Shown in pieces: positions 1 to 64,000 of a stretch of DNA of 64,000 nucleotides. The notes below the pieces were generated by a model, which worked only from the letters and a program-made list of their open reading frames with translations, did not search any database and was not told where the DNA came from. A program made the position numbers and the translations under genes. Numbering within the stretch: position 1 is the stretch's first letter; every line of letters begins with the position of its first letter. This DNA comes from Actinomycetota bacterium (lineage in GTDB: Bacteria > Actinomycetota > Thermoleophilia > Gaiellales > Gaiellaceae), in the NCBI GenBank assembly GCA_003162055.1, contig PMNA01000017.1, positions 1 through 64,000 of the forward strand, in the 5' to 3' direction.

Positions 1-519
1 AACGGGACCAACGGGACCAACGGTGCTCAAGGACCGACCGGCTCGACCGGAGCCACCGGAGCGACTGGCGTCACCGGAGCTACGGGCCCCGTCGGCTCCG
101 TATCGACCACCAACAACGCCGCTGGCACGGTGACGAGCACGACCTACACCGCCACCTTGGGCGGTACCCCGGGTGTAAACCCGGCCACCACGGCGGCTAT
201 CACGTCGGGCAAGGCCCTCGTGACAGTCACGGCGAACATCACAGCGGCCGGTACGCGCTCCATGGGCGTGGTGCAGGGGTTCGAGGCCTTCGCAGTCAGC
301 GGCGCTACGACCATCGCCGCGAACGATGCTCAGTCCGTGATGGTTGGCGTGACAGGAAGCTCTACCAACTCCGACACAGTCCAGAACCAGGTGAGTGCGA
401 CATACCTCGTCACGGGGCTGACTAACGGGAACAACACGTTCACGCTCAACTACAGGTCCAGCGGCGCCGATACGATCACGTATTCCAGCCGCAGCATCAT
501 CGTGATCCCGCTTCCCTAA
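1..519 (+). CDS. Collagen-like (Gly-X-Y) triplet-repeat surface/secreted protein, 5'-truncated by window start
   Basis: Frame 1 is open from base 1: NGTNGTNGAQGPTGSTGATGATGVTGATGPVGS followed by the 129-aa ORF ending TAA at 519. Confidence 0.8.
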   Translation, partial: NGTNGTNGAQGPTGSTGATGATGVTGATGPVGSVSTTNNAAGTVTSTTYTATLGGTPGVNPATTAAITSGKALVTVTANITAAGTRSMGVVQGFEAFAVSGATTIAANDAQSVMVGVTGSSTNSDTVQNQVSATYLVTGLTNGNNTFTLNYRSSGADTITYSSRSIIVIPLP

Positions 520-767
520 CGGGAAACCACGACAGAAACGATAAAGCGGTGTCGCCGGTTGGGAGTCTTTGGCTCTAACCGCACGAATATGCGCAGCCCG
601 CGCCCTGGGATACGTCTCGCAGACGGGCTCGCCCATCTGCACGCCTCTGTTTGCCGATGAGTCGGGCCGCGTTGCCATACTTCACAGGCAATGGAGACCA
701 TCGAGAACGTCGCCGCCCCGACTCTATCCCTCTCCGGCGGCGACAACTCGGGCTGGGGAACCTCGAG

Positions 768-1514
768 ATGACCGCTGCGGCTCTTCCCGGGCTGGCAGAG
801 CGGCGGCGCCTGGCGATCGTGCCGGCCTTCAACGAGGAGGGATCGCTCGCGGCGGTGATCGACGAGATCCGCGCCTTCGACCCCGGTTTCAAGATCGTCG
901 TCGTAGACGACGGCTCCTCCGATCGCACGAGCGAGATCGCGCTCGCCCGCGGCGTTCACGTGGCCACGCTTCCCTTCAACCTCGGCATCGGCGCCGCCGT
1001 GCAAACCGGCTATCGCTTCGCGCTGGCTAACGACTTCGATCTCGCCGTCCAGATCGATGGCGACGGGCAGCACGATCCCGCCGAGCTGCCGGCCATCCTG
1101 GCGCCCGTGCTGGCCGGGGAAGCCGATCTCGTGATCGGCTCGCGCTTCCTCGGCGAGGGAGCATTTCATTCCTCGTTCGTGCGCCGGCTCGGTATCCGCC
1201 TGTTCGCGCTGACCGTATCGGCGATCGCGCGGCAGCGCTTGACCGACACCACCTCCGGCTTCCGCGCCGTCAACCGGCGCGGGATCGCGCTCTTCGCCGC
1301 CGACTATCCGCACGACTATCCCGAAGTCGAGGCGATCGTGATGGTCGTCAAACACCGCCTGCGTTTCAAGGAGGTGCCGGTGCGGATGCGCGAGCGCAGC
1401 GCCGGGCGCTCCTCGATCACCGCGCTGCGCTCGTTCTACTACATCGTCAAGGTCTTGCTCGCACTCTTCGTCGAGCTCTTCCGCCCCGCCGACGTTCCGC
1501 AGGAGGATGCATGA
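768..1514 (+). CDS. Glycosyltransferase family 2 (dolichyl-phosphate mannosyltransferase-like)
   Basis: IVPAFNEEGSLAAVIDEI, VVVDDGSSDRTSEIA, QIDGDGQHDPAEL, IGSRF motifs; ATG at 768 preferred over ORF start 651. Confidence 0.88.
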   Translation: MTAAALPGLAERRRLAIVPAFNEEGSLAAVIDEIRAFDPGFKIVVVDDGSSDRTSEIALARGVHVATLPFNLGIGAAVQTGYRFALANDFDLAVQIDGDGQHDPAELPAILAPVLAGEADLVIGSRFLGEGAFHSSFVRRLGIRLFALTVSAIARQRLTDTTSGFRAVNRRGIALFAADYPHDYPEVEAIVMVVKHRLRFKEVPVRMRERSAGRSSITALRSFYYIVKVLLALFVELFRPADVPQEDA

Positions 1515-1894
1515 CACACACGACACCACTCTCGGTCTCGATCATCGCCTCGATCGGCGCGCTCGCCATGCTGGGCGTCGTCTTCGAGCTGATCCGGCGC
1601 CGGCACCTGCGCGAGCGCTACTCGCTGATCTGGCTCCTCACCGGCGTCGTCCTGCTCGTACTGGCGGTCTGGCGCCAGGGCTTGAACACGATCGCCGGCT
1701 GGTTGGGCGTCAAGGGCTATCCACCCTCGGTCTTCTTCGCCGCGCTGCTCTTCTTCGTGCTGGTCATGCTGCTGCACTACTCGATCGTGATCTCGCGCCT
1801 GTCCGATCAGAACGCGACGTTGGCCCAGAGGCTGGCGCTATTGGAAGAGGAGCAGCGGCACCGGAGCGCACGGGGCGCCGAGAGCGAAAAGTAG
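1511..1894 (+). CDS. DUF2304 family small membrane protein
   Basis: 127 aa, three hydrophobic segments, LRERYSLIWLLTG pattern, overlaps GT2 stop by 4 nt. Confidence 0.8.
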   Translation: MTHTTPLSVSIIASIGALAMLGVVFELIRRRHLRERYSLIWLLTGVVLLVLAVWRQGLNTIAGWLGVKGYPPSVFFAALLFFVLVMLLHYSIVISRLSDQNATLAQRLALLEEEQRHRSARGAESEK

Positions 1895-1899
1895 AAGTC

Positions 1900-4317
1900 T
1901 CAAGGCCCGACGGCTTCGATCCAGTCCAGGCTCTTGCCGCAGAGTGAACGGGCGTTGGTCGGGGCGACGCTCACCAGGCGCGAGGGCTCGTCGAGACTCA
2001 GTGCCAGCGGCCCGAGCATAAACGGACCTGCGCCGCTGCCGGGCGTCAGCACCGAGCCGCTGTAACGCAAGCTCACGCTGTGGCTGCCCGCCGAGAGTCG
2101 CAGCGTGCCGAAGGGCGTCCACTGGCTCGCCTCGGTCAGAACACCGCGAAGCGAGCCGGCGCGGCGGCCGTCGATCGAGATCGTGACGGTGCGGGCGAAG
2201 GAACCGCCTAGATAGACGGTGTAGGTGCCGCTCCTGCTGAGCGTGATGCTGCCCATCAACGTGCCGTCGCTTGTGGGCGTGACCATCTGGCCGGCCGAAT
2301 AAGGGAGCCAACCGGTCGGGAGCACAACTCTCGCCAGATCGAGCAAGGCGCTGTTCGTGCGCGGCGCGGCGACGAGACTGCCACCCGCCTGCGCCGCCAC
2401 GGTCCCCAGTCGCCTGACCTCGGCGCAGGACGGAACCGCGACCGCATGCAACGAGTCACCCAGGCCGAAGTGCTCGAGCACCTGCGGAGTGGTCGGATCG
2501 GGCCGCTGCCAGAGCTCGTAGTAACGACCGCGCCAGACGAGTGCGTAGGGAGCCGGCGGCCGACTCTCGACCGGCGAGCGGCGCAGCACAAGCGAGCGAT
2601 AGACGAGCAAGTCGCTGGTGGAGAAGAGATCGAGATCGGCGTACTGCCCCTTGTCGAGCATCTTCCCGCTCGCCAGCGGAATCGGGCGAACGCGGAGCTC
2701 GGAGGCACCTTCCGCGTCCATTCCGCGCAGGAAGTGACGCACGCCGTAAGGCTGATACTCGGTCATCAGAGCCGGGCCCTGACCGGAGAAGCGGTCGCCG
2801 ATCTGCTCGAGTTCCTGCAGCTGGGCGCGCGGCGCGAGCCAGACGTCGTGGTAGGCGAGCACGTTCGACCAGAGGACACCGCCGATAATCAGCGCCCCGA
2901 GCAGCGACGCTGGGATCTTGATGTCGCGCTCGAAGGCGATCGCCGCCAGCGCCAGCGCCGTCAATACGAGCACCGGCGAGGCGGTCGCGTAAGCCTTCCC
3001 GGCCAGCCAGGGCGAGGAGACGCGCTCGAGCAGCAGCGCCACCAGCACGACGGTGACTACAAGAAGCGGCAGGCGATACTGGCGCCGGCGTAGCGCAAGC
3101 GCCACGGTCGCCGCCGCCGCCAGCGCGGCCACGGCGATCAGGAGCTCGGTGATCAGGTGATCGAACGGCCAGACACGGAAGTCGCCGCTCGGCCAGATAC
3201 CAAAGATCTGGAGCAGATTGAGCGGCCGCGGCAGGTTGCCGAGACGCTGCTCCGGCGTAAGCAGGTTCGAGGTCGTGAGATGGAGGAAGGCGCGCACGAT
3301 CACGATCGTCGGTAGTGAAAGCAGCGCGGTGATACCGACACCTCCGAGCAAAGAGAGCGTCAGGCGCCTGGCTCGTAGCCGAGCAACGAAGACGAACGCG
3401 GGCAGTGCAAGCGGCAGCAACCAAAGGCCGGCGCTCACGTTGAGCGCGGCGAACAGCGCGGCGCAGACGAACGAGAACGGGAGCAGGCGCCGGACCGAGC
3501 GAAGCTCTTCGGCGGCGGTCGGGGCGAAGGCGGCGGCGACCACGACCAGGAAGGTGGCGACTAGCTCCTTCAGCCCTCCCCAGAGCGAGTAGCCGTATAT
3601 GAGCGCCGCCTGGGCAGCGACGAAGGCGACGAGCGCGCGCAACCGACATGAGCGGACGAGCGGCGTCAGAAGCGCCGCGAGCGCGAGCGCGAGCATGGCC
3701 GCGAAGAAGGCGATGCAGGGCTGGTAGAGCCAGGCCGGGTCTGTACCGACCAGGTGAGTACCGATGCCCAGGGGAAGGAAGGCTCCGAGCGGGTAGCCGT
3801 CAGGGATGTTGACCGCCAGCGCCGCCCGGTAGCTCGAGGGCGCGAGTCCGGCCAGGCTGCGTCCGTGTTGCATCACGCGATCGGTGAAGGCGAGGAAGGT
3901 CGCTGTGTCGTCGAGCTTGATGAAGCCGGCAAAGGTCGCCTGCCCCGAGAGCACGACGGGCGCCGCGTAGACGGCGTAGACAGCCAGTGCCGAGAGCGCA
4001 AGCGAGGGATCGCCTCGGCGCGGCCGCCAGGGAAGCGCGAGCCCGAGCCCGGCGACGGCGAGCGTTACGACGAGCGGAATAGCTAACGAAGCCGTGCGCG
4101 CCGAGGCGGTTGCCAGGCTCGCGGCCACGATCATCACGGCGGCGCCGCCCGGGAGAAGCAACACCGCGGGAATTCGATATCCGCTCGCGCTGCGCAAAAG
4201 CAGGCCGCAACCGAGCGCGAGCACGCTCAACAGCAGCGGAAAGAGGACCCAGGCAACGACGAGGATCATCAGCGCCTTAGTCTGACACGCGGCGCGGAGC
4301 GCAATCTCCGCGGTCAA
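1900..4317 (-). CDS. Large multi-TM membrane protein, glycosyltransferase (GT-C)-like, with C-terminal beta-rich extracellular region
   Basis: 805-aa ORF, many TM segments then soluble C-terminal domain. Confidence 0.7.
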   Translation of the reverse strand: MTAEIALRAACQTKALMILVVAWVLFPLLLSVLALGCGLLLRSASGYRIPAVLLLPGGAAVMIVAASLATASARTASLAIPLVVTLAVAGLGLALPWRPRRGDPSLALSALAVYAVYAAPVVLSGQATFAGFIKLDDTATFLAFTDRVMQHGRSLAGLAPSSYRAALAVNIPDGYPLGAFLPLGIGTHLVGTDPAWLYQPCIAFFAAMLALALAALLTPLVRSCRLRALVAFVAAQAALIYGYSLWGGLKELVATFLVVVAAAFAPTAAEELRSVRRLLPFSFVCAALFAALNVSAGLWLLPLALPAFVFVARLRARRLTLSLLGGVGITALLSLPTIVIVRAFLHLTTSNLLTPEQRLGNLPRPLNLLQIFGIWPSGDFRVWPFDHLITELLIAVAALAAAATVALALRRRQYRLPLLVVTVVLVALLLERVSSPWLAGKAYATASPVLVLTALALAAIAFERDIKIPASLLGALIIGGVLWSNVLAYHDVWLAPRAQLQELEQIGDRFSGQGPALMTEYQPYGVRHFLRGMDAEGASELRVRPIPLASGKMLDKGQYADLDLFSTSDLLVYRSLVLRRSPVESRPPAPYALVWRGRYYELWQRPDPTTPQVLEHFGLGDSLHAVAVPSCAEVRRLGTVAAQAGGSLVAAPRTNSALLDLARVVLPTGWLPYSAGQMVTPTSDGTLMGSITLSRSGTYTVYLGGSFARTVTISIDGRRAGSLRGVLTEASQWTPFGTLRLSAGSHSVSLRYSGSVLTPGSGAGPFMLGPLALSLDEPSRLVSVAPTNARSLCGKSLDWIEAVGP

Positions 4318-4367
4318 CTGCAGGCCGAAGTCCGCGGAGAGGACACTATGCTGCGCCTCGTGAAACT

Positions 4368-5357
4368 ATGCGGGACTCGTTTCCGAATGAAAGCCCGACT
4401 TTGAAGAGAGTCTTGAGAAAGCTCGCCGGCTCGTTCTGGGTGCGCGTGGTCGTAAGCGCCGGGTTACTCGCGCTGGTTGCCACGCGCATCGATTTCTCCA
4501 ACGCCCTACACAGTCTCGCCGAGGGTGAGTGGGCCTGGTTCGCGCTCGCCGTGCTCGCTCTGCTTCTCGCCTCCGCGCTCGCCTCGTTTCGCTGGCACCT
4601 CTATTTACAGGCGTGCGACGTCGATCGCTCCTGGCGCCGTGCCCTGAGCGCCTACTTCCTGGGCGTCTTCACGAGCAACTTCTTGCCCAGCCAGGTCGGT
4701 GGTGACGTCCTACGCGCACTCGTGGTCGGGCGCCAGGGCACGCGTGTGCGCTCCTTCGCGACCGTGGTGATCGACCGAGCCTCAGCTCTCGTCTGCTTGA
4801 TCGCGGTCGCCTGGGCCTTCGTGGCCGCCGACCCCGGCGCCGTGCCTCGCTCTCTCCTGCTCGCGCTCGCCATCGTCAGCGCCCTGTTTATGGTTTTCGT
4901 GTCCGCGGTGCTGGGTGCGGACAAAGCGAGCAGCCGACTGCGACGATTTCTCCCCGCTCGACTCCAACCCGCGACCGCCGAGACGCTCGTAGCCGTGCGG
5001 GCCTCGTTTAGGGGCGCTGTGCTGGCGAAAACGCTTCTGCTCGGGGTCGTCTTCCAGGCGCTCGGCGTGGCCGCCGCCTGGTCGATCGGGCACTCGATCG
5101 GGCTCCCTATCGCAACCTCGGCGCTCGTCACCTCTCTGCCGCTCGTCGTCCTGCTCTCGTTCCTCCCTTTCTCGATCGGCGGGCTAGGGATCCGCGAAGG
5201 AGGCTTCGTTCTTCTGCTTGGTCGGGCGGGGGTCGGCGCTACCGATGCGGCCGTCTTCTCGCTGCTCAACGGCTTCGCATTCGCCCTTGCGAGCCTGCCT
5301 GGATCAATTGCGCTTCTGCGCGGCGAAATGCCGCGTAAGACTCCCTCCTCCACGTGA
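4368..5357 (+). CDS. Flippase-like / lysylphosphatidylglycerol synthase TM-region family protein
   Basis: FLGVFTSNFLPSQVGGDVLRA and PFSIGGLGIREGGFVLLL motifs. Confidence 0.85.
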   Translation: MRDSFPNESPTLKRVLRKLAGSFWVRVVVSAGLLALVATRIDFSNALHSLAEGEWAWFALAVLALLLASALASFRWHLYLQACDVDRSWRRALSAYFLGVFTSNFLPSQVGGDVLRALVVGRQGTRVRSFATVVIDRASALVCLIAVAWAFVAADPGAVPRSLLLALAIVSALFMVFVSAVLGADKASSRLRRFLPARLQPATAETLVAVRASFRGAVLAKTLLLGVVFQALGVAAAWSIGHSIGLPIATSALVTSLPLVVLLSFLPFSIGGLGIREGGFVLLLGRAGVGATDAAVFSLLNGFAFALASLPGSIALLRGEMPRKTPSST

Positions 5358-5370
5358 CGAAGCGAGCGCC

Positions 5371-6135
5371 TCAGGCCAGTGCGCTAGCCGTGCGCTGTAG
5401 GCGCTGAAGGTATTCGTTACACCTATCGATTGCCGGGTTACTGCAGGCATAGAAGTGGTAGAGAGAGATCGATCTGGCTAGCCCGAAGACGCGACAGTCG
5501 ATCTGTCCGAAGAAGAACCTCAGGACGTCTCGAATCTCGCCGGCAGTGTTCACGTGCTCGTGCCTCATCAATAGGCCGTAATCGAGACCGTGCTTGAGCC
5601 TGAACTCGAGGCCCGTGGTAAGACGCCACCCCAGCGCCCAGAGGGGCGTACCCTCGCTGGGTATCGCAGCGCGAAAACCGCCAGTCAGAGAGAGCCGCAA
5701 TCCGAGGCGCGCGACGACCTCGGGGAGGTTGCAGATGTGCTCCAGCGTCGCCACGGACGTGATGCGATCGTAGATCGCTTGATCAGGAACCTGCGATATA
5801 TCCGACCAAGCGTTACGGATTCTCGGCAAGGATGGAGAGCCCGAGTAGAGATCGACGAATGGTTCGACAATGTCGTAAGGACCCACATCGGGCTCGTAAG
5901 GAAGCTGGTTCAGCGTCCCGGCCCCTATCTCCAGAGTCGACCTCCGTTCGTCGGGCCGAGCGAGCACGTCTCGGGCAACCTGCCGGTGCATCCAGGATTC
6001 CATCCTTTGTGCAGCCGAAGAAGCTCGCGTATCGCCCTCGCGATTGGACCGGTACTGCTCTGCATAGATGGTCGCGATCCGATCTGGAAGCGGGGGGCGA
6101 GTTTTCGGGTACTGCTCGAACACAGAATCAATCAC
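5371..6135 (-). CDS. Class I SAM-dependent methyltransferase
   Basis: TLEIGAGTLNQLPYE motif I, SVATLEHICNLPEVVARLG. Confidence 0.7.
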   Translation of the reverse strand: MIDSVFEQYPKTRPPLPDRIATIYAEQYRSNREGDTRASSAAQRMESWMHRQVARDVLARPDERRSTLEIGAGTLNQLPYEPDVGPYDIVEPFVDLYSGSPSLPRIRNAWSDISQVPDQAIYDRITSVATLEHICNLPEVVARLGLRLSLTGGFRAAIPSEGTPLWALGWRLTTGLEFRLKHGLDYGLLMRHEHVNTAGEIRDVLRFFFGQIDCRVFGLARSISLYHFYACSNPAIDRCNEYLQRLQRTASALA

Positions 6136-6338
6136 CTTTGCGTAGAGCTCTACTCACGCGCCTTTCTTCAACCCTCGAGAGAACGGCTGAGAAGAGGCCT
6201 CGTAGGAGAACGATACTTCCCCGACCTCGCTCCCACTGGATCGTCGAGGGCAATCCGGAACTGGGTGACCATGAGCCCATCCGCGCCATGTGACCGCTTG
6301 TGCCAAGTCGCGCGCACCTCCGCGCTGGCTCTCACTCC

Positions 6339-7424
6339 TCAGCTAACCGGCTTGAGAAGCCGAGCCTTGACCGCTGCCAGAGCTTGGGCCGCGACGGGGT
6401 TGTAGACCTCGATCTGGTAGTCAGAGCCGGCGAAGGCAGCGTAGACGCTCGTGGGCTTCGCCTTGGTGTAGAAGGCTTGTGCCCCGGCCAGCGTCACTCG
6501 CGTCGCTCCGGCTTGCCTGCCCGCTGACTTCGTCGTGGCGAACGCCTTCGCCACCGGGTACGTACCGATGGTCGGGTAGGCGCCGCTGGCCCCAACCGCA
6601 ACTCCCTTCGGCAGATAGCGCAGGTAGACGTTTCCGTTCGGACTGCGCGTGTACTCGTAAGTCACGCCGGCCCGTGGGCCGATCCAGTAAACCGGCGACG
6701 AGAGAGTCGCCACCTTCCGCTTCAGAGCCGCGAGCGTGAGCCCCAGGCGCTCGCCCTGTGCGATCGGAAGCGCGCGGCCGGCCTTTACGAGCGAAGCGGC
6801 GCGACCGAGCGTTGGATCGTAGACCTCGATCTGATAGTCGAGGCCCGGCTGCGCGAGGTAGACGTTTCGCGGCAGGGCGCCGCTGATGAAGGCAGCCGGC
6901 CCGCCGGTACCGGTCGCAAGTTGGATCCAGCCGCTTTTCTTGCCGAGCGCGACCGTGCTCGCGTAAGCGTTATTCCTCGGGTAAGTGCCAACCGTCAGAG
7001 TTTTGGCCGTGTCCGCCTTCATCTGGCCGGTGAGATAGCGAACGTACACCTGCCCGTTCGAGCGCTGCTCGACCGAATAGCGCGCTCCCGGCTCAGGCCC
7101 GACCCAGTAGACCGGACGGCCGATTGAGGCGATCAGCGTCTGTAGGCCCTGCTCCGAAACGACTTTCGTCGTCGCTTTGCTCGACTTCGAGGACTTGCCG
7201 CTGTGATCGGTGATCAGCCAGGTTACGGCGCCGGCAAGCAGCGCGAGCACGACCACCGCCAGCAGGCGGAGAAGGGGACGCCGGTTCGGCCTCGCAGGCG
7301 GGCGAGGAGGACGCCCCGCCGGAGCGGGCGCGGGAGGTGGAGCCGGAATGAATCTTCTGTCGTCGCCTGATTCCACGTTGGTCTCAAAGTTTTTCACGTT
7401 TTCCTGGGAATATCCTGCGCTCAA
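6339..7424 (-). CDS. Membrane-anchored protein with duplicated extracellular module
   Basis: Single N-terminal TM; two copies of PVYW(V/I)GP..G..Y...(R)S.NG.VY(V/L)RYL...TIGTYP. Confidence 0.7.
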   Translation of the reverse strand: MSAGYSQENVKNFETNVESGDDRRFIPAPPPAPAPAGRPPRPPARPNRRPLLRLLAVVVLALLAGAVTWLITDHSGKSSKSSKATTKVVSEQGLQTLIASIGRPVYWVGPEPGARYSVEQRSNGQVYVRYLTGQMKADTAKTLTVGTYPRNNAYASTVALGKKSGWIQLATGTGGPAAFISGALPRNVYLAQPGLDYQIEVYDPTLGRAASLVKAGRALPIAQGERLGLTLAALKRKVATLSSPVYWIGPRAGVTYEYTRSPNGNVYLRYLPKGVAVGASGAYPTIGTYPVAKAFATTKSAGRQAGATRVTLAGAQAFYTKAKPTSVYAAFAGSDYQIEVYNPVAAQALAAVKARLLKPVS

Positions 7425-7748
7425 TGAGTATGCGCGGGAGTCGGAGCCGTGTCGATGGCAGCCGTCTCACGCTCTACAACTCCGATCGGGCAGGCCCGCC
7501 GCACGGCTAACGCTACAGCGTTCTTCGATCGGCAGGCGTTCGTGCGACTTGAATACGGGCCCGAACCTCGCCGGATCGGGATACGGGCCGGCAACGGATC
7601 GCGTGTCTCGAGCGTTCTCGGGCCGGTAGGGGCATCCCCCGAACGGGCTAGGGCTTTCCCGGTCGAAGTAGGGCGAATAGGTTCGCTGTGAGTAGGCAGA
7701 GAGAGCGTCTTACCGCCCGATTCCAGGCTCTTCCGGGCGATCTCCGTA

Positions 7749-9305
7749 GTGATGCTCGCGGTACTCCGCTCATTTGCCCTGTTCCTCGCCGTCCTTCCGG
7801 TGGTCGGCTCCGTCGGTCAGGCCGCCGCCTCCCCGCCTGCTCGGACAACGGCCACGACGACGCGCCTGCTTGTCCAGTTCGACGAGCATGCGAGCGCGAC
7901 CGCGCAGAACGCTGCTCTCGTTCGCGTTGGAGCGCGGCGACTGGGCAGCATCGGCCAGCTCGGGATAGCCGTCGCCGGCGTTCCGGCGCGAGCGGAGAAG
8001 GCAGCCGTCCGTAGGCTCGGCGAGTCGCCGATCGTCGCCTACGTCGAAAGAGACGGGCGCGCCCAGGCCAACGAAGTCAGCACCAGCGATCCTTATCTCG
8101 ATTCGACTTCCTGGCAGCTTGAGAACCTGAACCTTCCCGACGCCTGGTCGCTCAGCACCGGCAGCGCGAGCACCGTCATCGCCGTTCTCGACAGCGGCGT
8201 CGACCGCAGGCAAGAGGATCTCGGCGCGTTCGTGCCCGGGCACGACTTCGTCGACGGAGGCGTAAACACCTCGGACGGCAACGGGCACGGGACGGCCGTC
8301 ACCGGCGTGGTCGCCGCCCAGGGCGGGAACGGCAAGGGCATCACCGGCGTCTGCTGGAAGTGCAGAATCATGCCGGTCAAGGTGCTCGGCGCCGACAACT
8401 CCGGCAGCTGGAGCGACGTTGCCTCCGGCGTTATCTGGGCGACCACGCACGGCGCCCGGGTGATCAACATGTCGCTCGGGTTGCCCAAGGGGTCGCGCGC
8501 GATCGCCGCCGCCGTGAGCTACGCAATCAAGCACAACGTGGTCGTCGTCGCCTCCTCCGGAAACGAGAACTCCACCAAGCCCGACTACCCGGCCGCATAT
8601 CCAGGCGTGCTCTCCGTCGGCGCCGTGGACGAGACGAGCACGCGCTACTCGACTTCCAACCACAACGTCCGCTACGGCAAGTGGGGCTCGAACTACGGCT
8701 CCTGGGTCGACGTCGACGCGCCCGGCTGTGTCAACTCGACCTGGCCCGCAAGCCCTTCTCATCCGAGCGGCAACTACACCTACTTTTGCGGCACGTCGGC
8801 TTCCGCTCCCTTCGTCGCCGGCCTGGCCGGGCTGGCGCTGTCCTACGCTCCCACGGCTTCGGCCACCCAGGTCGTAGACGCGATCGAGTCGACCGCTCGC
8901 CAGACGACGGACAAGAACTCCGCTCACGGCCTGATCGACGCGAAGGCGGCGCTCGAGGCACTTGCGTCGCCGCCTCCGACCTCGACGACCTCCTCTCCTA
9001 TCGCCACTGCCGCCAAGATCTCCGCGCGACTGACCAAGAAGGCTTTCGCTCGTTTGCAGGCGCCGAAGGTGAAGCTCGTCTATAGCTTCTCCTCACCCAG
9101 CGCGAGCTTCACGTACCGGCTCGAGCGGAAAAGCGGATCGAGTTGGCAACTGGTACGCAACGTCAAGCGCGACGGCGATTTCCGCGGCTCGCACAGCCTG
9201 ACGGTGAAGCAGTTGTTCGGCAACGCGACAGTCGCGACCGGCCACTATCGAGTAGCACTCTCGGCCGAGGCGAGCCACTCGCTGCTCGGGTTCCAGGCGA
9301 AGTAG
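7749..9305 (+). CDS. S8 family subtilisin-like serine protease with C-terminal beta module
   Basis: VIAVLDSGVDRRQED, DGNGHGTAVTGVVAA, GTSASAPFVAGLAGL catalytic motifs. Confidence 0.95.
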   Translation: MMLAVLRSFALFLAVLPVVGSVGQAAASPPARTTATTTRLLVQFDEHASATAQNAALVRVGARRLGSIGQLGIAVAGVPARAEKAAVRRLGESPIVAYVERDGRAQANEVSTSDPYLDSTSWQLENLNLPDAWSLSTGSASTVIAVLDSGVDRRQEDLGAFVPGHDFVDGGVNTSDGNGHGTAVTGVVAAQGGNGKGITGVCWKCRIMPVKVLGADNSGSWSDVASGVIWATTHGARVINMSLGLPKGSRAIAAAVSYAIKHNVVVVASSGNENSTKPDYPAAYPGVLSVGAVDETSTRYSTSNHNVRYGKWGSNYGSWVDVDAPGCVNSTWPASPSHPSGNYTYFCGTSASAPFVAGLAGLALSYAPTASATQVVDAIESTARQTTDKNSAHGLIDAKAALEALASPPPTSTTSSPIATAAKISARLTKKAFARLQAPKVKLVYSFSSPSASFTYRLERKSGSSWQLVRNVKRDGDFRGSHSLTVKQLFGNATVATGHYRVALSAEASHSLLGFQAK

Positions 9306-9387
9306 CGGACAGCCGCGCCGCTCGAATTCTCCGCAGAGATCGTCGTAGAAGAGAGCGCTGGGCTAGTTAACGAATAGCTGGAAAGAG

Positions 9388-9416
9388 CTCCGGCCTAGTC
9401 CCGACCGGGGCTTTTC
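9388..9416 (+). terminator. Rho-independent terminator downstream of subtilase
   Basis: AGCTCCGG...CCGGGGCTTTTCT hairpin plus T run. Confidence 0.6.
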
Positions 9417-9425
9417 TCTGCGCAG

Positions 9426-9860
9426 CTAGGTCGGATAGACGATCAGCTCGAGCAGGTTGCCGTCGGGGTCGCGGAAGTAGATGCTCGTGCCGGTCCCCCG
9501 CGCCCCCTCGCGCTCCAGCGGCCCCAGCTCCACTTCGACGCCGTTTCGCCACAGGTGCTCCAGCGCCTCGTCGATCGTGCCCGGCCAGACGAGACAGAGG
9601 TCGCTCGCACCGGGCCCGGCCGGAATCTTCGCCTTCGGCTCCGCCAGCTCCGAGCCCGGGCCATGCACGTTCAGCTGCTGCTCGCCGAAGCGATAGGCAA
9701 CGCGCCCTCGCTTGAGCTCGACGACCTCGGCGCGCAGCACCTCGGCGTAGAAGCGGTTCGAGCGCTCGAAATCGGAGACGGCGATGACGACGTGATCGAT
9801 GCTGGGCTGCTTCACGCCGAAAAGCGAGTAGAGCCAACCCGGCGGATCAAAGTTGCCCAC
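9426..9860 (-). CDS. VOC family protein (glyoxalase/dioxygenase-like)
   Basis: DHVVIAVSDFERSNRFYAEVL, YFRDPDGNLLELIVYPT. Confidence 0.9.
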   Translation of the reverse strand: MGNFDPPGWLYSLFGVKQPSIDHVVIAVSDFERSNRFYAEVLRAEVVELKRGRVAYRFGEQQLNVHGPGSELAEPKAKIPAGPGASDLCLVWPGTIDEALEHLWRNGVEVELGPLEREGARGTGTSIYFRDPDGNLLELIVYPT

Positions 9861-10761
9861 GCCAGGGCACGAGCAGGCGGTCGACCAGTTTGATCATCGC
9901 ATCGAGAAGAAGGCCGCAAGTCCCGATCACGATGATGCCGAGGATCACCACGTCGGTCTGGAGAAAACGCTGCGCGTTCAGAACCATGGCGCCGATCCCC
10001 GGCATGCCATTGAAGATCTCAGCTGCGACCATCGTCGTAAACGCGAATCCGACCGCGACTCGGATGCCGGTAATCACCTCCGGCAGCACCGACGGGAAGA
10101 GGCCGTGCCGGACGACCTGCATGCGCGAGGCGCCGAGCGTGAGCAGCGCCAGCAGTCGATCCTGCTGGACGTTGCGCACGGCGTCGGCAGTGGCGAGCGT
10201 TATCGGCGGTAACGCAGCTAAAAAGAGGAGGATCACCTTCGGCTCCTCGCCGATCCCGAACCAGATGATGAGCAGCATCAGGTAGGCGAGCGGAGGGAGG
10301 CTCCGAACAACAGTGATGAACGGCTCGAGGACGACCCGCGCCCAGCGGCTGGCGCCGAGCATCAGCCCGAACGGAACACCGATCACGATGGCGATTCCCG
10401 AACCGAGGAGGATCCGCCTCATGCTGGCCCACACGAGCTGCCAGAGGTAATAGCCGCCGTAGCCGTGGGTACCGTCGTGAACGGTCACCGTCAGGATGAA
10501 CTTGTGCCAGACGGCGGAGGGCGTGGGCACGAAGTAGCGCGGCCAGATCTCCAGGCGCGCGACCAGCCACCAGGCTCCGAACACCGCGAAGATCAGGCCT
10601 ATTCGAACCAGCGCGATGCCCCAGCGCTGCCAGAAGCTCGACCGCGGAACCTCCGCGTCGATCTTCTCCGCGAGGAGCGCGCGAGACGATGCCTGGCTCG
10701 CACTGTCTACGACGGGTTGACCTACCGGCCCGGTCGTATGTTCTCCGTCGTCTAGGGCCAT
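9847..10761 (-). CDS. ABC transporter permease, taurine/nitrate/alkylsulfonate type (TauC/SsuC-like)
   Basis: Permease EAA-type loop ALLTLGASRMQVVRHGLFPSVLPEVITGIRVAVGFAFTTMVAAE; ATG at 10761 has SD GAGAGGA. Confidence 0.85.
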   Translation of the reverse strand: MALDDGEHTTGPVGQPVVDSASQASSRALLAEKIDAEVPRSSFWQRWGIALVRIGLIFAVFGAWWLVARLEIWPRYFVPTPSAVWHKFILTVTVHDGTHGYGGYYLWQLVWASMRRILLGSGIAIVIGVPFGLMLGASRWARVVLEPFITVVRSLPPLAYLMLLIIWFGIGEEPKVILLFLAALPPITLATADAVRNVQQDRLLALLTLGASRMQVVRHGLFPSVLPEVITGIRVAVGFAFTTMVAAEIFNGMPGIGAMVLNAQRFLQTDVVILGIIVIGTCGLLLDAMIKLVDRLLVPWRGQL

Positions 10762-10775
10762 CCCGTCCTCTCTCG

Positions 10776-10850
10776 ACGCAGCCAAAGGAACCGCCTCAGC
10801 GGATGAATCCACCCAGTGCATGATGGCGTGCGCCCGTTCATCAGTCAAAG
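10776..10850 (-). repeat. Shared leader element copy 1 (5' leader of TauC-like permease gene)
   Basis: Minus-strand TTGACTGATGAACGGGCGCACGCCATCATGCACTGGGTGGATTCATCCGCTGAGGCGGTTCCTTTG, matches copy 2. Confidence 0.7.
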
Positions 10851-10901
10851 ATGCTTATTAATACTATCGGAATACTTTATGGAGATTCTCCGCCCGTGTC
10901 T

Positions 10902-12332
10902 CTAGCGTTGCTTGAGGGGGACGAGCGCCGCGGGAGCAAGGCCGGCGAGGAAGAGGTCGAGACGCCGCGGCTCGCGGCCGGCGTCCTCGGTCAGCTCTTT
11001 CCTCGCTACGGCAGCTCGCACGCCTCTGCCGCCTAGGTAGCGCGCCGGCTCCGGCGGAAGTCCTCCCGGCCGCCGCACGAGCCCCGAGGCTGCCCACTGG
11101 TCGTCCAGCCCGAGCGTAAGCGAGGCGAGGATGCGCCCGCCGAGGTAACTCGGGCCCACGCCGTTCCCCGAGTAGCCCGCCCCGACGAGGATGGAGTCGT
11201 GACCGCCGAGCGGGCCAAAGAAGGGAAGCCCGACCTTCGAGCGATCAATCGGGCCACGCCAGGAGCTCTCGGCTGTTACGTCGCCGAGGCTCGGGTAAAG
11301 ACGATGGAAGCTGTCCAGCACCCAGCCGGCCCGAGGCGTGGGTCCGTCGTAGCGGGTTCCGATACGGGCGCCGTACGCAAGGCCGCCTGCGCCTCGGCCG
11401 AAGACGATGCGCCCGTCGTGCGTCGAGCGCCAGTAGTTGACCATCAACCGTGAGTCGCTGATACCTACGCCGTCCGGCCAGTCGATGTCACGCAGGCGTT
11501 CGGGGATCGGCGGAGTGGCGATGACGTCGCTCGTTACGACGACAAGCGATCGCCGAAGCTCCGGCAGAGCGGCCACCCACGCGTTCAGCGCGAGCACGAC
11601 TCGCTCCGCACGCACACTCCCGGAGTCGGTGCGCACCAGCGGCGGCCGCGTGCGCTCGAGCCGACGCATCGGCGAGCGCTCGAATAAACGAACTCCGCGC
11701 TCGATTGCGACCCGCCGCAGCCCGCGCGCAAGCGAGGCCGGCTGCACTATCGCAGCCGTCTACTCGAACACCCCGGCGAGGTGCGCGGGCGACGACGCCC
11801 GCCGCACGACCTCTTCTGGCTCGAGCGTAACGAACGGCTCTTCTCCGAGCTCCTCGAGCCGGGTGATCGAATCGTTCCAGGCGCCGATCTGTGCCGGGCT
11901 TGTCGCCGTCCACAACCACCCTTCGTGCCGGAAGTCTGCGGCGATACCGTGTTTTGCGCAGAAAGCGCCGATATCGGCCACCCCTGCGGCAGAGGCGCGG
12001 GCAAGACGCAGCGCCTCCTCGGTGCCGCAGAGCTGCTCAAGCGCCTGGATTTTCGCCCACCAAGATAGGACAAGCCCGCCGTTACGACCACTCGGGCCGC
12101 CGCCGCAGACGTCCGCCTCGATCAGCACGACGTCGAGCGAGGGATCGTGTTCCTTCAGCCGCAGCGCCGTCCAGAGGCCCGTGAAGCCCCCACCGACAAT
12201 GCAGATATCGGCGTGGGCGTCGCCTTCCAAGGCGGGCGCGTCCTCCTCGCCTTCGAGCGCCTCTTCCAACCACAGGTTGCGCGCCCGGCCATCACCAGCC
12301 GGGTCCGAGCTATCCGCCTCGCCGTGAGCCAT
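10902..12332 (-). pseudogene. FAD-dependent DAO-family oxidoreductase interrupted by in-frame TAG at 11760-11762
   Basis: N half ADICIVGGGFTGLWTALRLKEHDP...HLAGVFE, TAG, then same frame TAAIVQPASLARGLRRVAIERGVRLFE...VGAGYSGNGVGPSYLGGRIL. Confidence 0.8.
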
Positions 12333-12349
12333 CGAAAACTCCTTCCCAA

Positions 12350-12424
12350 GCACATTCGAAGAAACCGTCCCAGCGGACGAATCTGCCCGCTGCATGATGG
12401 CGAACGCTCGTTCACACGTCAAGA
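12350..12424 (-). repeat. Shared leader element copy 2 (5' leader of FAD oxidoreductase)
   Basis: Minus-strand TTGACGTGTGAACGAGCGTTCGCCATCATGCAGCGGGCAGATTCGTCCGCTGGGACGGTTTCTTCG. Confidence 0.7.
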
Positions 12425-12511
12425 ATTCTTATATGTATTATGTAATTTCGTTATGTAGGATTGGTTCACATACAAAATCCGGTCTGTGTCAGCTAGCCAA
12501 GAAAGAAGGAG

Positions 12512-13581
12512 TTGTCCATGTTGTCTGCGCGTCTTACAGAACGACGCCTTCGACTCGTGAAGCCAGGCCTTCTGGCTTTCGCTTTCGTCGCAGCGCTCGT
12601 CGCCTTTCCCCTAGCGGCGTACAGCTCGAGCTCGGCCAAACCGAGCTCCGCTCCGTCCCAAATTCGTATCGCCTATCAGCTCATTCCCAACGGCGACTTG
12701 ATCGTCAAAGACAAGCGCTGGCTCGAGAAGGCTTTCCCGAATACGAAGATCAAGTGGTCGCAGTTCGCCTCCGGCGCCGACGTCAATACGGCGGTGGCCG
12801 CGGGCGGCGTCGACATCGGGCTCGCTGGAAGTAGCCCAGTTGCAAAGGGCATCTCCATCGGCCTGAAGTATCGAGTACCGTGGATCTTTGACGTCATCGG
12901 CGCTGCCGAAGCGCTTGTGGCTCGGAACGGAACGGGAATCACAAGCATCTCCGGTCTGGTGGGAAAGAAGGTCGGTACGCCGGTCGGCTCGACCTCGCAC
13001 TACAGCTTGCTCGCTGCCCTGAAGGGGGCCGGTGTAGATCCGACCAAGGTGCAGATCGTCGATCTGCAGCCGCAGGACATCCTCGCGGCCTGGACGCGCG
13101 GCGACATCGACGCCGCCTATGTCTGGAACCCGACGCTCGCCACGATCAAGAAGACCGGGAAGGTGCTGATCACCAGCGCCGTCCTCGCCAAACGCGGCAA
13201 GCTCACGGCCGACCTGGCGATCGTCGCGACAGCGTTCGCGAAGAAGTACCCGAGCGTAGTCCAGACCTGGGTCCAGCAGGAATCGCGCGCGGTCCAGTAC
13301 TTCCGGACGAACCCGAAGAAGGCCGCCGCCTCAATCGCCCGGCAACTCGACATCACGCGTGCCGATGCCCTCTCGCAGGCCAAGCAACTGATCTTCCTGA
13401 ACGCCAGCCAGCAGGCAGGCTCGAAGTACCTCGGGAAACCCGGAGCCGCGGGTGGTCTGGCCGTCAACCTCGCCAGCGCGGCCGCATTCCTGAAGCAGCA
13501 GGGTCAGGTCGACACGGTACCGGCGCTCTCGGTCTTCCGGGCGGCGCTGGCCAACAAGTTCGTCGCCAAGGCCGCTGGCAA

Positions 13582-13585
<4 letters not shown>
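12512..13585 (+). CDS. tauA: ABC transporter substrate-binding protein, taurine/aliphatic sulfonate type (TauA-like)
   Basis: IRIAYQLIPNGDLIVKDKRWLEKAFPNTKIKWSQFASGADVNTAVAAGGVDIGLAGSSP; followed by ATPase with 4-nt overlap. Confidence 0.85.
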
Positions 13586-14424
<839 letters not shown>

Positions 14425-14487
14425 GGAAAGAGTCTCTTTTATCAATACTGGCGCGGCCCGACGGGCCCGAGCAAGGAGTGATCAAGC

Positions 14488-16242
14488 GTGACGTACATGA
14501 CTAGCAGCGAGGCGATGGTCGAGACCCTGAGAGCGGAAGGCATCAGCGAGGTGTTCGGGATAGTCGGCTCCGCCTACATGGACGTGCTCGACCTGTTCCC
14601 CGCGGCGGGCATTCGCTTCGTCGCCGTTCGCCACGAGCAATCGGCCGCGCATATGGCCGACGGCTTTTCGCGAGTAACGGGGCGGCCCAGCGTCTGTATC
14701 GGCCAGAACGGGCCCGGCATCACGAACATGGTGACGAGCATCGCGGCGGCCTACCACGCTCACTCTCCAGTGGTCATCGTCACTCCCTCCGCGATGAGCT
14801 CCGGCCGCGGTCTCGACGGTTTCCAGGAGGTCGACCAGCTCCCGATCTTCAGCACGATCACCAAGTACCAGCTTCAGCTGAGCCGACCCGACCGGATGGC
14901 CGAGGCCTTCCGCACCGCTTTCCGCATCGCGCTCGCCGAGCGAGGGCCGGTGCAGATCGACATCCCGCGCGACTTCTTCTACGCGGAAGGCGATTTCGCG
15001 ATTCTCGAGCCGGATCACTACCGCGTCTCGAACAGAGGCCCGGGAGAGAGCGCGGCGCTCGATCGAGCCGCCGAGATTCTCGCCGCCGCCAAGCGCCCGG
15101 CGATCATCGCCGGCATGGGCGTGACCGAGTCGGCGGCGGCGGACGAGGTTCGCCGGCTCGCCCGTTTGATCGACGCGCCGGTGGCGGCTTCTTATCAGCA
15201 CACCGACGCCTATCCGTTCGATGACGAGCTGGCCGTGGGGCCGATCGGCTATCAGGGCTCGAAGGCGGCGATGGGGCTGCTCTCGAAGGCGGACGTGATC
15301 CTCGCCATCGGCACTCGCGTGAGCGGATTCGGCACTCTGCCACAGTACGGCTTCGACTACTTCCCCAAGACGGCCAAGATCATCCAGATCGAGATTGATC
15401 CGCGCCAGATCGGCCGTGTTCGGCCGTTCGAGGTCGGCATCATCGGCGACGCCAGAGAAGCCGCCGGGGCGATCGCCGATCGCCTACAAGCCTCGCTTAA
15501 GGGGCGCAAGCCCGATCCGTCGCGGCTGACAGAGATCCGCGAAGCCAAGGAAGCCTGGGCGGAGGAGCTCGAGTCGATCTCCTCCTCCGACGCCAGCCCG
15601 ATCAGCCCGCGCCGCGCGGTCGCCGAGTTGGCCCGCGCGCTGCCCGCCGACGCCATCGTCACGAGCGACATCGGGAACATCTGCTCGGTCGCGAACGCCT
15701 ACCTGCGCTTCACAAAGCCCCGCTCGTTCCTGCCGGCGCTCGGCTTCGGTAACTGCGGCTTTGCCTATCCGGCGGCGCTCGGAGCGAAAGTGGCCGCGCC
15801 CGATCGCCCGGTGGTGGCGATCATTGGCGACGGCGCCTGGGGCATGAGCCTGCACGAGGTGATGACCGCCGTCGAGGAGAAGCTGCCGGTCGTCGCCTGC
15901 GTCTTCAACAACCAGGAGTGGGGCGCGGAGAAGAAGAACCAGATCGACTTCTACGACGACCGCTATGTCGGCGCCGACATCGGCCACGGCGTGGGCGGCT
16001 TCAACTTCGCCGAGATAGCCCAGGCCATGGGAGCCCTCGGGGTGCGCGTGACCGACCCGGCCAATCTGCAAGACACCTACAAGGAAGCCCTCGCCGCCGG
16101 CACTCCCGTCGTGATCGAGATCATGGTTGATCCGAAGGAGCTGGCCGAGCCCTTCCGGCGCGACGCGCTGCAGTTCCCCAAGCGCCACCTCGAGCGCTAT
16201 GCGCACCTCGACGAGAGCAATTTCGGAAAGACGGCGGCCTGA
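14488..16242 (+). CDS. xsc: Sulfoacetaldehyde acetyltransferase-like ThDP-dependent enzyme
   Basis: 584 aa; FGIVGSAYMDVLDLFPAAGIRFVAVRHEQSAAHMADGFSR, IGQNGPGITN, GFQEVDQLPIF, SYQHTDAYPFDDELAVGPIGYQGSKAAMGLLSKADVILAIGTR resemble Xsc; ThDP motif GDGAWGMSLHEVMTAVEEKLPVVACVFNN. Confidence 0.8.
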   Translation: MTYMTSSEAMVETLRAEGISEVFGIVGSAYMDVLDLFPAAGIRFVAVRHEQSAAHMADGFSRVTGRPSVCIGQNGPGITNMVTSIAAAYHAHSPVVIVTPSAMSSGRGLDGFQEVDQLPIFSTITKYQLQLSRPDRMAEAFRTAFRIALAERGPVQIDIPRDFFYAEGDFAILEPDHYRVSNRGPGESAALDRAAEILAAAKRPAIIAGMGVTESAAADEVRRLARLIDAPVAASYQHTDAYPFDDELAVGPIGYQGSKAAMGLLSKADVILAIGTRVSGFGTLPQYGFDYFPKTAKIIQIEIDPRQIGRVRPFEVGIIGDAREAAGAIADRLQASLKGRKPDPSRLTEIREAKEAWAEELESISSSDASPISPRRAVAELARALPADAIVTSDIGNICSVANAYLRFTKPRSFLPALGFGNCGFAYPAALGAKVAAPDRPVVAIIGDGAWGMSLHEVMTAVEEKLPVVACVFNNQEWGAEKKNQIDFYDDRYVGADIGHGVGGFNFAEIAQAMGALGVRVTDPANLQDTYKEALAAGTPVVIEIMVDPKELAEPFRRDALQFPKRHLERYAHLDESNFGKTAA

Positions 16243-17654
16243 TGGGAGCTTCTCGAAACGGGCGCGCTGCGTCCGACTGCCAGCAAACACAACACCTCGG
16301 TATGCACTTCGCCTCGGCGGCCGCCTGGCGTGATCCAGAGCGACCGGTATTCGTACGCGGCGAAGGCTGCTATCTCTGGGATGAGCACGGCAATCGCTTC
16401 CTGGACGGGCTCTCGGGACTCTTCTGCGTGAACATCGGTCACGGCCGCGCCGACATCGCCGCCGCGGCGGGCGATCAGGCCAAGCGTCTCGCTTTCGCCA
16501 CCAACTGGTCGGCCGCTCATCCGCCCTCGCTCGAGGCCGCGGATCTGATCTCGGGCCTGGCGCCCGGCGACCTCGACGTCGTCTTCTTCGTCAACTCCGG
16601 CTCGGAGGCCAACGAGTCGGCGATCAAGTTCGCGCGCCAGTACCACCAGAGCAGGGGCGAGCCACTGCGGACGAAGGTGCTGTCGCGCCGGATGGCCTAC
16701 CACGGCACCACGCTCGGAGCCCTTTCGGCTACCGGCATTCCCCGCCTCCGCGAGCCGTTCCAGCCGCTCCTATCCTGGTTCCGGAACGTGCCCAACACCT
16801 ACGGCTGGGAGCAGTCGGGCGATATCCCCACCGCCGAGCTTCCCTGCCTGCGCGCGATTGAGGAGGCGATCATCGAGGAGGGGCCCGAGACGGTCGCGCT
16901 CCTGATCGCCGAGCCGGTGCAGAACGTCGGCGGCGTGCTGGTGCCGCCCGAGGACTACTGGCGCGAGCTGCGCCGCATCTGCGACCGCCACGGAGTACTG
17001 CTCGCAAGCGACGATGTCATCTGCGCCTTCGGTCGTCTCGGGCGCTGGTTCGGCCTCGAGCGAGTCGGCGCAGAGCCCGACATCGTCACCTTCGCCAAGG
17101 GCGTCACGTCCGCTTACGCGCCGCTGGGCGGGATGATCATCCGCCGGCCACTCGTCGACGAGTTGCTCGACTCGGAGATCGCGACCTTTACGCACGGCGC
17201 CACCTGGGGAGGGCACCCGGTCTCGACCGCAGTCGCCGTCGCCAACATCAAGGCGCTGCGCGACGAGCGGATCCCGGAGCACGTCAGCGAGCTGGAGCCC
17301 TACTTCCGCGCCGGCCTGGATGAATTAGCGCGCCGCCACCGCTCGGTGAAAGAAGTTCGCGGCGCGGGCTTCTTCTATGGGCTCGAGCTCTTCGCCGACC
17401 GCGATACGGGACGCGAGTTCACGCCTTCGGAGAAGACCGAGGTCTGCGGGCGAGTCCTTCCCGCCGCCATGAATCGCGTCGGCCTGTCCACGCGCGCCGA
17501 CGACCGCGGCCCGGCGATGCTGATGCTGGCGCCGCCGCTGGTAGCCGATCGCGTCGTTCTCGACGACCTCTTCTCGAAGGTCGATGCGACCCTCTCGGGG
17601 CTCGACCACTGGCTTGCGACCGGGGTCGAAGCCGCGACAGCCTCGCCTAGATAG
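16242..17654 (+). CDS. tpa: Class III aminotransferase, probable taurine:pyruvate aminotransferase
   Basis: FLDGLSGLFCVNIGHGR, FFVNSGSEANESAIKFARQYH, DDVICAFGRLGRWFG, TFAKGVTSAYAPLGG; adjacent to xsc-like gene. Confidence 0.8.
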   Translation: MGASRNGRAASDCQQTQHLGMHFASAAAWRDPERPVFVRGEGCYLWDEHGNRFLDGLSGLFCVNIGHGRADIAAAAGDQAKRLAFATNWSAAHPPSLEAADLISGLAPGDLDVVFFVNSGSEANESAIKFARQYHQSRGEPLRTKVLSRRMAYHGTTLGALSATGIPRLREPFQPLLSWFRNVPNTYGWEQSGDIPTAELPCLRAIEEAIIEEGPETVALLIAEPVQNVGGVLVPPEDYWRELRRICDRHGVLLASDDVICAFGRLGRWFGLERVGAEPDIVTFAKGVTSAYAPLGGMIIRRPLVDELLDSEIATFTHGATWGGHPVSTAVAVANIKALRDERIPEHVSELEPYFRAGLDELARRHRSVKEVRGAGFFYGLELFADRDTGREFTPSEKTEVCGRVLPAAMNRVGLSTRADDRGPAMLMLAPPLVADRVVLDDLFSKVDATLSGLDHWLATGVEAATASPR

Positions 17655-17662
17655 CGAGCGCA

Positions 17663-17702
17663 AGCGGGTCCGCCTACTGGCGGAGGCGGACCCGCTTTGC
17701 CT
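17663..17702. terminator. Bidirectional terminator hairpin
   Basis: AAGCGGGTCCGCC...GGCGGACCCGCTTT between convergent genes. Confidence 0.75.
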
Positions 17703-17734
17703 CAGCCCGGTCGATGGCGCCGGGCGAGACTTTC

Positions 17735-19045
17735 CTAAATCGCCTCCGCCGTCAGCGGCGAGGCGATCGCGAGCGCCTGCTCGAGGTCGGCGACGATGTC
17801 GTCGATGTGCTCGATTCCGACCGAGAGCCGTATGGTGTCCTGGGTTACTCCCGAGGCCGTCAGCTCTTCGTCGTTCAGCTGCGCGTGCGTGGTGGTCGCC
17901 GGATGAATGGCGAGCGACTTGGCGTCGCCGATATTGGCCAGATGGCTGAAGAGCTTCAGGCTCTCGATGAACTGAGTCCCTGCCTCGAGACCGCCCTCAA
18001 TGCCAAAGGTAACGAGGCCGCCGAAGCCACCGTGCAGGATCCTGTCGGCGACCTGCTTGTACGGGCTCGACTCGAGCCCGGGATAGTTGACCCAGGCGAC
18101 GCCTGGATGATTCTCGAGATACTGCGCCACTCGCAGGGCGTTGCTGGAATGACGCTCGATCCTGAGCGGCAGTGTCTCCAGCCCCTGCAGCAAGAGAAAA
18201 GCGTTGAAGGGTGAAAGCGCCGCCCCCGTGTTTCTGAGCAGTACGGTCCTCACCCGGCCGATGTAGGCGGCGGGCCCAAGTGCCTCCGTCCAGACGACAC
18301 CGTGGTAAGAGGGATCCGGCTTGGTCAATCCGGGGAAGCGCTCGGCGTAGACCGTCCAGTCGAACTGCCCCGAGTCGACCACCAGGCCACCGATCGAAGT
18401 GCCGTGCCCCCCGATGTACTTGGTGGCGGAATGCACGGCGATGTCGGCGCCGTACTTGAAGACCGGCGACAGAATGGGCGTCGGAACGGTGTTGTCGACG
18501 ATCAGCGGCAGGCCGAGGGCGTGCGCCTCGTCGGCCCAGGCAGCAAGATCGACGACGTTCAGCTTCGGGTTGCCGATCGTCTCGGCGAAGACGAGTCGCG
18601 TCTTGTCGTCGACCAGTTCGGCCAATCGCTCCGGCTTGTCGGGGTCGGCCCAACGTACTTCGATGCCGTACTGCGGCAGTGTGTGCGCGAACAGGTTGTA
18701 GGTGCCGCCGTAGAGAGTTGAGACCGAGACGATGTTGTCGCCCGCCCTCGTGATGTTCAACACCGCGTAGGTGTTCGCGGCCTGCCCGGAGGCGGTGGCT
18801 AACGCGCCAACCCCTCCTTCCAGGGCTGCCACTCGCTCCTCGAGCACGGCGTTGGTCGGGTTGTTGATCCTCGAATAGATGTTCCCGGGCACCCTGAGCG
18901 CGAACAGGTCAGCCGCGTGCTGGGTGTCGTCGAAAACGTACGAGGTTGTCTGGTAGATCGGGACCGCGCGGGCGCCCGTGGTTGGATCCGGCTCTTGCCC
19001 CGCATGAAGCGCAAGGGTTTCCGGTTGATACTCGCTCACTGTCAC
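17735..19045 (-). CDS. metY: O-acetylhomoserine sulfhydrylase (MetY-like)
   Basis: [60 protein letters not shown], ~436 aa; preceded by SAM-I riboswitch. Confidence 0.92.
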
Positions 19046-19083
19046 TCCATTCCCGCCAATTCGGCGTATCTCGTCCCGGGAAC

Positions 19084-19110
19084 GAAAAGGGCTCCAAGTC
19101 TCGGAGGCCC
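19084..19110 (-). terminator. Riboswitch expression-platform terminator
   Basis: Minus-strand GGGCCTCCGAGACTTGGAGCCCTTTTCG. Confidence 0.75.
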
Positions 19111-19136
19111 TCTTGCTCCCGCCGAATGGCGGGCGC

Positions 19137-19272
19137 CACGTCTTCCATCTTCCCGCTCCCCGTCCCGGGACGGAACCGGTTAGCGGCTGGAATTCGCACC
19201 TGGCAAGCAGAAGCTCCGGTTGCGGCGGCGTCGTCGGGCCAGATCCCTCGACCGCTCGTGATGGTTGACGCG
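19137..19272 (-). ncRNA. SAM-I (S-box) riboswitch
   Basis: Minus-strand ...CCATCACGAGCGGTCGAGGGATCTGGCCCGACGACGCCGCCGCAACC...GGTGCGAATTCCAGCC...GATGG; S-box core plus CCATC/GATGG P1 closing. Confidence 0.92.
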
Positions 19273-19326
19273 TAAAAAACGTGTTCGTTCATCGATTTGT
19301 GGCTTAAGTACGTGTGCCTGTCTTGC

Positions 19327-20301
19327 CTAGTCGGCTAGGTCGGCGAAGAGCACGGTCGACAGATAACGCTCTCCGTTCGAGGGCACGACCACGACAATCA
19401 GCTTGCCCTTGTTCTCGGGCCGCTTGGCAACCTCGCCGGCCGCCCAGATGGCCGCCCCCGAAGAGATCCCGACAAGCAGGCCCTCCTCGCGCGCGACCTG
19501 GCGGGCGGTCAAGAGAGCGTCCTCGCCCTTGACTCGTACGATCTCGTCGTAGATCGCCGTGTTCAGGATCTCGGGCACGAAGCCGGCGCCGATTCCCTGA
19601 ATCGGATGCGGCCCCTTCTCTCCGCCGGACAGCACGGGCGAGGAATCGGGCTCGACGGCGACACAGCGAAAACCGGGCTTGCGCTCTTTCAGGGCCTCAC
19701 CCACTCCCGTGATCGTGCCGCCGGTGCCGATCCCGGCGACGAGAACGTCGGCCTTGCCGTCGGTGTCGCGCCAGATCTCCTCGGCGGTCGTGCGCCGATG
19801 CGCCTCGGGGTTGGCCGGGTTCTCGAACTGCTGCGGAATGAAGTAGCGCTTGTCGGAGGCCGCGAGCTCCTCGGCTTTCCGGATCGCGCCGGGCATGCCG
19901 TCGGCGCCCGGCGTCAGCACAAGGTCGGCCCCATAGGCCTTGAGCAGCATCCGCCTTTCCTTGCTCATCGTGTCGGGCATCACGAGCGCGCACTTGTAGC
20001 CGCGCGCGGCGCAGACGAAGGCCAGGGCGATGCCGGTGTTTCCGCTCGTGGGCTCGAGGATGACGGTGTCGGGCCCGATCAGGCCCTTCCTCTCGGCGGC
20101 CTCGATCATCGAGATGCCGATCCGGTCCTTGACGCTTCCGGCCGGATTGAAGAACTCGAGCTTCGCCACGACCTCGGCGCCGCCGGCCTCGGAGATTCGC
20201 CTCAGGCGCACGAGAGGCGTGTTTCCAATCAGTTGGGTGACGTCGTCGGCAATCTTCATTCCTTCGCCTTTCTCTCTCACGGCAGGGTGTGCTGAGCTCA
20301 T
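19327..20301 (-). CDS. cysK: Cysteine synthase A (O-acetylserine sulfhydrylase)
   Basis: [67 protein letters not shown]. Confidence 0.95.
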
Positions 20302-21065
20302 CCGATCCAGAGCCCCTCAATGCGAATCTGCAGGCCATCGTCCGTGCGGTTGATGTAGTTGACCAGGCCGCTGTGGCGCCACTGGAGCATGCACATGCGC
20401 GGCTGAAAGAAGTAGCGTCTCCCGATCTGCACCTCGCAACGGGACTCCTTGATCAGGCCCTCGTAGCCTTCGGCGATGTAGTAGCCGAGATCCTTGAAGC
20501 CCTCCTGGCGCGGGCGTAGCGGGCCCGTCACGCACCAGACCATCACGCCCGTTCGACGATCGACCTGCTGGACGATTCCGCAGTGCGTGATCGGGCATCC
20601 GCAGGACATCCCGAGCGGACGACCGATCAACGTCTCGCCGACCTCGATCTCCATCTCCCTGGTCAGCAGCGGATTGTGCGGGATGATGATCTCGCGCGGG
20701 CCGGGCTCCTCGGGGAAGCACTCGAGGACGAAGTCGAACTCGCGACCGAGACTGTCGAGCCATTTCTTTTCGACCGGGCCGGAGTTGAGCTGAACGGCGC
20801 TCGGCTCCGCCACTGCGCAGCCTGCGCACGAGGCCACCGGGGCCGGCGCCGCCCGCGTCGAGGCGAACTGGGTCGAGGCGGCCTGCGGTCGCTTCGGCGC
20901 GGCCGATTCAGGGCGCTTGCCAACTTTTCCGTAGCCGCTCGCCAGCGGAACGCAGCGCTTGACCAGCTCCGGATCTTCGGCGAGGCGCTCGGCCATCGCG
21001 TCGCAGCCTCTAAACCCGCACAAACCGCAGTTCAAGCCGGGTAGATCGCTCAGCGTTACGGTCAT
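20298..21065 (-). CDS. Cys-rich putative [4Fe-4S]-binding protein
   Basis: N-terminal [30 protein letters not shown], then [19 protein letters not shown]; stop overlaps cysK start. Confidence 0.8.
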
Positions 21066-21079
21066 CGTTCGTTTCCTTC

Positions 21080-22258
21080 CTATGCGCTCAAGAGAACATG
21101 GCTGGTGATGGGCCGAAGCGATGCGACCGCCTGCGGCAGGATTTCCAGGAACCGCTCGACTTCAGCCTCGCTGGTGAACCGGCCCAGAGTCACGCGCAGC
21201 GACCCGCGCGCCCGGATCGGGTCGAATCCCATGGCTGTCAGGACATACGACGACTCGGCGACGTGCTGGGCGCTGCAGGCGCTGCCCGATGACGCGGCAA
21301 TGCCCGCCTCGTTGAGCTCCAGAAGCAGTGTGATGCCTTCGTTCTCCTGCCCTCGGAAGCCCAGGCAGAGGTGACCGGGCAGGCGCCGATAGCGATGTCC
21401 GATCAGATAGGCGTTGGGGATCTTCTCGGCGAGCGTCTCGATGATGCGATCGGAGAAGCTCACCAATCGCGCGGCATCCTCGGACATCTCGACCGCGAGG
21501 ATCTCGGCGGCCCGACCCAGCCCGACTAGGCCGGCGACGTTCTCGGTGCCCGAGCGCAGACCGCGCTCCTGGCCGCCGCCGTGGACGTAAGCCTCGAGCT
21601 CGATGCCGTCACGGACGAAGAGCGCACCCACGCCCTGCGGACCGTTCAGCTTGTGCGCCGAGAGCGAGAGCAGGTCGAGCTCCTGCGCGCGCACGTCGAG
21701 GGGTAGCTTGCTCACAGCCTGTACGGCGTCGGTATGGAAGAGAGCGCCATGCTCGTGCGCGATCCGCGCCAGCTCCGCGATCGGTTGGATGGTGCCGACG
21801 ACGTTGTTCGCCGCCATGACCGAGACCAGCCGGGTTGTCGGCCGCAGCACGCTCTCGAGCGAGGCCGGATCGACTATCCCGTCGCCGTCCACCGGCAGAT
21901 ACGAAACCTCGACTCCTCGTCGCCCGAGATAACGGCACGTCTCGAGCACCGCCGGATGCTCGATCGAGCTGGTGACGATGTGACAATCGCCCGGGTCGTA
22001 GGCCGTTGCCACGCCGATCAGTGCCAGGTTGTCGGCCTCGGTGCCGCTACCGGTAAAGACGATCTCACCGGGATGGGCGTTCAACAGGGCCGCGAGCTGC
22101 TCGCGGGCCCGATCGACCGCTTGGCGCGCGCGCCGGCCAAACCCGTGCAGGCTTGACGGGTTCCCGAACGTCTCACCGATCCAGGGCCGCATCGCTTCCG
22201 CCACGCGGAGATCGAGGGGCGAGGTCGCGGCGTTGTCGAAATAGACGATGTCGCCCAT
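21080..22258 (-). CDS. Cysteine desulfurase (NifS/IscS-type)
   Basis: YFDNAATSPLD, GSGTEADNLALIG, SLSAHKLNGPQGVGALFVR, SSGSACSAQHVAES. Confidence 0.95.
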   Translation of the reverse strand: MGDIVYFDNAATSPLDLRVAEAMRPWIGETFGNPSSLHGFGRRARQAVDRAREQLAALLNAHPGEIVFTGSGTEADNLALIGVATAYDPGDCHIVTSSIEHPAVLETCRYLGRRGVEVSYLPVDGDGIVDPASLESVLRPTTRLVSVMAANNVVGTIQPIAELARIAHEHGALFHTDAVQAVSKLPLDVRAQELDLLSLSAHKLNGPQGVGALFVRDGIELEAYVHGGGQERGLRSGTENVAGLVGLGRAAEILAVEMSEDAARLVSFSDRIIETLAEKIPNAYLIGHRYRRLPGHLCLGFRGQENEGITLLLELNEAGIAASSGSACSAQHVAESSYVLTAMGFDPIRARGSLRVTLGRFTSEAEVERFLEILPQAVASLRPITSHVLLSA

Positions 22259-22259
22259 C

Positions 22260-22961
22260 TCACTGCCCTCGGTAGAAGACCTGGTTGTCGAGTGCGCGGA
22301 TGACGCCGAAGTGCGACTGCCAGCCGACCTCTTTCTTGCCGACGCAGATCGTGCAGGTACCGACCGGCGGGTTTCCGCGCAGGTACAGCTGCTCGGCGGC
22401 CTCCGGTGTCTCCCGGACGCTCTTGACCAGGGGGTCTATCCCGATTCCGTGCAGGGCGTTGACCTCCCTGATCTGCACCTCCGGCGCGGCGTTCTGAATG
22501 TGGGCGCGAAAGACTTCGCGCTCGGCCTGCGAGACGCGATCGATCTTCGTGATCACGGCCACGTCGGCGAGCGACAGCATCGGGCCCACCTTGAGCGGCA
22601 GGTTCATGCCGCTGGTCGCCTCCAGCACCGCGAGGCCCAGCGCACCATCTACGTAAGGCGAGCAGCGAAGGCACAGACCGGCGGTCTCGACGAGTAGGAT
22701 GTCGCACTCTTCGGCGCCGGCCCACTCGAGCGCGTCGCCGAGCACCATCGCGTTGTAGTGATCGGGGCAGAGCTCGCCCGAGTAGCACTTGCGAGTCGGT
22801 ATGCCGAACTCGCGGGCGAGGATCTCGTCCTCCTCGGCGTACTGGACGTCGATCTTCAAGAAGGCAGGCCGTTGATCGTCTCTGAGCAGCCTGGAGATGA
22901 TGTGGCGAAGCACCGCTGTCTTTCCGGTCGTGGCCGGGCCGGCGCAGATGACGAGCTTCAT
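22260..22961 (-). CDS. P-loop GTPase of the HypB/CobW/UreG (SIMIBI) class, CooC/HypB-like
   Basis: VICAGPATTGKTAVLRHII Walker A, LLVETAGLCLRC, VAVITKIDRV; additional TCTICVGKK. Confidence 0.8.
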   Translation of the reverse strand: MKLVICAGPATTGKTAVLRHIISRLLRDDQRPAFLKIDVQYAEEDEILAREFGIPTRKCYSGELCPDHYNAMVLGDALEWAGAEECDILLVETAGLCLRCSPYVDGALGLAVLEATSGMNLPLKVGPMLSLADVAVITKIDRVSQAEREVFRAHIQNAAPEVQIREVNALHGIGIDPLVKSVRETPEAAEQLYLRGNPPVGTCTICVGKKEVGWQSHFGVIRALDNQVFYRGQ

Positions 22962-23743
22962 GACAGCACCTCCGCCTCTTGCGCGGTGAGTCTCTCGCCC
23001 AGGCGGATCTTCTCCCGCAGGCGCGAGAGGAAGTCGTCGAGCTGACCAACCCGAGTACAGAGCTCATGCTCCTCGGCGTTTGTGGTCAGCACGTGCGTCA
23101 CGGCGCCGCCCTTCATGACGATGCGGTAGTCGGAGAGAAGCGCGATACGCGGGTCGTGCGTGACGAAGATGAAGATCTTGCGGTGCTCGCGCAGCAGCTC
23201 GAGCGCTCGCTTTCGGTGGATACCGGCGTTCTCGACCTCGTCGAGAAGCACTATCGGCGTGTCGCAGATGATCGTGGCGTCGGCGATGAGCAGCGCGCGC
23301 GCCTGACCTCCCGAGAGCTCGGTCATACGCGCGTCGAGTGGTACGGGCTCGCCGGTGAGCTGGTTGGCGAAGGCCAGGGTCCCATCGATCATCTCGTCGA
23401 TCTGCGAACGCGATCCGCTGCGGATGCGCGCATGGGTGGCGAGAAACTCGTCGACCGGCAGGTCGGAGAGGAAGGTCGTGTGCTGAGTGATTAGGGCGAT
23501 CGGATGGTGCGCCGGATCGATTCGGTATTCATCCAGAGGTCGCTCGCCGTTGATCAGCACCCGCCGACCACTGGGAGTGTTGTCGTCGGCAAAGAGCTCG
23601 ATGTCGTTGATCAGCGTGGTCTTGCCCGATCCGGTCGGGCCCACGATGCTCACTACATCACCCATCTTGAGCTCGATCCGTTCGACAGCCTCCGGCCCGC
23701 CAGAGCGACTCCGGCCACCGATGATCGTGATGGTCTCAATCAT
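22958..23743 (-). CDS. ABC ATPase-domain protein without adjacent permease
   Basis: IVGPTGSGKTTLINDIE, ELSGGQARALLIADATII, VLLDEVENAG, FVTHDPRIALLSD; start MIETITII at 23743; overlaps GTPase by 4 nt. Confidence 0.85.
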   Translation of the reverse strand: MIETITIIGGRSRSGGPEAVERIELKMGDVVSIVGPTGSGKTTLINDIELFADDNTPSGRRVLINGERPLDEYRIDPAHHPIALITQHTTFLSDLPVDEFLATHARIRSGSRSQIDEMIDGTLAFANQLTGEPVPLDARMTELSGGQARALLIADATIICDTPIVLLDEVENAGIHRKRALELLREHRKIFIFVTHDPRIALLSDYRIVMKGGAVTHVLTTNAEEHELCTRVGQLDDFLSRLREKIRLGERLTAQEAEVLS

Positions 23744-23764
23744 TCGCGTCCCTCTCTCACCCTT

Positions 23765-23830
23765 CGTTTGCCAGCTGAAAAGGATAGAGCTATCTATACA
23801 TTTAGCTAATACCTTGTATAAGGCGGGCAT
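23765..23830 (-). promoter_or_regulatory. AT-rich promoter/operator region of the ABC ATPase-GTPase-desulfurase operon
   Basis: Locally AT-rich with GATAGAGCTATC and TATACA-N14-TGTATA inverted repeats. Confidence 0.45.
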
Positions 23831-23983
23831 ATTATGAGGTGAGCCTCTGGTTGTCAAATCCAGGAGCGCGTAAGTACGGGATAGGAGCCCTGCGAAGACG
23901 AATGACCGGCTTCCCCCGCCGCCGCGACCGACATGGCGGGCGCGGCTCAGAAAACGCCATCTCTCGGTCGTATTTGCCTTTCG

Positions 23984-24030
23984 CCGCGAAAAGTCGCCAT
24001 GCCCTCCGCAGGCGGGCGAACTCTTCGCGG
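23984..24030. repeat. Dispersed hairpin element copy 1
   Basis: CCGCGAAAAGTCGCCATGCCCTCCGCAGGCGGGCGAACTCTTCGCGG. Confidence 0.7.
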
Positions 24031-24179
24031 GGAGACCGACCTGCGCGGGCGCGGCTCACTTAACGCCGTCCCTAACCCCCTACGAACCGAGCCCCGCTCA
24101 CAACAACGCCCAGCCCACCCTCGCCCCCTGGATCACACGGGGCATAAGCGCCGCAGGCGCGTTCCCTCCTTTATAAACA

Positions 24180-24226
24180 CCGGCGAAAGTCTTCATGCCT
24201 CCCGAAGGGAGACGAACTTTCGTCGG
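24180..24226. repeat. Dispersed hairpin element copy 2, abutting guaA stop
   Basis: CCGGCGAAAGTCTTCATGCCTCCCGAAGGGAGACGAACTTTCGTCGG. Confidence 0.75.
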
Positions 24227-27318
<3,092 letters not shown>

Positions 27319-27325
27319 TCAACGC

Positions 27326-27356
27326 AAAAAACCCAGGCGCCATAAGGTCGCCTGGG
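27326..27356 (-). terminator. Attenuator-like terminator in guaB 5' leader
   Basis: Minus-strand CCCAGGCGACCTTATGGCGCCTGGGTTTTTT ending about 17-25 nt before the guaB start. Confidence 0.75.
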
Positions 27357-27591
27357 CCAAGAAATCCGGATGCCACCAAAGTCTTTCAAGTGACAATCAA
27401 TCGTAGCAAGGCTGAGCGCTATCTTGCATTCTCAGCCGGAGGTTCTGTGCGGCGCGGTCCTTTCTGCAACCATGCGAGCTATTCGAGGTACGAACAGTGG
27501 GACAAGCTCAGCGGCGGCGACTTGAACTAGAGTTGTCAATCCCCGCCCACCGCTATTACGGTGGGCTTAACAGGCAAAAGAACCAGCGCCT

Positions 27592-29478
27592 TTGCTACTC
27601 ATCCTGATAGTCGGACTACTGCTTCTCGCCGTCGAGCTGGCCGGCTTCTGGCTCGCCAGGTTCTTCGTTCGCCGACTCCACGCTCGACGGGAACTTCGCA
27701 AGCAACCCCAATCCGAGCGGCGGCGCGTGCTCGTTCTCACCGCGCCGGTCGGCGAAGGTCACGTTGCGGCCGCCCAGGCGCTCGTCGCCGAGCTGGAGAG
27801 TGAGGACGCCGAGCTCGAGGTCGTTCTTCTCGATGCTCTCGACGGCCTCGGGCACGTCCTGCGCTTCATCCTCCGCGACTGCTACCGCTGGCAGTTCGGG
27901 CATATGGCTCGCCCCTACGGGCTCTTCTACCAGCTGTTCAGGCGCTCCTCGTTTTTCCGCGGTATCGGCCGGCTGACGCTCTTCTCCTTCGGCTCGCGCC
28001 CCTTGCTTCGAATGGTCGAGCAGTACGACCCCGACATCGTGGTTTCCACCTATCCAGCAGTCACTTGCGTGCTCGGCGGTTTGCGCCGCAGCAAGCGTCT
28101 TCACGTACCGGTAGTCGCGACGATCACCGATCTCGACGGCCTCTGCTTCTGGGTGCATCCGGGTGCCGATCTCCACCTGGTCATGCATGAGAGCTGCATC
28201 GAGCAGGTCGAGCGCCTCGCGGGCCCTGGTAGCGCGCGCCAGGCTCGGCCTCTGATCGCACCCGCATTCCACGAGCCGAGGACGCGTGTCGAGGCTCGCC
28301 GCGCGCTCGGGTTGCCGGGTAGCGGAGCGATCGCGATCGTCTCGGGCGGCGGCTGGGGGGTCGGCAAGCTCGAGGAGGCGACCCGCGCAGCTCTGGCGGT
28401 CGATGATCTCTCTGTCATCTGTCTCGCCGGGCGGAACGAGAGCGTCAGGAAACACCTAGAGCTAGTCATGGCTTCCGAGCCTCGCGTCTCGGTTTGGGGT
28501 TTCACCGACAGGATGAGCGACCTTCTTGCCGCCGCGGACGTACTCGTTCACGCAACCGGCGGGGTTACCGTGCTCGAGGCGCTTGCTCGCGACTGTCCCG
28601 TGATCGCTTACGGTGCTCCGCCCGGTCACGCATGTCTGACCGCGAAGGCGCTTGCCAAGCAGGGCCTGGGCTGGATGGCGCTCTCGCCGCCCGATCTCAC
28701 GGACTCGCTTCGGAGCGTGCTCGAACACCCGCGCGTGCCTGCAAAGGCGGCGGTTTCCGCGCCGACCTGCGCCGGCCTTGCTCTGGCCGTGACTCCACGT
28801 CCCGTTTCGGGGCCCGCGCTTTGGCCTCGACTTCTGAGTCGTACGGCGCTCGCCTGTGCTGCGCTCGCTCTGCCCTGCTGGGCTCTGTCGACCGACCTTC
28901 CCTACGCTCTGGCCTCAAGCCCGCTCGATCTTGCGCCGCTCGACGCCGTGTCGACCTTGCAGCCTGAAATCGGCCTCGTCATCAGCGCCCCGCCTTCGAC
29001 GGTTCCCCGGCTCGAAGAAGAGTTGAGAGCGCACCGCGCGCACGCGTCGTTTGCGTTTTCCTCACCGATCGATCACAAGCTTCTTCGCTCGATCGCTCTC
29101 GCGCAGGATGAGCCGCTGCCTGCGCTCAACTCGGGTAGGCCGATGAGCTGGCTCGGCACTCGTGGCCGTCTGAAAAACCTTGCTACCGCACTTAGGCTCC
29201 ATGACGCCCACTACTACCTTGCGCCCGCCGAGCTCAACTTCGGCCAGTACCTGCTCGCGCGCCGGCAGGGCGAGCTTCCGATCACCGGCTCGGATCTCGA
29301 TCCCAATTCGCTCGTCACGCCGCAAGGTTTTCGCCGGGGCGAAGTAATCGTCCTCGATCTGAGCGAGGGTCAGACGGCTGCGGAGACGACCCTGGACGAG
29401 TTGCTTGCGTCCGTTGCGCGCGATCATCTCAGCGCGGTTTCCGTCGATAACCTGCTCCGCTCCGCCTCTGCGAACTAA
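27592..29478 (+). CDS. MGDG synthase/GT28-like glycosyltransferase with a C-terminal domain resembling a degenerate NodB/polysaccharide-deacetylase fold
   Basis: VLVLTAPVGEGHVAAAQALV, STYPAVTCVLGGLR, VHATGGVTVLEALARDCPVIAYGAPPGHA; C-terminal GLVISAPPSTVPRLEEELRAHRAHASFAFS. Confidence 0.75.
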   Translation: MLLILIVGLLLLAVELAGFWLARFFVRRLHARRELRKQPQSERRRVLVLTAPVGEGHVAAAQALVAELESEDAELEVVLLDALDGLGHVLRFILRDCYRWQFGHMARPYGLFYQLFRRSSFFRGIGRLTLFSFGSRPLLRMVEQYDPDIVVSTYPAVTCVLGGLRRSKRLHVPVVATITDLDGLCFWVHPGADLHLVMHESCIEQVERLAGPGSARQARPLIAPAFHEPRTRVEARRALGLPGSGAIAIVSGGGWGVGKLEEATRAALAVDDLSVICLAGRNESVRKHLELVMASEPRVSVWGFTDRMSDLLAAADVLVHATGGVTVLEALARDCPVIAYGAPPGHACLTAKALAKQGLGWMALSPPDLTDSLRSVLEHPRVPAKAAVSAPTCAGLALAVTPRPVSGPALWPRLLSRTALACAALALPCWALSTDLPYALASSPLDLAPLDAVSTLQPEIGLVISAPPSTVPRLEEELRAHRAHASFAFSSPIDHKLLRSIALAQDEPLPALNSGRPMSWLGTRGRLKNLATALRLHDAHYYLAPAELNFGQYLLARRQGELPITGSDLDPNSLVTPQGFRRGEVIVLDLSEGQTAAETTLDELLASVARDHLSAVSVDNLLRSASAN

Positions 29479-29535
29479 GACGAGTGAGCGCCGCAGGACC
29501 TGAACCTCTGCCCGCTTTGTGCGCCGTTGCAACGT

Positions 29536-30276
29536 TTAGCTGACGGCGACAGAGGCTAGACCGCGCTCCGCGAGCAGTTCGAGTATCGCCGCTAACGCCT
29601 CCGCGCCGAGATCGGCGAATCCCGCCAATCCGTAGTAGCTGGCGTCATGGAGCAGGACGATATCGCCCGCCGTGAGCGATGTAGTGACGCGGCGCACGAT
29701 CGCTTCCGGCTTGGCTCCGCGCTCCCACTCTCTTCCCCAGCGCGACCAGAGAAGCGGCGTCCAGCCGCGGCGTCTCGCGCTGAGTAGCGCGGCTGTGCTG
29801 AAGACGCCGAAGGGCGGTCGGTAGAGGACCGGCCTGCGCCCGGTCGCGGCGGTAATGACCGCCTCGGCACGATCGAGGTCGGCATCCAGGCCGCGGGGCG
29901 TTCGTAGAAGCGTCGGGAGATGTCGATAGCCGTGCAGACCGATCTCGTGCCCTGCCGCGACGATCTCGGCTGCGAGATCGCCATGGCGCTCCACCTGCTC
30001 GCCGACGAGGAAGAAGGTGGCGGTCGCCTGCGCCCGCGCGAGGAGCTCGAGGACGATCGGCGTAGTGCGTGGATCCGGACCGTCGTCAAAGGTGAGCGCA
30101 ACGCCGTTTTGATGCGCGAGGCGACGCTGAATTCCCAGTACCCGTGCCAGCGCGGGCATGTGCGGCGCCGGTGCGGGCGCGCTCCAGGCGCAGGTCGCTG
30201 CGAAGGCGCCGAGGCCGAATGTGCGGAGGTTCATGATCGTATGGTTACCGAGATGAGCCCGGCCGTGTGTTCCCAA
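29536..30276 (-). CDS. Polysaccharide deacetylase (NodB homology domain)
   Basis: VALTFDDGPDPRTTPIVLELL, ATFFLVGEQVERH, EIGLHGYRH, RPPFG, DIVLLHD. Confidence 0.92.
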   Translation of the reverse strand: MGTHGRAHLGNHTIMNLRTFGLGAFAATCAWSAPAPAPHMPALARVLGIQRRLAHQNGVALTFDDGPDPRTTPIVLELLARAQATATFFLVGEQVERHGDLAAEIVAAGHEIGLHGYRHLPTLLRTPRGLDADLDRAEAVITAATGRRPVLYRPPFGVFSTAALLSARRRGWTPLLWSRWGREWERGAKPEAIVRRVTTSLTAGDIVLLHDASYYGLAGFADLGAEALAAILELLAERGLASVAVS

Positions 30277-30320
30277 CTCGCGCGGTGCCTCGACACCGCC
30301 TGCATACGGGGCGACCGTGT

Positions 30321-30815
30321 CTACTCGCTGCGCGCGAAACCCGAACTGCTCGTTTTGAGTCTATGACTCAGGCGCACGAATCCCCACCCGACCAGGAGCG
30401 CACCAAGAAGAAAGAGGAGCGCCGCGAGACCGTGCCGGTGAGGATGCAGCGCGACTACCGAGCCGAGCCCTAGCGAGACAGCGCCGAGAGCGAGCGGAAG
30501 GTTGACCAACCCCCAGCAGACGACGGCGGCTCCGATCGCGAAGAGGATGAGCGCGAGCTGGTGCAGGCGATGGTTCGGCCAGGCAACGGCTCCCCAGGCC
30601 AGAAAGACGGCGCCGAGAGCGGCAATGTAGGCATCGTACTTCTGCCACCAGCGCTCGCCGCCGGTCGGTCGAGCCGCCCGCGCAACCGCCTCCTCGCATG
30701 AGCCCCTGCAGGCAAGCTTCCCCTCGACTTCGACGGCTGACTTGGCGCATAGGCCCCGTCCACAACTCGAGCAAACGCCAACCGCCTCGGCGTCGGAGTG
30801 GTAGTAGCAGCGCAC
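30321..30815 (-). CDS. B-box-type zinc-finger membrane protein
   Basis: CYYHSDAEAVGVCSSCGRGLCAKSAVEVEGKLACRG..C followed by TM segments; GTG start at 30815. Confidence 0.7.
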   Translation of the reverse strand: MRCYYHSDAEAVGVCSSCGRGLCAKSAVEVEGKLACRGSCEEAVARAARPTGGERWWQKYDAYIAALGAVFLAWGAVAWPNHRLHQLALILFAIGAAVVCWGLVNLPLALGAVSLGLGSVVALHPHRHGLAALLFLLGALLVGWGFVRLSHRLKTSSSGFARSE

Positions 30816-30864
30816 GCTCCGATCATATAAGCCGCGCCGCTCGGCCCGGCCGAATCCGAACTTC

Positions 30865-31821
30865 CTAGCGGGTGGCGACGGGCTTGAGCTCGGCGATCTC
30901 GACCTGGCGCGCGAACTCCGCGGCCTGCTCGGGGTCGAAACAGCCGGCGCCGGTCTCGAGCGTGGAGGCGGTGGCGGCGCCGACAGCCTCGCAAAGCGCC
31001 TCCTCGAACGAGCGGCCCGCCCGGCGCGCGGCCAGGAATCCGGCCAGCAGCACGTCGCCGGAGCCAACCGGTGACACCGGCTCGACGCGGGCGATCGAGG
31101 CTCGATAGCGCTTCGGCTTGCGCTCTTCCTTGAGCAGCGCGTAGCAGCCGCCCTCGTGACTGATCAGGACGTTGTGCGGGCCCATCTCGCCGATCGTCTC
31201 GAGCGCCATGACGAAATCGTCCTCGTCGGAGAACTCCTGCCCCACGAGGCCCTCTGCCTCGTGTTGGTTGGGGCTGACGGCGAAGGGCTCGGCCTCGGCG
31301 CCCAGGCGCAGAGCGGTTCCCTCGGAATCGAGCACACAGCGCACCTTCCGCCGCGCCAGTTCCTTGATCGCGTCGGCATAGAAAGAGTTGTCGACCCCAC
31401 GCGGCAGCGTGCCCGCAAAGATGACCCACTCGGCGTCGGCCGAGAGGTAAACGAGCTTCTCGAGCAGCATCTTGAGCTCCTCGGGCTCGACGTGTGGCCC
31501 CCACTCGTTGATCTCGGTGTGCGAGCCGGTGACCGGATCGACGACGGCGGTCGAGGTGCGCGATTCGCCTTCGATGCGAACGAAGTCGTTGAGGATCGAC
31601 TCCTGCGTCAGCTCCTCGATCACGCGCGTGCCGGTACGCCCGCCCGTCAGCCCGGTCGCCACCACGGGCACCCCGAGCACCTTCAGCGCCCGAGCGACGT
31701 TGATGCCCTTGCCGCCGGCAAGCGTCAGAGCCTGGCTGGCACGGTGACGCAGGCCCCGCTGGAAATTCGGGACCGTGAGCGTGCGATCGATGGCGGCGTT
31801 GAGAGTGACGGTGACGAGCAT
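30865..31821 (-). CDS. PfkB-family sugar kinase (1-phosphofructokinase-like)
   Basis: MLVTVTLNAAIDRTLTV, AGGKGINVARAL, SPVGSGDVLLAGFLAA. Confidence 0.9.
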   Translation of the reverse strand: MLVTVTLNAAIDRTLTVPNFQRGLRHRASQALTLAGGKGINVARALKVLGVPVVATGLTGGRTGTRVIEELTQESILNDFVRIEGESRTSTAVVDPVTGSHTEINEWGPHVEPEELKMLLEKLVYLSADAEWVIFAGTLPRGVDNSFYADAIKELARRKVRCVLDSEGTALRLGAEAEPFAVSPNQHEAEGLVGQEFSDEDDFVMALETIGEMGPHNVLISHEGGCYALLKEERKPKRYRASIARVEPVSPVGSGDVLLAGFLAARRAGRSFEEALCEAVGAATASTLETGAGCFDPEQAAEFARQVEIAELKPVATR

Positions 31822-31920
31822 CGGTTGCCCTCCTGATGGGTGGGCGGTCGTCCGGGAAAGATGCGACCGGAAGAGTAGACGGTCCGGACCACGAGCGTGT
31901 GAGGTTCCGCTCCGAAACGC

Positions 31921-33054
31921 CTAGATCCAACCGAATAGCTCGTGCAGGGTCTGGCCTCCGTACCAGCCGATCTTGTCGCGCAGGCCCGGCCGTCCGACGG
32001 AGCGAAGCGCAACCAGCCTTCTCTCGCCGAGCAACTTTCTGCCCAAGTAGATGCGCACCTCCCCCACCGGCCGACCGCGCTTGACCGGGAGCGAGAGGGT
32101 GCGCGGCAAGACGAGCTTCTCGACCAGGGGACGATCGAGGCGGAGCGGCAAGGAGAGCGAGCTCGAGGCCGCGACCGGAACGGCCGGCCCACCGTACTCG
32201 CTGGCCACCGTCGCCAGCGGGCTTCCGGCCGTGACGACCTCGACGAGCCCGTAGCGAGTGAGAGCGAAGCGAAGCAGGGCCGTCAGGTCGCGGTCCCGCT
32301 GCGCACGGCTGGGCGAACCGAGGATGGTCGCGTAGATCTGGACTCCGCCGCGGACGAGAAGCGTGACCTGGCACCAGCCGGCTTCGTCGGTATGCCCGGT
32401 CTTGACGCCGACGACTCCGGGAAAGGTGCCGAGCAGGTCGTTCCAGGTCGTGAGCACGCGACCGCCGGAGATCGTGCTCCTGCGCAGGCGAACCGTCTGA
32501 CTCACCTCCGGCATCGTCATCGCCCACTGGGCCAGGACGGTGACATCGCGGGCGCTCGAGTAGTGCCCTGGCGCATCGAGACCGTCGGGCCGCGCGAAGT
32601 GGGTCCGCGTGAGGCCGATCTGCCGCGCTTCCTGGTTCATCCAACTGATGAAGAGAGCGCGATTTCCGTCCGCGGCAGCGTCGGCGAGAGCGTCCGCCGC
32701 GTCGTTGGCGCTCTGAATCAGGGCGGCTCGCACGAGATCGCCGACCAGGATGTGCTCGCCGGCGCGCAGCTCGACGCTCTCCTCGCCGACCCGGGCCGCC
32801 TGGGCCGAGACGGTGACATATCGATCGACGCTCAGATGCTGCAACGCAACGCCCACCGTCATCAGCTTGGTCAGGCTGGCGATGGGCAGACGAGCGTTGA
32901 CGTTCTTGCTCATCAGCACGTCGCCGGTGACGGCATTCTCTACCAGGTAGGCGCGCGCATCCACCTTAGGCGCGCGCACAGCGGCGCCGGCGGCGGGCTG
33001 AATGACTGCGAGCGCCAGCGCAAGCAACGCCGGCGCGAGGAGTAGGCGCCTCAC
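31921..33054 (-). CDS. D-alanyl-D-alanine carboxypeptidase (peptidase S11)
   Basis: [36 protein letters not shown] (SxxK, SxN, KTG). Confidence 0.95.
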
Positions 33055-33395
33055 TTCGCTATCGGCGCCTTCCCGACCTTGATCTTCTGCCCGACCCGGA
33101 GCGCAGTCGGCTGGATTCCTGGGTTCAGGGCGATGATGTCATCCACTGTGACGCGGAAATGTACGGCAATTGCGCCGAGGGTGTCGCCGGACTGGACGGT
33201 GTAGATCCTCGTCTTAACGGTCTGCTGCGCGGTCGAGACCGAGGTGGTCGTCGACTTCTTCGTGCTCGACGAGCCGGCCTGCGGCTGCGACCCGCCCGAA
33301 AAGCTGCCGCGAAGGATCAGAACGACGACGGTTACGGCGAGCAGAAAGAGGAGCGGAACGCCGAAGTGCGCGAGTTGGCGGTTATCTCGACGCAT
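33051..33395 (-). CDS. LysM domain membrane protein
   Basis: [45 protein letters not shown]. Confidence 0.92.
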
Positions 33396-33408
33396 TACTC
33401 GTTACGTT

Positions 33409-34386
33409 TTACCAGCCTGAGACCACCCATATCTCATCGCGTAAGCGCGCGGCCTCCGTTCCGGCGGCATCGCGCCAGTCAAGACCCTCCTCGGCGCGGT
33501 AGGCAAAGATGACCGAACGGGAGACGTTCACGAGCGCGCTGGCCGGACCGCTGGTGAAGGCGCGGGCCACGTCTGCGGGGGTCGCCCCTTGCGCCCCGAC
33601 GCCCGGCAGGAGAATGATCGAGCGCGGAAGCAGGCGCCTGGCCTCGCTGATCGCGCGCGGGTAGGTCGCTCCGACAACCACGCCCAGGCTCGATATACCG
33701 CTCGCGCCGACGAGCGTCTCGGCCGGCTCTTGAAGGAGCAGCGCTACCTGGTGCCAGAGCGGGCTACCGTCCGACAGGGTCAAGTCCTGCACGTCTGCGC
33801 TACCGGGATTCGATGTCTTGAGCAGGACGAAGACGCCGCCGCCGTGGCGCTGGCAGGCGAGCAGGAACGGCTCGAGAGCGTCGCGCCCGAGATAGGGGTT
33901 CACCGTCAGCGCGTCGGCCAGCGGCGGATGCAGCCCGCGCGGCTCGAGATAGGCACCGGCGTAGGCTCTGGCCGTCGAGCCGATGTCGCCGCGCTTGGCG
34001 TCCGCGATCACGAGCAGGCCGGCGTCGTGGGCATGGGCGCAAACGTCCTCGAGCGCCCGCATCCCGGCCGAGCCGTAGAGCTCGAAGAAGGCGAGCTGGG
34101 GCTTGACGCAGACGGCGTAGGGCGCAACCGCGTCGATGATCCCGCGGCAGAAGCGCGAGAAGGCGTCGGCGATGCCCTCGGGACTGTGCTGAGCTTCACC
34201 GCGCAACTCCAGCGGCAGCAGATCGAGCCTCGGATCGAGCCCCACTACGAGCTGGCTTCGCTTGCGCTCGACCGCTTCGACCAGCCGGTCGGCGAAGGTT
34301 TGCGCCGCCGGTTGATCGGCGGCAGCGTTCTCGGGGCTGTCTTCCACTCCCGCCAAGGCTAGCGGCGCGATCAGACTACTGACCAC
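33409..34386 (-). CDS. pyrF: Orotidine 5'-phosphate decarboxylase
   Basis: LVVGLDPRLDLLP, LVIADAKRGDIGSTARAYA. Confidence 0.93.
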   Translation of the reverse strand: MVSSLIAPLALAGVEDSPENAAADQPAAQTFADRLVEAVERKRSQLVVGLDPRLDLLPLELRGEAQHSPEGIADAFSRFCRGIIDAVAPYAVCVKPQLAFFELYGSAGMRALEDVCAHAHDAGLLVIADAKRGDIGSTARAYAGAYLEPRGLHPPLADALTVNPYLGRDALEPFLLACQRHGGGVFVLLKTSNPGSADVQDLTLSDGSPLWHQVALLLQEPAETLVGASGISSLGVVVGATYPRAISEARRLLPRSIILLPGVGAQGATPADVARAFTSGPASALVNVSRSVIFAYRAEEGLDWRDAAGTEAARLRDEIWVVSGW

Positions 34387-34406
34387 TTGACATCGCCCGG
34401 CCCGAC

Positions 34407-34440
34407 AAAGAGCGAGGGCCGCTCGACGCGACCCTCGCTC
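34407..34440. terminator. Terminator-type hairpin
   Basis: GAGCGAGGG...CCCTCGCTC followed by T-rich tract on minus strand. Confidence 0.6.
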
Positions 34441-34463
34441 AAACCTTCTTATCCAACAGCTGA

Positions 34464-34742
34464 CTATCCTTCGCGGACAGCCTGCTTCAGTGAGCTTCCA
34501 GGCGTGAACTTGGGCACCTTGGAAGCGGCGATCGCCAGCCGCTCGCCGGTTCGGGGATTGACTCCCGTCCGTGCTGCGCGGTGGGCAACCGAGAACTTCC
34601 CGAACCCGGTGAAGGTCACGTCCTTGCCGGCCTTGAGAGAGTCGGCGACCACGCTCAGCACGGCGTCTACGGCATCGCCGGCATCGCGTTTCGTCAAACC
34701 GCTCTTCTGGGCGACCAGATCAACGAACTCCTGCTTCGTCAC
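34464..34742 (-). CDS. HU family DNA-binding protein
   Basis: MTKQEFVDLVAQKSGLTKRDAGDAVDAVL, GFGKFSVAHRAARTGVNPRTGE. Confidence 0.97.
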   Translation of the reverse strand: MTKQEFVDLVAQKSGLTKRDAGDAVDAVLSVVADSLKAGKDVTFTGFGKFSVAHRAARTGVNPRTGERLAIAASKVPKFTPGSSLKQAVREG

Positions 34743-34804
34743 GTGCTCTCCTCCTCATCGACAGCTTTTCTACCGTCAGACCCTAACAGGCTAAGCCATT
34801 TCGC

Positions 34805-35362
34805 TCAACCATGCGGGTTTGCGGCACTTTTTGCCACTTTTTGAAGTTCACTCGCACGGAAGAGCGGCCATAAACGCACTCCGTGGCGCGCGAGCTCGTC
34901 GGATCCGCCCTCTTCGCGGTCGACGACACAGACGGCTGTACGGCAGACGAGACCGGCTTCGCGGACCGCCTCGACAGCCTGAAGCGCGGCTCCACCAGAT
35001 GTCACCACGTCTTCAACCAAACAGACCAGCTCTCCCGATTCGCTTATACCTTCGAGCTTGTTCGAGGTGCCGTACCCCTTTGCCTGCTTGCGCACGATCA
35101 AGAAAGGCAGCCGTGAAGCAAGGGAGGCAGCGGCGGCAAGGGCAACCGCACCCAGCTCCGGAGCGGCGATGCGGACGGCGTCCGGCTCGTGCTCCTTGAC
35201 CGCGGCGGCGATCAATTCACCGAGCGCCTCGAGTAGCTCGGGCACCGTCTCGAAGCGGTACTTGTCCAGGTAGTACTTGGAATGCCGGCCCGAGCGCAGG
35301 ACGAAATCGCCCTCGAGGTAGGCGCGCTCGACCAACATCTTGGTCAAATCCTGCTCGTTCAC
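34805..35362 (-). CDS. pyrE: Orotate phosphoribosyltransferase
   Basis: FVLRSGRHSKYYLDKYRFET, LVCLVEDVVTSGGAALQAVE. Confidence 0.93.
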   Translation of the reverse strand: MNEQDLTKMLVERAYLEGDFVLRSGRHSKYYLDKYRFETVPELLEALGELIAAAVKEHEPDAVRIAAPELGAVALAAAASLASRLPFLIVRKQAKGYGTSNKLEGISESGELVCLVEDVVTSGGAALQAVEAVREAGLVCRTAVCVVDREEGGSDELARHGVRLWPLFRASELQKVAKSAANPHG

Positions 35363-35583
35363 GATCCCTCCGGACGGGCACGAGCCACGAGCTCGCGACC
35401 CTGCTTGAGTAACTCCTCGGCCGCCGCATCCTCGGGGCCGAGCTCCAGCAGCGTACCGTCCGGGAAGTAGAGGCCGACCCGCTCGGGCGTGCCCGACTGC
35501 AGCTGCTGGCGCATGTAGAAGGCGCCGGCGACCGAGCCCGCGGTTACTACTAATCCGGCGAGGAGCTTGTTACGCCTGGTCAT
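35359..35583 (-). CDS. Small membrane-anchored protein
   Basis: MTRRNKLLAGLVVTAGSVAGAFYMRQQLQSGTPERVGLYFPDGTLLELGPEDAAAEELLKQGRELVARARPEGS, overlaps pyrE. Confidence 0.65.
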   Translation of the reverse strand: MTRRNKLLAGLVVTAGSVAGAFYMRQQLQSGTPERVGLYFPDGTLLELGPEDAAAEELLKQGRELVARARPEGS

Positions 35584-36022
35584 TGGAACCCTCTTGGGTA
35601 GCCGGGCTCGACGGCCCGCTTCCACTCGTCTTCGCCCCCAGGCGCTCCTTGAGCGCGGCCAGCCGGTGCAATCTCGGCTTGGCGTCGGTGAGCTTGCGCA
35701 GGCAGGCTCGAAGCTCGAAGAAGGCGAGCCCCGCAATGGGGTCGGGAGAGGTAAGAGCGACGATGCGAAGGCCGTCCTGGAGAACGAAGAGGAGACTGCC
35801 CTCCGGATAGGTCAGTTCGACCTGGATCGGCTCGCCGCGCTCGGAGCCGCCTGCCCGCGTGGTGCAGGCGAGCAGCGCGGCAGCGCCGAAAGCCACCGAC
35901 TCCGCCCTCTCTCGGTCAGCGAGCGTGGCCTCGACCAGCTCGCCGCGAGCGTCGAAGATCAGAGCGAAGTCGATCTGCGACGAGATCTCGGTCAGCTCGG
36001 CGAGTGCCTGCCCAGCATCCAT
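35570..36022 (-). CDS. Roadblock/LC7-like domain protein
   Basis: ELTEISSQIDFALIFDARGELVEATL, LTYPEGSLLFVLQDGLRIVALT. Confidence 0.6.
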   Translation of the reverse strand: MDAGQALAELTEISSQIDFALIFDARGELVEATLADRERAESVAFGAAALLACTTRAGGSERGEPIQVELTYPEGSLLFVLQDGLRIVALTSPDPIAGLAFFELRACLRKLTDAKPRLHRLAALKERLGAKTSGSGPSSPATQEGSNDQA

Positions 36023-36162
36023 ACGCGGGCCGAAGGTAGCAGCTGGGGGGCTTTCCGGGGCGGACTTGCCAGGCCGGCTCCTGCCGCCGATGCTTTGTTC
36101 GCGACTTCAGCTAGCACTGGGAACTCCCCCAAATAGCCTCCGAGCAGGGATACTGAGTATCG

Positions 36163-37137
36163 ATGCGGGTACGAAAACGCAGCCTGTTCCAGAAGTTCTT
36201 CGCCGATCGCGGCACGCACCTGGCGGCGATGATCGCCTACTTCGCGCTGCTCTCGCTGGTACCGATGCTCTTCCTCGCCATTGCCCTGCTCGGTATAACG
36301 CCCCGGCACGGCGGCTCCAGAAAGAGCCTCGAGCACTCGCTCAACCACATCTTCCCGGGCACCTCGGTGGTGTCAATCGACCATGCGCTCAACTCGATCG
36401 GCAAGAACGCCGCCGCCCTCGGCATCATCGGCGCCGTCGTTCTGCTCTGGAGCTCGCTCTCGCTCTTCAGCGTGCTCGAGTCGGCCTTCAACATCGTCTA
36501 CGGACGGCCGAACAGACCGTTCCTACGCGGCAAGGCGCTCGCGCTGGTGCTTCTCGTTGCCTCGCTCGTCACCGTCGTCGCCTCCCTCGTCACCGGCACG
36601 CTCGGCGTCTACCTGCTCCAGCGCTACACGGGGCATTTCCTGGGCAACGCGTACGTGGCCTTCCCGCTGACCTTCCTGGTGGAGCTGGCCGGGCTGCTGC
36701 TCTTCCTCGTCACCGTCTACTACGTGCTGACGAACGTGCAGCTCACCTTCCACGACGTCCTGCCCGGAGCGGTCACTGCGGCGCTGATCCTCGCCGCCAC
36801 CTTCCAGGTGCTGCCCCTCTACCTCCGCCTCGTCTCGCACGACCTGGTCGTCCTGCGCGCGCTCGGAGGGCCGGCGATCCTGCTCTTCTGGCTCTACGTG
36901 ATGGCCAACGTGATCGTCTTCGGCTCGGAGGTCAACTGGTGGATGGCACAGCGCCGCGAGGCGCGGGCGCGCGCGGCGCGGGCCGCGCCGGTGCCGGCGA
37001 GCGAGGGGATCGCGATGACCACAGTCCTGGAGCCCTTACCACCGCCCGAGGACAGCGAGATAACAACCACCCTGAAGCCCTCGCCGGCGGATCCGGAAGC
37101 GCAGGACACCGCGCCGAGCTCGACCGAGCTGCGCTAG
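36163..37137 (+). CDS. YihY/BrkB family membrane protein
   Basis: HLAAMIAYFALLSLVPMLFLAIALLG, FWLYVMANVIVFGSEVNW. Confidence 0.92.
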   Translation: MRVRKRSLFQKFFADRGTHLAAMIAYFALLSLVPMLFLAIALLGITPRHGGSRKSLEHSLNHIFPGTSVVSIDHALNSIGKNAAALGIIGAVVLLWSSLSLFSVLESAFNIVYGRPNRPFLRGKALALVLLVASLVTVVASLVTGTLGVYLLQRYTGHFLGNAYVAFPLTFLVELAGLLLFLVTVYYVLTNVQLTFHDVLPGAVTAALILAATFQVLPLYLRLVSHDLVVLRALGGPAILLFWLYVMANVIVFGSEVNWWMAQRREARARAARAAPVPASEGIAMTTVLEPLPPPEDSEITTTLKPSPADPEAQDTAPSSTELR

Positions 37138-37186
37138 GGCCGGCGCTCACCCGCCCTCACCGACGTCCCCGTGCCCGATGCCGAGG

Positions 37187-37765
37187 TTAGCGAGCTGCCA
37201 GCGCCTCGAGCAGCGCCCGCGCAGCCCTGGCCCGGTGCGAGTTGGAGCGTTTCCAGACATTGCCGAGCTCGGCCACGGTGCGCTCCTCGTCCTCGGGAAG
37301 GAAGATCGGGTCGTAGCCGAATCCCTCGCTTCCACGCGGCTCGTGACCGATCCGACCCAGCAAGGCTCCGCTGCCGCGCAGCTCTTCTCGCTCGGGCGAG
37401 ATGGCGACCAGCTCGGAGATGTAGCGGGCGCGGCGGCCCTCACCCTCGATACCCGTGAGCGCCGCGAGCATGCGGCCGACCGGGTCGTCGCCGCCGAAGC
37501 GCGCCGAAAAGACTCCCGGCCCCCAATCCAGCGCGGCCACCTCGATGCCCGAGTCTTCGCCGATTACCCAGAGCGGGCGCTTCTCGAGCGAGCGACCGTA
37601 AAGAGCCTTGCCGCGGGCGTTCTCGTAGTAACTCGTTCCCGTCTCGGGTGGGAAGGTGCCGCCGGTAAGCGGCTCGACCTGCCAGCCCGGTAACAGTTGC
37701 TCGAGCTCGCGGGCCTTGTCGGGGTTGCGCGAGGCAAAGACAGCGTTCAGAGCTATTGCACCCAC
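37187..37765 (-). CDS. rdgB: RdgB/HAM1 non-canonical purine NTP pyrophosphatase
   Basis: VFASRNPDKARELEQLL, YYENARGKA, EDSGIEVAALDWGPGVFSARFGG, GFGYDPIFLP. Confidence 0.95.
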   Translation of the reverse strand: MGAIALNAVFASRNPDKARELEQLLPGWQVEPLTGGTFPPETGTSYYENARGKALYGRSLEKRPLWVIGEDSGIEVAALDWGPGVFSARFGGDDPVGRMLAALTGIEGEGRRARYISELVAISPEREELRGSGALLGRIGHEPRGSEGFGYDPIFLPEDEERTVAELGNVWKRSNSHRARAARALLEALAAR

Positions 37766-37974
37766 TGGGCCCCGGTCACTCCGTTCAGCCCTAACAGGCC
37801 GTTGATGATCTCGACCATGTGCACGTCGCGCTCGAGCTCCACGTCGGCCGCCAGCTTCCTCTGCCCCGCTTCGTCACGGACGCTCGCCCCGACCAGCACG
37901 GCCCGCTCGCCCTCGAGGTAACGCGGCACGGAAGCGGCGTCCGAACCGAGCTTCAGGGCGACGACGGGTAGCAC
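37753..37974 (-). CDS. Small conserved-looking protein of unknown function
   Basis: 73-aa ORF overlapping rdgB start in murI-rph-rdgB locus. Confidence 0.5.
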   Translation of the reverse strand: MLPVVALKLGSDAASVPRYLEGERAVLVGASVRDEAGQRKLAADVELERDVHMVEIINGLLGLNGVTGAQWVQ

Positions 37975-38084
37975 CCCGGTATTCTGGCCCGCGCCCCGGA
38001 CACATCCGCCGGCGCGAGGAGCACACCGGGCGTCGCAGCCGAGATGCGCGGCTGCGACTCACAACGGCCTTCCTTCAGGCTCAG

Positions 38085-38128
38085 CGCGGAAAGTCGTCAT
38101 GCCCGCGCAGCGGGCGGACTTTCTGCGG
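38085..38128. repeat. Dispersed hairpin element copy 3, overlapping rph 3' end
   Basis: CGCGGAAAGTCGTCATGCCCGCGCAGCGGGCGGACTTTCTGCGG. Confidence 0.75.
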
Positions 38129-38828
38129 CTTTCAGCGCCTCTTCCTGCGCCGCCTTGATCGTCTCGGCTCCGCTCGCGGCCAGGGCGAGTAGCTCGTCCA
38201 ACTCCTCGCGGGCGAAGGGAACGGTCTCCGCCGTCGCCTGCAGTTCGATCAGGCGCCCGTCGCCGGTGGTGACGTAATTCATGTCCACCTCGGCGCTCGA
38301 GTCTTCGCCGTAGTCCAGGTCGAGCAGCTTCTCGCCTTCGACTATCCCCACCGAGACCGCGGCGACCGAGTCGGTCAGCACGCGGCCGAGACCGAAGCGC
38401 TCGAGGGCGCGGTTGGCCGCGACGTAGGCACCCGAGACCGAAGCACAGCGCGTTCCGCCGTCGGCCTGGAGAACGTCGCAATCGAGCCAGACGGTGCGCT
38501 CGCCCAACGCCTCCAGGTCGGCTACCGCCCGCAGCGAGCGTCCGATCAGGCGCTGAATCTCGACCGTGCGCCCCTTCTGCTTGCCCGTGCTCGCCTCGCG
38601 CGCGGTGCGCGAGCCGGTCGAGGCCGGCAGTAGCGAGTACTCCGCCGTCAGCCAGCCGCGGCCGCGACCCATCAGCCAGCGCGGAACCCCTTCCTGAATC
38701 GAGGCGGTACAGAGGACGATCGTTCGACCCTGAGCGAAGAGCACCGAGCCGTGCGGCTGCTCGAGGAAGTCGCACTCGATCTTGAGCGGCCGGAGCGCGT
38801 CGGAACGCCTATCGTCGGTCCTGCTCAC
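38097..38828 (-). CDS. rph: Ribonuclease PH
   Basis: [76 protein letters not shown]. Confidence 0.95.
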
Positions 38829-39636
38829 GTGGCGGCTCCGAGCCCCGCCAACGAGACGACCTCGGCGATCGGGAACTGCAGGAAGCGCTCGCCCTTGAGC
38901 CGGAACTGCTCGGCATCGCCGGTCGTAATGAATCGGCAGACGCCCTCCTGCTCGCTCGTGCGCGCGATTCCTTTCCGCGCCAGCGTCTCGGCCACCTTGC
39001 GCGCCGTCTCCTCGGCCGAGAAAACGAGCGTCACGTCGCGGCCGAAGGCTCGCTCGAGCACATGGCGGATGAGCGGATAGTGCGTGCAGCCGAGAATCAC
39101 CGTATCGACACTGTCCTGCTTGAGCGGCCTGGCATAGGAGCGGACCGCATCGACGGTGCCGGCGCCGTAGGGCGTGTCGCTCTCGATCAGCTCGGCCAGG
39201 CCCGGGCAGGCGATGGGAAAGAACCGAACCCCGGCATCGAGCGAGCGCACAAGTGACGCGTAGCGACCGGCCTCGACTGTGGCCTGGGTCGCGAGCAGGC
39301 CGATGCGACGATTGCGCGTCGCTTGCACGGCCGCCTCGGCCTCGGGCGCGATCACGCCGACGACCGGAACCTGGAGCTCGGCCTGGAGCTCGGCGAGCGC
39401 CGCGGAGGTGGCCGAGTTGCAGGCCACCACGACCATTTTCACGCCCTGGTGCTCGAGGAAACGCCCGATCTCGAGCGCAAAGCCGCGAATCTCCTCCAGC
39501 GGCCTCGGCCCATAGGGAAAGCGGCCGGTATCGCCGAGGTAGATGAAGTCTTCGTTCGGCATCGTCACCAGGCACTCGTGCAAGACGGTCAGCCCGCCCA
39601 TGCCGGAGTCGAAGATCGCAATCGGTCGCCTGTCCA
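38825..39636 (-). CDS. murI: Glutamate racemase
   Basis: [43 protein letters not shown]. Confidence 0.96.
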
Positions 39637-39724
39637 CTGCGTTCGATTCTAGTGGTCGCCTGCTCCAGAGGTCTTTCGTGGCCGGCAGAGCGAGAAAAAC
39701 CCCCAGTGCGCATATCGTTCCCCT

Positions 39725-40756
39725 ATGAGCGAAGTTCGCATCGGCACCTGCTCCTTCGCCGACGTGGCGCTGCTGAAGAACTGGTATCCACGCGGCCTGG
39801 ACTCGAAGGACCGGCTCCGCTACTACGCCGAGCACTTCGACACCGTCGAGATCGACTCGACCTACTACCGGCTGCCGGGGGCCGGGATGAGCGCCGGCTG
39901 GGCCGAGCGCACACCGCCCGGCTTCCTCTTTCACGTCAAGGCCTTCGGGCTGATGACCAGGCATCCGGTACGCGTCGAGCAGCTGCCGGCGGATCTGCGC
40001 GCGGCGACCGAGGCGGACGAGCAGGGGCGCATCTTCCACCCGCCCGAGGAGCTTCGCGCTGAGGTCTTTCGCCGCTTCCTGGCCGGGATCGCGCCGCTTC
40101 GCGAAGCGGGCAAGCTGGGCGGCATCCTGTTCCAGCTTCCGCCCTACATCGTCTGCAAGGACTCGTCCTTCGACTACCTGACCTGGGCGAAGGAGCAGTT
40201 TCGGGACGCGACCGTGCTGGTCGAGTTCCGCCACGCCAGCTGGCTGGAGGAAGCGAACCGCGCCCGGACGCTCTCGTTCCTCAAAGAGAAGGGGATGGCG
40301 CTGGTGATCGTCGACGCGCCGCGGCTGGAGAGCAAATCGGTGATCCCGACCGTCGCCGAGCTGACCAGCGACGTCGCCTACATTCGCTTCCACGGCCGTA
40401 ACGCCGCCACCTGGCAGCATCGCGGCGGCAGCGCCGCCGACCGCTTCGACTATCTCTACACGCGCGAGGAGCTGGCCGAGTGGGTCGAGCCGCTGCGCGA
40501 GCTGAGCGGGCAAGCGCGGCAGCTTTTCGCCGTCTTCAACAACAACAACTCGAGCCCGCCGCCGGGACCACTGCAGGGCCCGGTCGCGCAGGCGCCGGCG
40601 AACGCGCTCATGCTGCGCCAGCTGCTGCTCGAAGCGGCTGTGCCGGTATCGGAAGGATTACGCGGTACAGCGCTCGAGAAATCGGAGCAGTACCGGATTG
40701 ACGAGATCGGGTCGCTGGAAGCTGACCAGGTGATTCGCCCCGGGGATGATCACTAG
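39725..40756 (+). CDS. DUF72 family protein
   Basis: VRIGTCSFADVALLKNWYP...LRYYAEHFDTVEIDSTYYRLP. Confidence 0.92.
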   Translation: MSEVRIGTCSFADVALLKNWYPRGLDSKDRLRYYAEHFDTVEIDSTYYRLPGAGMSAGWAERTPPGFLFHVKAFGLMTRHPVRVEQLPADLRAATEADEQGRIFHPPEELRAEVFRRFLAGIAPLREAGKLGGILFQLPPYIVCKDSSFDYLTWAKEQFRDATVLVEFRHASWLEEANRARTLSFLKEKGMALVIVDAPRLESKSVIPTVAELTSDVAYIRFHGRNAATWQHRGGSAADRFDYLYTREELAEWVEPLRELSGQARQLFAVFNNNNSSPPPGPLQGPVAQAPANALMLRQLLLEAAVPVSEGLRGTALEKSEQYRIDEIGSLEADQVIRPGDDH

Positions 40757-41371
40757 CTCTCCGTCGGGCGCCAACTCGACCAGTTTTTTCGATTCGGCGG
40801 CCGTGCCCTGATCGAGCGCACCGGCAATCGCCAGGAAGGGACAGGGGAGCGTCCTGACCACCTCGGTCGTGTCCTCGCGGCCGATCATGGCCACCAGTTC
40901 CTGGACGACGCCCTCGGGGTCATGGGCCGCGATGCCGTTCTCCAGCGGCCTCGCCGCCGCCGACTCGGCATCGGCCCCGAGCGCGTAGTCGCGCATCGAC
41001 TGCCACTGCGCGAGCGAGCCTTTCTCGCGCACGCGAGCGATCGACTGATCGCGCCAGATTTTCCCGTCGGGCGGATCGGCCGCGGCGTGCGAGCCGACGA
41101 GCGCGAGCCCGCGCAGACGCTCCGGCGCCCGCTTGGCCATCGCCAGCGCGCAGTAGCCACCCATCGAGGCGCCTATCGCGACCAGGTCGCCGTCCGTTTC
41201 GGCGAGCAGCTGCTTCGCCCAGCCGTCGACCGACTCGCCGCGCCCCACCAGGCTGGGTGCTCGCACCTCATAGCCGGCAAGCGCCTCGAGCTGCGGCTCC
41301 CACATCTCCGGGCCCACCGGAAAAGCGTGAAGAAGAAGAACGGTCGTACCCATGCGGCTCGCCTCCATCAA
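40658..41371 (-). CDS. Alpha/beta hydrolase
   Basis: LLLHAFPVGPEMWEPQLEAL, AIGASMGGYCALAMAKR (GxSxG), GANHLVSFQRPD. Confidence 0.9.
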   Translation of the reverse strand: MMEASRMGTTVLLLHAFPVGPEMWEPQLEALAGYEVRAPSLVGRGESVDGWAKQLLAETDGDLVAIGASMGGYCALAMAKRAPERLRGLALVGSHAAADPPDGKIWRDQSIARVREKGSLAQWQSMRDYALGADAESAAARPLENGIAAHDPEGVVQELVAMIGREDTTEVVRTLPCPFLAIAGALDQGTAAESKKLVELAPDGELVIIPGANHLVSFQRPDLVNPVLLRFLERCTA

Positions 41372-41508
41372 TCGATTCGGTCGCGGCTCGCTCGACGAGT
41401 CAAGATTACCCGGCCTCGGCCGCTGCCGCGCCGGGCGCAGACTCCCCCCGGCAGAAGGAATAGACTCAGATTCGCTTATCGCCGCATTCTCTCGAAGGGA
41501 GAGCTCTT

Positions 41509-41943
41509 TTGAAACGCACGCTTGTCGCGCTCCTGCTGCTGGCAGCAGTACTGATCCCCATCAGCAGTGCCGGGGCTGCGACGCCAGAGGCCAAGCAAAT
41601 CAAGATCCTGCAGAAGCAGGTCAAAGTGATGCAGAAGCAGGTCAAGACGCTGCAGAAGCAGGTCAAGACGGCAAATACCGAGGCGATGTACGGCTACGTC
41701 CTCGGCTACGTCAACATTCAGGCCACAACCTGCACCTTGGCGGTCGTCGCCGACAACTTCCAGGCAACCTGGAAAGCGCTCGACACCGCCGGAATCACCG
41801 GTACGCCTTTCACCGCGCTGGCAGCGACGCCTCAGGATGATTACGGCGCCTGCTCGGATGCCGGCATCACGCGTCAGACTGGATTGGGCCTGCCCAGCTG
41901 GACTGCGTACGACAGTCTCATGAACTACCTCTACGGCACCTAA
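41509..41943 (+). CDS. Secreted protein with short perfect heptad coiled coil
   Basis: Signal peptide MKRTLVALLLLAAVLIPISSAGAA then QIKILQKQVKVMQKQVKTLQKQVKTA. Confidence 0.75.
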   Translation: MKRTLVALLLLAAVLIPISSAGAATPEAKQIKILQKQVKVMQKQVKTLQKQVKTANTEAMYGYVLGYVNIQATTCTLAVVADNFQATWKALDTAGITGTPFTALAATPQDDYGACSDAGITRQTGLGLPSWTAYDSLMNYLYGT

Positions 41944-41965
41944 CCGGCTGCGAGAGCGAACGTTC

Positions 41966-41992
41966 GAACGCAAACGGGCCCTCGGGCCCGTT
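41966..41992 (+). terminator. Rho-independent terminator
   Basis: AAACGGGCCCTCGGGCCCGTTTG. Confidence 0.65.
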
Positions 41993-42045
41993 TGTCCGTC
42001 TCTGGGCCCACTCCGGAAGAGATCGCGAACCTGGTGGAATGGGCG

Positions 42046-42669
42046 TCAGACCGAGCGTTCGAGCGCTGAGGCGATCTGATGAAAGTCACCGAAGGGCTCG
42101 TAGGGCTTGCCGATCGCGTCGAGATAGCGAGCCAGGCCGCAACGGGCGAAGATGCGCGAGGAGGCGAGCGCCGGGCAACGATCCGAGTAGCCGTTCCCCA
42201 CGTAGACCACCTCGCCGGGCGGCAGCTTCGGGCGCTTGCAGCGCTCGCCGCAGACCGGGCAGATCTCTCCGCCGAAATGGACGCGCCAGCCCGACTCCCC
42301 GTCCGAGACGAGCTCGTTGGCGAGTAGATCCGCCTCGACGCCGAAGTGCTCGAGCAGCGGCTCGATCAGCTGGCGGATATTGGAGGAAAGTAGTAGCGGC
42401 CGCTCGCGCTTGGCCAACTCGACGAAACCGGGACGCAGCTCGACGTGCTCGATCAGCCAATCGATGACCTCCTCCAAGGGCGTCGTGATCGTCGCCATTT
42501 CACTCTCGATCACGTGCTGGAGCGTCACCGGCAGCGGCTTGGAATCGTCGATGAAGGCATCCGAGAAGCGATCGACGAGCTCGGCGTCGCCGAACTCGCG
42601 CACGATCAGATCCATCGTGTCGGCGACGGTGACGGTTCCGTCCCAGTCGATTACGAGCCGCATACTCAC
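42046..42669 (-). CDS. HAD-family MtnX/phosphoserine phosphatase-like hydrolase
   Basis: VIDWDGTVTVADTMDLI, YVGNGYSDRCPALASSRIFAR. Confidence 0.85.
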   Translation of the reverse strand: MSMRLVIDWDGTVTVADTMDLIVREFGDAELVDRFSDAFIDDSKPLPVTLQHVIESEMATITTPLEEVIDWLIEHVELRPGFVELAKRERPLLLSSNIRQLIEPLLEHFGVEADLLANELVSDGESGWRVHFGGEICPVCGERCKRPKLPPGEVVYVGNGYSDRCPALASSRIFARCGLARYLDAIGKPYEPFGDFHQIASALERSV

Positions 42670-42699
42670 AGGCTATCCGCCGCGACCTCCGTAACGAAG

Positions 42700-42774
42700 C
42701 GGTTCGGGTGACTGCTGGCGCTGCGAATCGGTCGCATTGGTCGTGCGGGCCTAGCGGAATAGGCCCTAAGGCTC
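42700..42774. repeat. ~75-bp imperfect direct repeat, copy 1
   Basis: GCGGTTCGGGTGACTGCTGGCGCTGCGAATCGGTCGCATTGG...GCCTAGCGGAATAGGCCCTAAGGCT. Confidence 0.75.
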
Positions 42775-44145
42775 GGTGTGTATGACCAGCCGCTTGATCC
42801 CGGCGCACTTGCGGTGCACCTCCTGCTCTATCTCGGACGCTCGCTTGTGAGCCTCCGAGAGAGTGATCTCGGGATTGAGCGCCACGATCACATTGACGAC
42901 AAGGCCCTCTTCGGTACGTACGAAGCGAACCGCCCTCGGAGGCGCGCCCGTCACCTTGCGCACCACCGCTCGAATCGCGTCGCCGTAGTCGCGCGTCTGA
43001 ACACGGGGCGCGGCGATTCCCGTGACCTCCTCGTCCAGTGGCTCGAGATGAGTCACCACGGCGGCGATCTCGGGACGTGCGTCCATGATTGCCTGCTCGA
43101 CTTGCGAGGCCAGCTCGTGAGCCTGGTCGAGCATCAGATCTCCCGGAAGCTTGAGGTGCAGCGAGACCTCGTGCCGGCCCTCCAGGTCGGCGATGGTCAG
43201 ATTGTGAATCTCGCGCACACCACGCACGCTCATCGCCGCCGCGCGCACCGCCTCTGTCAGCTTGGCCTCGCTCTCGGGCTCGACGTGAACGACGACCTCG
43301 CCGCCGTGCAGCATCCCTTCGAGCGCCTTCTCGATCTGATCGGCGGCGGCGTGCCCCTCGCCGACGACGGCTTCGGGCGGGACGCCGATCACGACCTCCG
43401 CGTAGTAGCGCCCACCCCCCTCGCGCACGCGCAGCTGCTTCAGATCGACGGGAGGCTCGAGAGCGGCGATCTCCCCCCTGACCTCTTCCGTCTCGAGGCG
43501 CGGACTACGGTCGATCAGGATGTCGGCGTTCTTGAAGGCGAGTCGCGCGGCCGCGTAAAGGACGACCACGGCGATGAAGATGGCGGCGATCGAGTCGGCC
43601 TTGGGATAGCCGGCGCGGACGAAAATCAGCCCGACGAGCACCCCGGTCGAGCCGGCCAGATCGCCGATGAAATTGAGGGCGTTCGACTGCAACGCGGCGC
43701 TGCGGAGCCGGACCGAGGCACGGACGAAGATGACCGTTCGGCCGGCATCGACCAACATCACGATCAGGATCACGAGGATCGCCCACCAGGTCGCGTCGAC
43801 CGCGGGCGGGCTGGAGCTGGCGAGTCGTTGCGACGCCGTGAAGGCGATCCAGATGCTGGCCAGGAAGAGTAGGGACGACTCCGCGAGCGCCGCCAGATGC
43901 TCGACCTTGGCGTGGCCCCAGGGATGCTCGACGTCGGCCGGCCTGGCGGCGAGCCCGACAGCGAAGAGCGTCATCAGAGCCGTTACCAGATCGAGGCCCG
44001 AGTCCAGCGCGCCGGAGAGAAAGGCCAGGCTGCCGGTGATCAGGCCCGTCGTTACCTTGAGCGCGATCAGGCCCACCGCTGCGCCGACCGAGATCAGGGC
44101 CGTCTTCTGCTGCGAGCTCAGGGTCTTTTTATCTCGCGAGGTCAC
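42766..44145 (-). CDS. Cation diffusion facilitator (CDF) transporter with three tandem C-terminal domains
   Basis: Six-TM CDF core (LSGALDSGLDLVTAL, HPWGHAKVEHLAAL) plus three repeats ending VVHVEP, VTHLEP, VIHTEP. Confidence 0.9.
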   Translation of the reverse strand: MTSRDKKTLSSQQKTALISVGAAVGLIALKVTTGLITGSLAFLSGALDSGLDLVTALMTLFAVGLAARPADVEHPWGHAKVEHLAALAESSLLFLASIWIAFTASQRLASSSPPAVDATWWAILVILIVMLVDAGRTVIFVRASVRLRSAALQSNALNFIGDLAGSTGVLVGLIFVRAGYPKADSIAAIFIAVVVLYAAARLAFKNADILIDRSPRLETEEVRGEIAALEPPVDLKQLRVREGGGRYYAEVVIGVPPEAVVGEGHAAADQIEKALEGMLHGGEVVVHVEPESEAKLTEAVRAAAMSVRGVREIHNLTIADLEGRHEVSLHLKLPGDLMLDQAHELASQVEQAIMDARPEIAAVVTHLEPLDEEVTGIAAPRVQTRDYGDAIRAVVRKVTGAPPRAVRFVRTEEGLVVNVIVALNPEITLSEAHKRASEIEQEVHRKCAGIKRLVIHTEP

Positions 44146-44242
44146 AGTGAAAGCCTATCCCGTTAGGGAGGCGCGATCGAGGTGGTTGAGGCCTGGCTGC
44201 CAGGAGTCGCACTAGCCGCGAAGGCGCACTGGTAGTGCGGCG

Positions 44243-44319
44243 AGCGGTTCGGGTGACTGCCGGCGCCTCGAATCGGCCGCATCGGGTCTGCCTCCCTGGC
44301 GGGACAGGCTTTTAGGCTA
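44243..44319. repeat. ~75-bp imperfect direct repeat, copy 2
   Basis: GCGGTTCGGGTGACTGCCGGCGCCTCGAATCGGCCGCATCGG...GGCGGGACAGGCTTTTAGGCT. Confidence 0.75.
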
Positions 44320-44346
44320 GTACCCCGAGCGCGGTGTTGAGTCCGA

Positions 44347-45279
44347 TCAGCTCAACGCCGGCTGCGAACCGGTCAGCGCCGAGAGCTGAAAGCCGCCCAT
44401 CTTCTCGAGCGACTCGATGCGGGCGTCGAGCGAGGGGTGGGTGTCGAACAGGCCGCTCAGTGCCGAGCGCACACCGCTTACGTTGTTCAGCGGCGTCTCG
44501 ATGTAGAGGTGGGCGGTGGCGCGGTTGGCGTGGCGGAGCTCGGTCGTGTCCTGCTTCAGCTTCCAGAGCGCCATCGCCAGCCCTTCGGGGTCGCCGGTGG
44601 TCTCGGCCGAGGCCTCGTCGGCCAGGTACTCGCGCCGGCGCGAGAGCGACATCTGAATGCCGAAGGCGGCGATCGGGGCCAGGATCAGCATCGCCAGCCC
44701 GATGATCATCAGGATCGGGTTGCCGTTGCGGCGCCTTCCGCCGCCGAAGAAGGCGAAGCGCAGTGCGAGGTCGGCGACGAGAGCGATGACGCCGACGAGC
44801 ACCGCGGCCAGGCTCATCAGGCGCACGTCGCGGTTACGGACGTGCCCGATCTCATGCGCGATCACCGCCTCGAGCTCGCGCTTGTTCATCATCGCGAGCA
44901 GCCCCGTCGTCGCGGCGACATAGGCGGTCTTGGGCGAGCCGCCGGCGGCAAAGGCGTTCGGGCAGGGATCGTCGACCACGCGCACCTCCGGCGTCTGCTC
45001 GAGACCGGCGGCGATGGAGGCGTTCTCGACCGCGCGCACCAAATCGGGGTACTGCTCCTTGGTCACCGGCCGGGCGCCCGTCCAGGAGGCGATCATCTTG
45101 CCGTTGGCAAACCAGGCGAAGATCGCATACGCGAAGGCAATGGCGGCGATGATGATCAGCGCGTAGCCGCCGTAGAGAGCCTGCACCGCGGTGCCGATGG
45201 CGACGAAGACAAGGCCGAAGCAGAGCACGAGCATCCCGGTGCGGATGCGATTGGAGCGAATCTGCTCCTCGAGCGTCAT
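44347..45279 (-). CDS. htpX: HtpX-like M48 zinc metalloprotease
   Basis: AVIAHEIGHVRNRDVRLMS, RRREYLADEASAE. Confidence 0.95.
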   Translation of the reverse strand: MTLEEQIRSNRIRTGMLVLCFGLVFVAIGTAVQALYGGYALIIIAAIAFAYAIFAWFANGKMIASWTGARPVTKEQYPDLVRAVENASIAAGLEQTPEVRVVDDPCPNAFAAGGSPKTAYVAATTGLLAMMNKRELEAVIAHEIGHVRNRDVRLMSLAAVLVGVIALVADLALRFAFFGGGRRRNGNPILMIIGLAMLILAPIAAFGIQMSLSRRREYLADEASAETTGDPEGLAMALWKLKQDTTELRHANRATAHLYIETPLNNVSGVRSALSGLFDTHPSLDARIESLEKMGGFQLSALTGSQPALS

Positions 45280-45851
45280 TGTGAAGCGGTGCCGCCGGAG
45301 AAGTCGACGTCCGGCAGCTGCCCCTCGGCGAGCGACTCGAGGGCGAAGAACTCACGCTCGTGGAAGCCGCCGAGCTTGGCCACGATCAGGTCGGGGAAGC
45401 TCTGCAGGCGGCTGTTGTACTGGTAGACGGTCTGGTTGTAGTAACGCCGTGCGGCCGCGATCTTGTCCTCGGTGTCGGTCAGCTCGTCCTGCAGCTTCTG
45501 GAAGTTCTCGCTCGCGCGCAGTTGCGGGTAGGCCTCGCTGACGGCGAACAGGCGCCCCAGGGCAGCGCTCGCCTGCTTGTTGGCCTCGCCGGCCTGGGCC
45601 GGGCCGGTCGCCTGCTGCATCGCCGTCCTGGCCGCGGTCACCTCCTCGAACACCTCGCGCTCGTGCGCCGCGTAGCCCTTGACGGCCTCGACCAGGTTGG
45701 GGATCAGGTCGCTGCGGCGCTTGAGCTGCACGTCGATGTTCGACCAGCCGCGCTTGGCTTCGTTGCCGAGCCGCACCAGGTGGTTGAAGATCAGGACCGC
45801 CCAGATTGCGGCCAAGACAACAACAGCGACGATTACGTACACGGCGATCAT
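45276..45851 (-). CDS. lemA: LemA family protein
   Basis: FNHLVRLGNEAKRGWSNIDVQLKRRSDLIPNLVEAVKGYAAHE, YNQTVYQYNSRLQSFPD. Confidence 0.96.
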   Translation of the reverse strand: MIAVYVIVAVVVLAAIWAVLIFNHLVRLGNEAKRGWSNIDVQLKRRSDLIPNLVEAVKGYAAHEREVFEEVTAARTAMQQATGPAQAGEANKQASAALGRLFAVSEAYPQLRASENFQKLQDELTDTEDKIAAARRYYNQTVYQYNSRLQSFPDLIVAKLGGFHEREFFALESLAEGQLPDVDFSGGTASQ

Positions 45852-45950
45852 GTTGGCCGCGATTATACGAGGCCGAAGCTCCGTGAGAGCTCCGCACCCA
45901 GACGCGGGAATTTTGTCAATTAGAAAGCGGTGCGTTAGGATCGGCTAGAG

Positions 45951-46463
45951 GTGGGGGCCCGGCGCCGGTTCACTGCACTGATGATCGTGGTCTCGGCCGC
46001 GATTCTCGGCACGTTGTTCGCGGGCTGCGCTGCCCACTCGAAGGCGAGCCAGGGTGTGTCTGGCAATGTGCCGAAATGCGGCGCCGGGACTCTCCTTCTC
46101 TCTTTGCAAGCCGAGGGAGCGTCGGGCACGGCGGTTGTTTTCGCTTTTCTTCTCAACCGGAGCGGATCGGCTTGCATCGCCTCGGGACGAGCGTCGTTCG
46201 AGATCGAGCAGAGCCGAGAGCGCGCGAAGGTCCAACACAACCCGCTGAGAATCCCGGTACACCTCCGGCTCTCATCTGGGCAACAGAGATTCGCGACCCC
46301 CATCGATTGGAGCAACTGGTGCGGGTCCCGGCGCCACCCCGATGTCGTATCGCACTTCGACGGTCTGGCGACACATTTTCGTTTCAAAGGTAAATGGGCG
46401 TATGTCGTTCCCCGTTGCGATCAGCCAGGAAGTGCGTCGAAGCTGCTTCCGACGAACTCCTAA
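45951..46463 (+). CDS. Putative DUF4232-like lipoprotein
   Basis: Lipobox-like LFAGCAAHS, CGAGTLLLSLQAEGASGT, SNWCGSR. Confidence 0.55.
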   Translation: MGARRRFTALMIVVSAAILGTLFAGCAAHSKASQGVSGNVPKCGAGTLLLSLQAEGASGTAVVFAFLLNRSGSACIASGRASFEIEQSRERAKVQHNPLRIPVHLRLSSGQQRFATPIDWSNWCGSRRHPDVVSHFDGLATHFRFKGKWAYVVPRCDQPGSASKLLPTNS

Positions 46464-46512
46464 CGCGACACTCAGAGTCGGAATCCGCCTATTTCTACGC
46501 TAGGGTTTTGGC

Positions 46513-46791
46513 ATGGCCGAGGCAACTCGCGACGATCTGGAAGCGCTGGTCGCGGCGGCGACACCGCATTTCGCCTTCCAGCTGCGTGCGCGCCTGCAGG
46601 AGCTGGTAGCCGAGCTGCCCGCGGAACATCCGGCGCGCGCCTACGCTGAACAGCAGTTGGAACTGCTCGACCGGCTCGGCTACGCCTCCTCCAAGGCCGA
46701 ACAGGGCGGACTGGAAGCACGATCGAAACCGGGCTGGGAGCAGATCCCGAGCTCGGCGACGGCCGCCGATCCGCTGCCGAGAGAGCAATGA
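46513..46791 (+). CDS. Small helical protein of unknown function
   Basis: 92-aa ORF overlapping the downstream SDR start by 4 nt. Confidence 0.6.
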   Translation: MAEATRDDLEALVAAATPHFAFQLRARLQELVAELPAEHPARAYAEQQLELLDRLGYASSKAEQGGLEARSKPGWEQIPSSATAADPLPREQ

Positions 46792-47555
46792 CAGGCGCCG
46801 AGAGCGGCAAGGAAACGGCCCGGCAGAAAGCGGGCACGGTGCTCGTCACCGGCGGCTCGCGCGGAATCGGCAAGGCGATTGCGCTCAGGCTGGCGCGTGA
46901 GGGCGCCGCGCGGGTGGCGATCGGCTACCTGCGCAGCGACCGCGCCGCCGAGAAGACGGCCACGGAGATCGAGGCGCTCGGCTCGGAGCCGCTGCTGGTG
47001 CGCGGCAACATCAGCTCCACGCGAGTGCTCGAGCAGGTCGCGGAACTGGGCCCGCTCGCGGCGCTCGTCCACAACGCCGCCACCGGCGTCGCTCGCCCCG
47101 CGCTCGAGACCGATGTCCGTCACTGGGACTGGACGCTGAACGCCAACGCCCGTGCCTTCCTACAACTCGCCGCCGTGGCGGCGCCGCAGATGGCGCCCGG
47201 CTCCTCGATCGTCGCCATCTCCAGCCTCGGCTCCTCGCGCGTGCTCAAGAACTACGCCTTGATCGGCACCTCCAAGGCGGCGCTGGAGGCGCTCGTCCGC
47301 TACCTGGCCGTCGAGCTGGCGCCGCGCGGGATACGCGTCAACGCCGTCTCCGGCGGCCTGGTCGAGACCGGCGCGCTGGAGCATTTCCCCAACCGCGAGG
47401 AGATGCTGCGCATGGGCCGCGAGCGCACGCCGGCCGGGCGAATGGTCGCGCCCGAGGACATCGCCGCTGTGGTGGCCTTTCTTCTTTCGCCCGCAGCGGA
47501 GATGATTCGAGGACAGACGATCATCGTCGACGGCGGATTCTCGCTTCCGGCTTAG
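46788..47555 (+). CDS. SDR family oxidoreductase (FabL/FabG-like)
   Basis: VTGGSRGIGKAIALRLAREGA, NAATG, YALIGTSKAALEALVRYLAVEL, DGGFSLPA. Confidence 0.93.
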   Translation: MTGAESGKETARQKAGTVLVTGGSRGIGKAIALRLAREGAARVAIGYLRSDRAAEKTATEIEALGSEPLLVRGNISSTRVLEQVAELGPLAALVHNAATGVARPALETDVRHWDWTLNANARAFLQLAAVAAPQMAPGSSIVAISSLGSSRVLKNYALIGTSKAALEALVRYLAVELAPRGIRVNAVSGGLVETGALEHFPNREEMLRMGRERTPAGRMVAPEDIAAVVAFLLSPAAEMIRGQTIIVDGGFSLPA

Positions 47556-47563
47556 GAGGCCCG

Positions 47564-48214
47564 GTGGAGCCAACTGAAGAGAACATCAGGGTCTGGGACG
47601 AGATCCACCAACGCCGCGAGCGCGAGTACGAGAGCCTGCCGGAGCGCGTCGTCGAGCTGCTACCGAACCTCCGGGAGCGCTCGGTCTGCCACCTCGGTTG
47701 CGGCACCGGCGGGCAAACGCTGCAGTTCGTCGATCTGGGCGCGTTCCTGACCGGGGTCGATCCGTCGGCCAACGCTCTCGTGCGTGCGCGCGAGAGTGGG
47801 CCGAGCGTGGCCTGGGTGCACTCGCCCCTGGACGAGCTGCCGCTGGAACTGAAGCGCGGCCGTTTCGATCTCGTCTACGCCGGGGTGGGCTCACTCGCGC
47901 GCGTCAGCAACATCAACGAGTTCGCGCACGGCATCGCCGGCGGGCTCAGGCCCGGCGGCGGCCTGATCCTGTTCGACATCCACCCCGCCAGGCGCTGCCT
48001 CGACGCCATCCTGCACTGGCGCGAGGACTACTTCGCCCCGGTCACCTCCGAGGGGATGGGGCTCTGGCGCATCGGTCAGATCATCATGGCGCTCGCCGGC
48101 GCCAACCTGCACCTGCGCGCCTTCGAGGAGTTCCCCGGCGAGCGCGCCTTCACCCGCTTCGAGCAACGCGTCCCGGCCGAGCTTCTGATCCTCGCGGAAA
48201 GGAAAATCAATTGA
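47564..48214 (+). CDS. Class I SAM-dependent methyltransferase
   Basis: VCHLGCGTGGQTLQFVDLGAFLTGVDPS. Confidence 0.88.
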   Translation: MEPTEENIRVWDEIHQRREREYESLPERVVELLPNLRERSVCHLGCGTGGQTLQFVDLGAFLTGVDPSANALVRARESGPSVAWVHSPLDELPLELKRGRFDLVYAGVGSLARVSNINEFAHGIAGGLRPGGGLILFDIHPARRCLDAILHWREDYFAPVTSEGMGLWRIGQIIMALAGANLHLRAFEEFPGERAFTRFEQRVPAELLILAERKIN

Positions 48215-48768
48215 GCGATCTGCGCATCGTCGCCATCCCGGGCAGCCTGAGAAAGGCCTCCTTCAATCGCGGCCTGCTGGTCGCGGCGCAGGAGATCCTG
48301 AGCGGACGGGCCGAGGTCGAGCTCGTCTCGCTGGCCGATATTCCGCTTTACAACGACGACGTGCGCGCGCTCGGCTACCCCGAGCCGGTCGCGAGCCTGC
48401 GCGACGCGGTCGAGCGCGCCGATGCGCTCCTGATCGGCGCGACCGAGTACAACTTCGGCCCCTCGGGCGTGCTCAAGAACGCGATCGACTGGGCCTCGCG
48501 CCCGCCGGGCCCGCCGCTGGCGGGCAAGCCGTACGGGCTGGTCGGGGCGAGCACGGGCGGCTTCGGGACTGTGCGCTCTCAGTTACAGCTGCGCCAGGTC
48601 CTGCTCTTCGTACAGGCGCTCGGCTACCCCGGATCGCTGCACGTGTCGGGCGCCGCCGCGCTGTTCGACGAGGACGGAAAGCTGATCGACGAGCAGACTC
48701 GGCAGAGCCTGAGCGACTTCCTGGACGGGTTTCTCGCGTTTTTGGAGCGAGTCCGAGCAGGCGAGTAG
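48211..48768 (+). CDS. NADPH-dependent FMN reductase family
   Basis: IVAIPGSLRKASFNRGLL, ATEYNFGPSGVLKNAIDWASRP; TTG start. Confidence 0.92.
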   Translation: MSDLRIVAIPGSLRKASFNRGLLVAAQEILSGRAEVELVSLADIPLYNDDVRALGYPEPVASLRDAVERADALLIGATEYNFGPSGVLKNAIDWASRPPGPPLAGKPYGLVGASTGGFGTVRSQLQLRQVLLFVQALGYPGSLHVSGAAALFDEDGKLIDEQTRQSLSDFLDGFLAFLERVRAGE

Positions 48769-48945
48769 ATGGGGAAGATCAACAGGGAATGGCATCTGGC
48801 CAACAAGATGCCGAAGAGCGCGACCTTCTAGCAACGCGTCGAGTGGCATAAGGCGCACCTCGAGCATTGCGGCTGCCGTACCGATCTACCGCCCGAGATC
48901 AGGAAGACGATCGAGGCCGAGGCCACTACGCCGCCGGCGCGCTAG
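48769..48945 (+). pseudogene. Small conserved ORF interrupted by in-frame TAG at 48829-48831
   Basis: MGKINREWHLANKMPKSATF*QRVEWHKAHLEHCGCRTDLPPEIRKTIEAEATTPPAR; ATG abuts previous stop. Confidence 0.7.
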
Positions 48946-49221
48946 TCGGTAACCCTCGCTCACCTGCACAGAGGTAACAAAGCTGGTGCCACTCGGTATC
49001 ACCGAATTGATCGCTTTTGGAGTCAAAATAGTGGCACGGACTTCCCATTGCGGTTCATTTTGACCGGTTCCGGTGCCGTAAGTCTAGTAAACGTCTGCTT
49101 GGTCGTCATAACTCGCGTTAACGGCTGGAACTATAATAAGCGATACGAGTACAACTATTATTAAGCAGAGACATTATTTCATGCTATCGACCACCTGTTG
49201 TCTCGGTTAGTAGACTCGTTC

Positions 49222-49833
49222 TTACTTTCGTACAATGACAATGAGAGTGACAAACGGTATACCATTACTAGATATAGAAGCGCCTGCCACTGGTGATTGC
49301 TTAGTAATAACATAGTTATCGAGCAAATCGGGCTGATCTGCGAAGTGAAGACGTGGTAGTACGTTAGCTTTCATCGAAAAACAGTTATCGTGAGCAACTA
49401 CCCATGAAAGTGTATGACCGACGAAACGAGGCACAGTACTCGGGGGCGGCGAACAATCTAAACTACCTGGGATCGAAACCAGCGCGCCCGGACTGGATAA
49501 TACAACGGTAGATTTAGTGCTCACAGTACGGTGAGCACTAGGTACTTGCGATTGAACGGTCGATGAAGGAAGGCGTAACTCGGAAGGCGACCCGGGCGGA
49601 GGAGGAAAGTAAAGACGATGTTCGAAAGAAAGGGGCCCGACCGTAGAAACGCGAAGGTCGGCTCTTCGAAGGTGATTATAAGCGACTTCTATATATTGAC
49701 CGCTTACATTAGGAACAGTCGTTTTCGTCGGGGTGTCTCCACACCGGACGGAAACCGCAAGAGTTAAAAGAGCCAGCGGAATAAACAGAATCGTTTTAGT
49801 TCTAAATCGCAATATGCGTAATATCGATAGCAA
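49222..49833 (-). CDS. PASTA-domain secreted/lipoprotein in low-GC island
   Basis: TVPNVSGQYIEVAYNHLRRADLRVSTVG and TVPRFVGHTLSWVVAHDNCFSM...SPVAGASI. Confidence 0.65.
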   Translation of the reverse strand: MLSILRILRFRTKTILFIPLALLTLAVSVRCGDTPTKTTVPNVSGQYIEVAYNHLRRADLRVSTVGPLSFEHRLYFPPPPGSPSELRLPSSTVQSQVPSAHRTVSTKSTVVLSSPGALVSIPGSLDCSPPPSTVPRFVGHTLSWVVAHDNCFSMKANVLPRLHFADQPDLLDNYVITKQSPVAGASISSNGIPFVTLIVIVRK

Positions 49834-50039
49834 CAGATATGGCGATTGTCAAGCCGCGGCTATTTCGGAAATCCGCTCCGTCCTAGCTTGACTCGCCGTA
49901 GGGCGTACCGCAGGTCCGTTCCGGATATGTGCTCGATCTTGACCCGGTGGGACAGTAATCTCGAATCACCCCGCGGGCGCGTGGCTCGGTGGCTGGCGGA
50001 GATCCTTGGTGCCCTGGAACTTGTCCCGGAAATGAGCGC

Positions 50040-51056
50040 CTAGCACCCCTCGAGCAGTCCCAGTGCTTCCTCGATCTCCTCGTCGGAGATGGTGAGCGGC
50101 GGCGTGGCCGAGATCAGTTCGTTTCCCAGCCCGGCCGGGACGACGATCACGCCGCGCTCGAGCGCCTTGGCGGCGTCGCCGCGGCGGGCGCGCATCAGGC
50201 CGGCGCCCTGCCAGCCGGCGCGGGCGAAGATCTCTCCCTTGCGCTTGACCTCGGAGAGCAGCCTGGGAACCTCGTCGAGCACGACCAGCGCGGCGGCGCA
50301 GGCCAGCGGCGTGCCCGAGTGCGTGTGCGTGTAGACGTCCTCCGGGCCGAGCTCCCAGGCCCGCTCCAGCCCCGAGCGGAAGAGTGCCGCCGAGAGCGGC
50401 AGCCCGCCGCCGAGCGCCTTGCCCAGGCAATACACATCGGCCAGCTCGCCCGAGACGAGCATCTCGCCCGCGCGCCCAAGCCCGCAGTAGATCTCGTCGG
50501 CGACGAGCAGCGCGCCGGCCTTGTCACAACGCTTGCGCAAGAGATCGAGAAAGCCGTCGGGCGGAACGCGCGCCCCGGCCCGCGCCTGAATCGGCTCGAC
50601 GATCACGCAGCCCGCGTCGACCGGCAGCGGCCCGGGATCTTCTCCGAAGGGAAAGCGATAGACGGGCCCGGGCAGCCAGGCGGCGAAGGGCGCCCGGAAG
50701 CGCTCCAGCCCGGTCGCCGCCAGCGCCAGAAGCCCCGTTCCGTGATAGGCGCCCTCGAAGGCCACGATACCGGGCTTGCCCGTTGCCAGAAGCGCCGTCC
50801 TGAGCGCAATCTCCACCGCGTCCTCGCCGCTCAGGCCGAGCTTGGCCGGGCTCGGCAGCGCGTGCCGCAGGCGGACGGTCGCCTCGGCCTCGGCCAGATC
50901 GCCCAGCGCGTGCACCACCCGCTGCTCGCCGATCGCCGCCATCACGCGGGGATTGCGATGCCCCAGCGCCGCGACGCCGAAGCCGGCCGAGAGATCGAGG
51001 TACTCGCGCCCCTCGCCGTCGGTGACGCGGCAACCCCTGGCACTCGCCCAGATCAC
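50040..51056 (-). CDS. Class III PLP aminotransferase (4-aminobutyrate/ornithine type)
   Basis: YLDLSAGFGVAALGHRNP, AFEGAYHGTG, LLVADEIYCGLGRAG, CLGKALGGGLPLSA. Confidence 0.88.
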   Translation of the reverse strand: MIWASARGCRVTDGEGREYLDLSAGFGVAALGHRNPRVMAAIGEQRVVHALGDLAEAEATVRLRHALPSPAKLGLSGEDAVEIALRTALLATGKPGIVAFEGAYHGTGLLALAATGLERFRAPFAAWLPGPVYRFPFGEDPGPLPVDAGCVIVEPIQARAGARVPPDGFLDLLRKRCDKAGALLVADEIYCGLGRAGEMLVSGELADVYCLGKALGGGLPLSAALFRSGLERAWELGPEDVYTHTHSGTPLACAAALVVLDEVPRLLSEVKRKGEIFARAGWQGAGLMRARRGDAAKALERGVIVVPAGLGNELISATPPLTISDEEIEEALGLLEGC

Positions 51057-51913
51057 TGCCGGCCGATCCTCTGCGCCCGGCGCGAGACGTAGGGAAACCA
51101 GTCCTCGCCGTATGGGACGTAGACGCGCAGCGGCTCGCCCGCCCGAACCAGCTCGTTCTCGAGCTCGGGGGCTACTCCGAGCAGGGTCTGAACCTCGTAG
51201 CCGTCGCGCTTGCGCCCGGCCACGGTAAGCAGGCGGCAGCTCTCCTCGATCAGCGCGCGCTCGTGCGTGGAGATGCCGATCTCAGTCGCCGAGTCGGCCA
51301 GCCGCGAGACCGCGCGCAGGAATCGTTCGCGCACCTGCCCTTCACTCACCGCGGCGTCCTCGGGCGGGACTTCGTAGCTGCCCTTGCAGACCGAGACCCT
51401 GGGAGCGAGCTCGGCCAGCGCCTCGATGTCGCCGAGCGTTCGCTGCAGTCGAGCCTGCAGCGCGATGCTGACGTTGTCGTGGCCTAGCTTGCGCAGGCGC
51501 CGGTAGAGGCGAAGCGTCGTGTCGGCCGCGTCCGCGCGCTCCATGTCGATCAGGACAGCGCTTCCCTTCTCGTCCGCGGCGGCGACCAGAGCGAGCAGAA
51601 GCTCGAAGCAAAGCTCCCCGTCCACCTCCAGCCCGAGCGCCGACAGCTTTACGCTCAGCGCCGCGTCGAGCCCGCGCGCCTCGATCTCCTCCAGCGCGCG
51701 CCGCTCTTCGGCCGCGATCGCCCGCGCCGCTCTCTCCGTCTCCACGTCCTCGCCGAGCAGTCCGAGCGTGACGCGCTTGCCCTCGCCGTTCAGCCGCGCA
51801 GCGAGATCGCAGGCGCGCTCGAGCGTCTCGCCGCCGATCAGGCGCCGCACCGACCGGCACAAGAGCATGCGCCTGGGCCGGGGACTGAGAAGAACGATCG
51901 TGCGCTCGATCAC
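51053..51913 (-). CDS. Proline dehydrogenase
   Basis: SVKLSALG, VLIDMERADAADTTLRLYRRL, IALQARLQRT, VCKGSYEVP, EVQTLLGV. Confidence 0.88.
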   Translation of the reverse strand: MIERTIVLLSPRPRRMLLCRSVRRLIGGETLERACDLAARLNGEGKRVTLGLLGEDVETERAARAIAAEERRALEEIEARGLDAALSVKLSALGLEVDGELCFELLLALVAAADEKGSAVLIDMERADAADTTLRLYRRLRKLGHDNVSIALQARLQRTLGDIEALAELAPRVSVCKGSYEVPPEDAAVSEGQVRERFLRAVSRLADSATEIGISTHERALIEESCRLLTVAGRKRDGYEVQTLLGVAPELENELVRAGEPLRVYVPYGEDWFPYVSRRAQRIGRQ

Positions 51914-52023
51914 AGGATCGATTCTAGAAGCCTTGACTCCTCAGTCGCCCCGGAACTCGACCGTGCCCGTCCCGGCCGGAGCTTGCCGGCGCCTCACTTC
52001 CCGCGGCTATGAGCAAGTTTGGT

Positions 52024-53501
52024 TCAGCTGATCTTGAACGAAAGCAACTTGCTGTTTTTGTCGGCGGACAGCTTCAGGCGATAGCTGCCGGCCTTGATCG
52101 GCTTTTTCCCGAACAGCTTCTTGATCGTGATCGTGTAGGCGCCCTTGAAGCTCCCCGTCTTCTTAGTGATTCGGACGGTCAGCCACTTCGCTCCCTTTTT
52201 CATGCTCAGCAAGAAGGTGAGGTGCTTGCTCTTCGGGGAGACGGTGTAGGAAAGCTTGACCGTTCCGGCCTCGGAGGGCTTGAAGCTCTTCTTGCTCAGG
52301 TGGGCGGCCGAGATCTTGCCGGAGCCGCTGGTCTTGGCGGCCGGGCTTGAGCCGTTGCCCGAGCCGTTGCCCGAGCCGCTGCCCGAGCCGCTGCCCGAGC
52401 CGTTGCCCGAGCCGTTGCCCGAACCGTTGCCTGAGCCGTTGCCCGAACCGCCTCCCGAGCTACTCGTGATCGTCCAGCTGGCGCTGGCCGGCGTCGAGTC
52501 TGTGCGATCCCGTCGTAGCTAATTACGCTGTCCGCCCGCACCTTGAACGCGTGATTGCCGACCGTGAGCCCGGAGTAAGCCTTGGGCGAGCTGCATGCCG
52601 CCCACGAGCCCGAGTCGAGAGCGCAATCGAACGTGGCGCCGCTCGTGTTCGAGCTGAAGGCGAAGCTGGCCGAGGTCGAGGTGGTGCTGGAAGCCGGCTT
52701 CGAGCTGATGGACGTGTCCAGTGTCTGGGCCGGATCCCAGATCCCCTCATAGTCGAACTCGTTCTTCGTCGAACTGAACCTGCCGATTGCCCAGTCGTTG
52801 TAGTTGAGCACGCAGGCAGGGTTGACCGTCCCAAGGATGGAAGAGCCGTTCGCCCAGGTCTGGCTGCAGAGGCCGTTCAGAGGCACCGTCGTCCTGACCG
52901 GGAAGTCCTCCTCGAAGGTGTCGTAGCTGGCGATTGGAGCGCCTCCGAGTGAGATCGGAAGAGCCCCCCCTACACTAGGCGAGGGGCAGGTCGGCCTCGA
53001 TAGAACCGTGCCGACCGAGTTGTAGAAGTAGCAGTACGTCGGGTGCGTCGAATCGATCGCCAGCGAGGTGTTGCTCGGAAGCTGGATCTGGTCGTTGGCC
53101 ACTTCACCGCCGCCGCCCGGGTTACCGATCACGGTTAGAACGACAGCCATGTAGTAGATGTCGCCGGCTTGGGGGAAGACGCCGTTCGGATAACCGCTGG
53201 AGTCGGTATAGGCGTAGTAGCTCATGAAGGCGGCGTCCATCCCAATTGAGGTGTTGGGGGGGAGACCGGAAAGGAAGGTCGCGTTCTCGTTCAGAGCCCC
53301 ATCGACCCAGTTCATGCCGGCCGTCACCGAGGCGGCCGTGCGAGTGGAAGCAAGCGACGATGGCAGCGCGACGCGCGGCACGAAACCGGCCTGAGCCGAC
53401 AGGCTTCTAGCGGCGGCTCCTCCCGCCTGCGCCAGAACCGCAACGGCGCAAATTCCGGCGACGAGCACAGCTAAGCCGAGCACTCTGATTCTCGTAAGCA
53501 T
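52024..53501 (-). pseudogene. Secreted protein with Ig-like region, (GSGN)n linker and C-terminal beta module; frameshift near 52495-52510
   Basis: Signal peptide and N-terminal domain in ORF 52296-53501; linker and C-terminal module in a different frame ending 52024. Confidence 0.8.
52349..52456 (-). repeat. 12-bp tandem repeat encoding Gly-Asn-Gly-Ser linker (~9 units)
   Basis: GAGCCGTTGCCC repeated with minor variation. Confidence 0.92.
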
Positions 53502-53644
53502 TGGACTCTCCCCTCACCTCGATTGCCCCCGTCATTCACAGATTTACATAGCTGGGGAATCGTTTCAATCGGCACGAGCGCGGAGAGTCAGCGCGACGCT
53601 GACGGGAACAAACACGAATTCGGCAGCAACCCGTAGACGCGGGC

Positions 53645-54715
53645 TCAGTCGTAGAGCGTCACGGCCGCCAGGATCACGTACAGGGCGACCAGCGCCAGGC
53701 CCTCGAAGATAGTTCCCTCGCCGTCGCCCGTGATCTGCCAGACCGCGATCGCAGTCAGTAGCAGCGCAACGATGAAGACCGGCGCGATCGAGAAGGTCAG
53801 CGACTGCGCGAAGAAGAGCGAGCAGAGGACGAGCAGCGGGAAGAGGAAGGCGGCAACCTGCGAGACGGAGTTCTTGATCACCGAGATGGCGAGATCGCTC
53901 TGGCCTTTCCAGGCCAGCGTGACGCCGACGACGTTCTCGACCGCGTTGCCGGCGATGGCCACGATCACGATTCCGGCGAAGGCAGCGGAGATGCCGAGCC
54001 GATCCATCGTCGGCCGCAGCTCGGCCACAAACCAGTCCGAGACGAAGGCGGCGCCGACACCGGCGACAACCAGCATCGCCGCGGCCCGGGCAAACCCGAC
54101 TCTCGCCCGGCCGCGCGAGGGGCCGGCGTCGGAACGCAGGTAGGGGAAGAGCCAGGTCAGGTAGACGATCAGCAGGCAGGCGGCGCCGATCACCGATATG
54201 GCCTTGACGTGGTGGGCGGCGCCGCCGCCGACCGCGACCGAAACGCCCACCAGGGAGATGATGAAGACTCCGACCAGCAGTAGCGTCGCGGTGTCGTTGG
54301 GGAGCCGGCGCCCGAAGCGCATCACCTTGTCTTTGCTGCGGAACGAGCCCGCGACGAGCGCGAGCCCCAGCACGAGCAAGGCGTTCGCCAGCACCGAGCC
54401 GATCAGCGAAGCCTGCGCAACCTCGGTCTCGCCGGCCGAGAGAGCGAAGAGGACGACGAAGAACTCGGGCAGGTTCCCCAGCGTCGATTGCAGCACACCG
54501 GTGACGGCCGGGCCGAAGCGCTCCCCCACCTGCTCGGTGGCAAACGACACCGTCCAGGCCAGCCCGGCCAGCGCGAGCGCGGCGACCGAGAAGGCAAGCA
54601 GCGCCGGCACGCCCGAGTAGCGCAGGACGCCCGCCGCCACCGAGACGAGCGTGACGAGAGCGAGCGCGGCGATCTCCACCGTTCGGAGCCCGCTCCTGTC
54701 GCGATCCGCGGCCAC
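53645..54715 (-). CDS. Ca2+/H+ antiporter (CaCA/CAX family)
   Basis: GNLPEFFVVLFALSAGETEVAQASLIGSVLANALLVLG, AIAGNAVENVVGV. Confidence 0.9.
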   Translation of the reverse strand: MAADRDRSGLRTVEIAALALVTLVSVAAGVLRYSGVPALLAFSVAALALAGLAWTVSFATEQVGERFGPAVTGVLQSTLGNLPEFFVVLFALSAGETEVAQASLIGSVLANALLVLGLALVAGSFRSKDKVMRFGRRLPNDTATLLLVGVFIISLVGVSVAVGGGAAHHVKAISVIGAACLLIVYLTWLFPYLRSDAGPSRGRARVGFARAAAMLVVAGVGAAFVSDWFVAELRPTMDRLGISAAFAGIVIVAIAGNAVENVVGVTLAWKGQSDLAISVIKNSVSQVAAFLFPLLVLCSLFFAQSLTFSIAPVFIVALLLTAIAVWQITGDGEGTIFEGLALVALYVILAAVTLYD

Positions 54716-54847
54716 GCGGCGATGCTATGCGATCGGCTCGAATTGCGCGCCGGGATCGGCCCGCAGCGCCCCCGTGGAAGAGCGAGCGCAGCAAACGTTT
54801 TCAGTGCCCGGTTGACAACTTTGCCGCGATGCGCAAAGGTGCCCCGT

Positions 54848-54868
54848 TAAACCGGTTTATGGACCGGT
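54848..54868. promoter_or_regulatory. LacI-family-like operator upstream of GH5 gene
   Basis: Perfect palindrome TAAACCGGTTTA followed by second ACCGGT half. Confidence 0.5.
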
Positions 54869-54899
54869 TCGCCGCAACAACTAGGAGGGGATCCGCTAC

Positions 54900-56912
54900 A
54901 TGTTCAGGAAGTTTCGCCTATCGGCGATCACACTGTTCATCGCGCTTCCGGCTGTGCTCTTTCTCTCGGCCGGCACAAGCGCGATCGGCTGCGTTGGTGG
55001 CCAAGGAAGCGATTTCGTTCAGCGTCAAGGGTCGCAACTGACACTGCACGGTAAACAGTTTCGCTTCGCCGGTACCAACAACTACTACTTGGACTACAGC
55101 CCGAACGTTATGACCAACGCGGTGCTCGACAAGGCCGCCGCGAACGGTTTCAACGTAGTGCGAACGTGGGCTTGGATGGACATCGGCAACCAGGACGGCA
55201 CGAACTCCGTCTGGGGCGCCGACAAGGGCGTGTACTTCCAGTACTGGGACGGCACGAAGCCCGCCTACAACGACGGCGCCAACGGCCTGCAGCGACTCGA
55301 CTACGTGGTCGCGGCCGCCAAGGCGCGTGGCCTCAAGCTGGTTCTGCCGCTGACCAACAACTGGTCGGACTTCGGCGGCATGGACCAGTACGTCCGCTGG
55401 GCCGGCGGTACGTACCACAGCGACTTCTACACCAATCCGAAGATCCGCCAGTGGTACAAGGCCTGGATCAATCACCTGCTCAACCACACGAACTCGATCA
55501 CCGGGATCAAGTACAAGGACGACCCCACGATCATGACCTGGGAGCTCGGCAACGAGCCGCGTTGCAAGGGCTCGGGCGTCTACCCGGCCGATCCGAACTG
55601 CAACACCACAACGATCACCAACTGGGCCGCCGAGATGTCGGCCTACATCAAGTCGATCGACCGCAACCACCTGGTTAGCTCGGGCAGCGAGGGCTTCCTC
55701 TGCGAGCCCAACAAGCCCGGGGCGAGCGGCGACTGGACGCGCGACTGCAGCACGGGAGAGGGCGTCGACGAGCTCGCCATCTCCAAGCTGCCGACGATCG
55801 ACGTGATGTCCTACCACCTCTATCCGAACAGCTGGGGCAAGAGCACCGACGCCTCCTGGTCGACGAACTGGATCAAGGAGCACATCAAGCTCGCTCACAG
55901 CATCCACAAGCCGTCGATGCTGGGCGAGTACGGCTGGTCGGACAAGGCAACTCGAAATCCCGTCTACAAGTCGTGGACCGACACCGTGTACCGCTACGGC
56001 GGCAGCGGGGCTCTCTACTGGATCCTGTCGGACATCCAGGACAGTGGTCCAGCGTTGTATCCGGACTACGACGGCTACACGGTGTACTGCCCCAGCCCGG
56101 TCTGTACGACGATCGCCAACTTCGGCAAGATGATGTCGAGCAGGCGGCCGCTCACATTCCCGCCGGTGGCGGACAACGACACACTCACGACCGAGTACCA
56201 GACCGCGGGGACTGTCGACCTCACGGCAAACGACATCGCCTACCCGCCGAAGAGTCAGATCAACCCGGCGACAGTCGATCTCGACCCCTCTACGCCGGGC
56301 CAGCAAACCAGCGGCTCGATCGATGCGGGGACCTACTCGGTCGACGCGAACGGGGTGCTCACGTTCACCCCGGCTGCGGGCTTCAACGGCAAGCGAACGC
56401 TGACCTACACGGTTAAGGACAAGGTCGGCCGGCTGTCCAACGTGGCCGACGTAAACATCACCGTCAAGCCGAATCCGCATGGATCGCAAATGCTGTTCGA
56501 CTTCGAGAGCGGAACCGAGGGCTGGGGACCCTTCACGTCGGGGGATACCGGCACGGTTTCGCAAACGGCCACGCACTCCGAGGGCTCCTACGGGCTAGAT
56601 GTGAACAGCACCGGCGGCTACTGGTTCGGAGCCATCTTCGCGAGCCCGATCGATATGTCCAGCCGAACTCAGCTGAGTGTCGACCTGTTGAGCTCCACCG
56701 GGACCAACGCGACACTTGTTCTCCAGCTCGGAGACTCCTGGGATTGGTGCCAGGAGAGCATTCCCGGTTGGTTCACGGCCCCGACAACCTGGAACTTCGA
56801 CCTGACCTCGCTGTCCTCAAGCTGCATCGGCGAGCTGAACAAGGTGCAGAGCATGGGCCTGTCGTTCAACGGTGGCGGCGACTCCGTGATCGACAATATC
56901 CGCGTCTCGTAG
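54900..56912 (+). CDS. Secreted GH5-family (mannan endo-1,4-beta-mannosidase-like) with cadherin/Big-like and C-terminal CBM-like domains
   Basis: FRFAGTNNYYLDY, GFNVVRTWAWMD, TWELGNEPRC, LGEYGWSDK; VADNDTLTTEYQTAGTVDLTANDI; FDFESGTEGWGPF. Confidence 0.9.
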   Translation: MFRKFRLSAITLFIALPAVLFLSAGTSAIGCVGGQGSDFVQRQGSQLTLHGKQFRFAGTNNYYLDYSPNVMTNAVLDKAAANGFNVVRTWAWMDIGNQDGTNSVWGADKGVYFQYWDGTKPAYNDGANGLQRLDYVVAAAKARGLKLVLPLTNNWSDFGGMDQYVRWAGGTYHSDFYTNPKIRQWYKAWINHLLNHTNSITGIKYKDDPTIMTWELGNEPRCKGSGVYPADPNCNTTTITNWAAEMSAYIKSIDRNHLVSSGSEGFLCEPNKPGASGDWTRDCSTGEGVDELAISKLPTIDVMSYHLYPNSWGKSTDASWSTNWIKEHIKLAHSIHKPSMLGEYGWSDKATRNPVYKSWTDTVYRYGGSGALYWILSDIQDSGPALYPDYDGYTVYCPSPVCTTIANFGKMMSSRRPLTFPPVADNDTLTTEYQTAGTVDLTANDIAYPPKSQINPATVDLDPSTPGQQTSGSIDAGTYSVDANGVLTFTPAAGFNGKRTLTYTVKDKVGRLSNVADVNITVKPNPHGSQMLFDFESGTEGWGPFTSGDTGTVSQTATHSEGSYGLDVNSTGGYWFGAIFASPIDMSSRTQLSVDLLSSTGTNATLVLQLGDSWDWCQESIPGWFTAPTTWNFDLTSLSSSCIGELNKVQSMGLSFNGGGDSVIDNIRVS

Positions 56913-56986
56913 TAAACGAACGCCTCGCGCCGTCCGCCTCGGTGGGCGGCGCGAGGTCGATTGCTCGTCCGACGTGACGACACGAA

Positions 56987-57018
56987 AGGGCGTTCTCAAA
57001 GGGGAGCGCCCTTTCTCG
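56987..57018. terminator. Bidirectional terminator
   Basis: GAAAGGGCGTTCTCAAAGGGGAGCGCCCTTTCTC. Confidence 0.7.
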
Positions 57019-57042
57019 TAGCGCGAAGGCTGGAGCGTGCTT

Positions 57043-58236
57043 CTAGCCGAGCTCTGTCAGGCCGCGCCTGATACCGCGCACGCCCTGGGTAATCCGCTGC
57101 TCGTTCTCGATCAGAGCGAAGCGAACGTGCTCGTCGCCGCCCGTGCCGAAGCCGGCGCCGGGGCTGACCGCCACGTCCGCGTCTTTCATCAGCTTGACCG
57201 TGAACTCGACCGAGCCGAGGCTGCGATAGGGCTCCGGAATCTTCGCCCAGACGAACATCGAGCCGCGCGGCTTCTCGATCTCCCAGCCGATCCGGTTCAG
57301 CCCGTCGCAGAGCGTGTCGCGCCGTGACTGATAGATCTCGCAGAGCTCTTTCGGATAGTCGGGCGCCTCGTTCATGACCACGATCGACGCGATCTGAATC
57401 GGCTGAAAAGTGCCGTAGTCGAGATACGACTTGAGCCTGGCCAGCGCGGCGATGATCTCGGCGTTCCCGAGCACGAAGCCGACGCGCCAGCCGGCCATCG
57501 AGAACGACTTGGTCAGCGTGTACAGCTCGACGCCCACTTCGCTGCCGCCCTCCACCTGGAGCAGAGAGGGAGGCTGATAGCCGTCATAGGCGAGGTCGGC
57601 GTAGGCGAAATCGTTTACGAGCACGATCTCGTTCTCGCGCGCGAAAGCGACCGCCTTCTCCATGAAATCGAGCTCGACCGTGAGCGTCGTCGGGTTGTGC
57701 GGGAAGGAGAGGATGATCACGCGCGGCCGCGGATCGGCTCGCTCGAAGGCCTCGACCATGTTGCCGAAGAGGTCGTCGCCCTCTTGCATCGCCATGTCGA
57801 AGACGGATGCGCCGGCGAAGATGGGCGCAAAGCGATGGATCGGGTAGGTCGGGGTCGGAACGACCGCCGCGTCACCGGGCCCGAGCAGCACCCACATCAG
57901 ATGCGCGTAGCCTTCCTTGGCGCCGATCGTGTTGATCGCCTGCGTCTCGGGATCGAGCAGCACACCGAACTTGCGCTCGTAGAGGTCGCAGACGGCCTTG
58001 CGCAAGCGCGGAATACCGCGGCTCTGCGAATAGCGGTGGTTGCGCCCGATCTCGGCCGCTTCCTTCAGCTTGTCGACCGCGAGCGGGTGCGAGGGAAGGT
58101 CGGGGTTCCCGAAGCCCAGGTCGATCACGTCCTCGCCCGCCTGGCGCAGCTCGAGCTTCAGCGCGTCAGTTTTAGCGAAGGCGTAAGGAGGCAGGTCGAC
58201 GACCCGCCGAAACTCAAATGCCGACTTCGTTCTCAC
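57043..58236 (-). CDS. Class I/II aminotransferase (alanine aminotransferase-like)
   Basis: DVIDLGFGNPDLPSHPLAV, VPTPTYPIHRFAPIFAGA, SFSMAGWRVGF; GTG start chosen. Confidence 0.9.
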   Translation of the reverse strand: MRTKSAFEFRRVVDLPPYAFAKTDALKLELRQAGEDVIDLGFGNPDLPSHPLAVDKLKEAAEIGRNHRYSQSRGIPRLRKAVCDLYERKFGVLLDPETQAINTIGAKEGYAHLMWVLLGPGDAAVVPTPTYPIHRFAPIFAGASVFDMAMQEGDDLFGNMVEAFERADPRPRVIILSFPHNPTTLTVELDFMEKAVAFARENEIVLVNDFAYADLAYDGYQPPSLLQVEGGSEVGVELYTLTKSFSMAGWRVGFVLGNAEIIAALARLKSYLDYGTFQPIQIASIVVMNEAPDYPKELCEIYQSRRDTLCDGLNRIGWEIEKPRGSMFVWAKIPEPYRSLGSVEFTVKLMKDADVAVSPGAGFGTGGDEHVRFALIENEQRITQGVRGIRRGLTELG

Positions 58237-58246
58237 GCACTGAAGC

Positions 58247-58570
58247 CTAGCGACCGCGCATGAATCCCTGCCGGGCGGCACTGACGAGCGCCACCGCTTC
58301 CGGGAAAAGAACGCGCATCGCGTCACGCATCGAGGTCGCCTGCTCGTCGATCGACCCCGGCGCCTGTACCTGCGACAGCGCCGCGGCGGTCAGCTCCACA
58401 GCGGTGTTGAGCGTCAAGGTCGCGAATTGCTCGCGCTGCTGCTCGGCAAGTGCCTCTGTCTGCTTTTCTGTGAACTCCTGCAGCTGGCGCATGAGCTCCT
58501 CGGGGTCGCCCCCGAACGGGAAATTGAAGCCGCCTTCCACCTTGCCTCCCTTCGACGTGATCGAGGCCAC
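58247..58570 (-). CDS. Hypothetical protein
   Basis: 107-aa ORF, helical, upstream of aminotransferase gene. Confidence 0.55.
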   Translation of the reverse strand: MASITSKGGKVEGGFNFPFGGDPEELMRQLQEFTEKQTEALAEQQREQFATLTLNTAVELTAAALSQVQAPGSIDEQATSMRDAMRVLFPEAVALVSAARQGFMRGR

Positions 58571-58637
58571 ATTGTGACAAGAGAAGTCAAGTCCGGCGTT
58601 CCTTTAGGTGCGCCTTGCCTGCCGAATAAGCCGTACG

Positions 58638-60005
58638 ATGAAGTCCGTGAGCCTGGTCACCGGCCTACAGATCGTTTGTCTGGTCGCGATCGTCCTGGCG
58701 GCGGTCGCCCTGCTGCTCGCGGCCTTCGGCCGTGAGACACGGCGCGTCGCGATCGCCTTCGCCGTCCTGATCGGGATTCTCGCTCTGGCCTGCTGGGTCG
58801 CGGTCGTGCTCCGGCCGGGCCGCGATCTCGCGATCAGCGCCGTGGCGACGACGGCCGCGTTCAGCGCCTCGCTGGGAGCGATCGCCATGGCGGTCGGGCT
58901 CGATCGAACGCGCCGGATCGAGCACGAGCTGGAGCGAAGTCGATCGATGCTTCGGACCGAGCTCGACGGTGAGGTCAGGTCGAGAGTTGGAGAGCTCGAG
59001 CGAATCCTGGCGCGCGCGCGCGCCGACTCCTCCTCTCAGCTGGCCGAGCAGGAGCGGGCGATGGCCGAGACGAGGCGGCACTCGATCACAGAGGCCGAGC
59101 AGTCCTTGAAGGAAAAGCTCGCGCAGATGCTCGCCAAGACCCAGCGCGAGGTCGAGGAGCGAATCGAGAGCTGGCAACGCGATCTCGGGAACAGCGAGAC
59201 CGCTATCTCGCGCGAGGTGAGCGAGCTGATCCGCGGCGTGCAAGGAACGGTTCAGCAAGCGAAGGCCCGCATTCAGGTCGACGGCGAGCGCATCTCCGCC
59301 GAGAGCGAGGAGCACCGGGCCTTGATCGCCCGCCTGCGCGAGGAGATGTCCGAGTCGATCGAGCAGGCCCTGGCAGGCAATCACGACGAGCTCGAGAAGT
59401 TCGCCAACGAGCGCCGGCGCGCCATCCAGGAAATCGTCGAGCGGCTCACCCGGCGCGAGCGCGACGTGATGGAGCGCGTCGAGCGCGAAGAGGTCGAGAT
59501 ACAGCGGCGCATCCAGGCAGGATCCGTGGAGATCGAGCGCAAGCAGTTGGAGCAGCTACAGCGTTTCACCGACCGCACCGTGAGCAGCGTCTCCGACGAT
59601 CACGCGAGCCAGTTCGAGAACGCGATGACGGATGCGCGCGAGGAAGCCGCGCGGCGCCTTCACCGCGAGCTCGAGCGCGGTGTCGAGGCCTACAACCGCC
59701 GGGCGCAGACGATGCTCGACGACCGCCTGCGCGCGCTCAGCGCCGAGAGTGCGGGCAAGATCGAGAAGCAGCTGAAGGGCGCGCTCGAAGAGATGCGAGA
59801 GCGAGCCGAGAAGAGCTGGGCCGCGCTCGAGAAACGCGTCGCCGGCTTCGAGCTCGAGCTGCGGGCGCGGCTGGAGAATCTCGGCATCGAGACCGAGAGC
59901 GTGCGCTCGTCGCTCCAGGCTCGCGCTCGGCAGACGCACCGCCGCCCGGACGACCCGGACGCCGACTCCAGCTCACACGGCAAGCGCGACGCCTCTGACG
60001 TCTAG
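58638..60005 (+). CDS. Membrane-anchored long coiled-coil protein
   Basis: Two N-terminal TM segments then >300 aa Glu/Arg-rich coiled coil. Confidence 0.75.
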   Translation: MKSVSLVTGLQIVCLVAIVLAAVALLLAAFGRETRRVAIAFAVLIGILALACWVAVVLRPGRDLAISAVATTAAFSASLGAIAMAVGLDRTRRIEHELERSRSMLRTELDGEVRSRVGELERILARARADSSSQLAEQERAMAETRRHSITEAEQSLKEKLAQMLAKTQREVEERIESWQRDLGNSETAISREVSELIRGVQGTVQQAKARIQVDGERISAESEEHRALIARLREEMSESIEQALAGNHDELEKFANERRRAIQEIVERLTRRERDVMERVEREEVEIQRRIQAGSVEIERKQLEQLQRFTDRTVSSVSDDHASQFENAMTDAREEAARRLHRELERGVEAYNRRAQTMLDDRLRALSAESAGKIEKQLKGALEEMRERAEKSWAALEKRVAGFELELRARLENLGIETESVRSSLQARARQTHRRPDDPDADSSSHGKRDASDV

Positions 60006-60190
60006 AGAAGAATCTCGGCGGCCGTCTCATGGCGGCAACCGCTCAGGATCAGCTCGACCGCGCGATGGAGATCGATCTCGCTGTGCGCCAGGCGCTCGGC
60101 CAGCGTGATCGGGTAGCCGGCTTCGACCAGCACGTGCAGTCGCCAGCTGACGACCCTGGCCTGCTCGCTATCGATCTCTACTGTTTCCAC
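60002..60190 (-). CDS. Small helical protein
   Basis: VETVEIDSEQARVVSWRLHVLVEAGYPITLAERLAHSEIDLHRAVELILSGCRHETAAEILL, GTG start. Confidence 0.65.
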   Translation of the reverse strand: METVEIDSEQARVVSWRLHVLVEAGYPITLAERLAHSEIDLHRAVELILSGCRHETAAEILL

Positions 60191-60237
60191 CGCAGCGCAG
60201 TTTGACGTGAGCGGCGGCTGGCACCGATCGGCGCGCC

Positions 60238-61311
60238 TCAGGTCTTGTCCGAATCGTCTGCGCTCGATCTCTTCTTCGGGCGCAACCGGCCCCGCCGAGG
60301 CTCCGTCTGCAGATTGACCTCGCGGGGCTCCGGCATCTCCTTCAGCATCGCGTAGCTCAGCCCCTCGCGAGCCAGGAAGATCATCCCCAGCCCGATCCCA
60401 ACCGAAGACTCGATCGCCTGCAGCCCGACGCCGAAGGCCAGCCCGTGGGAGGTGGCGACACCGTAGGAGAGAAGCGGCGCCGCCACGGCGGCCTGGTACA
60501 GGCCCACGTTCCCGGGCCAGAGCGGAAAGAGAATGGCGACGTTCATCAGCAGTAACACCAGCCCGGCCGCCGCGAGCGGCGCATGGATGTCGAAGGCCCG
60601 CATGGCCGTGTAGACCGCCAGCAGCTGCAGCCCCCAGCCGACGATCTGGAAAGCGACCGCGATAACGGCGGCCAGCGGCGCATGCATCACGCCGAGGCCC
60701 TGTCGCGCCATCTCGATCAGCCGGCGCACGGGGCCAAGCTCGTCCAGCGTCGAGTGCCCGCGCCGGCGAGCGACCAGAAAAGCCAGCACGAACAACGCCA
60801 GGCCGACGATCACGAACAGCTCCACGGTCGTCATCGCCCACTGCGGCAGACGGGCGGTCGCGAGCACGAACGCGATCAGCCCGAGCACAGGGAAGAGATC
60901 GAAGACGCGATGGGCGAAGACCGTCCCCAGCAGCGTCGCCCAGACGCCCTTCCTCTTTCCGGCGCGGCGCGACAGCACGGCCACCCTGGCCACCTCGCCG
61001 ATCCTGCCCGGCAGCACGGCGTTTGCGAACAGTCCGATCGAGAAAGCCGCGACGACCGCCCGGTAGCCCGGCGGAGGCGGCTCGACGGCCTGGTCGATCA
61101 CGGTCTTCCAGGCCAGCGCGCGGGCGGCGATGGAGAGGAGATTCAGGCCGAGCGCGACGCCGACCCAGTTCCAGCGCACCGAGTCGAAGTCGGAAGCGAG
61201 CGTCGACCAGTTGGGCCCGTAGAACCAGAGCACTACTCCCGCCGCCCCCAGCAAGAGCACGAGCGCCAGAGAGGCCGCAATGACCCGCGTTCTCATGCTG
61301 GGCGCCCTCAT
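60238..61311 (-). CDS. Flippase-like / lysylphosphatidylglycerol synthase TM-region family protein
   Basis: SIGLFANAVLPGRIGEVARVAVLSRR, LFPLWPGNVGLYQAAVAAPLLSYGV. Confidence 0.88.
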   Translation of the reverse strand: MRAPSMRTRVIAASLALVLLLGAAGVVLWFYGPNWSTLASDFDSVRWNWVGVALGLNLLSIAARALAWKTVIDQAVEPPPPGYRAVVAAFSIGLFANAVLPGRIGEVARVAVLSRRAGKRKGVWATLLGTVFAHRVFDLFPVLGLIAFVLATARLPQWAMTTVELFVIVGLALFVLAFLVARRRGHSTLDELGPVRRLIEMARQGLGVMHAPLAAVIAVAFQIVGWGLQLLAVYTAMRAFDIHAPLAAAGLVLLLMNVAILFPLWPGNVGLYQAAVAAPLLSYGVATSHGLAFGVGLQAIESSVGIGLGMIFLAREGLSYAMLKEMPEPREVNLQTEPRRGRLRPKKRSSADDSDKT

Positions 61312-62459
61312 TACTTCGCCGCCGCGTCGGCGTCGAAACGGCCCTCGATCGCCAGCTCGTAGATCGAGAGCAGGCGCCTTCCGATGTCACGCCAGTCGTA
61401 GCGCTCGCGGGCGATCACCCGCGCGGCCGCGCCCATCTGCTCGCGGCGCGGCTCGTCCTCCAGCAGCCCGATCACGGCCTGCTTCAAGGCCTCGTGATCG
61501 CCGGGGGGCACGGCCACGCCCGCGCGCTCTTCGAACACGTCGCGGTAGCCGGGGATGTCCGAGGCGACCACCGGCGTGGCCGAGGCGAAGGCGCGCGTCA
61601 GCACCATGCCGAAGCTTTCTCCTCCCAGCGAGGGAGCGACCAGCAGCTTGGCGCTGGCCAGCTCGGCCGAGAGCGCCTCCTCGCTCAGGAAGCCCGGCAC
61701 CTCGAGCCCCGCCTCGTGCAGCCGGTGGCGGGCCAGCAGCAGGCGCACCGAGAGCGGATCGGCACCGACCACGCGCAGGGTGGCGCCCGTGCGCCGGTGA
61801 ATGTCGGGCCAGGCCTTGAGCAGCGTCAGCAGGCCCTTGCGCGGGTCGTGCCGGCCGATGAAGACGATCTTGTTCTCGCGCCCTGCCGCCTCGGCCTGCT
61901 CGGGAACGACGATCCCGTTGGGGACGATCTCGTAGTGGCCCGGCTTCCAGCGCGCGATCGAGGCACGGGCCTGCTCGGAGACGGCGATACGGGCGTCGAG
62001 GCGGTCGAGCAGCTGGCCCCAGAGGTGCACGCCCACCTTCATCCAGCCGAGATTGCCCGAGGCATGGAAGGTCGCAACGGTCGTGCAACGAGCAAGCGCC
62101 AGGGCGATCACCGCGATCGCCGGCGTCATCGGCTCGTGCACGTGAATCAGGTCGAAGCGCTCGCGCTCGAGCACGCGCTTCAGGCGCGGGTAGACAGCGG
62201 GAGCGAGGATGATGTTGGGCAGCGAGTCGTTGGCCGGCACGATCACCGAGCGACCGACCGCAATCACGCCCTCGGGCGGCGGATCGTGGCGGCCGCTGCG
62301 CGGGTGGAGGATGCGCGTGAGCCGGCCGGGCGGATCGCTGCCGACGATCGTCCTGGTCTCGACCCCGAGCTCGCGCAGCGCGACAGCCTGGTTCTGGGCG
62401 TGCTCCAGCACGCCTCCCCAGTACGACCACGAATAGGGCACGATAATCCCGACCTTCAT
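61311..62459 (-). CDS. Glycosyltransferase family 4 (PimA-like)
   Basis: MKVGIIVPYSWSYWGGVLEHAQNQAVAL, IVFIGRHDPRKGLLTLLKAW, SLGGESFGMVLTRAFASATPVVASDIPGY. Confidence 0.93.
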   Translation of the reverse strand: MKVGIIVPYSWSYWGGVLEHAQNQAVALRELGVETRTIVGSDPPGRLTRILHPRSGRHDPPPEGVIAVGRSVIVPANDSLPNIILAPAVYPRLKRVLERERFDLIHVHEPMTPAIAVIALALARCTTVATFHASGNLGWMKVGVHLWGQLLDRLDARIAVSEQARASIARWKPGHYEIVPNGIVVPEQAEAAGRENKIVFIGRHDPRKGLLTLLKAWPDIHRRTGATLRVVGADPLSVRLLLARHRLHEAGLEVPGFLSEEALSAELASAKLLVAPSLGGESFGMVLTRAFASATPVVASDIPGYRDVFEERAGVAVPPGDHEALKQAVIGLLEDEPRREQMGAAARVIARERYDWRDIGRRLLSIYELAIEGRFDADAAAK

Positions 62460-62588
62460 CGCGTCGAACCCTAACCGAGCGCAGGATTCGAGCGCTCGGG
62501 TCGCCCGGCGAAAGTGGCAAAAGATACGCCACCGAATACGCCTTCGGAGTACTTCCCGTGCGATTAGCGACGCCCTAGGCTCACAGTC

Positions 62589-62852
62589 ATGCATCTACAA
62601 CTAATCCGCACGTCGCCGGCGATCACCGACCGACAGCGGCAGATCGTCGCTCTGATCGCCGCCGGCTGCTCAAACGAAGAGGTAGGGCGGCATCTAGGCA
62701 TCTCAGCACGTACGGTGAAGGCGCACTGTGACACGCTTCGCCAGAAGCTCGGCGTCGAGCGGCGACGGCAAATCCCCGGCGCTTACTACAGGCTCACCGG
62801 CAATGACCCGTTCATGCGAGCCCTCTCCGATCCAATTCTCCTAGGAGGGTGA
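62589..62852 (+). CDS. Stand-alone LuxR-type HTH protein
   Basis: TDRQRQIVALIAAGCSNEEVGRHLGISARTVKAHCDTLRQKLGV. Confidence 0.9.
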   Translation: MHLQLIRTSPAITDRQRQIVALIAAGCSNEEVGRHLGISARTVKAHCDTLRQKLGVERRRQIPGAYYRLTGNDPFMRALSDPILLGG

Positions 62853-62857
62853 CCGAC

Positions 62858-62884
62858 GCGCCCGCGGCCTCTCGGTCGCGGGCG
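62858..62884 (+). terminator. Terminator-type hairpin
   Basis: GCGCCCGCGGCCTCTCGGTCGCGGGCGC. Confidence 0.5.
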
Positions 62885-62948
62885 CTTCTCGCTCGCTGGC
62901 GTGCGCGCTGTTCGCAAGGGAAGATACAAAGCCGGTTAGCGTATTCGC

Positions 62949-64000
62949 GTGACCGTCACGACAACGAGCGAGAGAGAGGGCTGGCGGCTTGAGCCGCAGC
63001 TGATCAAACGATCGCGCCTACTCGAGAAGCTGGACGACTCCGATGCCCGCGTAATCGCGCTGATAGCGCCGGCAGGCTTCGGGAAAACGACGCTGGCCAG
63101 GCAATGGATCTCGAGCCGCAAGATCGCCGGTGCCTGGTATTCGGTCGGTTCAGAAGGATTCGACATCGCGGCCGTAGCCGCGCGGATTGCTGCGGTCGTT
63201 TCAACGGTTGTCAGCGGTGCCGGGGAGCGAATGCTAACGCGGCTCAGCGTCTCGACCAACCCCGAAGCCGAAGCGTTACTTCTCGCCGAGATGCTGAGCA
63301 AGGAGCTCGCTGCCTGGCCCGCCGATGCTCGGCTTGTGATCGACGACTACCAAGCGCTCGCGGTGTCGCAAGCATGCGAGCGATTCATCGGGACGCTGGT
63401 GCGCGAGACGCCGCTGCGCCTGCTCATCACTAGTCGCAAGCGTCCTTCCTGGGCCAGTTCGCGCCTTCGCCTCTACGGCGAGCTGCTTGAGCTTCGCCGC
63501 GACCAACTGGAGATGACACCCGAAGAAGCAAGCGAAGTCCTTTCCCCGATCGCGAGCGAGAAGCAACGAGCTGAGCTGATACAGGTCTGCCGCGGTTGGC
63601 CGGCGATTCTTGGCCTCGCAGCACGCTCGCAAGGCTCCACTTTGCCCAAGAATGCCCTCCTTCGAAGTCTCTACGACTACTTCGCCGAAGAGCTCTACGT
63701 GGGCACATCTCCCGAGTTGGAGCGCTTTCTCTGCCAGATATCCGCCGCGCCCAACATCAGCAAGAGCCTGCTAGAGCGACTTGGGCCTTCGGCTTTCGAT
63801 CTTGCAGCCGACGCCGAGCGGAGCGGGTTTCTCCACAGCACCAGCGGAAAGGACGAGCGCTCGCTCCATCCACTTCTCCGTAGCTTCCTCGAGCAGCGCC
63901 TCGAAGAGCGCACCGACCGCATCGAGCTCATGGACGAGCTCGCGGAGGCGCTTCTCGTCGACGAGCGCTGGGACGACGTCTGGCAACTCATCCACGACCG
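62949..64000 (+). CDS. MalT/LAL-like STAND ATPase regulator, 3'-truncated by window end
   Basis: GTG start, open frame to window end: LIKRSRLLEKLDDSDARVIALIAPAGFGKTTLARQWI...RLVIDDYQAL...LRLLITSRKRP; absent from ORF track because it has no stop. Confidence 0.85.
   Translation, partial: MTVTTTSEREGWRLEPQLIKRSRLLEKLDDSDARVIALIAPAGFGKTTLARQWISSRKIAGAWYSVGSEGFDIAAVAARIAAVVSTVVSGAGERMLTRLSVSTNPEAEALLLAEMLSKELAAWPADARLVIDDYQALAVSQACERFIGTLVRETPLRLLITSRKRPSWASSRLRLYGELLELRRDQLEMTPEEASEVLSPIASEKQRAELIQVCRGWPAILGLAARSQGSTLPKNALLRSLYDYFAEELYVGTSPELERFLCQISAAPNISKSLLERLGPSAFDLAADAERSGFLHSTSGKDERSLHPLLRSFLEQRLEERTDRIELMDELAEALLVDERWDDVWQLIHD

Follow-up and report, generated by a model that had tools for sequence, protein, structure and literature searches.

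The window, by which we mean the whole stretch of 64,000 nucleotides that was analysed, contains a taurine-type sulfonate gene cluster in which tauC is divergent from tauAB (Table 1). On the plus strand, the genes for a TauA-like binding protein, a TauB-like ATPase, sulfoacetaldehyde acetyltransferase (Xsc) and a class III aminotransferase adjoin one another, and the minus strand of the cluster carries the genes for an FAD-dependent oxidoreductase and a TauC-like permease. Xsc scored above its NCBIfam cut-off; for the FAD oxidoreductase the nearest NCBIfam model was TIGR03329, with a score below the cut-off of the model. As read from the sequence, the TauA-like gene starts at ATG 12518 and has GGAG as its Shine-Dalgarno (SD) sequence. 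The locus resembles tauABC/xsc taurine-type clusters in having the TauA-, TauB- and TauC-like genes, Xsc and the class III aminotransferase side by side, but it differs from them in the divergent orientation of tauC, in an additional DAO-family FAD oxidoreductase gene with an in-frame stop, and in that no gene for a GntR-type regulator was detected in its genome. A literature search on taurine promoters with xsc yielded nothing usable.

The in-frame stop of the FAD oxidoreductase gene is a TAG at 11760-11762 on the minus strand, at codon 191, where a homologue that is 74% identical, in a genome of another genus (G026), has a proline; among the FAD homologues listed, TAG is also present in just one distant gene. 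Either the gene is decaying or the stop is an assembly error, and the part of the gene downstream of the stop could restart at GTG 11747.

Table 1. Genes, repeat copies and sequence motifs of the tauC-tauA region of the window
Feature	Position	Strand	Remarks
TauC-like ABC permease gene	9847..10761	-	downstream of copy 1; start ATG 10761
Copy 1 of duplicated promoter region	10782..10881	-	before TauC-like permease gene; profile match 96.3 bits
-10-like hexamer CATCAT, copy 1	10820..10825	-	17-nt spacer; promoter scan
-35-like hexamer TTGACT, copy 1	10843..10848	-	promoter scan
FAD-dependent oxidoreductase gene	10902..12332	-	between both copies; DAO family; start ATG 12332
Copy 2 of duplicated promoter region	12357..12455	-	before FAD oxidoreductase gene; profile match 94.6 bits; gapless alignment to copy 1
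-10-like hexamer CATCAT, copy 2	12394..12399	-	17-nt spacer; promoter scan
GAACGAGCGTTC palindrome in promoter spacer	12402..12413	-	copy 2 only; chance-level frequency genome-wide
-35-like hexamer TTGACG, copy 2	12417..12422	-	promoter scan, 9/12 matches together with its -10
TauA-like substrate-binding protein gene	12518..13585	+	divergent from copy 2

The first-pass annotation had described related sequences of about 70 nt in front of both minus-strand genes, and these do lie at the places given: the best ungapped 62-mer between both upstream regions had 48 identities, whereas none of 30 shuffles gave more than 30. The length, however, had been put too low, as the similarity runs about 33 nt further upstream, to a CATAA. 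Between this CATAA and a point some 20-25 nt short of the start codons, copy 1 and copy 2 share 71 identities over 100 ungapped columns, and upstream of CATAA we found no similarity between them beyond chance. Thus, the relatedness of the two sequences of about 100 nt is real and far above chance. Copy 2 comprises an upstream ATAA/ATA/ATAAG block, the putative promoter discussed below and the start of the leader. A pattern search of the 2.16-Mb genome allowing up to 3 mismatches revealed no third copy. We also considered whether the duplication continues into the first codons of both genes, but the similarity there was only weak (p = 0.03 with the tauC of the window and 0.18 with the tauC of G041) and we do not claim it.

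In two genomes of the same genus, G041 and G042, which were the only close relatives in the contig scan, the tauA-like and tauC-like genes are divergent neighbours with no FAD gene and with one copy of the element between them. Only three genomes of the genus hold the locus, and among the genomes of the genus that were searched, none but that of the window had the FAD gene. The sequence that flanks copy 2 upstream and the tauA side in G041 are orthologous (alignment score 66 versus a shuffled mean of 13), as are the tauC start below copy 1 and that of G041. Since the sister genomes have a single copy and the flanks are orthologous, the tauA-tauC intergenic region is present twice in the window, as direct copies on either side of the FAD gene. 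The 74% identical FAD homologue of G026 has unrelated genes around it, and no profile match to the element was found in that genome.

The distribution of the element was followed with a 100-nt profile built from the three close copies (copy 1, copy 2 and that of G041, with G042 left out), which scored 96, 95 and 90 bits on its source copies and 22 bits on the orthologous site of G042. Elsewhere, nothing rose above the background of about 20 bits in 399 genomes of the class, and the picture was the same in 129 genomes of the order. A pattern search with 3 mismatches in those 129 genomes of the order identified one true orthologue outside the locus, that of G041; a match with 3 mismatches in G101 was taken as chance. 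At distant loci with TauC relatives (G190, G006, G303 and others) no clear common upstream element was discernible by eye, and G190, which has the same divergent tauA/tauC pair, carries its own promoter-like sequence upstream. Occurrence in relatives, which had been named as a check on the element, was thus found, with one copy each in G041 and G042, but limited to the tauA-tauC intergenic region of one genus among the 399 class and 129 order genomes.

The xsc gene was compared between the window (14488-16242), L007 (9494-11248) and L048 (3085-4839). The xsc of the window is 88% identical to that of G041 at the amino acid level, with a fourfold-site identity of 0.55, and those of G041 and G042 are closer to each other (96%, fourfold 0.79). 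Unlike xsc, tauA and tauC pair the genome of the window (G000) most closely with G041, and since the xsc distances disagree with this close pair, they suggest that xsc was transferred or replaced within the genus.

A consensus scan of positions 10600-12620 on both strands returned exactly two promoter-like sites, where 0.2 were expected. Both sites lie inside the copies, in identical alignment columns, with the form TTGAC(G/T)-N17-CATCAT, each matching the consensus at 9/12 positions. The G041 copy has TTGACG-N17-CATCAT in register and that of G042 has TTGACA-N17-CAATAT, so that CAATAT is its aligned -10. All four copies keep ATAAG-N5-TTGAC-N17/18-CA(T/A)(T/C)AT-GC, with no indel in that part, and the upstream ATAA...ATA...ATAAG block is invariant in position in all four. 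For comparison, identity at the fourfold-degenerate sites of tauC and tauA amounts to 74-76% for G000 versus G041 and to about 53% for G000 versus G042. The whole element is no better conserved than these sites, and hence selection is visible only at the retained blocks, ATAA/ATA/ATAAG, TTGAC and CA(T/A)(T/C)AT-GC. A conservation that is confined to such blocks is the pattern that would be expected of a promoter.

In its hexamers near TTGACA/TATAAT at a spacing of 16-18 nt, which are kept in the orthologues as the surroundings diverge, the element agrees with a sigma-70-type promoter. Like such a housekeeping promoter, TTGAC-N17/18-CATCAT has standard spacing and stands upstream of an SD sequence and a start codon; it differs in its weak -10, where CATCAT matches the consensus at 4/6 positions, and in the additional invariant ATAA...ATA...ATAAG block upstream. 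This block could be an activator site or a part of the divergent tauA promoter. We assigned the putative promoters by consensus and conservation, and transcription and co-regulation from them appear plausible on these grounds. The earlier view of the sequence as a common element of the two genes is consistent with this, inasmuch as the copies are related, lie at one locus and are likely to confer shared transcriptional control; the sigma-70-type promoter itself had not been named.

Two other functions had been proposed for the element, a joint operator and a cis-regulatory RNA. That the conserved part is an operator common to both genes, recognised by a dedicated TetR-like or other transcription factor and located in the promoter spacer or in the ATAA/ATAAG block, is unlikely in our judgement. 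The copy 2 palindrome had been described as having the form of a TetR operator, and its arms, GAACG-ag-CGTTC, are indeed present in the spacer, but they exist in only one of the four copies: 5/6 pairs can form in copy 2, compared with 3/6 in copy 1, 2/6 in G041 and 3/6 in G042. Moreover, GAACG-N2-CGTTC occurs at 6 places in the 2.16 Mb of the genome, close to the about 5.4 that shuffles of the window predict when scaled up to this length. Six TetR_N matches were found in the genome, but no TetR gene lies in the window and the nearest one on the same contig is at 241 kb. With the palindrome missing from the other three copies and no regulator gene nearby, the two features by which a TetR-type operator could be recognised are both wanting, and a joint TetR-type operator is not borne out. 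Nor was a GntR-type regulator found, as would belong to a taurine operon controlled by TauR (GntR/MocR): GntR-domain genes were absent at E <= 0.001 from G000 (2.16 Mb, 93.6% complete), although 12/14 control genomes were positive, and hence, at this completeness of the assembly, there is no TauR-type regulator. What speaks for a protein site is rather the ATAA...ATA...ATAAG block with its fixed position in 4/4 copies, which is a better candidate than the palindrome, unless it belongs to the divergent tauA promoter.

A cis-regulatory RNA in the 5' leaders, either an attenuator or a small riboswitch, is very unlikely. As an attenuator, the stem CAGCGGGC-AGAUUC-GUCCGCUG of copy 2 would compete with CGUCC-GCUG-GGACG followed by UUUCUU, and copies 1 and 2 do have an 8-pair stem in common (columns 64-71/78-85) that differs between them by one compensatory change (C-G to U-A) and a half change; in addition, the stem of copy 2, together with the T-rich tail that follows it, was called terminator-like. 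However, terminator-like sites numbered 2 where 1.3 were expected, the 64-71/78-85 stem has 8/8 pairs in copy 2, 7/8 in copy 1 and only 4/8 in G041, and shuffled partners did as well in 390/500 trials. The two end hairpins of the first-pass annotation, CCGC-TGAG-GCGG in copy 1 and CGTCC-GCTG-GGACG in copy 2, are both present, but they pair different columns, 80-83/88-91 and 77-81/86-90 respectively, and are thus not one structure with compensating changes. In the three to four sequences available for the covariance check neither of them covaries: they exhibit no two-sided change, and G041 breaks them. Folding energies were at the level of shuffled sequences (z from -1.5 to +1.2), and downstream of the -10, in its 3' half, the G042 copy has only 35-45% identity to the others. 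Rfam gave no match at the element sites at either gathering or relaxed thresholds. Covarying structure, stability above that of shuffled sequences, and membership of a known family or recurrence at genes of the same pathway were therefore all lacking, and on the three to four sequences compared, the reading as a cis-regulatory RNA for sulfonate genes is not supported.

Elsewhere in the window, Rfam at the gathering threshold gave a single match, a SAM-I riboswitch (RF00162, 69.8 bits) at 19142-19267 on the minus strand, about 7 kb from the element and upstream of a gene for a Cys/Met-metabolism PLP enzyme (17735-19045), where it is an ordinary regulatory RNA of sulfur metabolism. It lies on the same strand as the element and is a true cis-regulatory RNA of sulfur metabolism, but the element is unrelated to it in sequence. 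Inside the FAD gene, on the opposite strand, a eukaryotic IRES family was matched far below its gathering score, which was taken as chance.

It is scarcely credible that the element encodes N-terminal extensions of the two proteins starting from TTG 12422 and TTG 10848. The frames from both TTGs are open and in frame with each gene, and the frame is open in G042 as well; against this, the differences between the copies are spread equally over the codon positions (5, 5 and 5), the frame is not joined to tauC in G041, and each of the two genes has, further downstream, an SD-like sequence with an ATG. For the even spread of differences and the unjoined frame in G041, we also discarded a leader peptide.

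Taken together with the arrangement in the relatives, the shared sequence is most probably a duplicated sigma-70-type promoter region that flanks an inserted FAD gene. In the arrangement of the sisters, one copy lies in the gap from which the tauA-like and tauC-like genes diverge and would drive tauC. In the lineage of the window, the FAD gene lies inside the tauA-tauC intergenic region with direct copies of the promoter region on both sides; the FAD gene would be driven by copy 2 and tauC by copy 1, and both genes would consequently be transcribed under the same conditions. We infer the transcription start at these sites, the co-expression, and that the copies go back to a duplication and not to an ancestral state from which the relatives lost the FAD gene. 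In a variant that we consider rather doubtful, a lineage-specific sulfonate-gene element, made up of the promoter and a candidate activator site (ATAA...ATA...ATAAG) above the -35, was copied as a unit.

The pairwise identities of the element are 0.71 between copy 1 and copy 2, 0.71 between copy 1 and G041, and 0.68 between copy 2 and G041. Because the identity of the two copies equals that of copy 1 to G041 and is near that of copy 2 to G041, the duplication would date to about the time when the species of the window and that of G041 separated. Duplication with insertion in the lineage of the window fits, and so does an alternative history in which the common ancestor already had the FAD gene with a copy on each side, and the sisters lost this arrangement when the repeats recombined. 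The sites shared with G041 lean toward copy 2 in the upstream half (7:4) and toward copy 1 in the downstream half (2:8); these are small numbers, and the trend would equally arise from selection on either flank.

Under the duplicated promoter reading, the locus is a small and clean case of gene insertion into an existing divergent promoter region, with the promoter on both sides, in which the rearrangement is visible through single-copy relatives, and a false lead, that of a possible new regulatory RNA, is removed. The practical value is limited to the prediction of joint expression of the FAD oxidase and the transporter permease in taurine metabolism. If a promoter/activator unit was indeed copied, an inserted amine- or aminophosphonate-type oxidase would stand under the control of the taurine transporter genes. 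The element is ordinary in kind, and the point that it makes is a modest one, namely how a gene can gain a promoter.
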